Below are positions 1 through 64,000 of a DNA stretch of 64,000 nucleotides, in pieces. Each line of letters opens with the position of its first letter. Positions within the stretch are counted from its first letter, which is position 1. Position numbers and translations under genes: made by a program. Source of the DNA: Bartonella birtlesii IBS 325 (GTDB lineage: Bacteria > Pseudomonadota > Alphaproteobacteria > Rhizobiales > Rhizobiaceae); the NCBI RefSeq assembly GCF_000273375.1, contig NZ_CM001557.1, positions 1,189,473-1,253,472 of the forward strand. The letters run 5' to 3'. The notes under the pieces were generated by a model. That model made no database searches. It was given only the letters and a program-made list of their open reading frames with translations, and was not told the origin of the DNA.

Positions 1-608
1 AATAGATAATAAAACATGTAACAAGAAGGCAAAAATAATATTTACTCCCCAGGAATTGTTATCACGAGGGAGTGTTATGATGACAAAAAATGGTGATATC
101 ATTTGGTCTTCAATGGGGTTTTATAGACCGTGGAATATGCACAGGGGATATTCACAAAAATTGCATAATCTATAGTTTTTTTATTTTTTTCGTGTTCAAA
201 CAGCAAGAGAAAAAATAAGAGGTCTATCTTATTATAATGCTTTTTTTATCGCGCACTTCTCAATTTCATTAAAATTATAAAACTGTTTGCAATTTTCTTA
301 CAACGGGTGATATTTTTGATATCTGAACAATTTATAATTTTTTGCAGAAGATTTTTATGTTCTGAGCTTATCGATAGTGCAAGATAAATCGAAAAAGCTT
401 GTTGATATAAAAATATCAATAAATTTTCTTATAAGAGAAAATCGTTAATTATTCTATTTTACTCTTAATTGATATATCTTGTAATCACTAACACTTCTTT
501 TTCAATCAACAAGGTAATGAGTCAATTTATAACAGATTGAGATAATCGGCTACTTTATTGTTATACGCTGTAATAACGGTCACTGATTGGTCAAAAGGTA
601 AAGTATTC
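1..608. other. AT-rich non-coding region upstream of rpiA
   Basis: No gene is supported here. A 32-codon frame at 77-175 (+) begins with two ATGs behind a GAGGGAG-like ribosome site, but it has no recognisable family and may be chance. The rest is AT-rich and should hold the rpiA promoter, which I cannot place with confidence. Confidence 0.5.
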
Positions 609-631
609 ATGGATGTTCAGCAGTTAAAAAA

Positions 632-1345
632 ATGGCCGCTTTAAAGGCACTTGAATTTATTGAAGATGGTATGCGGCTTGGTATCGGATCTGGTTCGACA
701 GTAAATGAATTTATTCGCCTGCTTGGTGAGCGTGTTGCAGATGGTCTGTGTGTGACAGGTGTTACGACTTCACGGTATTCTGAACAGCTCTGTCGCAAAT
801 TTGGGGTTCCTACCGAGACCTTAGAGCAAATACCTGAACTCGATCTTGATATTGATGGAGCAGACGAAATTGGTCCACAGATGTCTCTTATTAAAGGGGG
901 AGGTGGAGCATTGTTACATGAAAAAATTGTAGCATCAGCATCTCGTGCAATGCTTATCATTGCAGATGAAACAAAGGTGGTAAAAAGACTTGGTGCTTTT
1001 GCATTACCCATTGAAGTTAATTCATTTGGTCTACATACTACACGCAAAGCCATAGAAAGAGTAGCTAATGGTTTAGGACTTTTAGGAGAAGTTGTACTGC
1101 GGATGAATGGAGAAGTTCCTTTTAAAACAGATGGCGGCCACTTTATTTTTGATGCGTTTTGGGGGTGCATTTTGCAGCCAAAGTCATTATCGGATGCGCT
1201 TCTTGCAATTCCAGGTGTTGTAGAGCATGGTCTTTTTTTGGGATTAGCTTCACGTGCAATTGTCGCTATGGCTGATGGACAAATAAAAGTTTTAGAACCA
1301 TTTGATTTTAAAGAAGACAGTTTACATGACGATATGTTAGCATAA
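632..1345 (+). CDS. rpiA: Ribose-5-phosphate isomerase A; upstream start out of frame
   Basis: Interconverts ribose 5-phosphate and ribulose 5-phosphate in the cytosolic pentose phosphate pathway. Family motifs are clear: the phosphate-binding GIGSGST (residues 18-24 from this ATG), DGADE (75-79) and [11 protein letters not shown] (88-98), continuing to a normal C-terminus (237 aa). An earlier ATG at 609 opens a short peptide MDVQQLKK that would join the enzyme exactly if the A-run at 625-632 carried eight rather than seven As. As written, that start is out of frame. The ATG at 632 sits inside the run and has no clear ribosome site, so translation from it is uncertain. Either a base is missing in the read or expression is impaired. 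Confidence 0.9.
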
Positions 1346-1418
1346 TAAAAAGTATCTGGAAGATTTTGAATAAAATAATAAATTTGAATTTATAATTAGT
1401 TATCGGGGTAATTGTTCA

Positions 1419-1976
1419 ATGAAAAAAATATTTTCTTTTCAGCGTTTTGTTGTATTTTTTGGTGTAATTACTGTTTTGGTTATGAATATTGGAATGTCTC
1501 ATGCACAAGGTGTCAGTGATCAGCATTTAGATTCAGCTAAAAAGACTATCAGTGCCATTCGTGCAACGGATCAATTCGATAGTTTTTTACCAAATGCTGC
1601 ACGTGATTTAAAAGATGAACTTATAGGTGATGATCCAAATTTGGCAACAGCTATTTCTAATATTGTTGATAAACAGGCGCTCGCTTTGGCTAAACGACGC
1701 TCTGATTTAGAAAAAGAAATTGCTCATGTGTATGCAAAATATTTTACACAAAAAGAACTCGATACAATCACAGCATTTTATAATTCTGATACCGGTAAGA
1801 AATTTTTGACAGAAGTTCCAAATCTCGCGCGTGATGCATATTCTACATTTGATACATGGCGCTCTGCTGTTATGCAGGATCTTATAAAAAATGTGAAAAA
1901 AGAGATGTCTGAAACACTTAATTTGGATAATTCTGTTGCGCCTGTAAAATCAAACTCTTCAGAAAATCAAAAATAG
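1419..1976 (+). CDS. Secreted DUF2059 domain protein
   Basis: A 185-aa protein of unknown function. The N-terminus is a typical Sec signal peptide: KK, a hydrophobic stretch of about 15 residues, then a likely cut after SHA near residue 29. The mature part is helical and charged. Around residues 95-150 it has the DUF2059 pattern, in which short helices end in a YF/FY-S-TGKK segment (the TAFYNSDTGKKF motif). The tail is low-complexity Ser/Asn. It lies 73 bases after rpiA, and a strong hairpin follows it, so it probably ends that transcript. A periplasmic location is inferred; no catalytic residues are evident. Confidence 0.75.
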   Translation: MKKIFSFQRFVVFFGVITVLVMNIGMSHAQGVSDQHLDSAKKTISAIRATDQFDSFLPNAARDLKDELIGDDPNLATAISNIVDKQALALAKRRSDLEKEIAHVYAKYFTQKELDTITAFYNSDTGKKFLTEVPNLARDAYSTFDTWRSAVMQDLIKNVKKEMSETLNLDNSVAPVKSNSSENQK

Positions 1977-2013
1977 TTTGATGAATATATTGTAATAATG
2001 CCTAATTTTTCAT

Positions 2014-2052
2014 TTATTAAAAAATGGCGGGAAATCCGCCATTTTTTAATAA
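2014..2052. terminator. Perfect 17-bp hairpin, probably bidirectional terminator
   Basis: Two perfectly complementary 17-base arms (2014-2030 and 2036-2052) surround a GAAAT loop. Each arm has a GC-rich core (TGGCGG/CCGCCA) flanked by A- or T-runs, so a U-tract follows the stem on either strand. It sits 37 bases after the DUF2059 gene and before gor. Confidence 0.85.
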
Positions 2053-2169
2053 AAGTTGATCTTTTTAAAATGTTGCTTTGTAGAAAAATGGCGATTGAAA
2101 ATAAAAAACTTTTACTTGATAATAAATCACCATAGCCTATTGTTGCAGATATATAAGAAGGAATAGCTC

Positions 2170-3561
2170 GTGGGATCTTTTGATTTTGATTTATTTGTTA
2201 TTGGAAGTGGTTCAGGCGGAGTGCGTGCCGCACGTCTTGCGGGAGGGCTTGGTAAGCGTGTTGCTATAGCAGAAGAATATCGTATAGGGGGGACTTGTGT
2301 TATTCGCGGTTGTGTTCCTAAGAAATTATATGTTTATGCCTCACAATACGCGAAAGAGTTTCGCAAAAGTGTTGGTTTTGGATGGAAATATGCGGATCCG
2401 GTTTTTAATTGGGAAAAATTGGTTGCGGCTAAAAATGAAGAAATATCAAGATTAGAAGGACTATTCCGTAAAGGATTAGAAAATAACAATGTACATATTT
2501 ATAAAAGCCGAGCTATTTTTATTGATGCGCATACATTAGAGCTCTCAGCAACAGGCGAACGGGTAAGGGCGGAAAAAATTTTAATAGCGACGGGGGCAAA
2601 AATTGCACCAAATACTGAGATAAGCGGTAGTGATTTATGCCTTACTTCCAATGAAATCTTTGATCTTGAAAAGCTTCCAAAATCAATCGTCATTGTTGGT
2701 GGTGGATATATTGGCGTTGAATTTGCTAATATTTTCCATGAATTAGGTGTAAAAACAACACTTCTTCATCGTGGTGATTTAATTCTTCGTAGCTTTGACT
2801 ATGAATTGCGGAAATTACTTCATGATGCAATGAGTGAAAAAGGGATTTCTATTATTTATGGGGTAACAGTTTCCGAGGTACAAGCGAGAGGCGATTATTA
2901 TGATGTCGTTTTATCGGGTGGTCAAACAGTGAGTGCCGAACAGATTATGTTGGCTACGGGGCGTGTACCAAATACAACAGGGTTAGGTCTTGAGCGGGCA
3001 GGTGTTAAAGTGAATACCTCTGGTGCAATTGTTGTTGATAAAAAAATGACAACCAATATTCCTCACATTTGGGCTGTTGGTGATGTAACAGGCCATATTC
3101 AATTGACACCTGTTGCGATTCATGATGCAATGTGTTTTGTTAAAACTGTATTTGAAAATATACCCACAATACCTGATTATGATTTGATCACAACAGCAGT
3201 TTTTTCACAGCCCGAGATTGGAACAGTCGGCCTTTCAGAAGAAGATGCACTTCATCGTTATAAGCGTGTGGAGATTTATCGCACAGTTTTTCGTCCTATA
3301 CGCAATGTTCTTTCCGGAAATTTAGAAAAAATATTTATGAAGCTTATTGTTGATGGTGAAAGCCGTATTGTTGTGGGAGCACATATTTTAGGAGAAAATG
3401 CTGGCGAGATGGCACAGCTTATTGGTATAGCTCTTAAGGGAAAATTAACAAAAGATATCTTTGACGAAACCATGGCAGTGCATCCAACGGTAGCAGAGGA
3501 ACTAGTAACGATGTATAAACCAAGTTATATATATGAAAATGGGAGGAAAATAGAAAATTAA
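2170..3561 (+). CDS. gor: Glutathione reductase
   Basis: FAD-dependent enzyme that reduces glutathione disulfide with NADPH in the cytosol. The 463-aa length is normal. The N-terminal FAD motif is GSGSGG (12-17). The redox-active disulfide is Cys43/Cys48 in the GGTCVIRGCVPKK motif. A second dinucleotide motif, GGGYIG, is followed by an HRGD...R segment that fits NADPH binding. The C-terminal HPTVAEE supplies the catalytic His-Glu pair. The frame starts with GTG at 2170, 7 bases after a GAAGGA ribosome site. It stands alone behind the 2014-2052 terminator. Together with grxC at 49.8 kb it points to a glutathione-based thiol system. Confidence 0.95.
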   Translation: MGSFDFDLFVIGSGSGGVRAARLAGGLGKRVAIAEEYRIGGTCVIRGCVPKKLYVYASQYAKEFRKSVGFGWKYADPVFNWEKLVAAKNEEISRLEGLFRKGLENNNVHIYKSRAIFIDAHTLELSATGERVRAEKILIATGAKIAPNTEISGSDLCLTSNEIFDLEKLPKSIVIVGGGYIGVEFANIFHELGVKTTLLHRGDLILRSFDYELRKLLHDAMSEKGISIIYGVTVSEVQARGDYYDVVLSGGQTVSAEQIMLATGRVPNTTGLGLERAGVKVNTSGAIVVDKKMTTNIPHIWAVGDVTGHIQLTPVAIHDAMCFVKTVFENIPTIPDYDLITTAVFSQPEIGTVGLSEEDALHRYKRVEIYRTVFRPIRNVLSGNLEKIFMKLIVDGESRIVVGAHILGENAGEMAQLIGIALKGKLTKDIFDETMAVHPTVAEELVTMYKPSYIYENGRKIEN

Positions 3562-3634
3562 ATAGCACATATTATGTGGTAAGCGGAAATTTAGTACGGT
3601 AAGCTATGTGCTTTAAACTCTGGAGAGAGTGTAA

Positions 3635-5014
3635 ATGATAAAAGAATGGATGCCTAATTCTTGGAGAACAAAGCCAGTTAAACAAATTCCGGCTTATCCA
3701 GATAAATCTATGTTAGCAGATGTTGAACGAAAACTACGGAGTTATCCTCCTTTGGTTTTTGCCGGAGAGGCACGTGATCTGAAAAATGAGCTAGCTATTG
3801 TTGCACAAGGTCAAGCTTTTTTATTACAAGGTGGAGATTGTGCAGAAAGCTTTGCAGAACATGAGGCTGACAATATCCGTGATTTTTTTCGTGTTTTTTT
3901 GCAAATGGCAATTGTTTTAACTTTTGGTGGTTCTAAGCCTGTTGTTAAAATCGGTCGTATTGCTGGTCAATTTGCAAAACCCCGCTCTTCAGATATGGAA
4001 AACAAAGAGGGTGTCGAGCTTCCTTCTTATCGGGGAGACATTATTAATGACATTGAATTTAAGGCAAATTCTCGTACCCCTGATCCACAGCGAATGTCTA
4101 TGGCTTATCGCCAATCAGCAGCAACATTGAATCTATTGCGTGCTTTTTCGCAAGGGGGGTACGCAGATTTAGAAAATGTTCATGCATGGATGTTGAGTTT
4201 TGTTTCTAACAGCCCGCAGGGCGAGCGTTATGAGTTGTTGGCAGAGCGTATTTCTGAAGCAATTGATTTTATGCGTTCTATAGGGATTACATCTAAAACA
4301 AATTTTTCGTTACGTGAAACATCTTTTTATACCAGTCATGAAGCTCTTTTGCTTGGCTATGAAGAGGCTTTGACGCGGATTGATTCGACTTCTGGAGATT
4401 GGTATGCAACGTCTGGTCATATGTTATGGATTGGTGATCGTACACGTCAGATTGATCATGCTCACGTTGAATATTGCCGCGGTATCAAAAATCCACTTGG
4501 GTTGAAGTGTGGTCCTTCCATTGAGCCCGATGAGCTTTTGAGATTGATTGATATTTTAAATCCTGAAAATGAATTTGGACGGTTAACACTCATTACACGT
4601 TTTGGTTATAATAAGGTAGAACATTATTTACCTAAACTGATCCGTGCAGTTGAGCGCGAAAAGCGCAAAGTTATATGGTCATGTGATCCAATGCATGGTA
4701 ATACAGTGACTGTAAATGGCTATAAAACACGTCCCTTTGATTATGTTTTAAAAGAAGTAGAGAAATTCTTTTTTGTACATTATGGAGAAGGAACTTATCC
4801 AGGAGGGATTCATATTGAAATGACCGGTCGTGATGTAACTGAATGTACAGGTGGGGCACATGCTATTTCTGTAGAAGATTTATCTGACCGTTATCATACG
4901 CAGTGTGATCCTCGATTAAATGCAGATCAAGCACTAGAATTAGCTTTTCTTGTTGCAGAACTTCTCAAAAAAAATCGTCATACTGATTCATTGACATTTG
5001 CTGCAAATGGTTAG
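3635..5014 (+). CDS. 3-deoxy-7-phosphoheptulonate synthase, class II
   Basis: Condenses phosphoenolpyruvate with erythrose 4-phosphate, the first step of the shikimate pathway. This is the plant/actinobacterial class II type: the QGGDCAESF metal-site motif (Cys69), then [15 protein letters not shown], the metal/substrate segment CDPMHGNT, and a C-terminal HIEMTG...ECTGG stretch. The 459-aa length is normal. A GGAGAG ribosome site precedes the ATG at 3635. The gene stands 73 bases after gor and is probably expressed separately. The name aroG or aroF is often used, but I do not assign a symbol. Confidence 0.95.
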
Positions 5015-5140
5015 ACAAAAAGTAGCATAATGTTTTTTATTTTAGCTATTTGTCAGAGAAATAAGCTCTTTTGCAAAAAATATTTCTAATAATTATAACA
5101 GAGTTATGGTCACCAAACGGATGGAATGATATAAAGGCTT

Positions 5141-6802
5141 ATGAAAAATGATTTTCGGGTAGCAGTTGCCCAATTAAATCCTGTAGTTGGTGATATAGAA
5201 GGGAATCTTTCTCTTGCTTTAATAGCACATCAGAAAGCCAAAGCAGAAAAAGCCGATCTTGTTTTATTTACGGAGCTTTTTATAAGTGCTTATCCACCGG
5301 AAGATCTTGTTCTAAAATCCGCATTTACAAAAACATGTGAAGATGCTGTTAAAAAGTTAACAAAGATAACGATTGGCGGACCAGGAATTATTATTGGTCT
5401 TCCTTTAAGGCGTAATAATAATATTTATAATGCTGCTGTGCTTCTTGATGAAGGAAAGATAATTGCTGAAAATTTAAAATTTGATTTACCTAATTATGCT
5501 GAATTTGATGAAAAGCGATTATTTTCTCCCGGCCCCCGTCCTGAGCCGATTGATTATCATGGGATAAAATTGGGAATAGTGATTTGTGAAGATATTTGGA
5601 ATGATCCCTCTTTGTGTGTAGAACTTGGCAATAAAGGGGCTGAGATGATTCTGGTTCTTAATGGATCTCCTTATTATCGTAATAAAACACTCAAACGGAT
5701 AGAAGTTGTTCGTGCGCATGCACTTCAATCTGGCATGCCGATTATTTATGCTAATCAGGTGGGAGGGCAAGATGAGCTGGTTTTTGATGGAGGATCTTTT
5801 GCGTTAAATGGAAAAGGAAAAATGGCATTTCAAATGAAACATTTTGAAAGCCATGTTTCTGTAAGTCATTGGCAAAAAAAAATAACAGGATGGCAATGTA
5901 TTTGTGGGCCAAATGAAAAACTTTTAACAGATTTAGCTGCTGATTATCAAGCTTGTGTTTTAGGTTTGAGAGATTACGTTAATAAAAATCACTTTAAGGA
6001 TGTTATTCTTGGTCTTTCAGGAGGAATTGATTCAGCTCTTTGTACAGCAATGGCGGTGGATGCTCTTGGTGCGCAAAGGGTTCATACCGTAATGATGCCT
6101 TATCATTATACTTCACAAGAATCATTGCAAGATGCTAAAGAATGTGCGCATCTTTTAGGATGTCGTTATGAAGTGATACCGATAGAGCAAGTTGTTAAGG
6201 CTTTTTTGAATGTAACATCGCCTCTTTTTTTAGGATTGCCATCTGACGTGACGGAAGAAAATCTTCAAAGTCGCATACGTGGTACTCTCTTGATGGCGCT
6301 TTCAAATAAATTGGGTTTCATGGTTGTAACAACAGGTAATAAATCAGAAATGGCTGTGGGATATGCAACACTTTACGGTGATATGAATGGAGGTTTTAAT
6401 CCTCTTAAGGATATTTATAAAACACAGGTCTATGCATTAGCTGAATGGCGCAATAAAAATCACTTGCATGATTTTAAAGGTCCAGAGAAAATTGTAATCC
6501 CCACTAATATTATAGCAAAAGCACCTTCTGCAGAGCTTAGAGAAAATCAAAGAGATGAAGATTCTCTTCCTCCTTATCCTATCTTAGATGATATCTTGCA
6601 ATCTCTTGTAGAGGATGACATGAGTATTGGTGATATTGTTAAACGTGGCTATATACGCGAAACGGTTGAAAAAATTGAGCATCTTCTTTATGGTGCTGAA
6701 TATAAAAGGCGACAATCTGCACCTGGTGTAAAAATTAGTTATAAAAATTTCGGACGCGATCGCCGTTATCCTATAGTCAATCGTTTTCACGATAAGAATT
6801 GA
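5141..6802 (+). CDS. nadE: Glutamine-dependent NAD+ synthetase
   Basis: Final step of NAD+ biosynthesis: amidates nicotinic acid adenine dinucleotide using ammonia from glutamine. The protein has two domains. An N-terminal nitrilase-type glutaminase carries the Glu45/Lys113/Cys149 triad (FTELF, NLKFDLP, VICEDIW), and a C-terminal synthetase carries the P-loop SGGIDS at 293-298. The 553-aa length is normal. The stop overlaps the region just ahead of gltX, leaving about 11 bases to its ATG, so the two genes are very likely co-transcribed and perhaps translationally coupled. Confidence 0.95.
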
Positions 6803-6813
6803 GTATTATTTTT

Positions 6814-8193
6814 ATGGTAAAAGTTCGCTTTGCACCCTCTCCAACAGGTTATATTCATATTGGCAATACCCGTATTGCTCTCTTCAACTGGCTTTATGCG
6901 CAAGCATATAAGGGAGCATTTATCTTGCGTTACGATGATACAGATATTGAACGCTCTAAACAGGAATATATTGATGCTATTGCCGTTGACCTTGAGTGGC
7001 TTGGTATTCAACCGAATGAAATTTATTACCAATCTAAACGCTTTAATCGATATGATGAAGTTGCAGAAATGCTCAAACAATGTGGCCTTCTTTATCCTTG
7101 TTATGAAACAGCGGAAGAATTAGATAGACGTCGAAAGATCCAACTTTCTCGCAAATTACCCCCTATTTATGATCGTGCTGCATTGAAATTAACAGCAGAA
7201 GAAAAACAAAATTTTGAATCACAAGGTCGTAAACCTTATTGGCGTTTTCTTCTTCCTAATTTTGAAAATGATCCTTTGCAAACAAAGCGAACAGAAGCTT
7301 GCTGGAATGATGCAGTAAAAGGAAAGCAGACGATTGATTTAGCCTCTCTTTCAGATCCTGTTCTCATTCGTGAAGATGGGAGTTATCTTTATACACTGCC
7401 TTCTGTGGTTGATGATATAGATATGGCCATTACACATATTATTCGTGGGGATGATCACATTACAAATACAGGTGCTCAGATTGCTCTTTTCCAAGCTCTC
7501 GGTGCAAAATTGCCAATTTTTGGTCATATCAATTTATTGACAACAGTTTTTGGAAAAGGGCTTTCAAAACGTAATAATGATCTTTCTATTCGCTCTCTAC
7601 GAGCGGAAGGATTTGAATCGATGGCTATCCAGTGTCTTGCTGTTTTGATTGGAACGTCGCAAAATGTTCGTCCCTGTCCTCATCAAGCTGCTCTTTTAGA
7701 GCATTTTAGTCTACAAGATACATCAAGATCGGTTGCAAAATTTGACATAGCGGATCTTTTTGTTTTGAACAGTCATCTTGTTCATGAATTAACCTATGCA
7801 GAAGTAAAAACGCGGCTTGAAAATCTTTCTATTAAGGGAGAAAAAGCAGAATATTTTTGGAATGCAATAAGAAGCAATATTGACAAAGTCAATGATGCTG
7901 TCTTGTGGTGGAAAATTATTCATGATGAACAGAGCTTTGAGACAGTAGCGCTTGAAGATCGTGCATTTGTGTGTCAGTCACTCAATGTTTTGCCTACAGG
8001 TGCATTAAATGAAGAAAGTTGGAAAGTTTGGACGACAGCATTAAAAGAAAAAACGGATCGTAGAGGAAAAGCTTTATTTATGCCATTACGTCAAGCACTT
8101 ACAGGAATAGATCATGGACCTGAAATGGGAAAACTTTTGCAACTTTTAGGGCGTGAAAAAGTTATTGAAAGATTGGCTGCACAAAACAACTAA
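6814..8193 (+). CDS. gltX: Glutamyl-tRNA synthetase
   Basis: Class I aminoacyl-tRNA synthetase that charges tRNA with glutamate. The signature HIGH box appears as HIGN (15-18, in [15 protein letters not shown]), and the KMSKS box as GLSKR at about residue 248. A TTG at 6799 is in frame but overlaps the nadE stop. I prefer the ATG at 6814, which begins [12 protein letters not shown] as usual for the family (459 aa). Many alphaproteobacteria carry two GltX paralogues, one acting on tRNA-Gln as well. From sequence alone I cannot say which this is. It converges with rhlE. Confidence 0.93.
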
Positions 8194-8252
8194 AAGCAAT
8201 GTTTCTAAAGTGCTTTATTTATTTTTACTCTCAAAAATAGCAAATTTTCGGT

Positions 8253-9656
8253 TTAATTACGAATTTTTATCAGCATAAATGCTGGGATATCATTGCCAAA
8301 TCCAAGCGGAGAAGCCTCTTTATTTTTTCGAGAGTGATTTTGTTCAAGTGGTTTTGTTTTATGATTTGCAGTTTGAATATAATCCACTTTATCATTTTTT
8401 AAGATGCTTTTAGTTTGAACAATGTGCTTTGGGGAATCAATCTTTTTAAATGATTTTGGAAACTTTTTTTTAAAAATGATATCATCTTCTTGGTCATCAG
8501 GTGTTAAAGTAGAGAGATCTCCATTCAGCCATTTAATTTTTTCGTTGCTTATTTCTTCAATGGCATGGACATATTTTTGGTCAGCTTTTGTGACGATGGT
8601 AAAAGCTTTTCCGCTACGGTTTGCACGTCCTGTCCGTCCAATGCGATGAATATAGTCTTCAGCATGTGTTGGAACATCATAGTTGAAAACATGGCTTACT
8701 GCTGGAATGTCGAGTCCACGAGCAGCAACATCAGAAGCCACGAGAAGTTTAAGTTTATTATTTTTAAAATCAGTTAGCGTGTTCGTGCGCGAATATTGAT
8801 CCATATCTCCGTGAAGTGCGCCTACACTAAAATTATGCCTTACGAGTGATCTAAAGAGTTCAGAAATATCTCTTTTTCGATTACAAAAAATAATCGCATT
8901 TTTGAATTCATCACCTTCATTGTGGATAAGTTCTCGCAAAACAGCTCTTTTATCCCATGACTTATTTCCAGATTTGACAAGCCACTGTGTAATTGTGGTA
9001 GCTGTTGAGGAAGCTTTTGTAACTTCAACAGACACTGGAGAATGTAAAAATTGCTTTGTTAGTTTGCTGATTTCTGGCGCCATTGTTGCAGAAAAGAACA
9101 AAGTTTGACGCGTAAAAGGAGTGAGTTTACAAATACGTTCAATATCAGGAATAAATCCCATATCCAACATGCGATCAGCTTCATCAATCACAAGAATTTC
9201 AACTCCCATTAGGAGTAATTTACCGCGTTCAAAATGATCAAGAAGGCGTCCTGGTGTTGCTATAAGAACATCAGCCCCTCTTTCAAGCTTACGATCTTGC
9301 TGTTCAAAAGACACACCGCCGATCAAAAGAGCAACATTTAAACGATGATTTATTCCGTACTTATCAAAATTTTCTTCAACTTGCGCTGCAAGTTCTCGTG
9401 TTGGTTCTAGTATAAGAGTACGGGGCATTCGTGCTCTTGCACGACCTGTTTCAAGGAGTGTGAGCATAGGCAAAACGAAAGAAGCTGTTTTTCCCGTTCC
9501 TGTTTGAGCAATTCCCAAAACATCTTTTTTTTGTAATACATGAGGAATTGTTCCACTTTGAATAGGCGTTGGAGCTGTATATCCAGCTGATTTTACAGCT
9601 TTAATAACCTTTGCAGAAAGACCTAAATCATCGAAACTATTTAAAGGTGGTATCAT
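8253..9656 (-). CDS. rhlE: DEAD-box ATP-dependent RNA helicase, RhlE type
   Basis: Unwinds or remodels RNA, probably in ribosome assembly or mRNA turnover. All the helicase motifs are present: TPIQ (Q motif), AQTGTGKT (50-57), PTRELA, TPGR, DEAD (158-161), SAT, and the C-terminal HRIGRTGR. After about residue 370 the protein becomes a Lys-rich, low-complexity tail typical of RNA-binding extensions in RhlE proteins. Length is 467 aa with an ATG start. It converges with gltX and is separated from nadK by about 120 bases. The exact subfamily (RhlE versus other DEAD proteins) rests on the N-terminal SFDDLGLS pattern. Confidence 0.9.
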   Translation of the reverse strand: MIPPLNSFDDLGLSAKVIKAVKSAGYTAPTPIQSGTIPHVLQKKDVLGIAQTGTGKTASFVLPMLTLLETGRARARMPRTLILEPTRELAAQVEENFDKYGINHRLNVALLIGGVSFEQQDRKLERGADVLIATPGRLLDHFERGKLLLMGVEILVIDEADRMLDMGFIPDIERICKLTPFTRQTLFFSATMAPEISKLTKQFLHSPVSVEVTKASSTATTITQWLVKSGNKSWDKRAVLRELIHNEGDEFKNAIIFCNRKRDISELFRSLVRHNFSVGALHGDMDQYSRTNTLTDFKNNKLKLLVASDVAARGLDIPAVSHVFNYDVPTHAEDYIHRIGRTGRANRSGKAFTIVTKADQKYVHAIEEISNEKIKWLNGDLSTLTPDDQEDDIIFKKKFPKSFKKIDSPKHIVQTKSILKNDKVDYIQTANHKTKPLEQNHSRKNKEASPLGFGNDIPAFMLIKIRN

Positions 9657-9777
9657 TTTTTTATCAATTGCTCTGCGATTTTAATTTCGCTTTCTAAACC
9701 ATTTTAGAGGGGTAAAGTGACTTCACAAAAAAGTCAACTATAACAGCCATATACGCATAGAAAGCATAATACAATAA

Positions 9778-10551
9778 TTAATAGCGAAATTGTTCTGATA
9801 AAATTCGCTCATCCCATGAATGATTAGAGTCAAAAAGAATTGAGGCTGTTAATTCTGTTGCTGTTGAAATAGTCACTGAATGGACAGATTTAACTTCAAC
9901 ATTGTCTGCGGCAGCATTGACAGGGCGTTTATCAGATTCGAGCATATCAAAGCGTACTGTTGCTGTATTGGGAAGTAATGCTCCATGCCAGCGTCTTGGA
10001 CGAAAGGGACTAACAGGGGTAAGTGCCATAAGTGGAGCCATGAGGGGAAGAATAGGTCCTTGTACTGATAAATTATATGCGGTAGATCCTGCTGGTGTTG
10101 CAACAAGGACACCATCGCAACTTAATTGTTCCATACGTACATTACCATCAATGCTAATGCGAATTTTTGCTGCTTGATAAGATTGACGAAAGAGAGAAAC
10201 TTCATTGATTGCGAGTGCTTCAATAGTTCCTTGACATACAGCTTCTGCAATCATGCGTAAGGGATGAATTTCTTTTTTATGCGCGGCAGCAATACGACTT
10301 GGCAATTTCTTTTCATGAAATTCATTCATAAGAAATCCTACAGAGCCTTGATTCATACCATAAATAGGTTTTCCAGTGTTCATAACATCTCGCACTGTTT
10401 GTAACATTGTTCCATCGCCACCGATTGCAATAACAACATCTGCTTCTTTCAGGGAAGAATGACCATAAACAGAAATTAATTTATGAGTCGCTTTGAGAGC
10501 TTCTTCAGTTTCTGCAGAAATAAAATGAAAGCGATTTGGTAATGTAATCAT
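9778..10551 (-). CDS. nadK: NAD kinase
   Basis: Phosphorylates NAD+ to NADP+ in the cytosol. The diagnostic GGDGT loop is at 44-48, followed by GMNQGSVGFLMNE. The second signature, ATPAGSTAYNLS, lies near residue 152. The 257-aa length matches the short alphaproteobacterial form without extra N-terminal residues. The start is ATG (MITLPNRFHF). It is transcribed alone on the minus strand, upstream of rhlE. Together with nadE at 5.1 kb this places two steps of pyridine-nucleotide metabolism in one neighbourhood, though on opposite strands. Confidence 0.95.
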   Translation of the reverse strand: MITLPNRFHFISAETEEALKATHKLISVYGHSSLKEADVVIAIGGDGTMLQTVRDVMNTGKPIYGMNQGSVGFLMNEFHEKKLPSRIAAAHKKEIHPLRMIAEAVCQGTIEALAINEVSLFRQSYQAAKIRISIDGNVRMEQLSCDGVLVATPAGSTAYNLSVQGPILPLMAPLMALTPVSPFRPRRWHGALLPNTATVRFDMLESDKRPVNAAADNVEVKSVHSVTISTATELTASILFDSNHSWDERILSEQFRY

Positions 10552-10804
10552 TAAAAAATTATCCTGATATTCACAACTTATTTTAGCCTATTTAGAAAAA
10601 ATTTTGAAGCTGTATATAAAAGCGTTTCTATGAAAAAAAGCATTATGTACAAAAACTAATCTGGTTAAAGTAATATATCATAGAATGATAGGGCGAAAAG
10701 TTGCACAGTAATATAAGCTATGAAAGCGTATTTTTTTAAAGAATGGTAATTCATCATTGAAGCTGAGGGTATGATCAGTTAAAAGGCAACTGTTTAAATT
10801 ATAA

Positions 10805-10881
10805 GCACCCGTAGCTCAGCAGGATAGAGCGCTGCCCTCCGAAGGCAGAGGTCACAGATTCGAATTCTGTCGGGTGCACCA
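10805..10881 (+). tRNA. tRNA-Arg (anticodon CCG)
   Basis: A complete cloverleaf can be read. The acceptor stem GCACCCG pairs with CGGGTGC, the D arm holds AGCTCAGCAGGATAGAGC, and the anticodon arm CTGCC-CTCCGAA-GGCAG gives CCG, which reads CGG. The T arm has TTCGAAT and a CCA end is encoded. It stands alone between nadK and hutH. Confidence 0.97.
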
Positions 10882-11539
10882 AGCTTTTCAATACTATTTT
10901 ATGTCATTTTTATAATTATATTATTTGCAATAAAGATGGAGCTGTTTTATTAAAATTGATTTTATCTGCTCTTTTGTATCGCAATAACATTGATACAGAA
11001 AGAACTTATAAGTGTTCTTATACATGTGGTTAGGGATAATTTTATGATCTTATATTCAAAATGATATAATTTCTAATATCTATCTTTTCTTAACTGTTTA
11101 TATCTATTGTATTAATATATGTATTTTATATTGGTATTTTTTTTGAAACGTAGTAAATTATAATTAAGATACTATTTGTATTATGCTTAATCGAGAGTAA
11201 TTTTTTGCTTTTGGTATTTAAAATATCTGAATTTACTAAACTTATTTCTTATCAAGAAGGGGGGATTTATGATGCAAAAATACAAATGGATTCTGCAAAT
11301 AATAAAAAATCGAATATTGTCTTGAGTTGAGAAAACATGGGTAAAAGGCTTTTCTCATAAAATGATTTATTAAAAAGGCAAGTGGTTGATTTTGTTGTTT
11401 ATAATGAAGGTAAGAATGAGCAGAGTTCATTTTTCTGATTGATTTTAATTTTCTCTAAAGAGTTACTATAGCGTTTTTTATCTTATAAATTAAGATCAAT
11501 AGCGCTAAATATTATATTTTAATTAAATGAAAGAAAGTT
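10882..11539. other. Non-coding spacer between tRNA-Arg and hutH
   Basis: AT-rich with no supported gene. A 17-codon frame near 11270 follows an AAGGGGGG ribosome-like run, but nothing identifies it as a gene. The spacer probably contains the hutH promoter. Confidence 0.5.
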
Positions 11540-13078
11540 ATGACTATTCTACTAAAACCAGGTGAGGTAACACTTAGCGAACTTGAGGCAGTTTATTTCA
11601 ATGGTGAGGTAAGCAAACTTCACAGTGATACACATGCTGCTATCAGAAAGGGAGCAGAACGCATTGCTGAAATTTCTGCTGGAAGTGAACCTGTTTATGG
11701 CATCAATACTGGTTTTGGTAAATTGGCTTCAATTAAAATTGATGCAAGCGATGTCGCTATTTTACAGAGAAATCTTATTTTATCACATTGTTGTGGTGTA
11801 GGAGAACCGTTATCTGAAAATATTGTGCGTTTGATAATGACTTTAAAGCTTCTTTCTTTAGGGCGAGGGGCTTCTGGTGTTCGTTTAGAGTTAGTACATT
11901 TACTAGAAAATATGCTTTTAAGAGGAATTATTCCTGTAATTCCTGAAAAGGGATCTGTTGGTGCATCAGGTGATCTTGCTCCACTTGCTCATATGGCTGC
12001 TGTTATGATGGGAAAGGGAGAAGCATTTTTTCAAAATATTCGTATGAGTGGAGCTGCTGCTCTAGAGAGAGCTGGATTATCTCCTATTGTTTTGGAGGCA
12101 AAAGAGGGGCTTGCTCTTATCAATGGCACTCAAACATCAACTGCCCTTGCTCTTGCCGGCCTTTTCCGTAGTTATCGAGCATTGTGTGGTGGACTTCTTG
12201 CTGGAGCATTGACAGTAGATGCTATTATGGGATCAACAGCACCCTTTCATCCCGATATTCATATTTTACGAGGTCATTATGGTCAAATTGTTGTATCGCA
12301 AACACTAAAAAAGCTTTTAAAAAATTCAGAAATTCGAGCTGCGCATTTACATGGTGATGTTCGTGTACAAGATCCTTACTGTATACGTTGTCAACCACAA
12401 GTTATGGGGGCATGTTTTGATATTCTTATCGCAGCAGCAAAAACACTTATTATTGAGGCGAATGCAGTTACAGATAATCCATTGATTTTGAGTAATGGAG
12501 AGGTTGTATCAGGTGGAAATTTTCATGCTGAACCTGTCGCCTTTGCTGCTGATCAAATTGCTCTTGCTGTATGTGAAATAGGTTCCATTTCTCAAAGACG
12601 TATTGCTCTTATGGTTGATCCAGCAGTTTCTTATGGGTTGCCAGCTTTTTTAGCACATAATGCTGGTCTTAATTCAGGTTTTATGATTGCTGAAGTAACT
12701 GCGGCTGCTTTAATGTCGGAAAATAAACAGATGGCGCATCCTGCTTCTGTTGATTCAACACCAACTTCAGCAAATCAAGAAGATCACGTTTCAATGGCAT
12801 GCCATGGTGCTCGTCGACTTTTGGCAATGAGTGAAAATCTTTTTACTATTATCGGTATTGAAACGCTTGTTGCAGCACAAGGAATTGAATATCGCGCTCC
12901 TTTAAAAACAAGCCCTTCCTTGCAGTCTGTTATGGAGTATTTACGCAAAAATATTGATACTCTTAAAGAAGATCGTTACATGGCTCCAGATCTTCATAAA
13001 GGGCATATCCTCGTGCGTGAAGGGCAGTTATTATCTATTTTACCAGGAAAAATTTTTCCTTCATTAAGTTTTCAATAA
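11540..13078 (+). CDS. hutH: Histidine ammonia-lyase, isolated from other hut genes
   Basis: Deaminates histidine to urocanate, the first step of histidine degradation. The self-processing Ala-Ser-Gly that forms the MIO cofactor is intact at 142-144 ([16 protein letters not shown]). The substrate-site YGINTGFG (53-60) and the later TDNPL and QEDHVSM segments are also present. The 512-aa length is normal. The ATG at 11540 follows a GAAAG site. No hutU, hutI, hutG or hutC lies beside it; only decayed DNA and an amino-acid permease follow. If the remaining pathway genes are absent elsewhere, the product would be urocanate, possibly exported or used for nitrogen only. Confidence 0.95.
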
Positions 13079-14245
13079 TATTTATTTTGAGATTAGTGAG
13101 AAAGGAGAGAATATTGAATTCTGAAACGTTTTCATATAAAATTTAGCAGATTAGCACTATATTTGACTTATTAAGTAAATATATATTTATTTAATGAGAT
13201 ATGTTTTGTACTTATAGTCAATTATCTCTCTTATTATGTTTTTCGTGCTCTAATTTTACAAAAACTATAAAGTTAAAGTTCCTATTTTACGGTTTATATT
13301 ATGATTTTTATTCTAATTTAGATAATAGCTAAAAGTTATATATTATAATATTATATTTTTATAATTATTATATAAAGTAAAAATAAAAAATTTATTTATC
13401 TATTATTATTACTTCTTAATGCTTTATAAGTCATCTAGTTCATTTTTGGTATTTTAAGTAAATAAAGAGAAAAGAAATGTTTAAAGGTGCTGGATTATGC
13501 ATTTTTACAGAAATTCTTTTTTTCACAAATTTTTGAGGTTTATGCAAATTTTAGGAGAAGTAGCTTTCTAGAAGAGATTTTCATTATTGTAATGTTACAA
13601 GAGAAAGATCTTCTTATTTCTACGATAAACAGAGATCTTATTGCTATTTCAGACTAAACTTTTAGAGGAGCAGGAAGATCTGTTATCGGACCAAAAGTCA
13701 AAAACATTGCTTTTACCACAATATTTTTTTATTAAAAAGCTTGAATTTAAGGCAGCTCGAGTTCTTAAAAGGCAGGTTGTGGGTGCATTTTATCAGGTTT
13801 TTGAAAGCTTGCGAACTTTGGTTATGGGTACAAAGAGAATTTGCTTAAAATAACAAAAAAAGTTTAATGTACGCATATTGAAATTGAATTCGCCTTTTAT
13901 AGACTTTTAGATTTTTATTTTGGTATACCAAAATAAAAATCTAAGGGCTGATGCTCTACTAAGGCTCATTTTTTCTGTAAAAAATTAGAGAATACAAAAT
14001 GAATTAAATGACAATTGTCAAAAAATTTATTATTACCTTATTTCAATAAAATGATACAAAATTGTAGGTTATAAAATCTGAATAATTTACAACAAAAGTA
14101 TTTTTTATTGTTTAGGGCAAAGTATTGGACTGGCTGGTTTTTGATGCCTTTTGAAATATATTCATGAAAGAAATGTGAGGCTTTATTTATCATAGAGCTG
14201 ATGTTGTTATATAGATTTTTCAAGATTTCAGTGAAGAAGAAAAAA
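13079..14245. other. Decayed, very AT-rich spacer with an unidentified gene remnant
   Basis: No intact gene. Around 13590-13740 (+) a frame reads protein-like through one stop (pieces such as LLISTINRDLIAISD and GAGRSVIGPKVKNIAFTT), suggesting a broken gene whose family I do not recognise. A 70-codon frame at 13641-13853 overlaps it in another frame and is probably chance. The 13310-13400 stretch is almost purely A/T. Confidence 0.4.
13907..13944. repeat. 38-bp perfect palindrome
   Basis: Two 19-base arms, TTAGATTTTTATTTTGGTA and its exact complement, meet with no loop at GGTATACC. It could act as a bidirectional terminator or a protein-binding site between the hutH-side debris and the permease. 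It could also be the scar or end of a lost element. Nothing else with this sequence was seen in the window. Confidence 0.7.
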
Positions 14246-15622
14246 ATGGTAGCAAATGAATTGAAACGGGGTATGAATAAGCGTCAAGTTATTTTTTTAG
14301 CTCTTGGTTCTGCTATTGGTACAGGTCTCTTTTATGGATCGGCACAAGCGATTAAGCTTGCAGGGCCAAGTGTTTTGATTGCTTATTGTATTGCTGGTTT
14401 AGCTATTTTTATGGTTATGCGCGCTTTAGGAGAGATGATTATTCATGATCCACTGCCCGGTTCTTTTGCCCGTTATGCTGCAAATTACATATCGCCGTTA
14501 GCTGGCTTTTTAACAGGGTGGACATATGTATTCGAGATGATTCTTGTTGGTTTGGCTGATATCACAGCTTTTGCAACTTATATGGGATTTTGGTATCCTA
14601 ATGTCGCGCCTTGGATATGGGCACTTAGTATTACACTGATCATTACAGGAATTAATTTAGCCGCAGTAGAAGTATATGGTGAACTAGAGTTTTGGTTATC
14701 TTCCATTAAAATTATTGCTATAGTTGCGATGATTATTTTAGGGATAGTGATTATTTTATTTGGTTGGGATACAAGTGTAAATTCTTCTACTGTTACTATT
14801 TACAATTTGTGGGAAAATGGTGGTATTTTTCCTAATGGTTGGTTTGGTTTTTTGGCTTGTTTTAGTGTTGTTGTCTTTGCTTTTGGTGGCATAGAAATCA
14901 TAGGGATGGCAGTAATGGAAGTACAAAATCCTTATCAAACAATTTCAAAAGCAATTAATTCTACCCCAGTTCGTATTTTGCTATTTTATATTATGACATT
15001 GGCTATTCTAATGTCTCTTTATCCTTGGAATAAAATTGGTCTTATGGATAGTCCTTTTGTTTCAATTTTTGAAAACCTTGGAATTTCATATGCAGCAAAC
15101 ATCCTAAATATTGTTGTTGTTACAGCGGCTATTTCAGCAATGAATAGTGGAATGTATGGCGCTTGTCGCATGATACATGGGTTATCTCAAGAAGGTTATG
15201 TTTTAAAAAAATTTCAATATTTATCAAAAAATGGTGTACCAATTCTTGTTATTTTACTAATCTTCATAATTTTTCTTTTTGGTGTTATTCTTAATTATTT
15301 TTACCATGAAGGGCTATTTTTTCTTATTGCGTCAATGGCAACGTTTGCAACGGTTTTCGTTTGGATGATGATTTTACTTTCACAAATTTTTATGCGGCTA
15401 AAAATGTCTAAAGAAGTACAGAATAGTTTAAGATTTCCAATTCCATTTTGGCCCATTGGACCGATTTTTTCTATTTTATTTATGGCTTTTATCTTTATTA
15501 TATTGTGGTTTTTCGATAATACACGGCCAATTCTAATTGTAGGACTTATTTGGCTTATTGGGCTTGTTGTTTGTTTCTATGCACTTAAACTTTACAATTT
15601 CAAGAAAAGCGAGGTACACTAA
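14246..15622 (+). CDS. Amino-acid permease, APC superfamily (ProY/HutT-like)
   Basis: Inner-membrane proton-coupled amino-acid importer with about 12 hydrophobic segments. The N-terminal ALGSAIGTGLFYGSAQAI stretch is the APC signature, and RALGEMIIHDPLPGSF is typical of the AnsP/ProY/HutT branch. I chose ATG 14246 (MVANELKRGMNKRQ); in-frame starts at 14201 and 14231 would add a short basic leader. Length is 458 aa. It is the next intact gene after hutH, so histidine is an attractive substrate, but about 1.1 kb of decayed DNA separates them and the substrate is inference only. Confidence 0.88.
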   Translation: MVANELKRGMNKRQVIFLALGSAIGTGLFYGSAQAIKLAGPSVLIAYCIAGLAIFMVMRALGEMIIHDPLPGSFARYAANYISPLAGFLTGWTYVFEMILVGLADITAFATYMGFWYPNVAPWIWALSITLIITGINLAAVEVYGELEFWLSSIKIIAIVAMIILGIVIILFGWDTSVNSSTVTIYNLWENGGIFPNGWFGFLACFSVVVFAFGGIEIIGMAVMEVQNPYQTISKAINSTPVRILLFYIMTLAILMSLYPWNKIGLMDSPFVSIFENLGISYAANILNIVVVTAAISAMNSGMYGACRMIHGLSQEGYVLKKFQYLSKNGVPILVILLIFIIFLFGVILNYFYHEGLFFLIASMATFATVFVWMMILLSQIFMRLKMSKEVQNSLRFPIPFWPIGPIFSILFMAFIFIILWFFDNTRPILIVGLIWLIGLVVCFYALKLYNFKKSEVH

Positions 15623-16663
15623 AATATAGATAAGATTTAACTTGGGAAAATAGCTGATGCTTTCAAGAAAAAATACGTCTTATAATTGCTTTCTAGAAAT
15701 TAAAAATAAATTTCCTAATAATCATGTTGTTTTAAAGCGATATGATAATTATAGCCAATAACAGCAGCTAAACTATATAAAACGGTAACAGCTACAAAAC
15801 AGAGAAAGCTAAAGCTATCCTTCTTTAATCACCTATATCCCATTGATGCAAGAATTACTTACAATCCTCTACTTCTTATAAGCTATGCTTCAATCTACTC
15901 TATTTTTGATATCTGCTAACAATTCTCATGAGAGAGATGGAGAGTCTAACTCCACCATGATTGTAGTACCTATAATTATTATGGAAATTCAAGTTAGAAC
16001 GTATAGGGAATTACGATATATTTACTTCTGCATTAATTTATTAAAAAAATTAAGAGAGCAAAAATGAAACAAATTTTAAGACGATTGAGTGGTCTAGCTT
16101 TATTAAGGATAGTTGGATTTGATACATGAAACATCTTTAAATTTTCTTTAGAGAAGGTATTTGGATGAAAAAAACTTGGTGTAGATTTTACTGGGGCAAG
16201 AAAGCCAATTTATCTATTGTGGAATAAAATATCGTCATTTAAGGCAGAAATATTAATGCATTTTTATCGCAAAGCTTAATATATTCAATTTTTAAATATG
16301 CTAACAGCTGTTACTGAATATAAGAATAAGACTATTGTCTTATTTATAAAACAGAGTGTATAGTCTTAACTTAGATTGGGGGTGCTAAGATTTTTTTCTT
16401 TCTTTAGTTCGGTGAGGAGGTTTGTTATACCTAAAAAAACGGCTAAAAGTCTCATTATTTTTTGAATTATAGAGATGGTGAGGAAATTCTATTGCAATGT
16501 CATGTAAAAGTAGATCGTAGCTTTCTCAATTATTAAGTTTTAAAATATGACCTTAAAAAGGAAATTCTTTGCAAAATTTTAGGCAATTACATTGTCGCTC
16601 TGATCATTTTGATAAGATTGATGTCAAAATTAAGGAGAAGTAGCAATATTTCCATCAGGTCAC
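15623..16663. other. Gene-poor region with fragments of decayed coding sequence
   Basis: No intact gene. On the minus strand at 15720-15825 a frame ends in a membrane-protein-like tail (FVAVTVLYSLAAVIGYNY), perhaps the last helix of a lost transporter. On the plus strand near 16140-16280 the pieces FSLEKVFG and KKLGVDFTGARKPIYLLW are joined through a stop. Near 16463 a short NYRDGEEILLQCHVKVDRSF frame is visible. I recognise none of these. A repeat copy lies at 16301-16410. Confidence 0.4.
16301..16410 (+). repeat. Left copy of a ~110-bp diverged direct repeat flanking the ATP-grasp/DMT cassette
   Basis: It shares with 19104-19212 the ordered blocks TAA(C/T)AGCTGTTAC, a small hairpin (AATAAGAC/GTCTTATT here), TTAGATTG, and a closing T/C-rich run ending TTTAG. 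The hairpin arms differ between the copies but still pair, which suggests a structure under selection, or shared ancestry of a small element. Confidence 0.55.
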
Positions 16664-17923
16664 TTAAATATGAGTTTTCCATATAATATTTAAGGTATTA
16701 TCAAGCCACTTATGGTAATCGCGCGCTTCTTGATCTGAGGTATGAACAGAAAAAATAAAACCAGGATATCCACCGAATGCTGGTGGAGGTGGCGAAATAT
16801 GATCAATTTCAAAGAAAATGATAGTTCTAGCAGTTAGTGGGTGCTGTACAACCTTATCCAAACCTGAAAATCCACAAAATTGTCCATGACCACGAAGAGG
16901 AATAATATAATTTGCAGCCACTTTTTTAGCTGAGAGTACATTAGGAAGGTCTGGGTTTGATTCAGCTAAAGCGGCATTCATACAGAGTTTTGCAAATGAA
17001 ATCTCTGTACCTTGCTCCACAATAAAATGGGAGACACCAGATCCACCTATACGAGCGCCGATCTCAATTATATAGGGTACATTATTGGCATCTAGGCGTA
17101 ACTCTACATGGGCTGCACCCATATTTATACCAAGAGCTTTCACTCCAGAGCATGCAGCCTTACATAAAGCAATAATTAAAGGATCATCTATATCACAGCG
17201 TTGACGATAAATTGTTTCTTCAAACCATGGTCCTTCAGGTTGTCCCTTATCTCCAACAGCCAAAACGTGCACACCTGCTGTATCGACAAAGCATTCCACA
17301 ACAAACTCTTTTCCTGGTAAATACTGTTCTACTACTAAACCTACAGATTTATTTTCATAGTTGAAACGTGTCATATCTTTATGCTGAACATTCCATACCG
17401 CTTTGATGAGATCAGGAAATTCTTCAGAATTTTTAGCTAACATTACGCCTATACTACCAGCTCCAAAAACGGGTTTAATGACCAGCGGCCAACCCAAAGC
17501 ATGGGCTTGTGATAGATCTTCTGGATTATCTATATAAAAAAATCTTGGTGTTCTAAGCCCTGCTTTAACAAAAGCTTGACGCATTAGATATTTGTTCCGA
17601 GTTAATGCCGCTACTTCTGGCTCAATACTGGGAGTATTGATTTTTTTTGCAGCTAAAGCTGTCCATATAATGGCTTCTTCGCAAAGAGTCATAACCCCAC
17701 CAATATTGCGTTCTTTCACTCCGGCCGCAAAAACGTCTAGAGCTAAGTCTGGATGATCAAAAACAGGAAGCTGCCAAGTTGAAGTTACTGCCGCAGGTAG
17801 CTGAATAGGTGCATTTTCAGCGATATCATAAATCATTACTAATTCGATGTTAGCTGCTTTCGCAGCTTCAAATATAAAGGGTAGTTTTGCATTACGCTGA
17901 CAAACTAACGCCAATTTTTTCAT
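16664..17923 (-). CDS. ATP-grasp ligase, L-amino-acid-ligase-like
   Basis: A 419-aa ATP-grasp enzyme expected to activate a carboxylate as acyl-phosphate and join it to an amine. An N-terminal pre-ATP-grasp domain (1-105) leads to NKYLMRQAF (110-118). ATP binding follows with VIKPVFGAGSIGV (148-160) and EQYLPGKEF (199-207). Metal ligands fit Glu274 and the EIGARIGGS motif at 287-295, the form common in bacterial L-amino-acid ligases and related peptide-forming enzymes. It is not CarB, PurK or PurT by length or context. It begins 12 bases after the exporter gene behind an AAGGAAAA ribosome site, so the two form one operon. Dipeptide or amide synthesis is inference; the substrates are unknown. 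Confidence 0.85.
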   Translation of the reverse strand: MKKLALVCQRNAKLPFIFEAAKAANIELVMIYDIAENAPIQLPAAVTSTWQLPVFDHPDLALDVFAAGVKERNIGGVMTLCEEAIIWTALAAKKINTPSIEPEVAALTRNKYLMRQAFVKAGLRTPRFFYIDNPEDLSQAHALGWPLVIKPVFGAGSIGVMLAKNSEEFPDLIKAVWNVQHKDMTRFNYENKSVGLVVEQYLPGKEFVVECFVDTAGVHVLAVGDKGQPEGPWFEETIYRQRCDIDDPLIIALCKAACSGVKALGINMGAAHVELRLDANNVPYIIEIGARIGGSGVSHFIVEQGTEISFAKLCMNAALAESNPDLPNVLSAKKVAANYIIPLRGHGQFCGFSGLDKVVQHPLTARTIIFFEIDHISPPPPAFGGYPGFIFSVHTSDQEARDYHKWLDNTLNIIWKTHI

Positions 17924-17935
17924 TTTATTTTTTCC

Positions 17936-18868
17936 TTATAATTTAGAATTTTTGGAACGGTGTTTCAGTTGCCATCCAGATACTTTTGATGCATCTATAA
18001 ATAAGAGTATCATCCCTATAACAACTACAATCATAGCAATTATTTTGATAGTACTTAGAGAAGTTCTAGAACCAATTATCCATTCACATGCCACTACTGC
18101 AAAAGGAGCTAATACGCCGATAGTATTGGCGTATAATACGCCTCCTTCGGCTAAAACTTTTTGGTACAATACGTAACCTGGTGTAGATAAAAAGGCTCCT
18201 AAAATCAATATCTTAAATATATCTTCTAACTTAATATGTAATAGTGGAGCAGAATCAAAAATGAATAATGGCATAAATGATGCTGCAGAAATTGTAGTAA
18301 TCCAAGCCAATGCGGTTAGCAAAGGTAAATTTTTAAGATAACGTTTAGATAACAAGCCATAAATAGAGTAAGAAAGTGCTGCTATTAAAGCAAGACCTAT
18401 CCCTATCAAGCTATAATATCCATCCTCTACACTGTTTATATTGAATGCTACAGCTGCTACACTAACAATTATCACCCCGCCAAGCTTCAGCCATGAGAAC
18501 TCAAGGCCATGAGTCAGTGCACCCAATATATAGGTAATACCTGGAATAGTGGCGAGCACCATAGTTAAATCACTAGCTTTGAGCGATTTTAAAGCGCCAA
18601 AGCTGCATACAAAATACAGCGAGAATCCTAATACTGATAGAATTAAAAAAGAAGGCATCATTGCAAGCAACGGTAATGATCTTAAAGCGGCTTTTTCACG
18701 AAATACTACGATCAACCACAAAGCTGCAGCAGTAGCACATAACCTAAGTCCAACTGCATGCATTACCGGTATACTGTTAACCAAATTCTTAGATAATAAC
18801 CAACTTATGGAAAACAACGCCAGAATAGTAAAAGTAAAGAATAATAACCGTCCTTTAAAAAAACTCAA
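17936..18868 (-). CDS. DMT/EamA family exporter paired with the ATP-grasp ligase
   Basis: Inner-membrane transporter with about ten hydrophobic helices in two EamA-like halves. The first half includes FGALKSLKASDLTMVLATIPG and the second ALSYSIYGLLSKRYLKNL. Members of this superfamily often export amino acids or small metabolites. A frame extends upstream to 18901, but the best ribosome site (GGGAG, 9 bases ahead) favours TTG at 18868, which lies 4 bases after the stop of an upstream broken frame. Length is about 310 aa from there. The tight operon with the ATP-grasp enzyme suggests it exports, or imports precursors for, that enzyme's product. Confidence 0.83.
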   Translation of the reverse strand: MSFFKGRLLFFTFTILALFSISWLLSKNLVNSIPVMHAVGLRLCATAAALWLIVVFREKAALRSLPLLAMMPSFLILSVLGFSLYFVCSFGALKSLKASDLTMVLATIPGITYILGALTHGLEFSWLKLGGVIIVSVAAVAFNINSVEDGYYSLIGIGLALIAALSYSIYGLLSKRYLKNLPLLTALAWITTISAASFMPLFIFDSAPLLHIKLEDIFKILILGAFLSTPGYVLYQKVLAEGGVLYANTIGVLAPFAVVACEWIIGSRTSLSTIKIIAMIVVVIGMILLFIDASKVSGWQLKHRSKNSKL

Positions 18869-18872
18869 CGAT

Positions 18873-19040
18873 TTAATCTCCCAATAATGCACGGTGCACA
18901 ATATGATGTTGAAAAATTAAATTGTGATTACTAAATTTACGGTTTTCTACAATTACTTTGGATATAACCTTAGTATCTGCCAAATAAGCGTTATTATCGA
19001 ATGCATCAAGTGTTTTTGTATTTGCTATCTCAATATTTTG
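18873..19040 (-). pseudogene. 5'-truncated open frame ahead of the exporter, possible third cassette gene
   Basis: Between an in-frame stop at 19041-19043 and a TAA at 18873-18875 the minus strand is open for 55 codons and reads like real protein (for example NNAYLADTKVISKVIVENRK and HHIVHRALLGD), but no ATG is present. Just upstream another frame gives CFLKYWGVTKY, as if one frameshift separated two parts. Its stop lies 4 bases before the probable exporter start, a spacing typical of coupled genes. I do not recognise the family. Confidence 0.45.
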
Positions 19041-19103
19041 TTACGCCCCAATATTTCAAAAAACAAGATATAAGAAAAACAAATTCTTTTTAAAAAATTA
19101 TTT

Positions 19104-19212
19104 TAATAGCTGTTACCAAATATATGTACAAGATCATTGTCTTGTTTGTAAAAAAAAGGGTATATTTTAAAATCAGATTTAGATTGATAGAATCTTTTTC
19201 CTTTTTTAGAAT
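19104..19212 (+). repeat. Right copy of the ~110-bp diverged direct repeat
   Basis: Partner of 16301-16410 in the same orientation. Its hairpin arms are ACAAGA (19128-19133) and TCTTGT (19140-19145), differing from the left copy yet still complementary. The copies bracket the exporter, the ATP-grasp gene and the broken frame, about 2.7 kb, and lie outside all intact genes. Confidence 0.55.
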
Positions 19213-19294
19213 AGAAAAAGAAATCAATTTAAATCTTAATTAGATATATAAATCTTTGAAAAAATCATTTTTTTAATATCAAAAGTGGAACAAT

Positions 19295-20077
19295 ATGCGT
19301 GAAATTTTGAATCATTTTGATAGGTTCTTGAATAAAAATAGCTCTGTTCAGAAGACTCAAAATCTTTCATGCCAACCATTACCAAAACGATTTTATAGAG
19401 AAGTAACAATCGCTTGTGAGAAGGGAGGCTTTTCCCTCTTATTGGATGGATGTCCAATCAAGACACCAGCAAAGCGCCATTTTCTCTTGCCAACGGAAGC
19501 GTTTGCTAAATTTATTGCACAGGAATTTACAAACCAAAAACGAGTTATTGATCCAGCAAAGATGCCGATGACACGTCTTGTTAACACCGTTATTGATGGC
19601 ATCGCTGATGATATGCAAGTTGTTTTTGAAGATTTGTTGCGTTTTGTTGCTTGTGATATGATCTTTTATCGCGCTCAAACACCAAAAGAGTTGGTACAAC
19701 GACAATGTGAACAGTGGGATCCTTTATTGAATTGGGCAGAAGAAAAACTTGGTGCACGTTTTCATATAACAGAAGGACTTATGCATGTTGAACAATCACG
19801 TGAAGCACTCCAAGCGGTAAGCAATTATCTTCGTAAAGTTGAATCTCCTTATATACTTGCTGCACTTCATACAATGACAACTTTAACAGGGTCAGCTCTT
19901 ATTGCGCTCGCTGTTATGGCAGAAAAAATAAGTGTAGATCACGCTTGGTCTATTGCCCATTTAGATGAAGATTGGATGATAGAACAATGGAGCACTGACA
20001 AAGAGGCAATGGCACATCGTACTCATAAAAGAGTTGAATTTAATGCTGCTGCTACAGTTATAATAACCTGTTTGTAA
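19295..20077 (+). CDS. ATP12-family F1-ATPase assembly chaperone
   Basis: Alphaproteobacterial homologue of mitochondrial Atp12, which binds the F1 alpha subunit during ATP synthase assembly. The family pattern is visible along the 260 aa: KRFYREVTI near residue 31, GCPIKTPAKR, ...EWxxQ-like EFTNQKRVIDPAKMPMTRL, DLLRFVACDMIFYRA, and the C-terminal half with WDPLLNWAEEKLG and LDEDWMIEQWSTDKEA. The start is ATG at 19295. The gene converges with the next one and is not next to the F0 genes, which begin at 61.9 kb. The F1 genes are not in this window. Confidence 0.9.
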   Translation: MREILNHFDRFLNKNSSVQKTQNLSCQPLPKRFYREVTIACEKGGFSLLLDGCPIKTPAKRHFLLPTEAFAKFIAQEFTNQKRVIDPAKMPMTRLVNTVIDGIADDMQVVFEDLLRFVACDMIFYRAQTPKELVQRQCEQWDPLLNWAEEKLGARFHITEGLMHVEQSREALQAVSNYLRKVESPYILAALHTMTTLTGSALIALAVMAEKISVDHAWSIAHLDEDWMIEQWSTDKEAMAHRTHKRVEFNAAATVIITCL

Positions 20078-20092
20078 GAATTAAGCTTTCTT

Positions 20093-20662
20093 TTATTTAC
20101 GCGCACCTTTTTCCCAATCGTGGTATTTCGTAATTTTTTGGGAATTAACTTTTACTTTTTCAAGACCAGGAAATGCTTCATTGGCGATGTTTAAAATTGC
20201 CTCATCGTTTCCACGGATAAAATACCACTTATTATTATCAAGAAGAGCAATAATCTCAGTTTGAATAGAGCACTTTTCCCCAGTACTTGTTTTTGTGACG
20301 AACTTTACAGGTATAATGAAATAAGGGATATCATTATCAAGCTTGCCCTCACGTTTTTGCTTTTGGTCGATGTGAATATTCTCAATTTTATAATTTTCTA
20401 CCAATCGTTCTATTTGGCTTTTCATGATTTGTTGGAATTGCGACTTACTGAATTTCTTTTTTGCAGTTAAGTTGTTGATAATTTGTGGAGGAATAGCGTT
20501 CAAGATAGCATCTGCATCGGCATTTTGAATCGCTTTACTGTAAGCGAAAGCTGCTTGTTCAAGGTCTACTAATTTCTGATTAGAAATTGTAGAAGCTTGA
20601 GTTGTCAATAGGGTAGAAGCAATGCATAAAAGAATGGAAAATAGAAAACAAATTCGCAGCAT
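20093..20662 (-). CDS. Secreted protein of unknown function
   Basis: A 189-aa protein with a clear signal peptide: MLRIC, a hydrophobic core, and a likely cut after TTQA near residue 23. The mature part begins with a helical stretch and ends in a mixed fold (PYFIIPVKFVTKTSTGEK, then NNKWYFIRGND). The latter resembles the small alpha/beta barrel domains seen in many periplasmic proteins, but I cannot assign a family. It lies tail to tail with the ATP12 gene, 15 bases apart, and likely has its own promoter near 20700. An extracytoplasmic location is inferred. Confidence 0.7.
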   Translation of the reverse strand: MLRICFLFSILLCIASTLLTTQASTISNQKLVDLEQAAFAYSKAIQNADADAILNAIPPQIINNLTAKKKFSKSQFQQIMKSQIERLVENYKIENIHIDQKQKREGKLDNDIPYFIIPVKFVTKTSTGEKCSIQTEIIALLDNNKWYFIRGNDEAILNIANEAFPGLEKVKVNSQKITKYHDWEKGARK

Positions 20663-20816
20663 TAGAAACCTTGTGGATTAGTTAGATAGATTCCGCAAAA
20701 TTATAAAGGAAAAAGATACTGGCAAAAAGCTACTTGTGCTCTTTAATGTGAGGTATATCCACAAAAATGGAGATTTTAGCTCTGTTTTAAAATCAAAAAA
20801 GTAAATTCATGACTTT

Positions 20817-22226
20817 TTAGGCAGAATAGTACATATCGAATTCGACAGGATGGGGGGTTGTTTCATAGCGTAAAACTTCTTGCATTTTTATTTGAATAAA
20901 AGAATTAATTTGATCATCATCAAAAACGTCTCCAGATTTAAGAAAACTACGATCTTTATCAAGTGCTTCAAGTGCTTCGCGCAGACTTCCGGAGACTGTA
21001 GGGATTTCTTTACGCTCTTGTGAGGGGAGGTCATAAAGATCTTTATCCATAGCGTGTCCAGGATGAATTTTGTTTTTGATGCCATCAAGACCAGCCATTA
21101 AGAGTGCTGCAAACGCCAAATACGGATTTGCTGTTGGGTCTGGGAAACGAACTTCTACACGTTTTGAATCTGGTGAAGCACTCATGGGAATACGGCAAGA
21201 TGCAGAACGGTTGCGTGCAGAATAAGCAAGAAGAACGGGTGCTTCATAACCGGGCACTAAACGCTTATAGGAATTGGTGGATGGATTAGTGAAGGCGTTG
21301 AGTGCTTTTGCATGCTTAATAATACCACCGATAAAGAATAAGCAAGTTTCCGATAGTCCTGCATATTCATTTCCCGCAAACATTGGTTTTCCATCTTTCC
21401 AAATCGATATATGAACATGCATACCTGAGCCATTGTCACCAAAAACTGGTTTTGGCATGAAAGTTGCTGTTTTCCCATAGCTGTTTGCTATTTGATGCAC
21501 GACATATTTAAAAATTTGCATTTTATCGGCTTCACGAACAAGAGTATCAAAGCGAATACCTAATTCATGCTGGCTTGCTGCCACTTCGTGATGATGTTTT
21601 TCAACGCGAACTCCCATATCTTTGAGTGCTGTAAGCATTTCAGAGCGCATGTCTTGGCAAGAATCGATAGGGGGAACAGGAAGATAACCGCCCTTCATGC
21701 GTGGGCGATGGCTAAGATTGCCCATCTCATATTCTGTATCATCATTGGTTGGAAGTTCACTTGAATCCAGCTTGAATCCTGTGTTGTAAGGATCAGTTTT
21801 ATAGCGGACATCATCAAAGATGAAAAATTCCGCTTCTGGACCTATATTGATCGTATCACCGATTCCTAAAGATTTCATATACATTTCAGCTCTCTTAGCG
21901 ATAGAACGAGGATCTCTACGGTAAAACTCCCCAGAAACAGGATCGAGTACATCACAAAATATAACCAAAGTAGATTGTGCAAAAAAAGGATCAATATGCA
22001 CTGTTTCTGGATCTGGCATCAATGCCATGTCAGATTCATGAATCGTTTTCCATCCGGCGATTGAAGAACCATCAAACATAACACCATCGTTAAATGTATC
22101 TTCGCTAATTTCTGCGATATCCATTGTGATGTGGTGCAACTTTCCTCGTGGATCAGTAAAACGTAAATCAACAAAACGGATTTCGTTGTTTGCAATCTGT
22201 TTGATAATATCTGATGGGGTTGTCAT
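20817..22226 (-). CDS. glnA: Glutamine synthetase, type I
   Basis: Makes glutamine from glutamate, ammonia and ATP. The family segments are evident: FDGSSIAGW near the N-terminus, [10 protein letters not shown], the ATP/metal motif [34 protein letters not shown], and NRSASCRIP. The adenylylation site is the Tyr of the KDLYDLP loop, so the usual GlnE/GlnB control is possible. I chose ATG 22226 ([10 protein letters not shown]) with AAGGAAATT upstream; a TTG two codons earlier is also in frame. Length is 469 aa. It follows glnB by 62 bases on the same strand, the standard alphaproteobacterial glnBA operon. Confidence 0.96.
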
Positions 22227-22288
22227 ATTCAATTTCCTTATGTGGGATTGATGTAGATAAAAAAGGTAAAAAATTTTGTTGTTATTTA

Positions 22289-22711
<423 letters not shown>

Positions 22712-22889
22712 TTACACAAAAAGTCATACATTATGTCACTTAAGGTATTTTGTGGAAAAAAATTTCTTGTTGCATAAGTCAAAGTGCTGTTGCTCCTTGA
22801 AAGACATCTCGCAGTTTGCAAATAATATAGTAAGAGATGCTTGGTTTTCTTAAACTCTATCATATTCCCATTTTATAATAAAAATATCT

Positions 22890-25805
22890 TTAAAAATTGG
22901 AATTATATAAAGGTCGGCGCAGCAAAATTTCTTTCAGAAATTTTCCTGTATAAGAAGTGGAAACATTAACAATATCTTCAGGACGCCCAACAGCAACAAT
23001 TTCACCACCACGATCTCCCCCTTCTGGTCCTAGATCAATAATCCAGTCTGCAGTTTTTATGACTTCAAGATTATGTTCAATGATGAGAACTGTATTTCCT
23101 TGCTCGACAAGTTCATGCAAAACCTCAAGTAGTTTAGAAATATCGTGGAAATGTAAACCTGTGGTTGGCTCATCTAAAATGTAGAGTGTACGCCCTGTTG
23201 TTTTGCGTGAAAGTTCTTTAGCAAGTTTCACCCGTTGGGCTTCACCACCAGAAAGTGTCGTAGCTTGTTGTCCTACTTTGATGTAGCCAAGACCAACCTT
23301 CATGAGTGTTTTTAATTTGTTGTGAATGGTAGGAATAGCTTGAAAAAATTCTTCAGCCTTTTCGATTGTCATATCCAAAATATCGGCTATGGACTGTCCT
23401 TTAAATTTTACTTCTAATGTTTCTCGATTATAGCGTTTTCCTTGGCAGACATCGCAAGTAACATAAACATCAGGTAAAAAGTGCATTTCAATTTTGATAA
23501 CTCCATCACCTTGACATGCTTCGCAGCGCCCTCCTTTAACATTAAATGAAAAACGTCCTGCTTGATAACCGCGAGCTTTTGATTCTAGAAGTTCGGCAAA
23601 CCATTCACGGATCGGGGTAAATGCGCCTGTATAGGTTGCAGGATTAGAGCGTGGAGTACGTCCAATCGGTGATTGGTTTATATCAATGACTTTATCGAGA
23701 AATTCTAATCCTTCAATTTTATCATAGATTGCGGGGCTATGATGGCTGCCCATGATATGATGTGAGGCAGCTTTGAAAAGTGTTTCAATAAGAAATGTTG
23801 ATTTTCCCCCACCGGAAACACCTGTGATGCACGTGAAAGTTCCAAGAGGGATATTCACACTAATATTTTTTAGGTTATTTCCACGGGCACCAATGATTTT
23901 AAGTGTCTTTGATTTTGATATTTTGCGCCGTTGAATAGGCACTTTAATAGCCATTTTTCCTGAAAGATATTGGCCCGTGAGAGAGGATGGATTTTCTATA
24001 ATTTCTTGCGGTGTGCCTTGTGCTATAATTTCTCCACCATGAACACCTGCAGCAGGTCCCATATCAACTACATGGTCTGCTGTGCGAATGGCATCTTCAT
24101 CATGTTCAACAACAATAACTGTATTGCCAAGATCACGTAGATGGTGCAGCATTTGCAAAAGGCGTTCGTTATCACGTTGGTGCAAACCAATGGAAGGCTC
24201 ATCTAAAATATAGAGAACACCTGTCAGACCAGAGCCAATCTGGGATGCCAACCGAATGCGCTGACTTTCTCCCCCCGAAAGGGTGCCTGAATGTCGAGAC
24301 AAGGTAAGATATTCAAGTCCTACATGATTTAAAAAAGCAAGGCGTTCACGAATTTCTTTTAAAATACGGATTGCAATATTTTGTTGTTTTTCGGTGAGAT
24401 ATTGATGAATATTGGCAAACCAATCATCGGCTTTTAGGATAGAAAGCTCTGATATTTGACCAATATGCATGCCATGAATTTTGACAGCTAATGCTTCTGG
24501 TCTTAAGCGATAACCATAACAAGCCGGACAGGGAGAAGAAGACATATAATTCTCGATTTCTTCACGCGAGTAGGCAGAATCTGCTTCTTTCCATCGCTGC
24601 TCCATATTGGGGATGATTCCTTCAAAGTAATGGATTTTATTATGCAACCTGGAATCGTTTCTGTAAATAAGAGGGATTTCTTTACCTTTTGTGCCGTAAA
24701 GAATAGCATGTTGCGCTTTATCGGAGAGATTACACCATTTGTCTGTGCGTTTAAATCCGTAAACTTTGCCTAGAGCTTCTAAGGTTTGATTATAATAAGG
24801 TGAAGATAATTTAGACCAAGGGGCAATTGCGCCATCTTTTAAGGTAAGTTTTTTATTGGGTACAATTTTTTGGGGGTCTATTGTCTTTTTAATGCCAAGT
24901 CCGTCGCAGAGAGGGCAAGCGCCAAAAGGGTTATTGAATGAAAAGAGTCGTGGCTCAATTTCAGGAATAGAAAATCCCGAGATTGGGCAAGCAAACCTTT
25001 CTGAAAAAACAAGCCGTTTGTGCGTTTCATTTTTTGATTTATAAGCAGACTCTTTTGTGGTTTCTTTTTGTGCTAAAGGTTGGTCTGCCATTTCAGCAAC
25101 TGCAAGCCCATTTGTCAGCTGTAAACAGGTCTCTATACTGTCTGCTAAGCGAGAGACAATGTCATTGTTTACGACAATACGATCTATTACCACGTCTATG
25201 TCATGTTTATATTTTTTATCAAGAGGGGGAATCTCAGGAATCTCATAGAATTTCCCATCCACTTTAGCGCGCTGGAACCCCTTTTTTAAAAGTTCTGTCA
25301 GCTCTTTTTTATATTCTCCTTTTCGTCCTCGTACCAGAGGGGCCATAATAAAAATCCGTGTACCTTCTGGTAAAGACATAATTTGATCAACCATTTGGCT
25401 TACACTTTGGCTTTCAATGGGGCGTCCTGTAACGGGGGAATGAGGAACACCGATGCGTGCAAAGAGAAGGCGCATGTAGTCATGGATTTCAGTGACGGTA
25501 CCGACCGTTGAGCGTGGGTTGCGGCTGGTTGTTTTTTGTTCAATGGAGATGGCTGGAGAAAGGCCGTCTATGCGATCAACATCTGGTTTTTGCATCACTT
25601 CCAGAAATTGGCGCGCATAAGCAGAGAGGCTTTCAACATAACGGCGTTGACCTTCAGCGTAGATTGTATCAAAAGCTAAAGAAGACTTTCCTGAGCCAGA
25701 AAGCCCCGTGATAACAATGAGTTTGTCACGAGGCAGATCGAGATCAATATTTTTAAGATTATGCTCACGTGCACCGCGAATAGAGATATATTTTTGAAGA
25801 GCCAT
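22890..25805 (-). CDS. uvrA: Excinuclease ABC subunit A
   Basis: DNA-damage recognition ATPase of nucleotide excision repair. It is a tandem ABC protein of 971 aa. The first Walker A is [10 protein letters not shown] (near 34-43), with a zinc-finger set at CPISG...CPLC, an SGGESQRI signature and DEPSIGLH. The second half has [10 protein letters not shown], the zinc module CEACQGDG...[18 protein letters not shown] and DEPTTGLH. The start is ATG 25805 ([20 protein letters not shown]). It is divergent from ssb. I saw no GAAC/GTTC-type alphaproteobacterial SOS box in the 337-base intergene. Confidence 0.97.
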
Positions 25806-26023
25806 ATTTTATCCTTGGCGTATGTGACAAAAACTGAGCATTTAAAATAGCATAAAACTGTTTTTTAGAATTACAACGTTTTTCATTATTTTAACGGATA
25901 AAAAAAGAATGTAAGGTTATGTGAAAAATAAAATGGAGAAAACAGCTTTTTATTCTTTGATGATGAAATAAACTATGCGTTGTCAGCATCTTTTGTTATA
26001 ATTACACGATGTGATATCTTAGA

Positions 26024-26106
26024 AAGGATAGCAAAATCCATATTGAAGGTCAATTGCAGATATGCAAAGGACAAGGTCAAGACAGTAATGACCGCTATAC
26101 AACAAA
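26024..26106 (+). pseudogene. Fragment of a second ssb copy just upstream of ssb
   Basis: The stretch AGCAAAATCCATATTGAAGG and onward repeats, with changes, an internal part of ssb (26363-26443). It translates as IHIEGQLQ followed by SNDRYTT against IYIEGQLQ and GNDRYTT in the real gene. It lies less than 40 bases from the ssb start, so it is the leftover of a tandem duplication or of recombination with a phage ssb. Confidence 0.75.
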
Positions 26107-26142
26107 AAATTATTTGCGAATTAAAATTTTGGAGTTTATGCG

Positions 26143-26661
26143 ATGGCTGGTAGCCTTAATAAAGTTATTTTGATTGGTAATCTTGGCGCAGATCCTGAGA
26201 TACGCCGTTTGAATTCTGGTGACCAAGTAGCAAATTTACGTATTGCTACTTCAGAAAGTTGGCGTGATCGTAATACAAATGAACGAAAAGAGCGCACGGA
26301 GTGGCATAATATCGTTATTTTTAATGAAAATCTTGTCAAAGTTGTCGAGCAATATTTAAAAAAAGGTAGCAAAATCTACATTGAAGGTCAGTTGCAAACA
26401 CGAAAATGGCAAGATCAAAATGGCAATGATCGTTATACAACAGAGGTTGTTTTGCAAAAATACCGTGGTGAATTGCAAATGCTTGATGGACGTGGGGGAA
26501 CTGGTGGGGAGCAAATACAGGGGGTAAATCAGGCGGGTAGCAATTACGGCGGTGGTGGTTTTGGCGGTAGTGCCTCTCATCAAAGAGATGCTTTTGGTCA
26601 AAATAATAGCCAAGCAGAAGAAAGTTTTTCACATAAATTAGATGATGACGTACCTTTTTAA
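26143..26661 (+). CDS. ssb: Single-stranded DNA-binding protein
   Basis: Binds single-stranded DNA in replication, repair and recombination. An N-terminal OB fold runs to about residue 110 ([47 protein letters not shown]). A Gly/Gln/Ser-rich linker follows, and the acidic tip DDDVPF recruits partner proteins. The length of 172 aa is normal. The start is ATG 26143, with GGAG 7 bases ahead. It is divergent from uvrA, as in many alphaproteobacteria, and has its own terminator before gyrA. Confidence 0.97.
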
Positions 26662-26799
26662 GAGCTCTTAAGCTACAATATTATTATCATATTTTTATTG
26701 TTTCTTTATAAGGTTCTTAAAGTTTAAAAAATTTTAAGTTTTGAGTATTTTATCTGTTATTTTAACAGTGAGCAAATAACACGTTGAAAGTTATTGTTA

Positions 26800-26838
26800 A
26801 ATTTCTCTCCTATTATAGCAGAGAAATTGGTATTTTTT
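26800..26838 (+). terminator. Intrinsic terminator after ssb
   Basis: A 9-bp stem, AATTTCTCT with AGAGAAATT, encloses an 11-base loop (26809-26819) and is followed by GGTATTTTTTT. It lies between ssb and gyrA, separating the two transcripts. Confidence 0.75.
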
Positions 26839-26893
26839 TGCATTTTTCGATATAAACTAAGCAAAGTGATTCTTTTTTGAAAGTCTTGAAACT

Positions 26894-29674
26894 GTGACCG
26901 ATCTTACTCCACACCCAGAACGTGATGTGCTGACCGGTATTGAACCAATCAGTATTATTGATGAAATGCAACGCTCTTATCTTGATTATGCGATGAGCGT
27001 AATTGTTTCGCGTGCTCTTCCAGATGTCCGCGATGGTCTTAAACCTGTTCATCGGCGTATTCTTCATGCTATGAATGAAATGGGGCTTTCTTTTAATAAG
27101 CCTTATCGTAAGTCTGCTGGGGTTGTTGGTGAAGTTATGGGAAAGTTTCATCCCCATGGAGATGCTTCAATCTATGATGCTTTGGTGCGTATGGCACAGG
27201 ATTTTTCTTTACGAAATCCATTGATTGATGGTCAAGGAAATTTTGGTTCTGTTGATGGTGATCCACCAGCAGCAATGCGTTATACAGAATGTCGTTTAGA
27301 AAAAGTTTCGGAACAGCTATTGGCTGATATTGATAAAGAGACGGTTGATTTTCAGGATAATTATGATGGGCGTGAGCGTGAACCAGTTGTTTTACCAGCG
27401 CGTTTTCCTAATCTTTTGGTTAATGGATCAGGTGGTATCGCTGTAGGAATGGCAACCAATATTCCACCTCATAATCTTGGTGAAGTTGTTGATGGTTGTA
27501 TCGCTTTGATTGATGATCCCAATATTACACTTGATAAGATTGTTGAAATCATTCCAGGGCCTGATTTTCCTACAGGTGGTATTATTCTTGGCCATTCCGG
27601 TGTCCGTTCGGCTTATGAAACTGGGCGTGGTTCAATTATTCTGCGTGCTAAAGTTGATATTGAAGAAATTCGCAATGGTCGGCAAGCGATTATTGTGAGT
27701 GAAATACCTTATCAAGTTAATAAAGCAACGATGATTGAGAAAATGGCCGAATTGGTGCGCGATAAACGTATCGAAGGAATCTCTGATTTGCGTGATGAGT
27801 CTGACCGTGATGGATATCGCGTCGTTATTGAGCTAAAAAAAGATGTGGTCGCGGAAGTTATTTTGAATCAATTGTATCGTTATACGCCACTACAAACTTC
27901 TTTTGGTTGTAATATGGTTGCATTGAATGGAGGGAAACCTGAACAGATGGCGTTGCTTGATATGCTTCGTGCGTTTGTTTCTTTCCGAGAAGAGGTTGTG
28001 AGTCGGCGAACAAAATATCTTTTACGTAAAGCGCGTGAGCGTGCCCATGTTTTAGTTGGTCTTGCTCTTGCTGTTGCTAATATTGATGAAATTATAGCAC
28101 TTATTCGTCAAGCACCTGATCCACAGACAGCACGTGCGCAATTAATGGAGCGACGCTGGCCAGCTGTGGATGTAGCACCTTTAATTAAACTTATTGATGA
28201 TCCGCGTCATATTATTCATGAGGATAATACTTATAATCTCTCTGAAGAGCAGGCACGTGCTATTTTGGAATTGCGCTTGCAAAGGTTGACAGCACTTGGG
28301 CGTGATGAAATTGCTGATGAATTGAATAAAATCGGAATGGATATTACCGATTATCTTGGTATTTTGGCATCACGTTTACGTATCATGAGTATTGTTAAGG
28401 ATGAGCTAAAAGCTCTTCGTGAGGAGTTTGCAACGCCCAGGCGCACTGTATTTGGTTTTGGTAGCGCTGAGATGGAGAGCGAAGATTTGATTGCGCCAGA
28501 GGATATGGTGGTAACGGTAAGTCATAGTGGCTATATTAAGCGCGTACCTCTCAGTACATACCGTGCACAACGCCGTGGTGGTAAGGGACGTTCTGGTATG
28601 TCTACAAAAGATGAGGATTTTGTAACGCGTTTATTCGTGGCGAATACGCATACACCAGTTCTTTTCTTTTCGTCGCGTGGAATTGTCTATAAGGAAAAAG
28701 TTTGGCGTTTACCACTTGGTACGCCTCAATCGCGTGGGCGAGCTCTGATTAATCTTCTGCCCTTACAGCAAGGTGAGCGCATAACAACAATTATGCCCTT
28801 ACCAGAGGATGAGTCAAGTTGGAGTGCATTGGATGTTATGTTCGCAACGACGCGTGGCACTGTGCGTCGTAATAAATTATCAGATTTTGTTCAGGTTAAT
28901 CGTAATGGCAAAATTGCTATGAAACTTGATGAAGAAGGTGATGAAATTCTTTCTGTTGAAACTTGTACAGAACATGATGATGTTGTGCTAACGACTGCTA
29001 ATGGACAATGTATTCGTTTTCCAGTTGTTGAGGTTCGTGTTTTTGTAGGGCGTAATTCAGTTGGGGTTCGTGGTATTAATTTGGCTGAGGGTGATAAAGT
29101 CATTTCGATGACGCTTTTAGAACATGTTGAAGCTACATCAATTGAACGTTCTGCTTATATTAAACGTATGATTAATGAACGGCGTGCTGATGGCACTGAT
29201 ACAGAGGATATTGTAAGTCTTTATGAAGAAGAAGCAGGAGTTGAGACAGAGTTGACAGAGGAGCGCTATGCAGAACTTCAGGCATGCGAACAGATGCTGT
29301 TAACCGTGAGTGAGTTTGGTTATGGAAAAAGGTCTTCCTCATATGAATTCCGCATTTCTGGACGTGGCGGAAAAGGAATTCGTGCAACAGATCCATCTAA
29401 AACCGCTGAAATTGGTAAATTAGTAGCGGCGTTTCCAGTAAAAACGCAAGATCAGATTATGTTAGTATCAGATGGAGGACAGCTTATTCGTGTGCCTGTT
29501 GATGGTATTCGTATAGTGGGTCGTTCAACTAAGGGGGTAACAATTTTCAATACAGCTAAAGGTGAAAAGGTCGTATCGGTTGAGCGTATTTCTGAATCTG
29601 AAGAGGATGATAATCAAGTAGATGATCAGGCGGGAAAACATTCTGATACAATTGATGTAAGAGAAGAAAAATAA
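26894..29674 (+). CDS. gyrA: DNA gyrase subunit A with Ala at the quinolone position
   Basis: Breakage-reunion subunit of gyrase. The N-terminal region holds the HPHGD loop and catalytic Tyr130 (AMRYTE, the counterpart of E. coli Tyr122). The C-terminal half carries the repeated beta-pinwheel blades and the GyrA box QRRGGKG. The residue matching E. coli Ser83 is Ala91 ([10 protein letters not shown]); Asp95 matches Asp87. Alanine there is associated with reduced quinolone susceptibility and is known as a natural state in Bartonella. The start is GTG 26894. Length is 926 aa, with an acidic tail. It heads the gyrA-coaD-ppi-ppi cluster. Confidence 0.97.
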
Positions 29675-29680
29675 TTTTGA

Positions 29681-30202
<522 letters not shown>

Positions 30203-30216
<14 letters not shown>

Positions 30217-30799
30217 AGTTTTTGCTGTTTTGATATGTGTTTTTTGTTTTTTTCCATTGAGTGCTGTCGCGAATGATTCAAAGCCAACTGATAACTCTAA
30301 TGTTCTTATTTTATCTCTCAAAAATGGTGATGTGGTTATTCGTCTTCGTCCTGATTTGGCACCAAAGCATGTTGCACAAATCAAAAGATTAACCAAGGAG
30401 GGTGCTTATAACAATGTTGTTTTTCATCGTGTTATTCCAGGTTTTATGGCACAGACTGGTGATGTCAAATTTGGAAAAAAGGACAGTGTAGATTTTGATC
30501 CTAAACATGTTGGGATGGGAGGCTCACATTATCCTAATATCCCAGCAGAATTTTCAGAACAGCCATTTAAGCGTGGTACTGTTGGGATGGCACGCTCACA
30601 AGATCCAAATTCGGCTAATTCTCAATTCTTCATTTGTTTTGATGATGCTACTTTTTTAAATAATCAATATACTGTTGTTGGAGAAGTCATAAAAGGAATG
30701 GATGTTGTTGATAAAATTAAAAAAGGCACCACAAGTAATAATGGATCTGTAACAAATCCTGATGTTATTCATGCTGCCACTTTGCAAGCTGATAGATAA
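30203..30799 (+). CDS. ppiA: Exported peptidyl-prolyl cis-trans isomerase (cyclophilin)
   Basis: Catalyses proline isomerisation during protein folding. This copy has a signal peptide (residues 1-23, cut near AVA-ND), so it should work in the periplasm. The cyclophilin core is intact: [36 protein letters not shown] and the C-terminal [15 protein letters not shown]. The 198-aa length is normal for the exported form. It overlaps the coaD end by 14 bases and is followed 19 bases later by a cytosolic paralogue, so the pair arose by tandem duplication, and the sequences are still visibly similar. Confidence 0.93.
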
Positions 30800-30818
30800 A
30801 TCAAAGGAGTTTAACCGT

Positions 30819-31331
30819 ATGGCCGAAATTAAAAATTTAGAAAATACCTTAATCCTTGAAACAACGAAGGGTACAGTTGTTATTGAACTTTTGGCTGATT
30901 TAGCACCAGGTCATGTTGCACGTATTAAAGAGCTCGTGCGTGAGGGAGCTTATGACAACGTTATTTTTCATCGTGTTATTGATGGTTTTATGGCTCAAAC
31001 TGGTGATGTACAATTTGGTAAAAAGGATGGTGAAAAGTTTAATTTATCGCGTGCAGGTATGGGGGGGGCAGAGAAGCCAAATTTAACAGCAGAGTTTTCA
31101 AATCTTTCTCATAAGCGTGGTACAGTTTCTATGGCGCGTAGTCAGCATCCAAATTCTGCTAATTCACAATTTTTCATTTGCTTTGCCGATGCTCCTTGGC
31201 TTGATCGTCAATATTCCATATGGGGGCAAGTTATTGAAGGTATGGAAAATATTGATCAAATTAAGCGCGGTGAGCCTGTTACAGATCCTGATACAATTAT
31301 TAGAGCTGTTATTGCTGCGGATATAAAATAA
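30819..31331 (+). CDS. ppiB: Cytosolic peptidyl-prolyl cis-trans isomerase (cyclophilin)
   Basis: Cyclophilin foldase without signal peptide. I start it at ATG 30819 (MAEIKNLENTLILET), preceded by an AAAGGAG ribosome site; the frame extends further upstream only inside ppiA. Core motifs are [37 protein letters not shown] and WGQVIEGMENIDQI. Length is 170 aa. It shares its motifs almost word for word with the exported ppiA just upstream. This arrangement, one exported and one cytosolic cyclophilin after coaD, is common in rhizobial genomes. Symbol assignment between ppiA and ppiB follows location only. Confidence 0.93.
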   Translation: MAEIKNLENTLILETTKGTVVIELLADLAPGHVARIKELVREGAYDNVIFHRVIDGFMAQTGDVQFGKKDGEKFNLSRAGMGGAEKPNLTAEFSNLSHKRGTVSMARSQHPNSANSQFFICFADAPWLDRQYSIWGQVIEGMENIDQIKRGEPVTDPDTIIRAVIAADIK

Positions 31332-32472
31332 TTATATCAGTTAAAATTATTGTAAGATCACTAAGTGGAAATATTTTTCTTTCATTGTTGTTTGGGTGCA
31401 ATGAAGAGTAGTGGTTATGGTTTTTATAAAACATTCAGTTTTTGTATATTTTCTGTATTAAATTTTGTAATTTTTATGTGTAATGAAATTATGGCACATT
31501 ATTTGCTCCTTATTTATAAATATCATTTGTTGGCAAAAGAGAATGTTTAAAATTTAGCATTCACGTAGTACTTCTCGCTTGTAATTCCAATACTATGATC
31601 TGGTTTAATGATAAATTATGCAATCATAAATTAGGAATTCGTGCTTTTTATCGCTTTTTTATATTTAGCTGCATTGCTTTGAATTCACTATCTTTTTAAT
31701 GTAAGGTAGAATTTAAGAAGCAATTATCGGGTACTCTATTTTGCATTGCAGACGTTTGTTTGGATACAAGGATGGTTGCGTTTTGTGTTTCTTGAAAATG
31801 ACAAGAGAAGTTTCTTGTCTCTACATTTTTTAGAAGATTTTTGATGGGGTAAGGCATAAAAAATTATAGAGATATAAGAATATAATATTCCATTGATGTT
31901 TACTACAATGTGCTTCTTTCATTCTTATATTATTATCAAAATGCATTGAAATGTTGATGATGAAAATGTAGAGTTTTATTTATTCACAAAAAAGTAACAA
32001 AGCATTTGCTACCAGTTTGCATGTTTTTTGGAGGTTACTGGACAATTTTTGGCTGGTGATATTTATAGATATAGATGTAAATTTTTTATCTATGAAAGTA
32101 AAACTTATCTAAGACTGTATTTGGTATTTAAAGCTTTCCTTTATTCCATACAAAATTCGCTAAGTGTTATCATTATTGAAAGTATATAAAATAAGGTTAT
32201 TTTTTTGTAAAATAGTCTCGCAATTCTTTAAATCTATGGTACGTAAATGTAGATATCTTGAGATGTTATATTGTCAGGTCATTTTTTAGAAATGAGCTTA
32301 TTACGTTGATTTTGATCATCACTTGATAGCAAAATTTCTTTATTTTGTTTCATTTTTTTATGTTAGTGACAATAGTTTGGAATCAATCCACAAAATTTAT
32401 CTTGCTCGTAAGAGAGGTGTAGCTTTTCTTTCTATAGCGATATGAATTTATAGAAGCAAAAAGACGAGAGTG
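31332..32472. other. 1.1-kb spacer between ppiB and tgt, where queA might be expected
   Basis: No gene is supported. In many related genomes queA precedes tgt here. I looked for QueA-like sequence and found none. A 61-codon frame at 31365-31550 has no recognisable features. A small hairpin, GACAAGA (31800-31806) with TCTTGTC (31813-31819), is followed by a T-run. Confidence 0.45.
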
Positions 32473-33591
32473 ATGATAAAAACATTTCATTATAGAAAAA
32501 TTGCTCAAGATGGCTATGCGCGTCGTGGCGAAATTATAACAGGGCGTGGGTGTGTTCGTACACCGGCCTTTATGCCGGTTGGGACGGCAGGAACCGTTAA
32601 AGCTATGTATATGGATCAGATACGTTCTCTTGGAGCAGATATCATTTTGGGCAATACTTATCATTTAATGTTACGGCCAGGAGCCGAGCGTGTTGCGCGT
32701 TTAGGTGGCTTACATGAATTTTCACGCTGGTCTGGACCTATCTTAACAGATTCTGGTGGATTTCAGGTTATGTCGCTTGCTGGAATCCGTAAAATTACCG
32801 AAAAAAGTGTGTTGTTTCGCTCTTACATTAATGGAGCCTATTATGAAATGAGTCCAGAGCGTTCTATCGAAATTCAGGGGCTTCTTAATGCTGATATCCA
32901 AATGCAATTGGATCAATGTATTGCGTTACCAGCCAGTGAAAAAGAAATAGAAGCTGCCATGGAACGTTCATTACGTTGGGCAAAGCGTTGCAAAATAGCT
33001 TTTGGTAATCAGCCAGAAAAAGCACTTTTTGGTATTGTTCAAGGTGGCGATAATATAAAATTGCGTGAACGTTCTGCCCAAGCATTAAAAGAAATGGATT
33101 TGAAAGGTTATGCTATTGGAGGGCTTGCGGTTGGTGAACCACAGAATGTTATGACCACTGTTTTAGATGCAACTTGTCCGATTCTACCAGAGGATAAGCC
33201 ACGTTATCTCATGGGCGTGGGAACACCTGATGATATTTTACAGAGTGTCGCGCGTGGTATTGATATGTTTGATTGTGTTATGCCAACTCGTGCGGGACGT
33301 CATGGTTTAGCTTTTACACGTTTTGGAAGAATTAATTTGCGTAATGCACGTTATGCAGAAGATCGTTATCCTCTTGATTCACAATCGCTTTGCCCAGCAG
33401 CAAATGATTATAGTTGCGCTTATTTGCATCATTTAATCAAATCCGATGAGTCTCTTGGTGGTATGTTATTGACTTGGAATAATCTTTTTTATTACCAACA
33501 ACTTATGCAAGGGATTCGTGATGCTATTGAAGAGGGAAGATATGCTGATTTTTGTACTGAAACTCGTGCTCTATGGGCGCAAGGACGTTAA
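32473..33591 (+). CDS. tgt: tRNA-guanine transglycosylase lacking most zinc ligands
   Basis: Exchanges guanine 34 of GUN-anticodon tRNAs for a queuosine precursor or queuine. The active site is intact: Asp93 (TDSGGFQ), Cys149 (LDQC) and the nucleophile Asp in MFDCVMPTRAGR; GGLAVGE is also kept. The structural zinc site is not. Relative to E. coli Cys302/Cys304/Cys307/His333, this protein has Ser305/Cys307/Ala310/Asn336. A structure held without zinc is implied, possibly a lineage trait. The start may be ATG 32473 or the adjacent GTG 32470. Length is 372 aa. No queA lies alongside, so salvage rather than full synthesis of queuosine is plausible. Confidence 0.92.
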   Translation: MIKTFHYRKIAQDGYARRGEIITGRGCVRTPAFMPVGTAGTVKAMYMDQIRSLGADIILGNTYHLMLRPGAERVARLGGLHEFSRWSGPILTDSGGFQVMSLAGIRKITEKSVLFRSYINGAYYEMSPERSIEIQGLLNADIQMQLDQCIALPASEKEIEAAMERSLRWAKRCKIAFGNQPEKALFGIVQGGDNIKLRERSAQALKEMDLKGYAIGGLAVGEPQNVMTTVLDATCPILPEDKPRYLMGVGTPDDILQSVARGIDMFDCVMPTRAGRHGLAFTRFGRINLRNARYAEDRYPLDSQSLCPAANDYSCAYLHHLIKSDESLGGMLLTWNNLFYYQQLMQGIRDAIEEGRYADFCTETRALWAQGR

Positions 33592-34296
33592 ACACTAATT
33601 ATCATACATAGTACTTATCTTTTTTGCTTCATTTTTTGTGCATTAAAGAGTTTTGCATAAATGATAAGATGAGATATTTTTCAAAAATATAAAACTACGT
33701 TACTGTAAAAAATCGATGCACAGCTTATATCAATAGACATTCTTCCTGTAATTACCAGACAAAACAGAAACTGTTACTCCGGTACGCGCTACCTGATCCG
33801 GAGGAAAACAGTTTGTTTCTGTTTCTAATGACTGTTTAGAGTAACAATGTTAATGAGGCGTTAGCGAATTCTTAAAGAAGTATGAAAATCGCATTTTCAT
33901 AAGATATTTTTGTTTTTTTGTAAAAGATAAAATAAAAAACACACTGCTTCGAGGGAAAAGATTCAGGGAATTGAGACTGAATTAAAAGTTAAAAAATGTA
34001 AATGGTTAATATTTTAAATTTTTAGACTTATCTTGCTTGTAACAATATTTTTATGGTTAAAAACTTGTTTTGTTTACAAAATATTGTCCTTTCTTTATCG
34101 TTGAAAAGCAAATTTTATTTATAAATATATATCTCAATATGTCATAATAAGAAAACTAAAGCTATTGTGTCTTTCATTGTGAAGAATTTTTAAATGATAT
34201 GTTGGAAATTTTAAAAGGTTGATATAAGAAGTTTTTTAGTTTTTTGTGCCACATATTACGGATAATTTATGATTGAAGTGTCACGATATAGAATTG
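33592..34296. other. Spacer between tgt and the MFS gene
   Basis: No gene is seen. The main feature is the GC-richer structured stretch at 33765-33846, listed separately. Downstream of it is AT-rich DNA with several T-runs and no convincing promoter. Confidence 0.5.
33765..33846 (+). ncRNA. Candidate structured RNA with two exclusive folds
   Basis: One fold pairs CAGAAAC (33765-33771) with GTTTCTG (33815-33821) and CTGTT with AACAG, around the hairpin CTCCGG/CCGGAG (33777-33782/33798-33803). The other pairs TGTTACTC (33772-33779) with GAGTAACA (33839-33846) and AAACAGT (33806-33812) with ACTGTTT (33831-33837). They use the same bases, so they cannot coexist, as in riboswitches or attenuators. 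It matches no family I know. The strand is assumed from the downstream MFS gene, whose start is about 450 bases away. Confidence 0.4.
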
Positions 34297-35500
34297 ATGA
34301 CAATGAAAAAATCTCATAGAAAACCTCTTCTTGCATCAGAGATTGATTTTCGTACACGGTGTTTGGCAATTTTCGCTCTTGCAGTGGGAAGTTTTGCTAT
34401 TGGTATTGCAGAGTTTGTTGCAATGGGGCTACAGCCGGAGATGGCGCGCAGCTCCTATGTTGATATCCCTACAGCTGGTCAATATGTTGCTGCTTATGCA
34501 TTGGGTGTTGTGATTGGAGCGCCTCTTTTAGCTGTTGCAACTGCTCAATTTTCACGTAAATCTGTTTTGATAGGATTAATGTTTTTTTATGCATTGGCAA
34601 ATATTGCCAGCTCACTTTTTTCTAACTTTAGTATATTGGTAGTGTTGCGCTTTCTTAGTGGTTTTCCTCATGGCATCTATTTTGGGCTTGCAACTATGGT
34701 TGCAGCTTCAATGGTGAAAATGCATGAACGTTCTAAAGCTGTTGGCTATGTTATGCTTGGTTTAACCATAGCAACGGTTTTGGGAGTACCAAGTGCAACT
34801 TGGATTGGTCAACTTATTGGTTGGCAGATTGCGTTTATCCTTGTAGGTACTATTTCTTTATTATGTTGTTTGTTTATTTGGAAGTTTTTGCCTTCAGGCT
34901 TGAATATTTCGAAAACAAGTCCTCTACGCGAACTTTGTACATTAAAGAAAAAACAAATGTGGTTTCTCTTATTGATGGTTTCGATTGGAGCCTCAGGATT
35001 ATTTTCTATTTTCACTTATATTAAGTCAACATTAATGCATATTTCTGGGATTTCACTTGACTTGGTGCCATTTATTATGCCGTTAGTTGGATTGGGGATG
35101 GTGGTAGGAAATCTTATGGGCCCTAAACTTGCTGTTAAAATTGGTATTTCGCCGTTGATATTTTTTTCTATGCTTTGGAGTACATTTGTTTTTTTCTTTT
35201 TTCTTTTTATCCTATTCTCCGTTAACGGCAGTATTGGGATGTTTTCTTGTTGGTACTTCTTTTGCAGCTATGCCTTCTATTCAAACAAAAATCATGGATA
35301 TTGCACTTCATGGCCAAATTCTGGCAGGGGCATTAATGCAATCTGCTTTTAATATTGCTAATGCTCTTGGCGCAGGAGCTGGAGCCTGGGTTTTAAAGTT
35401 GGGCTATAGTTATGAATATACCGCTGTTGTTGGAAGTGTTCTAGCCCTCTGTGGGGCACTGATTTTTTGCTTTTCATGGTATATGGAAAAGCATAATTGA
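34297..35500 (+). pseudogene. MFS efflux transporter (AraJ/sugar-efflux type) with frameshift
   Basis: Major facilitator protein of about 400 aa with 12 expected helices. The N-terminal part is family-like (FALAVGSFAIGIAEFVAMGLQPEMA, then RFLSGFPHGIYFG). The first frame fails in the T-rich run at 35187-35208. The continuing frame gives GCFLVGTSFAAMPSIQTKIMD and a normal C-terminus to 35500. One extra T, or two missing bases, would explain it. The start is uncertain: ATG 34297 or 34303, or TTG 34273. If the shift is real, the protein lacks its last third. It converges with a second MFS gene on the other strand. Confidence 0.85.
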
Positions 35501-35544
35501 TATTTTTCTTTATTTATTGAGAGAAAATAATCTTTTTTGTTTAT

Positions 35545-36972
35545 TTAGTGTTTTGATTGTCCCGTTGGATTTTTAGATATGCTATAGGAAACACGCAGAG
35601 CAAATGGAATACCGAAATAAAATAAAAGACCGATGAGTGCTGCAAGAAGAGTTTTTGCCGCTAAGATCATTCCTATTATTCCTCCAGGTTCAAAGAGACC
35701 AGCAAGATTGGTAATTGTTCCTGCAAATGCTGCGCTTAATGCGGCTGAAAATAGTTGTACAGAGGTAAGAGATTCGCTTGCACGGAGAGCGTCTTCATCG
35801 TTTGCGCATTGTAATATTCGTTTAAGCAAATGCGGCCATGCTATGCCAGCGCTAATCCCGATAGCAAATAATGAAAGGCAAATGATAAAGATATGTCCAG
35901 ATGTAGAAATTTCTGTCGGAATGAGCCATAACAGAACGCTTATGCCCAAAAAACTTAATATAGGAGAATATATAATGAGTCTGCGAACTTTTTTTGTGGA
36001 TACGCCAGCACTTAATAGAGAACCACATGTCCAACCCAGACTCATGAGTGATGCTATATAGCCAGCAATCAGTGGGGATTGTCCATGAAGTTTTTGAAGA
36101 AAAAGTGGAAAATAAAGCTCTATACTGTACACAACTATAGTCATAATAAGTATCAATGCGTAGACAGGAAAAAATTCAGAAGAGAAAGAAAAAGAGTTAC
36201 GCGGTAACATAGGATGAGGCGTAGACGATTCGATTTTTGCTATAACAAAGAGAAGACTTAATCCCATTACTATTCCGCTGATCTTTGTAGCTGTCGTATC
36301 CATAGCCCCTCCAATAGAAATGATAAGAAGCGACAAACTAAGTATGAGAAGTTGTGCAAGAGGGAGTGGTGATGTTGGAACACAGTTTTTATTTTCTTTT
36401 GGTAAGACTTGAAAAGCTACAAGCAAAAAGATTATAGCTAATGCTCCAATACTCCAAAAAGATGCTCTCCATACTCCATAATATATGGAAATACCACCGA
36501 TAGCTGGTCCTAACAGGGTTGATATTCCCCACATTCCAGAGATAGTACTTAATGCGTGAGACCATACTGATGGATGGAAAACGATACGTATCATAGAATA
36601 AGATAGAGAGAGTAAAGAACCGCTTCCAAACCCTTGCACAAAGCGTCCTATTAAAAATAATGGCATAGTTGAGGCGATGCTGCAGATAAAAGTCCCAATA
36701 GTAAAAATCAACCCAGAGATGATATAAGCCTTGCGAGGTCCTGTTTTTCCCAATATTTTTGTTGCAAGTGAAGTACCAAGGAGTGATGCTATAATAAAAA
36801 CAGTTGCTACCCAAGAATAATAAAATTCACCGCTCATCTCACTCATAAGAGAGGGCAAAATGGTAATAACAATATAAACATTTGTGGCGTGCAACACAAC
36901 ACCGCCTGTAAATGTCAAAAAGCGAATACTATTCTTGCCCCATAAAAGCGCAGACCAGCCTTGTTTTCCCAC
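35545..36972 (-). CDS. MFS transporter, drug-efflux-like
   Basis: Inner-membrane transporter of 475 aa with about 14 hydrophobic segments, most like the DHA2/EmrB-type drug:proton antiporters. Typical segments include NVYIVITILPSLMSEMSG at the first helix, GRFVQGFGSGSLLSLSYSMI (motif C region) and GMWGISTLLGPAIGGISIYYG. The frame starts with GTG 36972; no ATG lies nearby upstream. The substrate is unknown. It converges with the frameshifted MFS gene and lies upstream of icd debris, with its promoter near 37000. No regulator gene is adjacent. Confidence 0.85.
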   Translation of the reverse strand: MGKQGWSALLWGKNSIRFLTFTGGVVLHATNVYIVITILPSLMSEMSGEFYYSWVATVFIIASLLGTSLATKILGKTGPRKAYIISGLIFTIGTFICSIASTMPLFLIGRFVQGFGSGSLLSLSYSMIRIVFHPSVWSHALSTISGMWGISTLLGPAIGGISIYYGVWRASFWSIGALAIIFLLVAFQVLPKENKNCVPTSPLPLAQLLILSLSLLIISIGGAMDTTATKISGIVMGLSLLFVIAKIESSTPHPMLPRNSFSFSSEFFPVYALILIMTIVVYSIELYFPLFLQKLHGQSPLIAGYIASLMSLGWTCGSLLSAGVSTKKVRRLIIYSPILSFLGISVLLWLIPTEISTSGHIFIICLSLFAIGISAGIAWPHLLKRILQCANDEDALRASESLTSVQLFSAALSAAFAGTITNLAGLFEPGGIIGMILAAKTLLAALIGLLFYFGIPFALRVSYSISKNPTGQSKH

Positions 36973-37046
36973 TGTTTTTGCTATTCAGTAAAAAATTAAC
37001 ACTTCCTATTTATAAGGCAGTTGTTTAAATTTGCCAAGAGAAGATT

Positions 37047-37072
37047 CAAAGCTCTCCTTTCGTAGAGCTTTG
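37047..37072 (-). terminator. Hairpin after icd
   Basis: The 9-bp arms CAAAGCTCT (37047-37055) and AGAGCTTTG (37064-37072) enclose an 8-base loop, 23 bases beyond the icd stop on the minus strand. The following U-tract is weak, so this may be a partial terminator or mRNA 3' stabiliser. Confidence 0.5.
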
Positions 37073-37094
37073 GAATTTAAATGAAGCTAATGAT

Positions 37095-38309
37095 TTAATG
37101 ACTCATTGCTTTTTTGAGATTTTCATCAATTTTTTCAAGAAAACCTGTTGTGGAAAGCCATTTTTGTTTAGGTCCAATCAAGAGAGCAAGATCTTTGGTC
37201 ATAAAACCTTCTTCAACGGTTTCAATACAAACTTTTTCCAATGTTATAGCAAAGTTTTTTAATTTCTCATTATCATCAAGTTTGGCGCGGTGTGCTAATC
37301 CACGTGTCCACGCAAAGATAGAAGCAATAGAATTTGTTGATGTTTCTTCATTCCTTTGATACTGGCGATAATGGCGTGTTACTGTACCGTGCGCAGCTTC
37401 TGCTTCAACAATTTTTCCGTTTGGTGTCATGAGAACAGAAGTCATGAGTCCAAGAGAACCAAAACCTTGAGCAACGATGTCAGACTGAACATCACCATCA
37501 TAGTTTTTACATGCCCAAACATAGCCACCTGACCACTTAAGTGCAGAAGCAACCATATCATCAATAAGACGGTGCTCATAATATAATTTACGATTTTCAA
37601 ATTCAGCTTTAAATTCTGCATCAAATATTTCTTGAAAGATATCTTTAAAACGACCATCATAAGTCTTCAGGATAGTGTTTTTTGTTGAAAGATAAACTGG
37701 TAAATTCCGCTGTAGTCCGTAATTAAAAGATGCTCTAGCAAAGTCACGAATAGATTCATCAAGGTTATACATGGCCATGGCAACCCCAGCACTTGGGGCA
37801 TCAAAAACATCGTGTTCAATAATTTGATTATCATCACCGACAAATCTAATACTTAACTTTCCTTTGCTAGGAAATTTAAAATCGGTTGCCTTATATTGAT
37901 CGCCGAAAGCATGGCGTCCGATGATAATTGGTTTTCTCCAGTTTGGAACAAGACGCGGAACGTTGTTGCAGATAATAGGTTCACGAAAAATGACTCCGCC
38001 TAAAATATTACGAATCGTACCATTGGGAGATTTCCACATTTTCTTTAAGTTGAACTCTTTAACGCGCGCTTCATCAGGTGTTATAGTCGCACATTTTATA
38101 CCAACCCCATATTTTTTGATGGCATTGGCAGAATCAACAGTTACCTGGTCATTCGTTGCATCTCGATTTTCGATAGAAAGATCATAGTATTTGAGATCAA
38201 TGTCGAGATAAGGGTAAATTAATTTGTCTTTAATATATTTCCAAATGATACGAGTCATTTCATCCCCATCGATTTCAACAACGGGGGTTTCCACTTTGAT
38301 TTTTGCCAT
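37095..38309 (-). CDS. icd: Isocitrate dehydrogenase, NADP-dependent, eukaryote-like type
   Basis: Oxidises isocitrate to 2-oxoglutarate in the TCA cycle, making NADPH. It is the 404-aa dimeric type found in alphaproteobacteria and eukaryotes: [17 protein letters not shown] near the N-terminus, [12 protein letters not shown] (substrate Ser/Asn/Arg), [33 protein letters not shown] with the metal-binding aspartates, and [10 protein letters not shown] for coenzyme binding. The start is ATG 38309. The promoter side carries a 17-bp tandem repeat. It is transcribed alone, with a hairpin downstream. Confidence 0.96.
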
Positions 38310-38339
38310 TAGAAGTCCTTTTTCATTTAAGTTATATTA

Positions 38340-38373
38340 TTTTATAACACTTTTAATTTTATAACACTTTTAA
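38340..38373. repeat. Two tandem copies of a 17-bp unit upstream of icd
   Basis: TTTTATAACACTTTTAA occurs twice without gap (38340-38356 and 38357-38373), 31 bases before the icd start. It may contain promoter or regulator-binding elements, or may simply be a replication slippage duplication. Confidence 0.8.
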
Positions 38374-38743
38374 GTTTGTGATGAAAAGTAAAAACAAGGG
38401 TGATAAAGAGCTATTCAAACATGATACTCATAAGATCCCTATGCATAGGAGATGAGTTTTATCGAGAAAATCACCTTTTAAATAGATATTTATTGTGAAT
38501 ATAGAAGTTATACATATTGAGTTTAAAGAATAATTTTATTCCATTATTTGATAATAATTTTACTTTATCTATAATTTTTTGTATTACTGTGTTAACTAAG
38601 TAAAATTATGAGTTTTCTATATTGTCTATTTCAATAAAAGATGTTCTAATTTGAAAAATCAAGAAAAAATCTCAAAATGTCTATTAGATTCAGATAAATA
38701 TTTTTTTCAGAACAAAGAATTTTAAAGTCTTTACATCATTTAT

Positions 38744-39085
38744 ATAAAATCTTTACACAAATTTATATTGATTACTCAGAATGTGTTTTAGATATGTTTA
38801 GTAAGCATTTTACTAGTGCTTCTATCGTTCTGTAGAGACTAGCAAAAAATCTGTTTCTGTAGGATTATAGGAATAGAAGAAAAAGTTATGGAATTGTACA
38901 CTTTAGATCAAAAGACAGCTGCAGCATAAAAAAAGCAAATACCGATATGAAATTTTTATAATCAAGCCTTCTTGCTTGTTGCAATATGAAAGCGTTTGCA
39001 TATTTATTAAAATTTTATCTTAAGAGGAGATTTATCAGATTTCATAGAAAAATTAAAAATATTTTGCAAATTATGCACTTTGTAG
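38744..39085 (+). pseudogene. Degenerate copy of an XRE-like HTH regulator
   Basis: This stretch aligns along its length with the regulator gene at 43093-43461: ATTGATTACTCAGAATGTG against ATTGATCATTCAGAACGTC near the start, then a shared ...TTTAGATCAAAAGA region, the AAGCCTTCT block, and the same ending GCACTTTGTAG. It has many stops and indels and no start codon, so it is older or more decayed than the other copy. Other Bartonella genomes carry families of small regulators of this kind. Confidence 0.75.
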
Positions 39086-39414
39086 AGATATGGAGCATAG
39101 TGCGCCCAAGGGACAAACAGAGGGTAAATAAAACATTTATGTATAATGTAAGGGATTTGATGGTTATTAATTTTATTAAGTTGTTTTGCCTCTATCTCTA
39201 ATTTTTTGGGAGTTTTTTATCTCTTCAAGGGCAAGTTTTTTTACAATCTGCGCTCTTCGTATTAAAGAGATACCGTTTGATCTTCTGTTCAAGATAGATG
39301 AGGAGTTTACCTGTAAGCTTAATTCTATGAGTTCACACTCTTGTTTTTTGCTGCTCGTAAAGCGCGTGCAATAGTTGATTGCTTTATGATAACGGGGCGC
39401 TATATCTTTTTTTC
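39086..39414. other. Spacer with an unidentified open frame on the minus strand
   Basis: On the minus strand from about 39400 to 39178 a frame is open without a start codon and reads RRSNGISLIRRAQIVKK followed by LALEEIKNSQK, rather protein-like. It precedes the icd side of the prophage remnant and may be another broken phage gene. I do not recognise it. Confidence 0.35.
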
Positions 39415-39888
39415 TTACATTGAAATGTAATTCACTCGTGGTGTGAATCGCGTATTTATTGAAAGCTGTTTTGTGTTGTTAAAACGGCTTATGTAGTTTA
39501 GTAAATATTCATTTTTGGAGGTGATTATAGTTTTTTTACGAATTTCAAAATTTCCAGAAATATCTACATTATCGAAAACATATACTTGATCTTGAATATT
39601 AATATTCCCAAAAATATGAGCATTGCCATAAACAAAACCACAAACTTAAGTATTATGACAAACTCAACAGTTTCCATAATGACTCAAGTTATCTTCTTTT
39701 GCTATAAAGCCACTTAGATCACCTTTTTTAACATTTCTAAAGTTTCGTAATGCGCGAATGCGATAAAGTTAAGCAGCTTTTGTTGAGAGTTATTTTATCT
39801 CTCATTCTATTTCTACTGAAAAGGTTTCAACAGCTTGATTGATGTGTTCAATTTGTTTCTCATCACGCTAAACACGTTTGACTTTCAT
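39415..39888 (-). pseudogene. Phage-type hexapeptide-repeat protein remnant
   Basis: The frame beginning with ATG at 39888 (MKVKRV, then several stops) runs through LYRIRALRNFRNVKKGDLSG, FIAKEDNLSHYGN and short repeats (YGNAHIFGN, IQDQVYVFDN, ISGNFEI). These match the left-handed beta-helix proteins often carried by Bartonella and other prophages. At least four in-frame stops disable it. It directly follows the integrase remnant, so the two are parts of one decayed phage segment. Confidence 0.7.
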
Positions 39889-39909
39889 CTCAAGTGAAAT
39901 AATGTTCCC

Positions 39910-40139
39910 ATAAACTGTGGGTCATTAATAGGGGCACGTCCCTCATGCAAAACAGAACGCCATTGATTTGCTAATTCACGCGCTTTTTTTTAAGAGACAT
40001 ATCTTAAGGCACCTAAGTTCATTTCACGGCGTCGACCATGAATGGCATAACGATAAAGCCATTGAGTACCACTATCATTATATTTTCCAGCTCTCAATGT
40101 TACGACAGCCCTTGCATTAAAACGATTCATAAGAGCCAT
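39910..40139 (-). pseudogene. Phage integrase N-terminal remnant
   Basis: The minus strand reads MALMNRFNARAVVTLRAGKY, NDSGTQWLYRYAIHGRRREM and LGALRYVS, then a stop and KKARELANQWRSVLHEGRAP in the same frame. This is the Arm DNA-binding region of tyrosine recombinases (DUF4102 type), including the conserved RRREMxLG and ARxxA pattern. The catalytic domain is gone. It marks the site as a former prophage or island. The nearest tRNA genes are at 43.6 and 44.0 kb. Confidence 0.8.
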
Positions 40140-40169
40140 TTTTACTCCTTTTTTCTATAGTTTTTACTC

Positions 40170-40680
40170 ACACGCCAGCCCCGCTTGTGATGTGCAAGCA
40201 AGTGATTTTAATTGATTCAACATACACAGATTTGAAATGAGAAAATCTTACTATATTCGGAGTTATGATTCAAGTTGAGAAGGACAACTTATCATTATAA
40301 ATCAATGTGTTGCTTAGCTTAGAAATCACACCATTTTCGTCTTGTACAAGCCATTTGGAATTGCATCTGCACGTTAACATTTTAGTTTGATTTCGCTATT
40401 TATACAAAAGCATATATGGTTTACTGATCTCAAGTATTTGATTTCGATGAATCCATCCTCACCAATGAGATCATCAGGGCTTGTACAGCCATTTTCATTG
40501 TAGGATGAGGTTCAAAGCCGCATCTTGTGACATTGGTGTCATAAATGAATTTCATATTTTCCTGTAGGCAATATGGTATAGCTAGGGTCTTTAATATATT
40601 TGAGACGTATATAACAGAGATAAAAGCAACAAATTTTTCATCAGAGAAGTTATGGTTGATACATGTTTTGATGATTGTTG
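40170..40680 (-). pseudogene. YqaJ-type phage exonuclease remnant
   Basis: The minus-strand text DTNVTRCGFEPHPTMKMA, then after a one-base shift SPDDLIGEDGFIEIKYL, is the catalytic core of YqaJ/lambda-exonuclease-like recombination nucleases (HPTxKMA, SPDGLI, GLIEIKCP in intact ones). One stop later the frame continues to WLVQDENGVISK and ends at 40170. The gene carries at least one frameshift and two stops. It supports the prophage origin of the region. Confidence 0.7.
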
Positions 40681-41040
40681 GTCGAAAATTTTTATAAAAA
40701 AATCATATTTATTTGCCATAGTGGCCGAGGGTAAATTTGTTATTCTTATTTCCTTTAATGCACGCTGCTTTGTCTTTTTAATTCTTGAGGTATTAGCTCT
40801 ATGCTTTTAGTAGTAATTTTGCAGCCGATACGACTTTTTCTTTCCCCTCTATTGTTTGAATGATGTGGGTGTTGAAAACAACAAAGATATCCTTTTGGCT
40901 ATACTTAAGCCATAACTGTGCTGTGTTTAATGAAATCAGCAATTGTTTTACTTCACACAAAAATAAAAAAATTGGTGGTAGTATAAGTTTTAAAAAAACT
41001 TAAAATATCTATATTAATAGCAAATATATAAATAAACCTA
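40681..41040. other. Decayed phage-region spacer
   Basis: AT-rich. On the minus strand at about 40945-40800 a frame reads LLISLNTAQLWLKYSQKDIF and HIIQTIEGKEKVVSAAKLLL before a stop, perhaps another broken phage gene, not identified. Nothing intact. Confidence 0.35.
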
Positions 41041-41688
41041 TTATCGATTTGTTGATAAAGTTATAAAAAAATGAAAAAAGAAAATAGAAAATAGAAATAA
41101 AACTGTTCTCGTTGCTATATTAATATAGATTTTTATTCGTTGTGTTTTTTTAATAGGAATAGCAAATGGTATAAAAATAGTTATTAAAGTAAACCATGTA
41201 AATATACTGAAGTGATTTATTATTATAAATAAAAACTTTTTTAATAACAATGCCAAAAGCAAATAATTTTGGAAATTATTCTATATAAAATATCTATAAT
41301 TTTATTATTAGTATTTATATTAAAAAATATCCATATAGCTTATAAAAATTTTTTTACTTATAGAATACTTTTTATTATTTGATTTTATTCTTTTAAATTT
41401 AAGTTGTGTATTCCAGATTTAATTGATTTAAAGCTTATATATAATAAATAATAGCTTCCCATGAATTTTACTAAAAAATAGCATTTTGTTGTTGAGAATG
41501 AGTTCTAAGACACTTAATATGGAAAATATCCCATGCACATATGTTGCTGTACACAGTCATAAAACGTTCGCAAACGTATTCTTTTTTCCCCAGTCTCGTT
41601 GCCTTATCGATGATAAGGGCCAGGTTCGGGCTAGGTGAAATAACTAAAAAAATGAAACGATACAAAAGGTAAGTGTTTGATGATTCAT
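41041..41688 (-). pseudogene. LysE/RhtB-family exporter, wrecked, coupled to the FAH gene
   Basis: The start ATG at 41688 overlaps the FAH stop by ATGA. The frames, pieced together, read MNHQTLTFCIVSF, FLVISPSPNLALIIDKAT, RLGKK, NTFANVL, CTATYVHGIFSIL: the N-terminal helix and conserved PGPN-type loop of LysE amino-acid exporters. A hydrophobic C-terminal part (FTWFTLITIFIPFAI and TVLFLFSIFFFHFF) ends at 41041, giving the expected total of about 215 codons. Two frameshifts and stops inactivate it. The composition is extremely A/T-rich. Confidence 0.7.
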
Positions 41689-42293
41689 TTTACTTCTAAC
41701 TTTGAAACTAATTTATCTTCGAGATATAATTCTATTTTATCAAACTTAGAAAGTTTTCCTACTCCCTGTGGAGTCCCTGTATATATAATATCATTACGTT
41801 TTAGCTGAATGTAGCTACTTAAGAATGATATTATTTTCCCAAAGCTAAAAATCATATCTCTCGTATTGCCAAATTGCCTCATTTCACCATTTAATTTTAT
41901 CGCAAAAGTTATTGGATTATTTATTTTTTCCTTGTTTATAAAATCAGAGACGTATGCAGCCCCTTTAAATCCTTTAGACAAAAACCAAGGAAGCTTTTTT
42001 TCTTTTAATTTTGTTTGTAAATCTCTAGCGGTTAAATCAAGCCCCACTGTCACTGCATCGTAACATTCTTCAGCTTCTATCTCAGTGACCATAAAAGTAT
42101 CCTTTGAGATTCTGAGTACAATTTCAGTTTCGAAATGTATTTCTTTAGAAAAATCAGGTAGATAAATTCGATTTCCTAACACGAGTGAACTGTTTGGCTT
42201 ACTAAATATAATGGGTTCATCTTCGACAATATTGTTAAGTTCATATGCGTGTTCCACATAATTGCGTCCAACACAGTAAATATTATTAACCAT
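41685..42293 (-). CDS. Fumarylacetoacetate hydrolase family protein
   Basis: Small FAH-fold protein (202 aa) of the YcgM/FAHD1 type, which act as hydrolases or decarboxylases of 2-oxo or acylpyruvate compounds. Motifs seen: CVGRNYVEHA near the start, EPIIFSKPNSSL, the metal ligands HFETEIVLRI (E-x-E pattern) and the late YTGTPQGVGKL. The frame is intact in a region where nearly everything else is broken, and it is strikingly A/T-rich. It forms a two-gene unit with a dead LysE-type exporter through an ATGA overlap. Transfer from another group is inferred from composition and setting; the substrate is unknown. Confidence 0.85.
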   Translation of the reverse strand: MVNNIYCVGRNYVEHAYELNNIVEDEPIIFSKPNSSLVLGNRIYLPDFSKEIHFETEIVLRISKDTFMVTEIEAEECYDAVTVGLDLTARDLQTKLKEKKLPWFLSKGFKGAAYVSDFINKEKINNPITFAIKLNGEMRQFGNTRDMIFSFGKIISFLSSYIQLKRNDIIYTGTPQGVGKLSKFDKIELYLEDKLVSKLEVK

Positions 42294-42432
42294 AGGAAAT
42301 CATTCCCTTTCTCTATTGATATGTGAATTTTCTGAAAATATGCATCATGTGGGTTAATAATTAACTTTGATAATAGCCAATTAACATTATCTTTCCAAGC
42401 TTTAATAAGAAAGTGGCTATTAAACAAGCAGG

Positions 42433-42675
42433 GTGAGTACTTGTGTGGGTGGCAACATATCCAGAAAAAAAACTGAAAAACACATAGAGCTTTCAGACAC
42501 AGAAAAAGAAATGCTTCAGGAAATGATACGTACCTACCAAAGTGTGAAAATGATGTCTCGCTTTATGAAATGGATAGCGTTTTTTATCTTTTTGTTGATC
42601 CTTGATTTCGCACGCCTCATGGATGCGTTAGATAATATCTTCGCTCATTTAAAACAATGGTTCTCAAAGAACTGA
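42433..42675 (+). CDS. Small membrane protein in prophage remnant
   Basis: An 80-aa frame starting with GTG 42433. The N-terminal half is charged and helical (ELSDTEKEMLQEMIRTYQS). One transmembrane helix follows (WIAFFIFLLILDFA), then a short amphipathic tail. The size and layout resemble phage-associated single-helix proteins, but there is no definite family match. It sits between the FAH operon and a toxin remnant, on the opposite strand. The ribosome site is weak. Confidence 0.5.
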   Translation: MSTCVGGNISRKKTEKHIELSDTEKEMLQEMIRTYQSVKMMSRFMKWIAFFIFLLILDFARLMDALDNIFAHLKQWFSKN

Positions 42676-42735
42676 ACAACTGTCATAAAAGAAAAAAATG
42701 CGTAAAATTCTTTTTACTATGAATTGAAGATCCAA

Positions 42736-43017
42736 TTATAAACGCAGTTCAGAATGGGAAGCAAGTCGTAAAAGCTCTAGTGTTTTGGCATCTGGCTTTC
42801 GATAGATCAAAACTAAATCGGGCTTTATGTGACAATCACGACAATTGCGCCACTGATCTGTTAGTGCATGATCTCTCCAATGTGCCTTTAGCGGTTGATT
42901 TTCCGCTAACGCTTTGATCACAAGCAGCAAATCCTCTTCTAGTGCATTAGCATATTTACCTGTGCTTTTACGTTTGAGATCACGCCGAAACGACTGAGTA
43001 TAGACAATTTCCCGTTT
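42736..43017 (-). pseudogene. YafQ/RelE-type toxin without a start codon
   Basis: The open frame reads IVYTQSFRRDLKRK, then LKAHWRDHALTDQW and RDCHIKPDLVLIYRK and ends ASHSELRL. The histidines and aspartate of the YafQ ribonuclease active site (HAL, DCHIKPD, SHSEL) all remain. However, the frame has a TAA directly before KREIVYTQ and no ATG, so only a rare start such as ATT or an internal TTG could be used. No antitoxin gene is intact beside it. I regard it as a disarmed toxin. Confidence 0.7.
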
Positions 43018-43092
43018 TTAAAAGGAGCTAACCAAAACCTGAAAATTTCTGCTAGAATCACGTGAGAGCTTCTTTTTTAATAGGATTTTAGA

Positions 43093-43461
43093 TGCTAACA
43101 CCATTTGGTAAAACCTTACGAAAACTCCGTATTGATCATTCAGAACGTCTCTTAGATATGACTGAGAAACTAGATATATCTGGTAGCATTTTTATCTTCT
43201 GCAGAGATTGGTAAAAGATCTGTTCCTTTAGGACTGGAGGAAAAGATCATAGAGTTTTACGCTTTAGACCAAAAGATGGCATGTCTCTTAAGAAAAGAGG
43301 CTGATGTTTGCCTCAAGAGTTTTACAATAAAGCCTTCTAATCCGTTGAGTCGTGAAATTGTTGGCATGTTTGTTAGAAATTTACACAATCTTTCACAACA
43401 GGATTTAGCAGAATTTAAAAAATTATTAGAGAAAGTTAGCAAACAAGCACGCACTTTGTAG
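43093..43461 (+). pseudogene. XRE-like HTH regulator with frameshift
   Basis: From ATG 43093 the frame reads MLTPFGKTLRKLRIDHSERL, a typical HTH N-terminus, and stops after about 40 codons. The continuing frame gives the regulator tail: AEIGKRSVPLGLEEKIIEFY, FVRNLHNLSQQDLAEFKKLL and a final stop at 43461. A one-base change near 43190 explains the break. A more decayed copy is at 38744-39085. A hairpin terminator follows at 43468. Regulators of this type occur in several copies in Bartonella. Confidence 0.75.
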
Positions 43462-43467
43462 AAGCAT

Positions 43468-43490
43468 GTTCGAGAATCCTATTCCCGAAC
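43468..43490 (+). terminator. Hairpin after the HTH regulator
   Basis: GTTCG (43468-43472) pairs with CGAAC (43486-43490) and GAAT with ATTC inside, with one mismatch. CTTTATTT follows. It lies 7 bases after the regulator stop. Confidence 0.55.
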
Positions 43491-43562
43491 CTTTATTTAC
43501 GAATCCCGCACCTTAAAAAAACACACATAAAATCAATAAGTTACAACATGATAAAAGTGCTG

Positions 43563-43652
43563 TGGCGGAGGGGGTGGGATTCGAACCCACGGTACAGTTT
43601 CCTGCACGCCGGTTTTCAAGACCGGTGCCTTAAACCACTCGGCCACCCCTCC
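43563..43652 (-). tRNA. tRNA-Ser (anticodon TGA)
   Basis: On the minus strand a full long-variable-arm cloverleaf can be read: acceptor GGAGGGG, D arm with GGTTTAAGGC, anticodon arm CCGGT-CTTGAAA-ACCGG giving TGA (reads UCA), variable arm, T arm with TTCGAAT, and an encoded CCA at the end. It lies inside the decayed prophage region. Confidence 0.96.
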
Positions 43653-44015
43653 AAACTAACTATGCCTTTTTACAAAGTTCTTGCAAAAGGTCAATCGTTT
43701 AAATGAATTTCTAAACGTTTTTAATAAAATTTCTTGAATACCCAGTTGAGATAATTTTTTAAAATATAATTCTTTATTCTATACAATTTAGACTAAAGTA
43801 TAGTTTTTTCCTAGAAAAGCTAAATGGATGCTTATTGTAAAATTTTTGTCATAATAATTTTTGATTTCTTAGTTATAAAATTGTTGGAGAAAATTGGTAA
43901 AAAAGATGCGCTTTAGGTATATGTGAGAATCTTATTCTTTCTTTAATTTAGGTGTCTCTCATTTTAAAAAATATATAAAATATCAGTAACTTAATAGGAA
44001 TATAAAGCAATACGG

Positions 44016-44088
<73 letters not shown>

Positions 44089-44221
44089 ACAACCACGCAC
44101 CAAGTAGCACAAACTTACAAAAAGGAAAATAGAAAATTATTAGTTTTTATACATATTTTGAAAACTTTTATCATAAACGAAAAAATAATTACCTTCTTTA
44201 ATTTATAATCGACACTGGACA

Positions 44222-44580
44222 TTAAACTTCTTTGGCTGATTTCAAACATACAAGTCCTTTAGCTGTGGGTAATGGTAAATTTACAGCTTTCCAATCTTCT
44301 TTTGTGTAATAAGATGCTTCTTTAAAGTTTTTTTGATAGTCATCAAAAACCTCTCTTTCTTTATTTATTTGCATAGCAAAAATTAATATCGCTTCAGTAC
44401 CAAAAAGTGCAAAAATAACAACTGTTGTGCCATCAGAAAAACATTCCAATGGCTTTCATACGATTTGAATATGTTACATTAATAAAAGCGTATTTTCACT
44501 CAAAGTAAACAACATCAGTGAAATCAAGTCCATGTTTATCAATATTTAATACTCTTTTAGGCTCAGTCTACACTATCATC
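44222..44580 (-). pseudogene. BrnT-type toxin remnant, possibly fused to antitoxin start
   Basis: The minus strand begins EPKRVLNIDKHGLDFTDVV with the KHGxDF motif of BrnT (DUF497). It carries one stop, then NRMKAIGMF. A frameshift near 44455 leads to SDGTTVVIFALFGTEAILIF and NKEREVFDDYQKNF, the usual C-terminal KKER...Y pattern. The last part, YYTKEDWKAVNLP, resembles the start of an antitoxin of this class. The gene is clearly broken. Like the YafQ-like frame, it lies beside phage debris. Confidence 0.55.
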
Positions 44581-44638
44581 AGTTGTAAATTTGTTTGGTT
44601 ATGACGTGTTATTTCCCCATAAAGAATATCAAGCGCAT

Positions 44639-44790
44639 GCTTAATAAAGTGATTTTAATTAGTTATCTAGGTGCTGATCCAGAAAGCAAAACTATGCTTT
44701 CTGGGGGTGAGGTGGTTAATTTTTGCATGGCAATATCCGAAAGCTATACAGATAAGGCAACAAATAAGAAGATAGACAAAACAGAATAGC
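44639..44790 (+). pseudogene. Truncated single-stranded DNA-binding protein, phage-like
   Basis: The frame reads MLNKVILISYLGADPESKTM and NFCMAISESYTDKATNK, then DKTE followed by TAG. In intact SSBs the next residues are WHNI, so a Trp codon became a stop. After it the OB fold is lost. It is not the copy adjacent to uvrA; it is more divergent and probably came with the prophage. Confidence 0.8.
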
Positions 44791-45029
44791 ATTCCTTTTT
44801 AAACAGAAAGCGATGTTGTGAAAAAAACAAAAAGAGGGATAAAGAACTCATCGATGTTTTTTAGGATTGTTCTGGTCTGCACAATATTGCTTTCATAAAA
44901 GGTTGTATCCAGTGCGGTGAAAGAGTCAATGGACAGTATCTTACTGGCATACGTTCAAAGAAGATACTCCTAGTCGTGGCACCAGTACCAGTTGATTTAC
45001 CGCTCAATTCCCTTTTGTGAATATGCTAT

Positions 45030-45880
45030 CATTTGTGCGTACCAAAAAGCGCCGAACCTTCCCTTTCCGAAATCCTCAAACTCTATTTTGCCTTAGCTTT
45101 TAAAAGAGGGGTGCTTGATGCAATAACCTTACGCGATAAGAGTTTCTAAACATAGTGGCGCAATTCACCAAGCAAGCAACGCTTTTCAACAACCTGATCG
45201 GGTGGGACAGACGTCGCGATTCTTTCTCCCTTAAGACAGTGCAAATGCAGGGCAGGATAGTTAATCTCAGATGTTAGAGCGTGAATATACCGCCCCAATA
45301 CCTTTAGTTTACATCCAATAGATACTTCACATTGTTACTATATTCGCATTTGAATTCAACCATAACTAGCCCGATAAATCCTGATCGACGAATGAGAATC
45401 GCTGCAATCTCTTCAAGCTTTTGGTCGTTCTGTATTATTCTAGCTGTACTTGTACTTCTTAATATCGAGATTTTTCGTAGCCGCCTACGTTGGCTTATAG
45501 CATATACTTCGCCATCCAAAATTAATAGCCCAACTCCGACTCTAATCCCTAGACCATATGTTGCGCTATTAATTGCTGATTACTTAACGATTTCTCGATC
45601 TGTTGATATTTAAACTTTAGATCACCAACGTCGCGTACCTTGATTTTATTTCTACCTCTTTCACCAAAACGCGGTTTGATGATCACATCTTTTATGCAGA
45701 GCTTAGCAAATCTGCAACATCTTGGCACTTTTCCTACTAATATTGTTGCGGGATAACCAGCGGGAAACTCTTGCGAATCTTGATAAAGTTTCCATTTGTC
45801 ATGTAATCTTAGTAGTGATTGAAGTGGCGGCGCTGCTGTTTTGTACGACGCTGCATTAAATCTCTGCAATACTGAGAGGT
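45030..45880 (-). pseudogene. Decayed ATP-grasp gene
   Basis: On the minus strand the frames join into an ATP-grasp enzyme: LHDKWKLYQDSQEFP, then IIKPRFGERGRNKIKV (ATP-binding loop), QQLIAQHMV, and after one shift LILDGEVYAISQRRRLRK, GFIGLVMVEFKCEY, LLDVN then stop then RYWGG (normally NPRYWGS), and NYPALHLHCLKGERIATS. The N-terminal part before DKW is missing. It is a different branch from the intact ATP-grasp gene at 16.7 kb, closer to carbamoyl-phosphate-synthase-like proteins. Its base composition is visibly less A/T-rich than the surroundings. Confidence 0.75.
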
Positions 45881-46527
45881 ATTGTTTTTAAATATACGTA
45901 TGAATTCGCAACACAATGAAGGTCTATTTTGTATTTCGTGAGAGCGTGCATTCATTTATAAAATAGAATAAACAAAATCGTAATATAATAACTCTTCCTA
46001 TATATTTTAATACGTTTGTATAAATTCAATATTTTTTTTATATTCATATTTTTTGTTATATAAAAATAGTATTCTATGCAAACAAAAAATGTATAAGTTA
46101 TTTAAATAAATAATGTATATTATAAAAAATTATTAATAGAATAGTTTAGAAAAATTTATAATAAATTTATAAATAATAATTTAATAAATATGTTATTTAT
46201 TACAATAACAGAAAAAATATTAAAAATGTTTATACAATAACATATATTGCAATCGTTTTTTAGTGTTACATTATAATAAAAAACATTATCTTTTATCCAT
46301 AAATTTTATAGATAAAAGAAGAATCATCCCATTTAATTTTTTATCTTCTTTAAATTATGATTAGTAGACAAAAATTTCTCTTTTAGCCTATAAATTAAAA
46401 AATAATGATTTCGTAAAAGCATTGTAAGCTTTATATTTCACTTTCAAATATCGCACATTTATCTTTAATTGTGCATATTATTTAATACCAATCATAACAA
46501 TAGTGGGCATAAAAGTGAGCATAAACA
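45881..46527. other. Extremely AT-rich spacer before the cystine symporter
   Basis: The stretch 45960-46260 is almost pure A/T with no usable reading frame. A hairpin, CTTTTATC (46290-46297) with GATAAAAG (46311-46318), stands in it. The region presumably contains the promoter for the symporter gene, but no clear boxes can be picked out. Confidence 0.5.
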
Positions 46528-47883
46528 ATGACATTTAATTTCTTCATTAATTTATTTCTATTTGTTATTTTTTTGTTATGGCTTGTCCAAAGTAAGAGAA
46601 TGAAATGGAGCCTCTCATTGCGTGTTATGCTAGGACTTATCCTTGGCTTGATTTTTGGAAGTATTTTACAAGTTATTTATGGAGAAGGTGAGGCCACTTT
46701 GTTGAAATCCGTTGAATGGTTTAACATTGTTGGTAATGGCTATATTTTATTACTACAAATGATTGTTATGCCATTGGTTTTTGTCTCTATAGTCTCAGCG
46801 GTTGCTCATTTGCATTCTATTTATGCTGTTGGTAAAATGAGTATAATGACAATTTCAATATTGCTTTTTACAACTGCTCTTTCAGCGTTGGTTGGTGTTT
46901 TGGTCGTTAATGTTTTTGAATTAACGGCAAATGGTTTGGTACATGAAGGACAAAATGTTTCTGTTGTTCTCGGGGATCGTATTTCTCAACTTGGTGATAT
47001 GAGCGTCCCAAAAATGATTTTGTCTTTGATTCCTAAAAATCCCTTTGCTGAGTTAACCGGAGCCAAGCGTACATCAATCATCAGTGTTGTTATTTTTGCA
47101 TCTTTTTTAGGAGCTGCAGTTCTTGTCTTAAAGAAAGATGATCCAGAAAAAGGCGAAAAAGCACTTTTATTTATTCAAGTGGCACAATCTTGGATTATGC
47201 GGTTAGTTCGTATTGTGATTGCTTTAACTCCTTATGGTATTTATGCACTTATGACAAAAGTAGGAGCAACCTCGCATGTTACAGATATTTTAAATTTATT
47301 GGTTTTTATCATCGCTTCCTATGTTGGAATTATCCTTATGTTTGTAATTCATGGCGTGTTGCTCGGTATATCAGGAATTAATCCCTTCCGTTTTTTCAAA
47401 AAGGTGTTGCCGGTTTTAACATTTGCTTTTAGCAGTCGTTCAAGTGCTGCAAGTATTCCTTTGAATATTGAAGCACAAACACAATGGATCGGTATACCAC
47501 AATCTATTGCGAGTTTTGCAGCCTCTTTTGGAGCAACAATTGGACAAAATGGTTGTGCAGGCCTTTATCCAGCAATGCTTGCAGCTATGATAGCACCAAC
47601 CGTAGGGATTAATTCTCTTGATCCTATGTGGATTGCTACTCTTGTTGGTGTTGTAACATTGAGTTCTATTGGTGTCGCTGGTGTCGGTGGTGGTGCTATT
47701 TTTGCGGCATTAATAGTATTACCCATTATGGGGCTTCCAGTTTCTTTGGTCGCTGTACTTATGTCTATTGAACCGCTCATTGATATGGGGCGTACAGCCT
47801 TAAATGTAAGTGATTCAATGTTAGCTGGAACCATAACCAGTCAGATATTACGAACAACCGATAAAAGTATTTTTGAAAAATAA
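46528..47883 (+). CDS. tcyP: Sodium/proton symporter, TcyP/YdjN-like cystine importer
   Basis: Inner-membrane transporter of the DAACS family, 451 aa with eight to ten helices. The signature [20 protein letters not shown], the repeat [20 protein letters not shown] and the final [12 protein letters not shown] are typical of the cystine branch (TcyP/YdjN) rather than of glutamate or C4-dicarboxylate carriers (DctA has a different serine-rich loop). ATG 46528 begins [18 protein letters not shown], a hydrophobic first helix. Cystine uptake fits a glutathione-using cell. The assignment is by motif, not by experiment. Confidence 0.85.
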
Positions 47884-47894
47884 TTTTTATGAAA

Positions 47895-48773
47895 CTATAT
47901 TGTTTTCGACTGTAGAACCTTTATAAGGGATATTTGTGCTGATCCTGGTTGTATGGGTTTTTGCTGATTTGGGTGAGGAGCCCAACCAGAGAGCCAAATG
48001 AAAGAAAAATGTGCGCGAATACGGCCATCGGGATCGCTAAATCGTTGTGCGTAGATTTCAGCAGCACGAAGAAAAAATCGCTTAGATACAGGGCGTCGTG
48101 AGCGATTGATAAGCGCATTTTGCATGCCCATAGCTTTAAGATCGTGCATGAGATCAAACATTGTATTGTAGCGTATTGTGATATCTTCAATATCTGCTAC
48201 AGGGAAAGCAAAACCAACACGTTGTAAAAGAATCCCTGCATCGCGAATATCGACAAAAGGATAGATCCTAGGGCTTGCCCCACCATAGATCTCAATTTCA
48301 GCTTGTAGGAGACATTCACGTAACTCTGTGAGTGTACCAGCTCCTGCCATAACAGCTAGAAATAAGCCATCTGGTTTAAGGATATTTTTTATTTGACTAA
48401 GAACGCCAGGGGTATCATTGGTCAACTGCAACGAGAGAAGTGAAACAATAAGATCACAATAATTTTGAGGAAAATCAAGAAATTCTCGAGAACGTAAATG
48501 AAATTTTTTATCATGACTTTGATAAAGCATATCAGTTTCAACACGTTCTATGGAATAAACTTTTCTAGATTTTAGGAGAGCTTGTGTAGCAAGATCTGTA
48601 TGGCTGTGTAAATCCAGAGCTAATGTAAAGAGACGATCAACAGTATTGAGGCGCTTATAGAGATCTTCAGCCATGTGAGATAATAAAAAGTCATAACCTT
48701 CTTTTGCTTTTTTGAAAGCACGTTTACGGAATTGTTCAATGCGGTTGTGATCAAAAATGAAAAGATGCGACAT
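47895..48773 (-). CDS. SAM-dependent methyltransferase, BioC/NDUFAF5-like
   Basis: A 292-aa class I methyltransferase with an unusual, partly lost glycine motif: the first strand reads LALDLHSHTDLATQALL instead of the usual GxGxG. The later segments are normal (YCDLIVSLLSLQLTNDTPGV, then LKPDGLFLAVMAGAGTLTEL, matching the BioC/NDUFAF5 FAGPNTLxELR-like loop). The family in alphaproteobacteria is often annotated as a putative methyltransferase near comF, as here. NDUFAF5 hydroxylates complex I in mitochondria; a similar role is conjecture. It is divergent from comF. Confidence 0.8.
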   Translation of the reverse strand: MSHLFIFDHNRIEQFRKRAFKKAKEGYDFLLSHMAEDLYKRLNTVDRLFTLALDLHSHTDLATQALLKSRKVYSIERVETDMLYQSHDKKFHLRSREFLDFPQNYCDLIVSLLSLQLTNDTPGVLSQIKNILKPDGLFLAVMAGAGTLTELRECLLQAEIEIYGGASPRIYPFVDIRDAGILLQRVGFAFPVADIEDITIRYNTMFDLMHDLKAMGMQNALINRSRRPVSKRFFLRAAEIYAQRFSDPDGRIRAHFSFIWLSGWAPHPNQQKPIQPGSAQISLIKVLQSKTI

Positions 48774-48953
48774 ATTATTAAAATCTCTCGATTTGTACTG
48801 CTTATATTTTAAGAAAGTTCATTTTTGCGTAAGCTCTGTCAAGTTTATGATGTAAAAAAAATAAATTTATAAGAAGTAAGAGTTTTTAAAGGAATTAAAG
48901 TTAGAGAATATAAAAGGATTTTTTGTACAGGAAAACTATAAAAGCCGGAATTC

Positions 48954-49742
48954 ATGATGTTATCTTTACAAGAAGTGGCTTTAAATGGCGGGAATATATT
49001 AAATAAGTTCATTGAGCGCTTGCTAGCAATTTTATATCCGCCGATGTGTCCTGGATGTAAGCAAAGAGTTTCTGCCTGCGGTACGATTTGTTCTGAATGT
49101 TGGAAAGGCCTTCAATTTATTACAAAACCTTATTGTCCTGTTATGGGAACCCCTTTTGTTTGTGATATGGGAGATGGTTTTCTCAGTGGTGAAGCTCTTA
49201 CAAATTCTTATCCTTTTTCACGTGTTCGCTCAGCTATTGTTCATAAAGGGGTGGCACAAACTCTCGTAACACGGTTGAAATATAGTGATCATATAGAATT
49301 GGCATCTTTTATGGCAAATTGGATGATATCGGCTGGACGCGAAATTATTGATGATTGTGATGTTATTATTTCCGTTCCTTTGCATTTTCGTCGTTTTTTG
49401 AAGAGGCGTTACAATCAATCTGCGGAACTTGCTCGTTATGTTGCAGAAGCGCAGAAAAAAATTTTTAAACCTGGTTGGCTTGTGCGTTGCCGACATACGC
49501 GTCCGCAGGTGAATTTATCTGCTAAGGAGCGAAAACTGAATGTCACAAATGCCTTTGAAGTACCATATAAAATTAAAAAATATCTAAAGGGACGTTCTAT
49601 TTTATTAATCGATGATGTTTTCACAACTGGTGCGACAGTTACAGCAGCGGCTGCGACATTAAAACGTGCAGGGGCACGCCAAGTTGATGTATTAACATTT
49701 TCTCGTGTATTAAAAGAGGCTTCTACATTTCCTGTTTCGTGA
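48954..49742 (+). CDS. comF: ComF-family phosphoribosyltransferase-like protein
   Basis: A 262-aa protein with an N-terminal zinc-ribbon (CPGC at about residue 30, then CSEC) followed by a double-zinc region with conserved Cys (YCPVMGTPF). A PRTase domain carries the PRPP loop LLIDDVFTTGATVTAAAATL near the C-terminus. In naturally competent bacteria ComF aids DNA uptake; in other bacteria the role is unknown. The start is ATG 48954 (an ATG repeat, MMLSLQ). It lies 48 bases upstream of grxC, the usual rhizobial order methyltransferase-comF-grxC-ubiG region. Confidence 0.9.
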   Translation: MMLSLQEVALNGGNILNKFIERLLAILYPPMCPGCKQRVSACGTICSECWKGLQFITKPYCPVMGTPFVCDMGDGFLSGEALTNSYPFSRVRSAIVHKGVAQTLVTRLKYSDHIELASFMANWMISAGREIIDDCDVIISVPLHFRRFLKRRYNQSAELARYVAEAQKKIFKPGWLVRCRHTRPQVNLSAKERKLNVTNAFEVPYKIKKYLKGRSILLIDDVFTTGATVTAAAATLKRAGARQVDVLTFSRVLKEASTFPVS

Positions 49743-49790
49743 GAGAAGCTTAGAGTAGGAATTATTTTGAAAATATTGGAGAATAATACA

Positions 49791-50054
49791 ATGAAAAAGA
49801 TCATAATTTATACACGTCCTAATTGTCCCTATTGCACGAAAGCGCGTGTTTTACTTGATAAAAAAGGGGTAAAATATACAGATATTGATGCATCAACTTC
49901 TCTTCGCCAAGAAATGGTGCAGCGAGCAAATGGGCGTAATACATTTCCACAAATTTTTATAGGCGATTATCATGTTGGTGGTTGCGATGATCTGTATGCC
50001 TTAGAAGATGAGGGGAAGCTTAATTCTTTATTGCAAGATATAAAAAAATTATAG
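49791..50054 (+). CDS. grxC: Glutaredoxin 3
   Basis: Small glutathione-dependent thiol reductase. From ATG 49791 it is 87 aa with the CPYC active site at 11-14 (IYTRPNCPYCTKA), the cis-Pro motif TFPQIFIG, and the glutathione-binding GGCDDLYAL. A GGAG ribosome site lies 9 bases ahead of this ATG; an in-frame start at 49767 is less likely. It follows comF by 48 bases on the same strand and may be co-transcribed with it. It converges with ubiG. Confidence 0.95.
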   Translation: MKKIIIYTRPNCPYCTKARVLLDKKGVKYTDIDASTSLRQEMVQRANGRNTFPQIFIGDYHVGGCDDLYALEDEGKLNSLLQDIKKL

Positions 50055-50061
50055 AATGTGT

Positions 50062-50808
50062 TTATCGCATGTTTTTTGCAAGAAGAAGATAGTTAACGCT
50101 CATATCTTTTGAACGATTCCAGCTGTCATTTAATGGATTATAAGTTATGCCAATCTCGTCAATGACAGTGAGAGTATTTTGGAATAAAAGGTTTTTAAGT
50201 TCCTGAGGTTTTAGGAACTTTTTATAATCATGGGTTCCTTTTGGAAGCCAACGTAGGATGTATTCAGCACCTATAATAGCAAGCCCCCATGATTTCCATG
50301 TGCGGTTGAGGGTCGAGACAAACATTAGTCCTTGTGGTTTAAGCATTTTTGCTGTGGTTTTTATAAAGAGATTAACATCAGCTACATGTTCAACAACTTC
50401 CATATTAAGAATAATATCAAATTGTTCCCCGTTATTGGCAAGTTCTTCTGCAGTTGTGACACGGTAATCGATTGAAAGGTTATTTTGTGCTGCATGGATT
50501 TTTGCGACTTCAATATTTGTGTATGCCGCATCAGCTCCCACAATCGTAGCACCAAGGCGTGCCATTGGTTCACATAACAGGCCACCTCCACAACCAATAT
50601 CAAGAATTCTAAGATTTTCGAAGGGCATAAGTGAAACAAGATCACGATTAAATTCTGAACAGATTTTTTCTCTAATATAAGCAAGACGTGTTGGATTGAA
50701 TTGATGAAGGGGGCGAAATTTTCCTTGTGGATTCCACCATTCGGCAGCGATACGTGAAAAATGATCAATTTCATTTTGATCAATGGTGGTACGTTTTTCA
50801 TTTATCAT
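50062..50808 (-). CDS. ubiG: Ubiquinone biosynthesis O-methyltransferase UbiG
   Basis: Performs the two O-methylations of ubiquinone biosynthesis, using S-adenosylmethionine. The glycine motif [15 protein letters not shown] is intact, followed by VGADA and VEHV ([11 protein letters not shown]). The 248-aa length and N-terminal [17 protein letters not shown] are diagnostic of UbiG. The start is ATG 50808 with a GGAGAG ribosome site. It is divergent from lysC with about 180 bases between them. Bartonella uses ubiquinone for aerobic respiration, in keeping with the ATP synthase genes at the end of the window. Confidence 0.95.
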
Positions 50809-50996
50809 ATCGCTCTCCTTGTAATTTTAAGTGCTCAAGTCAAGTGGATTTTATCTTAAAGTCAAGAGAAATTAATATAAATATAGCTAAACTTGCACAA
50901 ATGATAGATATTCTGTATGTGGATAGGTGGTTTATTGATACGATAGTGGGATCCTATTCCCATTGATAAGAAATATAAAAGTTAAGAGTATTGTTG

Positions 50997-52253
50997 ATGG
51001 CGCGCATTGTCATGAAATTTGGCGGAACATCTGTAGCAAACATTGAATGTATCCATAATGTTGCGCGGCATGTTAAAAGAGAAGTGGATGCAGGTCATGA
51101 TGTTGCCGTTGTAGTATCTGCGATGGCTGGTAAAACCAATGAGTTAGTTCAGTGGACATGTGATGCTTCACCAATACATAAAGATGCTTACGAATATGAT
51201 GTGATAGTTGCTTCTGGTGAGCAGGTAACAGCAGGGTTGTTGGCTCTTACACTTCAAGCTATGGGGGTGAATGCACGTTCATGGCTTGGTTGGCAGATTC
51301 CTATTAATACGGATAATGCACATAGTCATGCGCGTATTACAAATATTGATGGATCATTTTTGATACAACGCTTTCAAGAAGGCCAGGTTGCAGTTATTGC
51401 TGGCTTTCAAGGGGTAGCTCCAGATAATCGGATTTCTACTTTAGGGCGTGGTGGATCAGATACAACAGCTGTTGCAATTGCGGCAGCTGTACAAGCTGAT
51501 CGCTGTGATATTTATACAGATGTGGATGGTGTTTATACAACTGATCCACGCATAGAGCCTAAGGCACGCCGTTTACCAAAAGTTGCTTTTGAAGAAATGC
51601 TGGAAATGGCTTCTCTTGGAGCAAAAGTTTTACAGGTTCGTTCTGTTGAATTGGCTATGGTTCATAAAGTCCGTACCTTTGTGCGTTCAAGTTTTGAAGA
51701 TCCCAATGCATTAAGTATGGGGGATCCAATGAACTCTTCTGGAACACTTATTTGCGATGAGGATGAAATTGTGGAACAACAGAATGTTACTGGTATTGCT
51801 TTTGCTAAGGATGAAGCACAGATTTCGTTGCGTCGGCTTGCAGATCGTCCTGGGATTTCTGCAGCTATCTTTGGCCCTTTGGCTGAAGAGCGCATTAATG
51901 TTGATATGATTGTGCAAAATACTTCTGAAGATGGTTCAAAAACTGATATGACTTTTACTGTTCCGTCGGCAGATATCCATAAAGCCGTTTCACTGCTTGA
52001 GAAGAATCATAAAGAGATTGGATTTGATGTTATCCAATTTGAAAGCGATCTTGCCAAAATATCTGTTATTGGCATTGGAATGCGCAGCCATGCAGGTGTT
52101 GCTGCTACGGCTTTTAAGGCTTTGGCTGAAAAAGGTATTAATATTCAAGCAATCACGACTTCCGAGATTAAGATTTCTGTTTTGATTGATAGTGCTTATA
52201 CTGAACTTGCGGTTAGAACATTACATGCTGTTTATGGATTGGATAAAAATTAA
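50997..52253 (+). CDS. lysC: Aspartate kinase
   Basis: Phosphorylates aspartate, first step toward lysine, methionine, threonine and diaminopimelate. The kinase domain has MKFGGTSVAN (6-15), the nucleotide-site loop GRGGSDTTAVAIAAA and DIYTDVDGVYTTDPR. Two ACT domains for feedback control follow (near 265-340 and 345-418), with VGVAATAFKAL-type KISVIGIGMRSHAGVAAT and IQAITTSEIKISVLI. I start at ATG 50997 behind AAGAG; a TTG at 50991 is in frame. Length is 418 aa. It heads no obvious operon; a spacer follows. Confidence 0.95.
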   Translation: MARIVMKFGGTSVANIECIHNVARHVKREVDAGHDVAVVVSAMAGKTNELVQWTCDASPIHKDAYEYDVIVASGEQVTAGLLALTLQAMGVNARSWLGWQIPINTDNAHSHARITNIDGSFLIQRFQEGQVAVIAGFQGVAPDNRISTLGRGGSDTTAVAIAAAVQADRCDIYTDVDGVYTTDPRIEPKARRLPKVAFEEMLEMASLGAKVLQVRSVELAMVHKVRTFVRSSFEDPNALSMGDPMNSSGTLICDEDEIVEQQNVTGIAFAKDEAQISLRRLADRPGISAAIFGPLAEERINVDMIVQNTSEDGSKTDMTFTVPSADIHKAVSLLEKNHKEIGFDVIQFESDLAKISVIGIGMRSHAGVAATAFKALAEKGINIQAITTSEIKISVLIDSAYTELAVRTLHAVYGLDKN

Positions 52254-52837
52254 GTATTTTTTAATTCTCAATTTCAAGAACATAAAGTTTTAATATGTAT
52301 GAATAATTTACTTTATAAGCATAATTTATACGTTCAGTTTAAATAAGATTCATTGATTCGGTTAAATTCTCTCATTTAAATTTTCTTATAATGAAGAAAA
52401 AAACTGTTTGCTTGCGTATTATAAGCAAGATTGGCATAGGGATAAAAACTATTTCGGAGACAATACAAAATATTTCTTATAAAGCATTCAGATATAAGAT
52501 AAAGGGAAAGGAAAATTGTTTGTAAGTAAGTGTCTGGGAGAGAAGAAGAATGCATCTTTGTATGTTCTGAAAGGAGAATTATACTTCAGAAAAAACATCA
52601 TAGAGCTTATAGAATTTGCTTTTTAGTTGGTTAAAAATTAAAAATGTTATCCTAGCAGTAAATAATTTATAAAAATTTCAAGCTTTTATGTTGAAAGGGA
52701 GATGCTCTTAATATCTACCTGTGATGCCAAGAGATAAAATGATCTATCTGCACACAAGAAAATTTTAGATGCAAAATGACGTAAATTATGGATGGAGAAA
52801 GAAATGTATCTTAATATGGAAAACCAATTAACCCATT
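52254..52837. other. Spacer after lysC without a supported gene
   Basis: AT-rich, no family match. A small hairpin, CTTGC...GCAAG near 52420, may end the lysC transcript. Decayed coding DNA becomes readable only from about 52838. Confidence 0.45.
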
Positions 52838-53205
52838 GCTTTTAGCGCTCTTAGCAGCAACAAATAGATGAAAGCATACGCTTGAAATTATCAAAACGTC
52901 TTTAATTTCACTAAAAAATTTATTAATCAGTAATGGATATGTTTATTCTAGTTTTGCTTATTTCTATGCTCGAGGATTTTCTCTTAAGAGTATGATTAAA
53001 TCAATCTATTCCAAGGCCTTATATCATATTTTATCTTCATTTGCCGTTTGCTGCTATTATTGAAAGATTGCAAAAAAGGAATGATTTAACTTTTTTATCA
53101 GAAATAGATGAATGATTTATTGTTATCGATGGAATCTCTTCGGTTTCCTTAATCCATAATAAAACACGATACTATATAGATAAGTTTTGTTTTAATGAGA
53201 AATAA
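52838..53205 (+). pseudogene. dTMP-kinase-like remnant
   Basis: The frame reads LALLAATNR, stop, KHTLEIIKTSLISL, LLISNGYVYSSFAYFYARGF, SLKSMIK, then after one shift NQSIPRPYIIFYLHLPFAAI and IERLQKRNDL. The pattern matches thymidylate kinases (LLFAADR...H, xxDRYxxSSLAYQ, PDLxxYLDxP, ERxxKR). The N-terminal P-loop is missing, and there are two stops plus a shift. It ends at a stop at 53205. A whole tmk gene is presumably elsewhere. This may be a lost duplicate or a transferred copy. Confidence 0.6.
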
Positions 53206-53460
53206 AATATATCCATTTATGTTAAATAGCCTAATATTTAAATTAGACGACTGGTGATCATTAAACCGCAACATACTTTTTTTGAAATTTGATATTTTGA
53301 CTTCTGATAAATGAAACAACAAAAGAAAATTCTTAATGTTTTATGAGAATCTTTAAATCGTTCATTTAACTAAAAAAATATAAGCTAAGAATATCTTAGC
53401 AAGCAAATATACTCATTTCAAGGATTGTAGGTAAAATCTTGGTTATGCTAAAAGATCAGT
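53206..53460. other. Short spacer between the tmk-like remnant and nhaA
   Basis: A/T-rich, no coding signal or clear terminator. Confidence 0.5.
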
Positions 53461-54843
53461 TCAACAAAGCAGATTATTATTGATTGATTGAGAATTATGA
53501 AATTTTTTATTACGTTTGATATAAACAATTCCATATCCAAGACCTACAAGAGCAGATAAACCAGATCCACAAAGGACACCAATTTTTGCAGAATCAAGCA
53601 AAACAACATCTTTAAAAGCAAGCATTGAAACAAAGATAGACATCGTAAAGCCAATTCCTGCTAAAAAACCAATGAGTAAAATACCTGCCCATGTCATTTG
53701 AGGAGGCAGGCGACAGAGTCCTGATTTTACGGCTAGATAACTGGCGGCAATAATACCAAAAGGCTTTCCAACAAAAAGACCAATAACAACACCAAGTACA
53801 ATCAAAAATGATTCATGAGAAGAAAGGTCAAAATTTGCAAAACTAACACCAGCATTTGCAAAAGCAAAAATTGGCATCACACTGTACGCAACCCACGGAT
53901 GCAGTGCCTTTTGAACACGTATTACTGGAGCAATCATATCGCGTTGCCCTTTACGCATTTTTTTCAATGCGGTTGCGATATGATGCAGATCTGTTTTAGT
54001 ATTTTTTTCTTGAAGAATTTGCATCGCATTGCTTAGCATGGTGAGTGGTGCAACAAGGGTGCGGGTAGGGTAAACAGGAGTCATCATACCTAAAATCACG
54101 CCAGCAAGTGATGGATGAACACCTGTTGTCATTAAACCCCACCAGATGATTGCACCAGGCAGAATGTACAGCCATGCCGATGCGAATCCAATCCATTGAA
54201 AAAACAACACCAAAGCAATACCTGCAGCTGCAATAATGAGACCACTAGGATCAATGTTTGTAGAGTAGAAGAAAGCAATAATGAGAACAGCAATAATATC
54301 ATCAATAATTGCTAAAGATAAAAGGATGATATGAAGGTTAGAAGGAATTTTTTTCCCGAGAAGAGCCAAAATACCTAAAGCAAAGGCGATATCTGTTGCT
54401 GTTGGCACAGCCCAACCATGTGTATGTCCTCCCTTCAGGTTAAAGCTGAGATAAATAATTGCAGGAAGACATACTCCACCTATTGCAGCAACAATTGGTA
54501 AAATAGCTTGTTTAAGATTGGCAAGAGCACCTTCATGAATTTCACGTCGAATTTCCATTCCAGCAACCAGAAAAAAGACAGTCATGAGAGCATCATTAAC
54601 CCAGAAATGTAAGTCCCATGAGAGAGAGAAATGACCAAAACTAAAGCCAAAAGGTGTATGCCAGAAAGACTCATAGAGAGAAGCATATTGAGAATTAGCA
54701 AAAACGAGTGCAGCAGCTGCAGCTAATAAAAGAACAATCCCACTGAGAGCTTCAATATGGAGAAAACGCTCGATAGCAGAAAGCGCTTGATTTGTGACAC
54801 GAGAAGCGCGGTTAGGTAAGCGATTTGAAGATAAATCAGGCAT
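53461..54843 (-). CDS. nhaA: Na+/H+ antiporter NhaA
   Basis: Exchanges internal sodium for external protons across the inner membrane, controlling pH and sodium. Helices and signatures match the family: FWVNDALMTVFFLVAGMEIRRE, then DIAFALGILALLGKKIP, and the ion-binding pair in LAIIDDIIAVLIIAFFYS. ATG 54843 (MPDLSSNRLP) follows GGAG at 7 bases; a TTG four codons earlier is possible. Length is about 460 aa, longer than E. coli NhaA (388) because of an N-terminal hydrophilic leader of around 25 residues and a charged C-terminal tail. Confidence 0.95.
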   Translation of the reverse strand: MPDLSSNRLPNRASRVTNQALSAIERFLHIEALSGIVLLLAAAAALVFANSQYASLYESFWHTPFGFSFGHFSLSWDLHFWVNDALMTVFFLVAGMEIRREIHEGALANLKQAILPIVAAIGGVCLPAIIYLSFNLKGGHTHGWAVPTATDIAFALGILALLGKKIPSNLHIILLSLAIIDDIIAVLIIAFFYSTNIDPSGLIIAAAGIALVLFFQWIGFASAWLYILPGAIIWWGLMTTGVHPSLAGVILGMMTPVYPTRTLVAPLTMLSNAMQILQEKNTKTDLHHIATALKKMRKGQRDMIAPVIRVQKALHPWVAYSVMPIFAFANAGVSFANFDLSSHESFLIVLGVVIGLFVGKPFGIIAASYLAVKSGLCRLPPQMTWAGILLIGFLAGIGFTMSIFVSMLAFKDVVLLDSAKIGVLCGSGLSALVGLGYGIVYIKRNKKFHNSQSINNNLLC

Positions 54844-54994
54844 GAACAACTCCAACTATCGACAATTTTACGAATGTATATTCCTTGCGTAAATTACTTT
54901 ATAGGACATTCTCTCTTATCATACAAAAGAGAAAAGAGGAATAAAGCCACTAAAGTTATAGACAAGATCATCATATTTAAAACTGAATATATTT

Positions 54995-56692
54995 TTAAGG
55001 CGATGCTTGATTTTTTACCACAAGATGTACTTTGTTTAAAATTGTAGACAAATCATTTTGTAGAGCAGACTGAAGATCAGTTATTGTGAGCCCTTTATCA
55101 TCTTTCGCTTTAATTTTAATGGTTAATGTTTGAGGTCGTTTAGCGAAGTCACCCAAAGATTTAGAAATTTTTTCTGCTTCATCGTGTTTTTTTAACAGCA
55201 GCTTGGGGCTTTGTGTCATCATCAGATAAAAATTGTCATAAAGTTCCTGTTTGAGATCATGTTTCTTGTCATTAAGATTTTGTGCAAGATAAGAAAAAAG
55301 CTTATCAATAAAACCAGCATCCGTATAGCGGATGCCAATATCAAAGATACCAATATTTTGAGAAACAGCAATCATTAAGTCTTTTTGAGCAGAAAAGAGC
55401 TTTTCATCAACATCAACAACTTGCGCTGATATTTCTCCAGATCCAACATTTCTTATGTTGAAAGACATTGTATTAAGAAAAAGCATACGTTTTTTCTCAT
55501 CATAAGAGACATCCAATTTTCCCGAAAAATCAAAGCGCTCAAGATTGAGCTTTTTGAGCAAGTCTAAGTCTTTTTCGTTCATTTTTTTAGTTAAAATTGA
55601 AAGATTATTGAAAGAGATAAGAAGTTTTTTTGGTATAGGCTGATTCCATAAGCCTTGTTTGAATTGGAATGATTCAAATGTTTCTTTAAACTGCGGTGCG
55701 TCGATAACGAGCTTACTCACATCTGCATCAGCTAAGGTAATGTTAGAAAAGTCATTTATAAGAATATCACGGATTACTTTTTTTTCAGCTACAATATTAT
55801 TTTTTTCTCGTGCATTCAAGTAAGCATCAAATAATTTTTGAGGTGTTTGTTTGAACGATCTCATTTTAAAACCGGATGTTTTAAATGCACCAACAGCCAG
55901 AGAAACGTCTTTCTCTTTCTCTTTTTCTTTGAAAATATCAACCATTAGATTTTTTAGAGAAATAGGACCAGTAATATTTTTTACTTGATTGACAGAACTA
56001 CCTTTTCCTAAAAGAATAGCATAGGCATAGTTTATGTCCATGTCATGTGCTTCTATTGCATCACTTTTAGCGGTAAGACGCATTTGTTTAGTACCATCTG
56101 CAACAGTCGCTGTTAGATCCATATTTTTGATGCTAACAGAACCAATCTGTCCCTTTTTAAAATTAAAAAGCTGAAAATTCTCTATCTTCAATTTTTCGAT
56201 TTGTTCATCCGCATTTTTTACAGAAAGCTGTATATCCGGAGCAACAATTGAAGAAAGATCAATACGCATAATTGATTGCAAAAGGTGTGATGTAAGTGTG
56301 CTATCCTTCTCCTTTAAAGAGATGCTATTGAAAGAAATTTGCGGAACTTTCACATTGATATTTTTATACTGTAAATCGACATTGTAAAATGTAAAAGTAC
56401 CAGGAATAAAAGAAATAGGAGGACGTGCAGAAAGAGCTCCAATTTTAAGGGACACACCGGCAGGGACGGGGAGTGTAACGTTTGTTAAATTAACTTTGCC
56501 CATAATACTGACATCATATGTTTCTGCTTTTATAGAATGGCGCGCTATCTCCCGTTTCACGAAACTGTTAAGGTAGGGCTTTGCCATATAAAAACCACCG
56601 ACAAAAACAATGAATAAAATAGCAAAAAAACCAACAATACATATTAACCAATATTTTAGTTTTCTCTGATGCACACCATTAAGATTGACCAT
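54995..56692 (-). CDS. Large membrane-anchored periplasmic protein of unknown function
   Basis: From ATG 56692 (565 aa; GGAAG ahead) the protein has a short cytosolic end, one transmembrane helix (LICIVGFFAILFIVFVGGFY), and a long extracytoplasmic region rich in alternating polar beta pattern (VNLTNVTLPVPAGVSLKIGA, PGTFTFYNVDLQYKNINVKV, IGSVSIKNMDLTATV). A short Lys/Glu run (KEKEKEKD) interrupts it. This layout resembles AsmA-like and other beta-rich bridge proteins, but I do not claim homology. The in-frame region up to 56746 lacks a ribosome site. It lies between nhaA and the SLC13 gene, with a promoter likely near 56800. Confidence 0.65.
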   Translation of the reverse strand: MVNLNGVHQRKLKYWLICIVGFFAILFIVFVGGFYMAKPYLNSFVKREIARHSIKAETYDVSIMGKVNLTNVTLPVPAGVSLKIGALSARPPISFIPGTFTFYNVDLQYKNINVKVPQISFNSISLKEKDSTLTSHLLQSIMRIDLSSIVAPDIQLSVKNADEQIEKLKIENFQLFNFKKGQIGSVSIKNMDLTATVADGTKQMRLTAKSDAIEAHDMDINYAYAILLGKGSSVNQVKNITGPISLKNLMVDIFKEKEKEKDVSLAVGAFKTSGFKMRSFKQTPQKLFDAYLNAREKNNIVAEKKVIRDILINDFSNITLADADVSKLVIDAPQFKETFESFQFKQGLWNQPIPKKLLISFNNLSILTKKMNEKDLDLLKKLNLERFDFSGKLDVSYDEKKRMLFLNTMSFNIRNVGSGEISAQVVDVDEKLFSAQKDLMIAVSQNIGIFDIGIRYTDAGFIDKLFSYLAQNLNDKKHDLKQELYDNFYLMMTQSPKLLLKKHDEAEKISKSLGDFAKRPQTLTIKIKAKDDKGLTITDLQSALQNDLSTILNKVHLVVKNQASP

Positions 56693-57017
56693 TTTTTCTT
56701 CCGCTTTCACTTGATACGAGAACATAGACGAGTTCTCTAAAAACAACAGTAAAGGTTCAAATATGGCTGCACCAAACAGTTACCCATTCTTACCCGCTTT
56801 GCACATGTAGAATCATTATCGCCTTTTGGGCAATACATTTTTATTATCTGTCATCAATTTTTTTTAATTTCAACATTTTATAATAAGGAAGTCTATGTAG
56901 ATTACAATTATGTTTATCATTAAATTATTTTCATGTCAGCTTTTATCTTGCTGCTATTTATAGGAACAGTTAAAAAATAAGAGTTATATTTTATTTTATG
57001 TAATCTAACGGGGAGAA

Positions 57018-58795
57018 ATGGGTGTCATGACAGAAGATCAAATAATGACGTTTTCTATCATTGGTTTCATGATGGTTGTTTTTATTTGGGATCGATTCCG
57101 TTATGACCTTGTCGCTATTTGTACATTATTGATTACTTGTAGTGTGGGACTTGTTAGCCCGAAGGAGGCGTTTAGCGGTTTTAGTAATGATATTGTTATT
57201 ATTGTGGGAAGTGTGTTTGTTGTTAGTACGGCTGTATCACGTTCTGGTATCATGGAATTTATCATTCAACGGCTATGGCCAGATGTGAAATCAGTACGCC
57301 TTCAATTGGCTTTTTTGGTTATTTCTGTAGTATTTTTGTCAATGTTTGTGAAAAACATTGGCGCTTTAGCTATCATGCTGCCGATTGCTTTCCAATTTGC
57401 TCGTCGTTCTCAGGTTTCTCCCTCCGTTTTTTTGATGCCCATGGCATTTGGTTCTTTATTAGGCGGTCTTATGACACAGATAGGAACTTCTCCCAACGTT
57501 GTTATTTCAGCTATGCAAGAACGTCTAGCGGGAGTACCTTTTACCATGTTTGATTTTACCCCGGTTGGGATAGTCGTTGCTACTGCTGGTGTATTATATG
57601 TGGTATTTTTTTCTTGGCTTTTACCTGTACGGGTACGTTCAGGTGTATCGTTTGATGATGCTATTGATATTCGTAACTATGTTTCGGAAATACATATTCC
57701 AACGAATTCATCGATTGTAGGAAAAACTATTATTGATTTGGTTAAGCCATCTGGTGGTGATGTCATGGTGATTCATATCATTAGAAACAATGTATCAATT
57801 TCACCATTGCCAGATTTTGTTTTATCTGAAAATGATATTGTTTTGCTGGAAGGTTCGCATACAGGGCTAGATAGTGTGATGAATTCTGCTCGTTTAGAAT
57901 TTTCTACTGGTCGAGCTATTCCAGCGGGTGATAAAGATAGCGACATTGATATTATTGAGGCCGTCATTACACATAATTCTCCTCTTATTGGCATCAGTGC
58001 GAAAGAGTTTTCACTTTTTGATCGCTATGATGTAAATTTTCTTGCGTTAAGTCGTCAGCATGAAAGAGTACGGGGCAGGCTTGGTGATATTATTTTCCAT
58101 CTTGGAGATGTAATTGTTTTGCAAGGGCAGGATACGATTATTCCCACTTTATTACGGGAATTGAAATGTTTGCCTTTAGCAAAGCGAAATATCGTATTTG
58201 GTAATTTACGACATGGTTTTGTTTCTTTAGCTATTCTCTTTATAGCGATAATTTTTACGGCTTTTCATATTGTTCCTGTTGCTTTTGCTTTTTTTCTGCT
58301 GCCGCTGCAATGGTTATCTTTCGCGTTTTGCCAGCGCGTGATTTATATCAAGCGTTAGATGGTCAAATATTAGTCCTGTTAGCAACTCTCATTCCAGTAA
58401 GTGCGGCACTAGAGAAGACAGGATGTACAGATCTCATAGGTCAATGGCTTAGCCAGTTGGCGGTATTTTTCCCACCATCTGGTGCATTAGCACTTATGTT
58501 GGTGACAGCCATGTTGGTAACGCCGTTTTTAAATAATGCAGCGACAGTGATGATGGTAGCTCCAATTGCATCAAGTTTTGCTCATTCTCTTCATTATAAA
58601 CCTGAAGCTTTTCTGATGGCTGTTGCGATTGGTGCGGGGTGTGAATTTCTCACACCTATTGGACATCAAAGTAATATGCTCGTGATGGCACCAGGAGGAT
58701 ATCGATTTAGTGATTATCCGCGATTTGGTGCGCCACTAGCAGTATTGGTAGTTATTGTTGCTGTTCCAATGCTTATGTGGATTTGGCCATTATAA
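57018..58795 (+). pseudogene. SLC13/ArsB-type anion permease with TrkA-C domains, frameshifted
   Basis: A membrane permease whose N-terminal half has the DASS helices (FVVSTAVSRSGIMEFIIQRL, FVKNIGALAIMLPIAF). Two TrkA-C regulatory domains sit between residues about 210 and 380 (SSIVGKTIIDLVKP... and SPLIGISAKEFSLFDRYDV). The last part, NNAATVMMVAPIASSFA and GCEFLTPIGHQSNMLVM, is in another frame. The break is in a run of seven Ts at 58289-58295; eight would restore AFFSAAAAMVIFRVLPARDL. The restored protein would be about 592 aa. ATG 57018 begins MGVMTEDQIM behind GGGGAGAA. Confidence 0.88.
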
Positions 58796-59278
58796 TAGAA
58801 TGTTTTTAGAAACTGTATTGGTTACAAAAATTTGTTAACCGGATAAAAATTTAAGTTGAAGAGATAGAATTGATGCAGAAATCTTTGCTTAAGGTCTGTT
58901 TTTTATAAATCTTTTTCCCATTGTTAATAATTTGAACCAGTATAATAATTATTACTTTTGAGTTTTTTAAAGTAATCCTTATAGCTATAGAGAGACTGAC
59001 GAATAATTCTTAATACTATAGTTAAGCGTGACATGATGAATATTAAAGCGATGATAATTTTTAAAATTTAAAAGATTAAAAAAACTGCAATATGAACAAA
59101 AAGGCAGTTACATCGTTTTGGGTTGATGCAGTTATAAAACTCTAAGTGGTTCAGATACGTATGGATTTTAGATGAAGAGCTTAGAAGTTTTAAATTTTTT
59201 TAGTTAATTAGGACTACCATCTTTGTTCATTTATGCGTAAAAGCACAAATAAAGTAACTTTTTTCAAGGTATGATAAT
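58796..59278. other. Spacer between the SLC13 gene and the CpoB/YfgM-like gene
   Basis: AT-rich. I see no gene remnant. The promoter of the downstream gene pair is probably near 59200, but no clear boxes were picked. Confidence 0.5.
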
Positions 59279-59950
59279 ATGTCGTATGATAGTTTTATTG
59301 CTGAAGTAAATGCAGAGTTTCGTCAAGAAAAGGCTCTTGCTTTTTGGAGACGTTATGGTTTTTCAATTATTGGAGCAGCTATTGTTTTTATACTCATGAT
59401 AGTTGCTTATCAAATTTATCATCAGCAGCAAATAAAGAAAGCTGGTTATATTGGTGATGCATTTGTAAAAAGTCTTGATCTTGCAAATACACGTCATTTT
59501 GATGAGGCAGTAAAGCAATTGGAAATTGTTAAAGCCTCTCATTTTGGGGGCTATCCTTTTCTTGCACGTTTACGTGAGGCTTCTTTGTTCATGGAACAAG
59601 GTAATACTATGAAATCGGTGGAGATTTTTGATTCTGTTGCTGCTGATAAAGGAGCACCGCAAATTTTACGAAAAGTTGCAAAAATTCGGGCTGCTTATAT
59701 TTTGGTTGATACAGGGACCTTAGCTGATGTCGAAAAGCGTATCAAAGATATGGCAAATGATATTGATCCTATGCGTATGTCTGCAAGAGAAGCTTTGGGT
59801 TTAGCCGCCTATAAAGCAGGGAAGTTTGATGAGGCCGTTGATTATTTTCAGAAAATTTCTGCAGAAGATATGATAAGATCAAAAATTATAGATCGAGCAC
59901 GCATTATGCTTGAGCTTATGCAAGCTGAAGGTAAGGCAAATAAGGGATAA
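59279..59950 (+). CDS. YfgM/CpoB-like TPR protein (tetratricopeptide-like, TPR_21)
   Basis: A 223-aa protein with a short cytosolic part, one signal-anchor helix ([20 protein letters not shown], near residue 26), and an extracytoplasmic region of TPR-like helical pairs ([40 protein letters not shown]). YfgM in enterobacteria assists periplasmic folding at the SecYEG translocon; a similar role is inferred here. The alphaproteobacterial gene order (this gene before der) matches. It ends 4 bases before the der ATG, so the two are co-transcribed and probably coupled. Confidence 0.85.
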
Positions 59951-59954
59951 ATTT

Positions 59955-61382
59955 ATGAGCCTTACCATTGCTATAGTCGGTCGCCCCAATGTCGGGAAGT
60001 CAACACTCTTCAATCGTTTGGTTGGGCAAAAATTGGCATTAGTTGATGATATGCCAGGTGTTACACGTGATCGTCGTATTCATGCGGGTAAACTTCAAGA
60101 TTTGCGTTTTGATGTGATTGATACAGCTGGGTTGGAAGAGGCGGGTGATCATACACTGGAAGGCCGTATGCGTTCTCAGACAAAGGTGGCTATTGATCAA
60201 GCTGATCTTGTTTTATTTATGTTTGATGCAAAAAGCGGAATAACACCAAGTGATTTAAACTTTGCTTCACTGGTACGAAAATCAGGCAAACCAATTGTAC
60301 TTGTTGCTAATAAAACTGAGTCAAGAGCAGCCAAAGGGGGAGAGTATGAAGCATGGTCATTAGGTCTAGGAGAACCTTGTCCAATATCTGCTGAACATGG
60401 TTTGGGGCTTACGGATCTTCGTGATGCAATTATGGAGGCTGTTGGCAGAGAATACGCTCTTGAAAGCAACAATGAAGAAGAATGCATTGCTGTACAGCTT
60501 TCTTCTGTTGGTGATGATGTGAAGGATTTTCAGGAGGAGGGACTTATTTACGATGAAGATAAGCCTATTCGGATTGCCATTGCAGGGCGTCCAAATACAG
60601 GAAAATCAACCCTCATCAACAGTATATTAAAACAAGAGCGATTGTTAACAGGACCCGAAGCAGGACTTACGCGTGATTCTATTTCTGTAGATTGGGAATG
60701 GCGTGGTCGTCATATTAAACTTTTTGATACTGCAGGGTTGCGTCGAAAATCAAAAATTCAAGAAAAATTAGAAAAGCTTTCTGTTGCCGATACTTTACGT
60801 GCTATTCGTTTTGCCGAAGTAGTGGTGATTGTTTTTGATGCAACGGCACCTTTTGAAAAGCAAGATTTACAAATTGCTGACCTTGTGATTCGTGAAGGAC
60901 GTGTTCCACTTATTGCTTTTAATAAGTGGGATCTTATTGAAAATAGCCAGGTAACATTGATTGATTTGCATGAAAAATGTAGCCGGCTTCTTCCTCAGGT
61001 TCGTGGTTTAAGAGCAATTCCTTTATCAGGTCAATATGGCCAAGGGATTAATAAATTGATGGAAAATATCATGACAATGCACCGTGTATGGAATCGTCGT
61101 ATTTCTACAGCAAAACTGAATCAATGGCTTGAAACTGCCGTGGCATATCGCCCACCACCTGCAGTTTCTGGACGTCGTCTTAAAGTAAAATATATCACAC
61201 AAATTAAAACGCGTCCTCCTGGATTTATGCTTTCTTGTTCGCGACCAAAGGTAATGCCTCAATCGTATTTGCGTTATCTAACCAATGGATTACGTGATAC
61301 ATTTAACATGCTTGGTGTACCCATTCGCGTATCGTTACGAGCATCTGATAATCCTTTTGCAGTACGCTCCAGAAAGAAATAA
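59955..61382 (+). CDS. der: GTPase Der (EngA)
   Basis: Essential GTPase for assembly of the 50S ribosomal subunit. It has two G domains in tandem: [14 protein letters not shown] (10-23), DxxG as DTAGLEE, and NKTE; then [23 protein letters not shown] and NKWD. A C-terminal KH-like domain follows ([20 protein letters not shown]). ATG 59955 gives 475 aa; the frame extends upstream but only within the previous gene. It is coupled to the YfgM-like gene. The next 550 bases are non-coding. Confidence 0.97.
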
Positions 61383-61930
61383 TACTTCTCTCTTTAACTA
61401 TGAGAATGCGTTAAAAAGAACGTTTGAATAACAAAAATGAATTAATTATTTTAACAGATTTAAGGCTGTAAGCTTTGAATGAAAGAAAAAACATAAATCC
61501 TTTTAATTAAGAAGGTACTTTTCATGCAGAGTAAGTGTAATAATTGAAGGCGTGAATAACGTGTTATAGTACTGATATGTATGAAAAACTTTTAGTATTT
61601 ACAATTTTTGGACGACAAAGACGATTTTCAATAACCTATCCAAATAAAAAGCAAAAATATTTTTTAAAATTCATCAATCTTCAATTGTAAAAAAAGGCTT
61701 TTAAATTGGTCACAGCTATACAAAGTATTCGTGTTTAAAGTTCTGTTTACGCAGTTCTATTTTCGTAATAACTATTAACTCACAATTTTAATATTATGCC
61801 TTAGATACATTATTATTGCGATAAATTGTGATAGATTTCTTTTAGCGTCTTGACGAATAAATTCGCGAACAATATGATGCCCATAATTTTATAAAATACG
61901 TTTTCACTCTGCTTGACTAAGGAGCTGATG
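61383..61930. other. Spacer upstream of the F0 operon
   Basis: AT-rich. It must contain the promoter of the ATP synthase F0 operon. I do not see a definite pair of promoter boxes. No hidden gene is recognised. Confidence 0.5.
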
Positions 61931-62359
61931 ATGGCAAAGGGGAGAAAGCCCATTGTGCCAGGAAATGAAGCTGAAGGAGAAAAGCAAAGTGGCTGTTTTC
62001 ATTCAGAGGATCTAGAATGTCGTAGTCAGAAGTTAGGTTTGGCTTTAATGCGTAAACAAGCATTAGGAAAGCTGGGATCTAAGGAAAGAGAAGGAGAACG
62101 ACAAAGTGGGGTTGCGCGTGCGGTTAAGCTTTCCAGTGAGTTTCTGGCAAGTATTATTGTAGGTGTTGTGTTGGGGTTAGGGTTTGATAAAGTAGCAGGT
62201 TCATTGCCATGGGGATTGGTATTTTTCCTTTTTCTTGGATTTGCTGCTGGTGTATTGAGTATTCTTCGGTCTGTGGGGTATATTCCTCCCAGTCAATTAG
62301 AACAAAAAGGCATATTGCGCCAAGATAAAGGGGCCAATAAAAAAAGGTCCGATAAATGA
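61931..62359 (+). CDS. atpI: F0F1 ATP synthase accessory protein AtpI
   Basis: Small membrane protein at the head of alphaproteobacterial F0 operons; AtpI is thought to help assemble the c ring. A charged N-terminal half (EGEKQSG and REGERQSG) precedes two hydrophobic helices ([20 protein letters not shown] and [20 protein letters not shown]). I start at ATG 61931 with AAGGAG 6 bases ahead; ATG 61928 and TTG 61913 are also in frame. Length is 142 aa. It ends 7 bases before atpB, one operon. Confidence 0.88.
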
Positions 62360-62366
62360 GGTTGAA

Positions 62367-63125
62367 GTGACATCGCATGCTCCAGATCCTATTCATCAGT
62401 TTGAGATTTCAAGACTGATTAAGATTTCTATAGGGAATATGGATTTTTCATTTACAAATGTATCATTTTTTATAGTGGCTACAGTTGTTGTAACTTCGGT
62501 TTTTCTCTTTATTTCATCATCAAGTCGTGGGTTGATCCCAACACGGATGCAGTCTCTTTCAGAAATGGCATATGAATTTGTAGCGTCAACTTTGCGAGAA
62601 TCATCTGGCGTGCAGGGAATGCGGTTTTTTCCTTTAGTTTTTTCCTTATTTAATTTTATTTTGGTTGCTAATTTTATAGGTCTTTTCCCTTATTTTTATA
62701 CGATTACTTCTCAGATTATGATTACCTTTTCACTGGCGATGTTGGTTATTTTAACGGTGATTGGTTATGGTTTCTATAAACATGGAATTGGTTTTTTGAA
62801 ATTGTTTGTTCCCAGTGGTGTGCCTATTATGATTTTGCCGCTTGTGACGATGATTGAGATTATTTCTTTTCTTTCTCGTCCTATTAGTCTCTCACTTCGT
62901 CTTTTTGCTAATATGCTTGCTGGTCATATTACCCTCAAAGTGTTTTCTGGTTTTGTTGTTTCAATGATTGGGGTAGGAATCATAGGCATTGGAGGTTCAG
63001 TTTTACCGCTTATTATGACCGTAGCGATTACTGCTCTTGAATTTTTGGTTGCATTTCTTCAAGCTTATGTCTTTACGGTTTTAACTTGTATGTATCTTAA
63101 TGATGCAGTTCATCCAGGACATTAA
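62367..63125 (+). CDS. atpB: ATP synthase F0 subunit a
   Basis: Proton-channel subunit of the F0 motor. It has about five to six helices; the essential arginine is in [18 protein letters not shown], facing the c ring. The C-terminal helix [20 protein letters not shown] is typical, with the conserved Gln. The 252-aa length is normal. The start is GTG 62367, only 7 bases after atpI, so coupling to atpI is probable. atpE follows after 54 bases. Confidence 0.96.
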
Positions 63126-63179
63126 TAAAACTGGCGGTTTTCCGTCGAATGGTACAATTTTGCTTTAAAGGAGAATAAT

Positions 63180-63410
63180 ATGGAATTAGTGCTTGCAGCA
63201 AAGTATATTGGTGCTGGTCTTGCTTGCTTTGGTATGGCCGGAACAGCTTTAGGGCTTGGGAATATTTTTGGTAGCTATCTTTCTGGTGCGTTACGCAATC
63301 CATCAGCAGCCGATAGTCAATTTGGTCGCCTAGTATTTGGTTTTGCTGTGACAGAAGCTTTAGGTATTTTTTCATTACTGATTGCTTTGTTGCTTCTTTT
63401 TGCGGTTTAA
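63180..63410 (+). CDS. atpE: ATP synthase F0 subunit c
   Basis: Ring-forming hairpin protein that carries protons. It is 76 aa with two helices and the polar loop RNPSA (39-43). The proton-binding acidic residue is Glu59 in [15 protein letters not shown]. The first helix has the small-residue pattern [11 protein letters not shown]. The start is ATG 63180 behind AAAGGAG. Subunit c is needed in many more copies than a or b, which fits its strong ribosome site and the hairpin immediately downstream. Confidence 0.97.
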
Positions 63411-63423
63411 GCAGTTTCTAAGT

Positions 63424-63465
63424 AGGGGTATGTAGGTTTTCTTTGAGAAATAGACATACCCTTTT
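63424..63465 (+). terminator. Hairpin with U-tract between atpE and atpF'
   Basis: The arms AGGGGTATGT (63424-63433) and ACATACCCTT (63454-63463, one G-U pair) enclose 20 bases and are followed by TT. This looks like a partial intrinsic terminator inside the operon, lowering expression of b'/b relative to c. Confidence 0.6.
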
Positions 63466-63542
63466 AGGCTTTAACAGCAGGGGCGTTAGTCTTGTAATTA
63501 GTGTAAGAATTTTTTATTAAGTTGTTTGAAGGATAAAAAAGG

Positions 63543-64000
63543 ATGTTTGTTTCCAGGGCTTATGCACAGACTATTGAAACATCAGTAGAGCATATCAAGA
63601 GTGTAACAGGCAATGCAGATCGTGTATTTCCGCCGTTTGATTTTGTGCATTTTGGTTCGCATCTTTTTTGGTTAGCGATTTCTTTTGGACTTTTTTATTT
63701 TTTCATTTCTCGTGTGATTGTACCGCGCATTGGTGGTGTTATTGAAACACGTCGGGATCGAATCGCGTCCGATTTGGATCAGGCAATGCGTATGAAGCAG
63801 GAAGCTGATACCGTAGTTGAGATTTACGAGCGCAAATTAGCAGAAGCACGCTCTCAAGCCTATATCATAGCACAATCTGCTGGTGAGGAAATAAAAGGAA
63901 AAGCTGAATTTGAACGAAAGAGAATTGAAGCAAGTTTAGAAAAAAAGCTAACAGATGCTGAAAAAAAGATTGCAAAAATACGCGATAAAGCTATGCAAAA
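63543..64000 (+). CDS. atpF': ATP synthase F0 subunit b' (partial at window end)
   Basis: Peripheral-stalk subunit that holds F1 against rotation. The start ATG 63543 follows GGAT(A)nGG. An N-terminal hydrophilic leader ([20 protein letters not shown]) is followed by one helix, [20 protein letters not shown], then [20 protein letters not shown] and a long coiled coil with many Lys/Glu/Ala heptads. b' rather than b is chosen because alphaproteobacteria place b' right after c and the leader is longer; the second b gene would come next but lies outside. The frame is open to base 64000. Confidence 0.93.

Follow-up and report, generated by a model that had tools for sequence, protein, structure and literature searches.

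A putative truncated bacilysin-like dipeptide operon next to ATP12 in Bartonella birtlesii

The ligase, the exporter and the gene remnant

The window, a stretch of 64,000 nucleotides from B. birtlesii IBS 325 (NZ_CM001557.1) in which all positions are given, carries a small gene cluster beside the ATP12 chaperone gene (19295..20077, plus strand), which anchors the locus and lies outside the cluster. The cluster is composed of three minus-strand elements: an intact L-amino-acid ligase gene of the BL00235 type (16664..17923, 419 aa), a DMT/EamA exporter gene (17936..18868, 310 aa from its homologous TTG start), and a frame-broken, internally deleted remnant of the C-terminal end of a DUF6421/PolE-like oxidase gene (18868..19070). 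For the exporter the mechanical ORF begins at TTG 18901, and the Pseudomonas homologue aligns from TTG 18868. As the exporter stop lies 12 bases ahead of the ligase start, the two genes likely form one operon. The ORFs and the Pfam domains agree with the first-pass annotation, which had placed a ligase and a DMT/EamA exporter between two repeats; no other sizeable proteins are encoded there. No structured RNA was detected in 15600-19400 at E 1, promoter-like sites were no more frequent than chance, promoters and terminators being at or below the shuffled expectation, and no anti-phage defence family matched at the locus.

The repeats, reported earlier as diverged direct copies of about 110 bp, align over 114 nt in the same orientation with 73% identity without gaps (blastn within the window, E 7e-14). 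One copy (19096-19209, plus strand) adjoins ATP12 and is part of the conserved sequence upstream of that gene, and the other (16294-16407, plus strand) lies past the ligase gene on its 3' side. The genome has a third copy, 3' of rluC, at a distance of about 277 kb.

The ligase matches ATP-grasp_4 with 77.8 bits and ATPgrasp_N with 43.1 bits (cut-off 27 for both), and the exporter matches EamA with 87.2 bits (cut-off 28.2). LAL_C2 (PF18603) is not listed for the ligase at E 1e-3; in the Pseudomonas orthologue it scores 27.3 bits, with a cut-off of 29.4. Over its whole length the ligase resembles a solved ligase more than it does other ATP-grasp enzymes; the call of an L-amino-acid-ligase-like enzyme made from the sequence is confirmed. 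A housekeeping enzyme of the PurK/CarB type is ruled out by ligase sequence and fold. Pro85 is reported as a specificity residue of BL00235 (PMC6920838). The position of Pro85 in this Bacillus licheniformis enzyme (PDB 3VOT) is taken by Glu83 in the window ligase, and the specificity of BL00235 is therefore not transferable to it. BacD is a distant relative (17% identity).

The broken third gene noted in the first pass holds up as a gene remnant, with one correction: the small frame 18873-19040, which does exist (it ends at 18873 and has 36 codons from a TTG), is just part of a longer remnant running from 18868 to about 19070. Two pieces, 18868-18966 and 18969-19028, were recovered by tblastn (E 3.7e-5), and 19030-19070 matches homologues at the DNA level. 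Together they correspond to about residues 312-401, with stops in the translated frame. What remains of the third gene is the C-terminal part of a gene for a predicted PolE-like Fe/pterin oxidase (DUF6421). The metal motif (HE/DxxH...E) is absent from the remnant, being located at residues 235-263; as HDxxH-x(22/23)-E it is kept in all five intact DUF6421 proteins checked (three from Bartonella, two from Pseudomonas). The HDxxH...E motif is also reported in PolE, the Fe/pterin L-Ile desaturase of polyoxin biosynthesis (PMC12614342). The likeness to PolE extends to a shared Pfam family (P. batumici copy) and to PDB matches to SnPolE and SmPolE, whereas the pathway partners are different and the window keeps only the motif-less tail.

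Related operons and origin

In the fuller Bartonella loci the gene order is BacA-like gene, DUF6421, EamA exporter and L-amino-acid ligase. The same order is found in Pseudomonas (loci L048-L051), followed there by a class IV aminotransferase gene. Proteins of the Pseudomonas operon are 63-77% identical to the intact Bartonella copies, and its ligase is 73-77% identical to that of the window. The Pseudomonas operon is complete, whereas the window keeps two intact genes and the Bartonella loci have no adjacent aminotransferase gene. Behind the ligase no aminotransferase relic was found in the window, and relatives gave only chance-level matches (E 2 or worse); an aminotransferase homologue (43-45%) is encoded elsewhere in all seven genomes searched.

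The BacA-like gene has no match in the window and is present in relatives. Matches to its family carry, in some cases, the name YwfB or "bacilysin biosynthesis protein BacA" and in others that of prephenate dehydratase; we know of no assay for this branch. The best match in a PDB search with the protein (E 0.0015) is a hydrolase that looks unrelated and aligns over half the length. In each of five further replicons opened for DUF6421, the BacA-like gene is adjacent to it. The fuller operon shares with the bacilysin operon a first gene of the BacA-like kind, as well as genes for a dipeptide ligase and an exporter; it differs in having a DUF6421 gene and in its exporter being of the EamA type. 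None of the five Pseudomonas genes is annotated as BacB, BacC or BacG, and their domains differ; in the window, the ORFs and their Pfam domains show no sizeable gene between the repeats besides the ligase and the exporter. Because the BacA-like gene is absent from the window, the locus is not filed as a bacilysin operon.

A ligase orthologue above 300 bits, intact or broken, occurs in 19 of 61 Bartonella genomes, so that the presence/absence comparison proposed for the genus returned a patchy gene and not a universal one. In an order-level sample of 397 genomes it was found, apart from the own genome, in one of the 396 others (37% identity). In a ligase tree built from 40 of 101 database hits and nine of the fifteen intact Bartonella copies, the nine form one clade (SH-aLRT 100), nested in a set of 18 together with all four named Pseudomonas rows (SH-aLRT 96). 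Patchy presence in Bartonella, near-absence in the order and the match to Pseudomonas point to horizontal acquisition, and on these comparisons the operon is best described as acquired from a Pseudomonas-like source. No phage-borne copy of the ligase was matched at E 1e-20 in 50,697 records. Literature searches retrieved no related work on Bartonella amino acid ligases by title, nothing combining Bartonella, ATP-grasp, Pseudomonas and horizontal gene transfer that bears on the locus, and nothing on prephenate decarboxylase with ATP-grasp and Pseudomonas.

The four genes do not always travel together. Genome G414, of the same order, carries a 37% ligase and an EamA-like gene with neither a BacA-like nor a DUF6421 gene within 11 kb, so the ligase-exporter pair can stand alone. 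Near the ligase relative of Streptomyces angustmyceticus (29%) no DUF6421 or BacA-like gene was annotated or found, and the exporters of Pantoea and Staphylococcus xylosus, annotated as EamA/DMT, gave no blastp match to the window exporter at E 1e-3. DUF6421 itself is rare, occurring in one of 398 genomes of a phylum sample. A strict four-gene family is opposed by all of these cases.

Erosion, selection and possible role

Twenty-two Bartonella loci (the window, L034-L047, L052-L055 and L105-L107) from 21 genomes were compared, L055 and L105 being, by contig position, two parts of one genome. The BacA-like gene is intact in 2 (counted by open frame, irrespective of start codon), DUF6421 in 5, the exporter in 12 and the ligase in 15, with L047 (400 aa) scored as not intact and L039 (416 aa) as intact. 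A full-length BacA-like protein is on record for B. grahamii (P0114, 46 member sequences). No locus has all four genes intact, and erosion in this genus proceeds from the 5' side of the operon. Since 7 of the 22 ligases are broken, short or scrap (scrap in L055) and 10 of the 22 exporters are not intact, neither gene is indispensable.

Selection on ligase and exporter was tested on intact copies only. Among the loci that carry the DUF6421 deletion, five give an omega of 0.169 for the ligase (2dlnL 188 against omega 1) and three give 0.168 for the exporter (2dlnL 102.5). The DUF6421 scrap has an omega of 0.64 in seven loci (window and L034 left out), which is not significantly different from neutral (2dlnL 3.8, p 0.052); the same region has 0.21 in the five intact loci (2dlnL 38.7). 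The test is muddied by recombination, as the window carries a tract of the B. taylorii type: over 18850-17201 its identity to B. taylorii is 97-100% in ten of eleven 150-bp blocks and 95% in the other, and adjoining blocks are 78-90% identical. Since this tract covers exporter and ligase, the final deletion-clade sets do not include the window; with the window added, omega is 0.160 for the ligase (six loci) and 0.192 for the exporter (four loci). The window/taylorii/vinsonii set gave 0.178 and 0.23, respectively. Ligase dN/dS is 0.15 in the close pair L037/L040, neither with an intact DUF6421, and 0.34 and 0.38 in two close pairs with one DUF6421-intact member each. Ligase and exporter look preserved by purifying selection in genomes without DUF6421.

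The reading we consider probable, if with some reserve, is that a horizontally acquired bacilysin-like dipeptide operon has been cut down to its 3' half here, the remaining pair still working, whether with ordinary amino acids or as what is left of an immunity function. In the ancestral pathway, the BacA-like enzyme would decarboxylate prephenate without aromatising it, an aminotransferase would yield a non-aromatic amino acid, and the DUF6421 protein would oxidise this. The ligase, with ATP, would join the oxidised amino acid to a second one, and EamA would export the dipeptide. With the special amino acid gone, ligase and exporter may now join and export a dipeptide of ordinary cell amino acids.

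A specific role in orphan immunity, where the pair would detoxify the antimetabolite of relatives with a running full pathway, the ligase capping the toxic free amino acid as a dipeptide and EamA expelling it, is rather unlikely. It would fit the loss of the synthesis genes with retention of the last two steps, the existence of relatives with an intact DUF6421, and the bacilysin exporter BacE, which is reported to give self-resistance as well (PMC9147277). However, the exporter would be the gene to confer immunity and yet is kept no more often than the ligase (12 against 15 of 22, p 0.54), and the four genes are nowhere intact together. A wider proposal is doubtful too: BacA-like gene, DUF6421, ligase and exporter would constitute an undescribed family of pathways for non-ribosomal dipeptide antimetabolites, found in Proteobacteria and on a mobilizable Staphylococcus plasmid and captured by rodent-associated Bartonella, with the pair kept as immunity against co-infecting producers in lineages that no longer make the compound.

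That the operon is useless in Bartonella, ligase and exporter being simply unbroken as yet, is improbable. Each of the four genes is broken somewhere in the genus, the ligase in several loci, and patchy presence would fit as well; but in loci without DUF6421 both genes have an omega of about 0.17, with omega 1 strongly rejected, beside a DUF6421 scrap that cannot be told from neutral, and the ligase, although no other of the four genes is as long, is the least often broken: it is intact in 15 of the 22 loci and the shortest gene in 2 (p 1.2e-4, a value which ignores shared ancestry).

Least of all do we credit a mobile cassette bounded by the repeats and moving as a unit, as the first pass had it: direct copies do lie on either side of the cluster in the window and at eight further carrier loci (L042, L043, L045, L046, L047, L054, L106 and L107), and could result from single-crossover integration at the repeat, but the repeat precedes ATP12, with rluC upstream, in 9 of 18 cluster-free Bartonella loci fetched, 20 of the 22 carriers share one locus, ligase and exporter are the only sizeable proteins between the copies, with no recombinase among the proteins of 16294-19209, and the copies at the two ends have diverged from each other and, in a repeat phylogeny whose short sequence leaves no branch at 95, tend to group by position. 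The repeats are chromosomal sequence ahead of ATP12 and not the ends of a mobile element; of the earlier interpretation, the ligase/exporter operon and the broken gene stand.

A secondary-metabolite operon is unexpected in a reduced, blood-borne genus such as Bartonella. Its 22 loci, at varied states of erosion, show which parts are still selected once the special amino acid is no longer made. The newly characterised DUF6421 oxidases become linked to BacA-like enzymes and dipeptide ligases, a product class is predicted for operons whose genes at present bear no annotation other than hypothetical protein, and the native role of ligases of the BL00235 type is made testable.

The ligase and exporter locus and its repeats

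The genome consists of one contig of 1.83 Mb, and the window lies at 1189473-1253472 on it. The ATP-grasp L-amino-acid ligase (16664-17923, minus strand, 419 aa) adjoins the EamA exporter (17936-18868, minus strand, from the homologous TTG start; the ORF as listed starts at 18901). The two direct repeats claimed around this pair by the first-pass annotation are present, at 16294-16407 and 19096-19209, each 114 nt long and 73% alike. Their interpretation as a sign of movement as a unit did not hold up: a repeat copy is found ahead of the chaperone gene ATP12 in nine of eighteen cluster-free Bartonella loci fetched, the other nine having no match longer than 25 nt, and the repeat was rejected as the end of a mobile element on this ground. 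Among the nine loci with the repeat, one (L089) has a second repeat copy nearby and another (L094) retains an N-terminal DUF6421 scrap at 5315-5609, between rluC and ATP12; its genome has neither ligase nor exporter, and the operon was therefore once present there.

In 17/18 of the cluster-free loci rluC is upstream of ATP12. The window's genome carries a third repeat copy about 360 bp 3' of rluC and about 277 kb off (L104 5492-5590; G000:C1 near 1483500), and thus a rearrangement separated rluC from ATP12. In our reading the repeat belongs to the chromosomal backbone and was probably copied during a local rearrangement. The cluster adjoins ATP12 in 20 of 22 carrier loci (the stretches fetched for L053 and L055 are without ATP12), and is directed towards it in L034, L035, L036 and L039 and away from it in the other sixteen, window included. 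A frame of about 917 aa recurs in several species: accompanied by small lipoprotein-like frames, it lies beyond the ligase in L037, L040, L041 and L044, and it is upstream of ATP12 in L097.

Operon order, distribution and origin

In Pseudomonas batumici, P. salomonii, P. edaphica and P. cichorii the genes for a prephenate-dehydratase-like (BacA-like) protein, DUF6421 and an EamA exporter precede the ligase, and a branched-chain aminotransferase gene follows it (domain scans were made on the batumici copy). Several Bartonella have the DUF6421 and prephenate-dehydratase-like genes in the same order. Genome G024 (L110, L111; contig shared with Bartonella sp. DB5-6, L036) has a split operon, whose 5' part is about 41 kb away from the C-terminal part of EamA and the ligase.

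The named loci encoding a ligase relative number 22, of which 18 are from Bartonella (83-93% identical) and four from Pseudomonas (73-77%). The ligase is not found in all Bartonella, an orthologue above 300 bits, intact or broken, being carried by 19 of 61 genomes. Seven more genomes have a single relic or weak ATP-grasp kin as sole matches. All carriers fall within the 34 genomes with at least 75% ATP12 identity, and none is among the 27 at 70% or less. Of 397 genomes sampled across the order, only the window's own and one other, with a 37% relative, matched at E 1e-30. A quick tree search placed the nine Bartonella ligases used in a single clade (SH-aLRT 100), inside an 18-sequence set (SH-aLRT 96) with the four named Pseudomonas rows and five unplaced sequences. 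There is good support for acquisition of the operon from a Pseudomonas-like source, though not for any particular donor.

Erosion and constraint

Intact frames in 22 loci of 21 genomes number two for BacA-like, five for DUF6421, twelve for EamA and fifteen for the ligase. No locus among the 22 has all four genes intact; other B. grahamii sequences hold a full-length BacA-like protein (P0114). In Fisher tests, which treat loci as independent and ignore shared ancestry, the intact ligase differed from BacA-like (p 1.2e-4) and DUF6421 (p 0.006), and the exporter from BacA-like (p 0.003), with p 0.06 for exporter versus DUF6421 and 0.54 for ligase versus exporter.

The frame at 18873-19040, previously called a broken third gene, is broken as described. 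An intact Bartonella DUF6421 query matched it by tblastn over residues 348-401, in two frames at 18868-19028 (E 3.7e-5), and DNA alignment added 19030-19070; the frame is thus the tail of a DUF6421 gene. A Pseudomonas DUF6421 protein gave no match at E 1 in the whole genome. HDxxH-x(22/23)-E is retained in all five intact copies checked (three Bartonella, two Pseudomonas), and the motif region is absent from the window's tail. Several loci, window included, share a tail starting near residues 312-323.

In this group the MG codon model put omega at 0.169 for five ligase loci (2dlnL 188), 0.168 for three exporter loci (102.5) and 0.62-0.64 for the DUF6421 tail (seven loci, 3.8, p 0.052), versus 0.21 (38.7) for the corresponding region of five intact genes. 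For window, taylorii and vinsonii the values were 0.178 for the ligase (76.1) and 0.23 for the exporter (33.8). Ligase dN/dS was 0.15 in the close pair L037/L040, neither with intact DUF6421, and 0.34 (L045/L107) and 0.38 (L046/L106) in pairs with one DUF6421-intact member.

The roughly 1.65 kb from 17201 to 18850, covering the exporter and the ligase's N-terminal half, match B. taylorii at 97-100% identity in ten of eleven 150-bp blocks and at 95% in the other; the adjoining blocks are 78-90% identical. This pattern marks the tract as an inter-species recombination mosaic. These genes thus recombine between species, and part of the constraint measured above may go back to a time when the operons were complete.

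Partner genes and the putative product

Homologues of the BacA-like protein are named YwfB or "bacilysin biosynthesis protein BacA" in some cases and "prephenate dehydratase" in others (annotation only), and the batumici protein is under the Pfam dehydratase cut-off (23.1 vs 25.2 bits). An ordinary prephenate dehydratase is encoded elsewhere in 7/7 genomes searched, the window's included. BacA is described as decarboxylating prephenate without aromatisation (PMC9147277), and PolE, a member of the DUF6421 family, as an L-Ile desaturase that depends on Fe and pterin (PMC12614342).

All five further replicons opened for DUF6421 have a BacA-like gene next to the DUF6421 gene (six plasmid records were listed; Pantoea X85 and Tsukamurella were left out of the replicons examined). 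Pantoea SS70 has EamA, ligase, BacA-like and DUF6421; a 25.6-kb mobilizable S. xylosus plasmid has the same four by annotation, DUF6421 spanning the record's start. Their ligases are 37-38% identical to the window's, and their exporters had no blastp match to the window exporter at E 1e-3. The S. xylosus plasmid (L121 1-25611), from fermented soybean, has these genes adjoining acetyltransferase genes, and IS257 copies elsewhere. Serpentinimonas and genome G659 have the BacA-like/DUF6421 pair with a LysE-type exporter and no adjoining ligase gene, G659 also with an aminotransferase-like ORF. In Pseudoalteromonas the pair is accompanied by an aminotransferase, two ATP-grasp genes and a DAHP synthase/chorismate mutase gene, which fits prephenate as the substrate. 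A LysE-type exporter without ligase would fit a free amino acid as product, and a ligase a dipeptide, as far as these few cases suggest. The ligase occurs without BacA-like or DUF6421 in genome G414 and on a Streptomyces angustmyceticus plasmid. In G414 (L128 3781-6097), another genome of the taxonomic order, an EamA-like gene stands immediately ahead of a 37% ligase relative as a stand-alone pair: neither a BacA-like nor a DUF6421 gene lies within 11 kb.

The component families are already known; literature searches, largely without full texts, found no account of the BacA-like, DUF6421, ligase and EamA combination or of Bartonella retaining part of it. An immunity role and plain decay are less likely rival readings. 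Beyond the gene content, homology, loss and constraint observed here, the pathway chemistry of the ancestral operon is a proposal, and so is the view that the surviving ligase still makes a dipeptide and EamA exports it.
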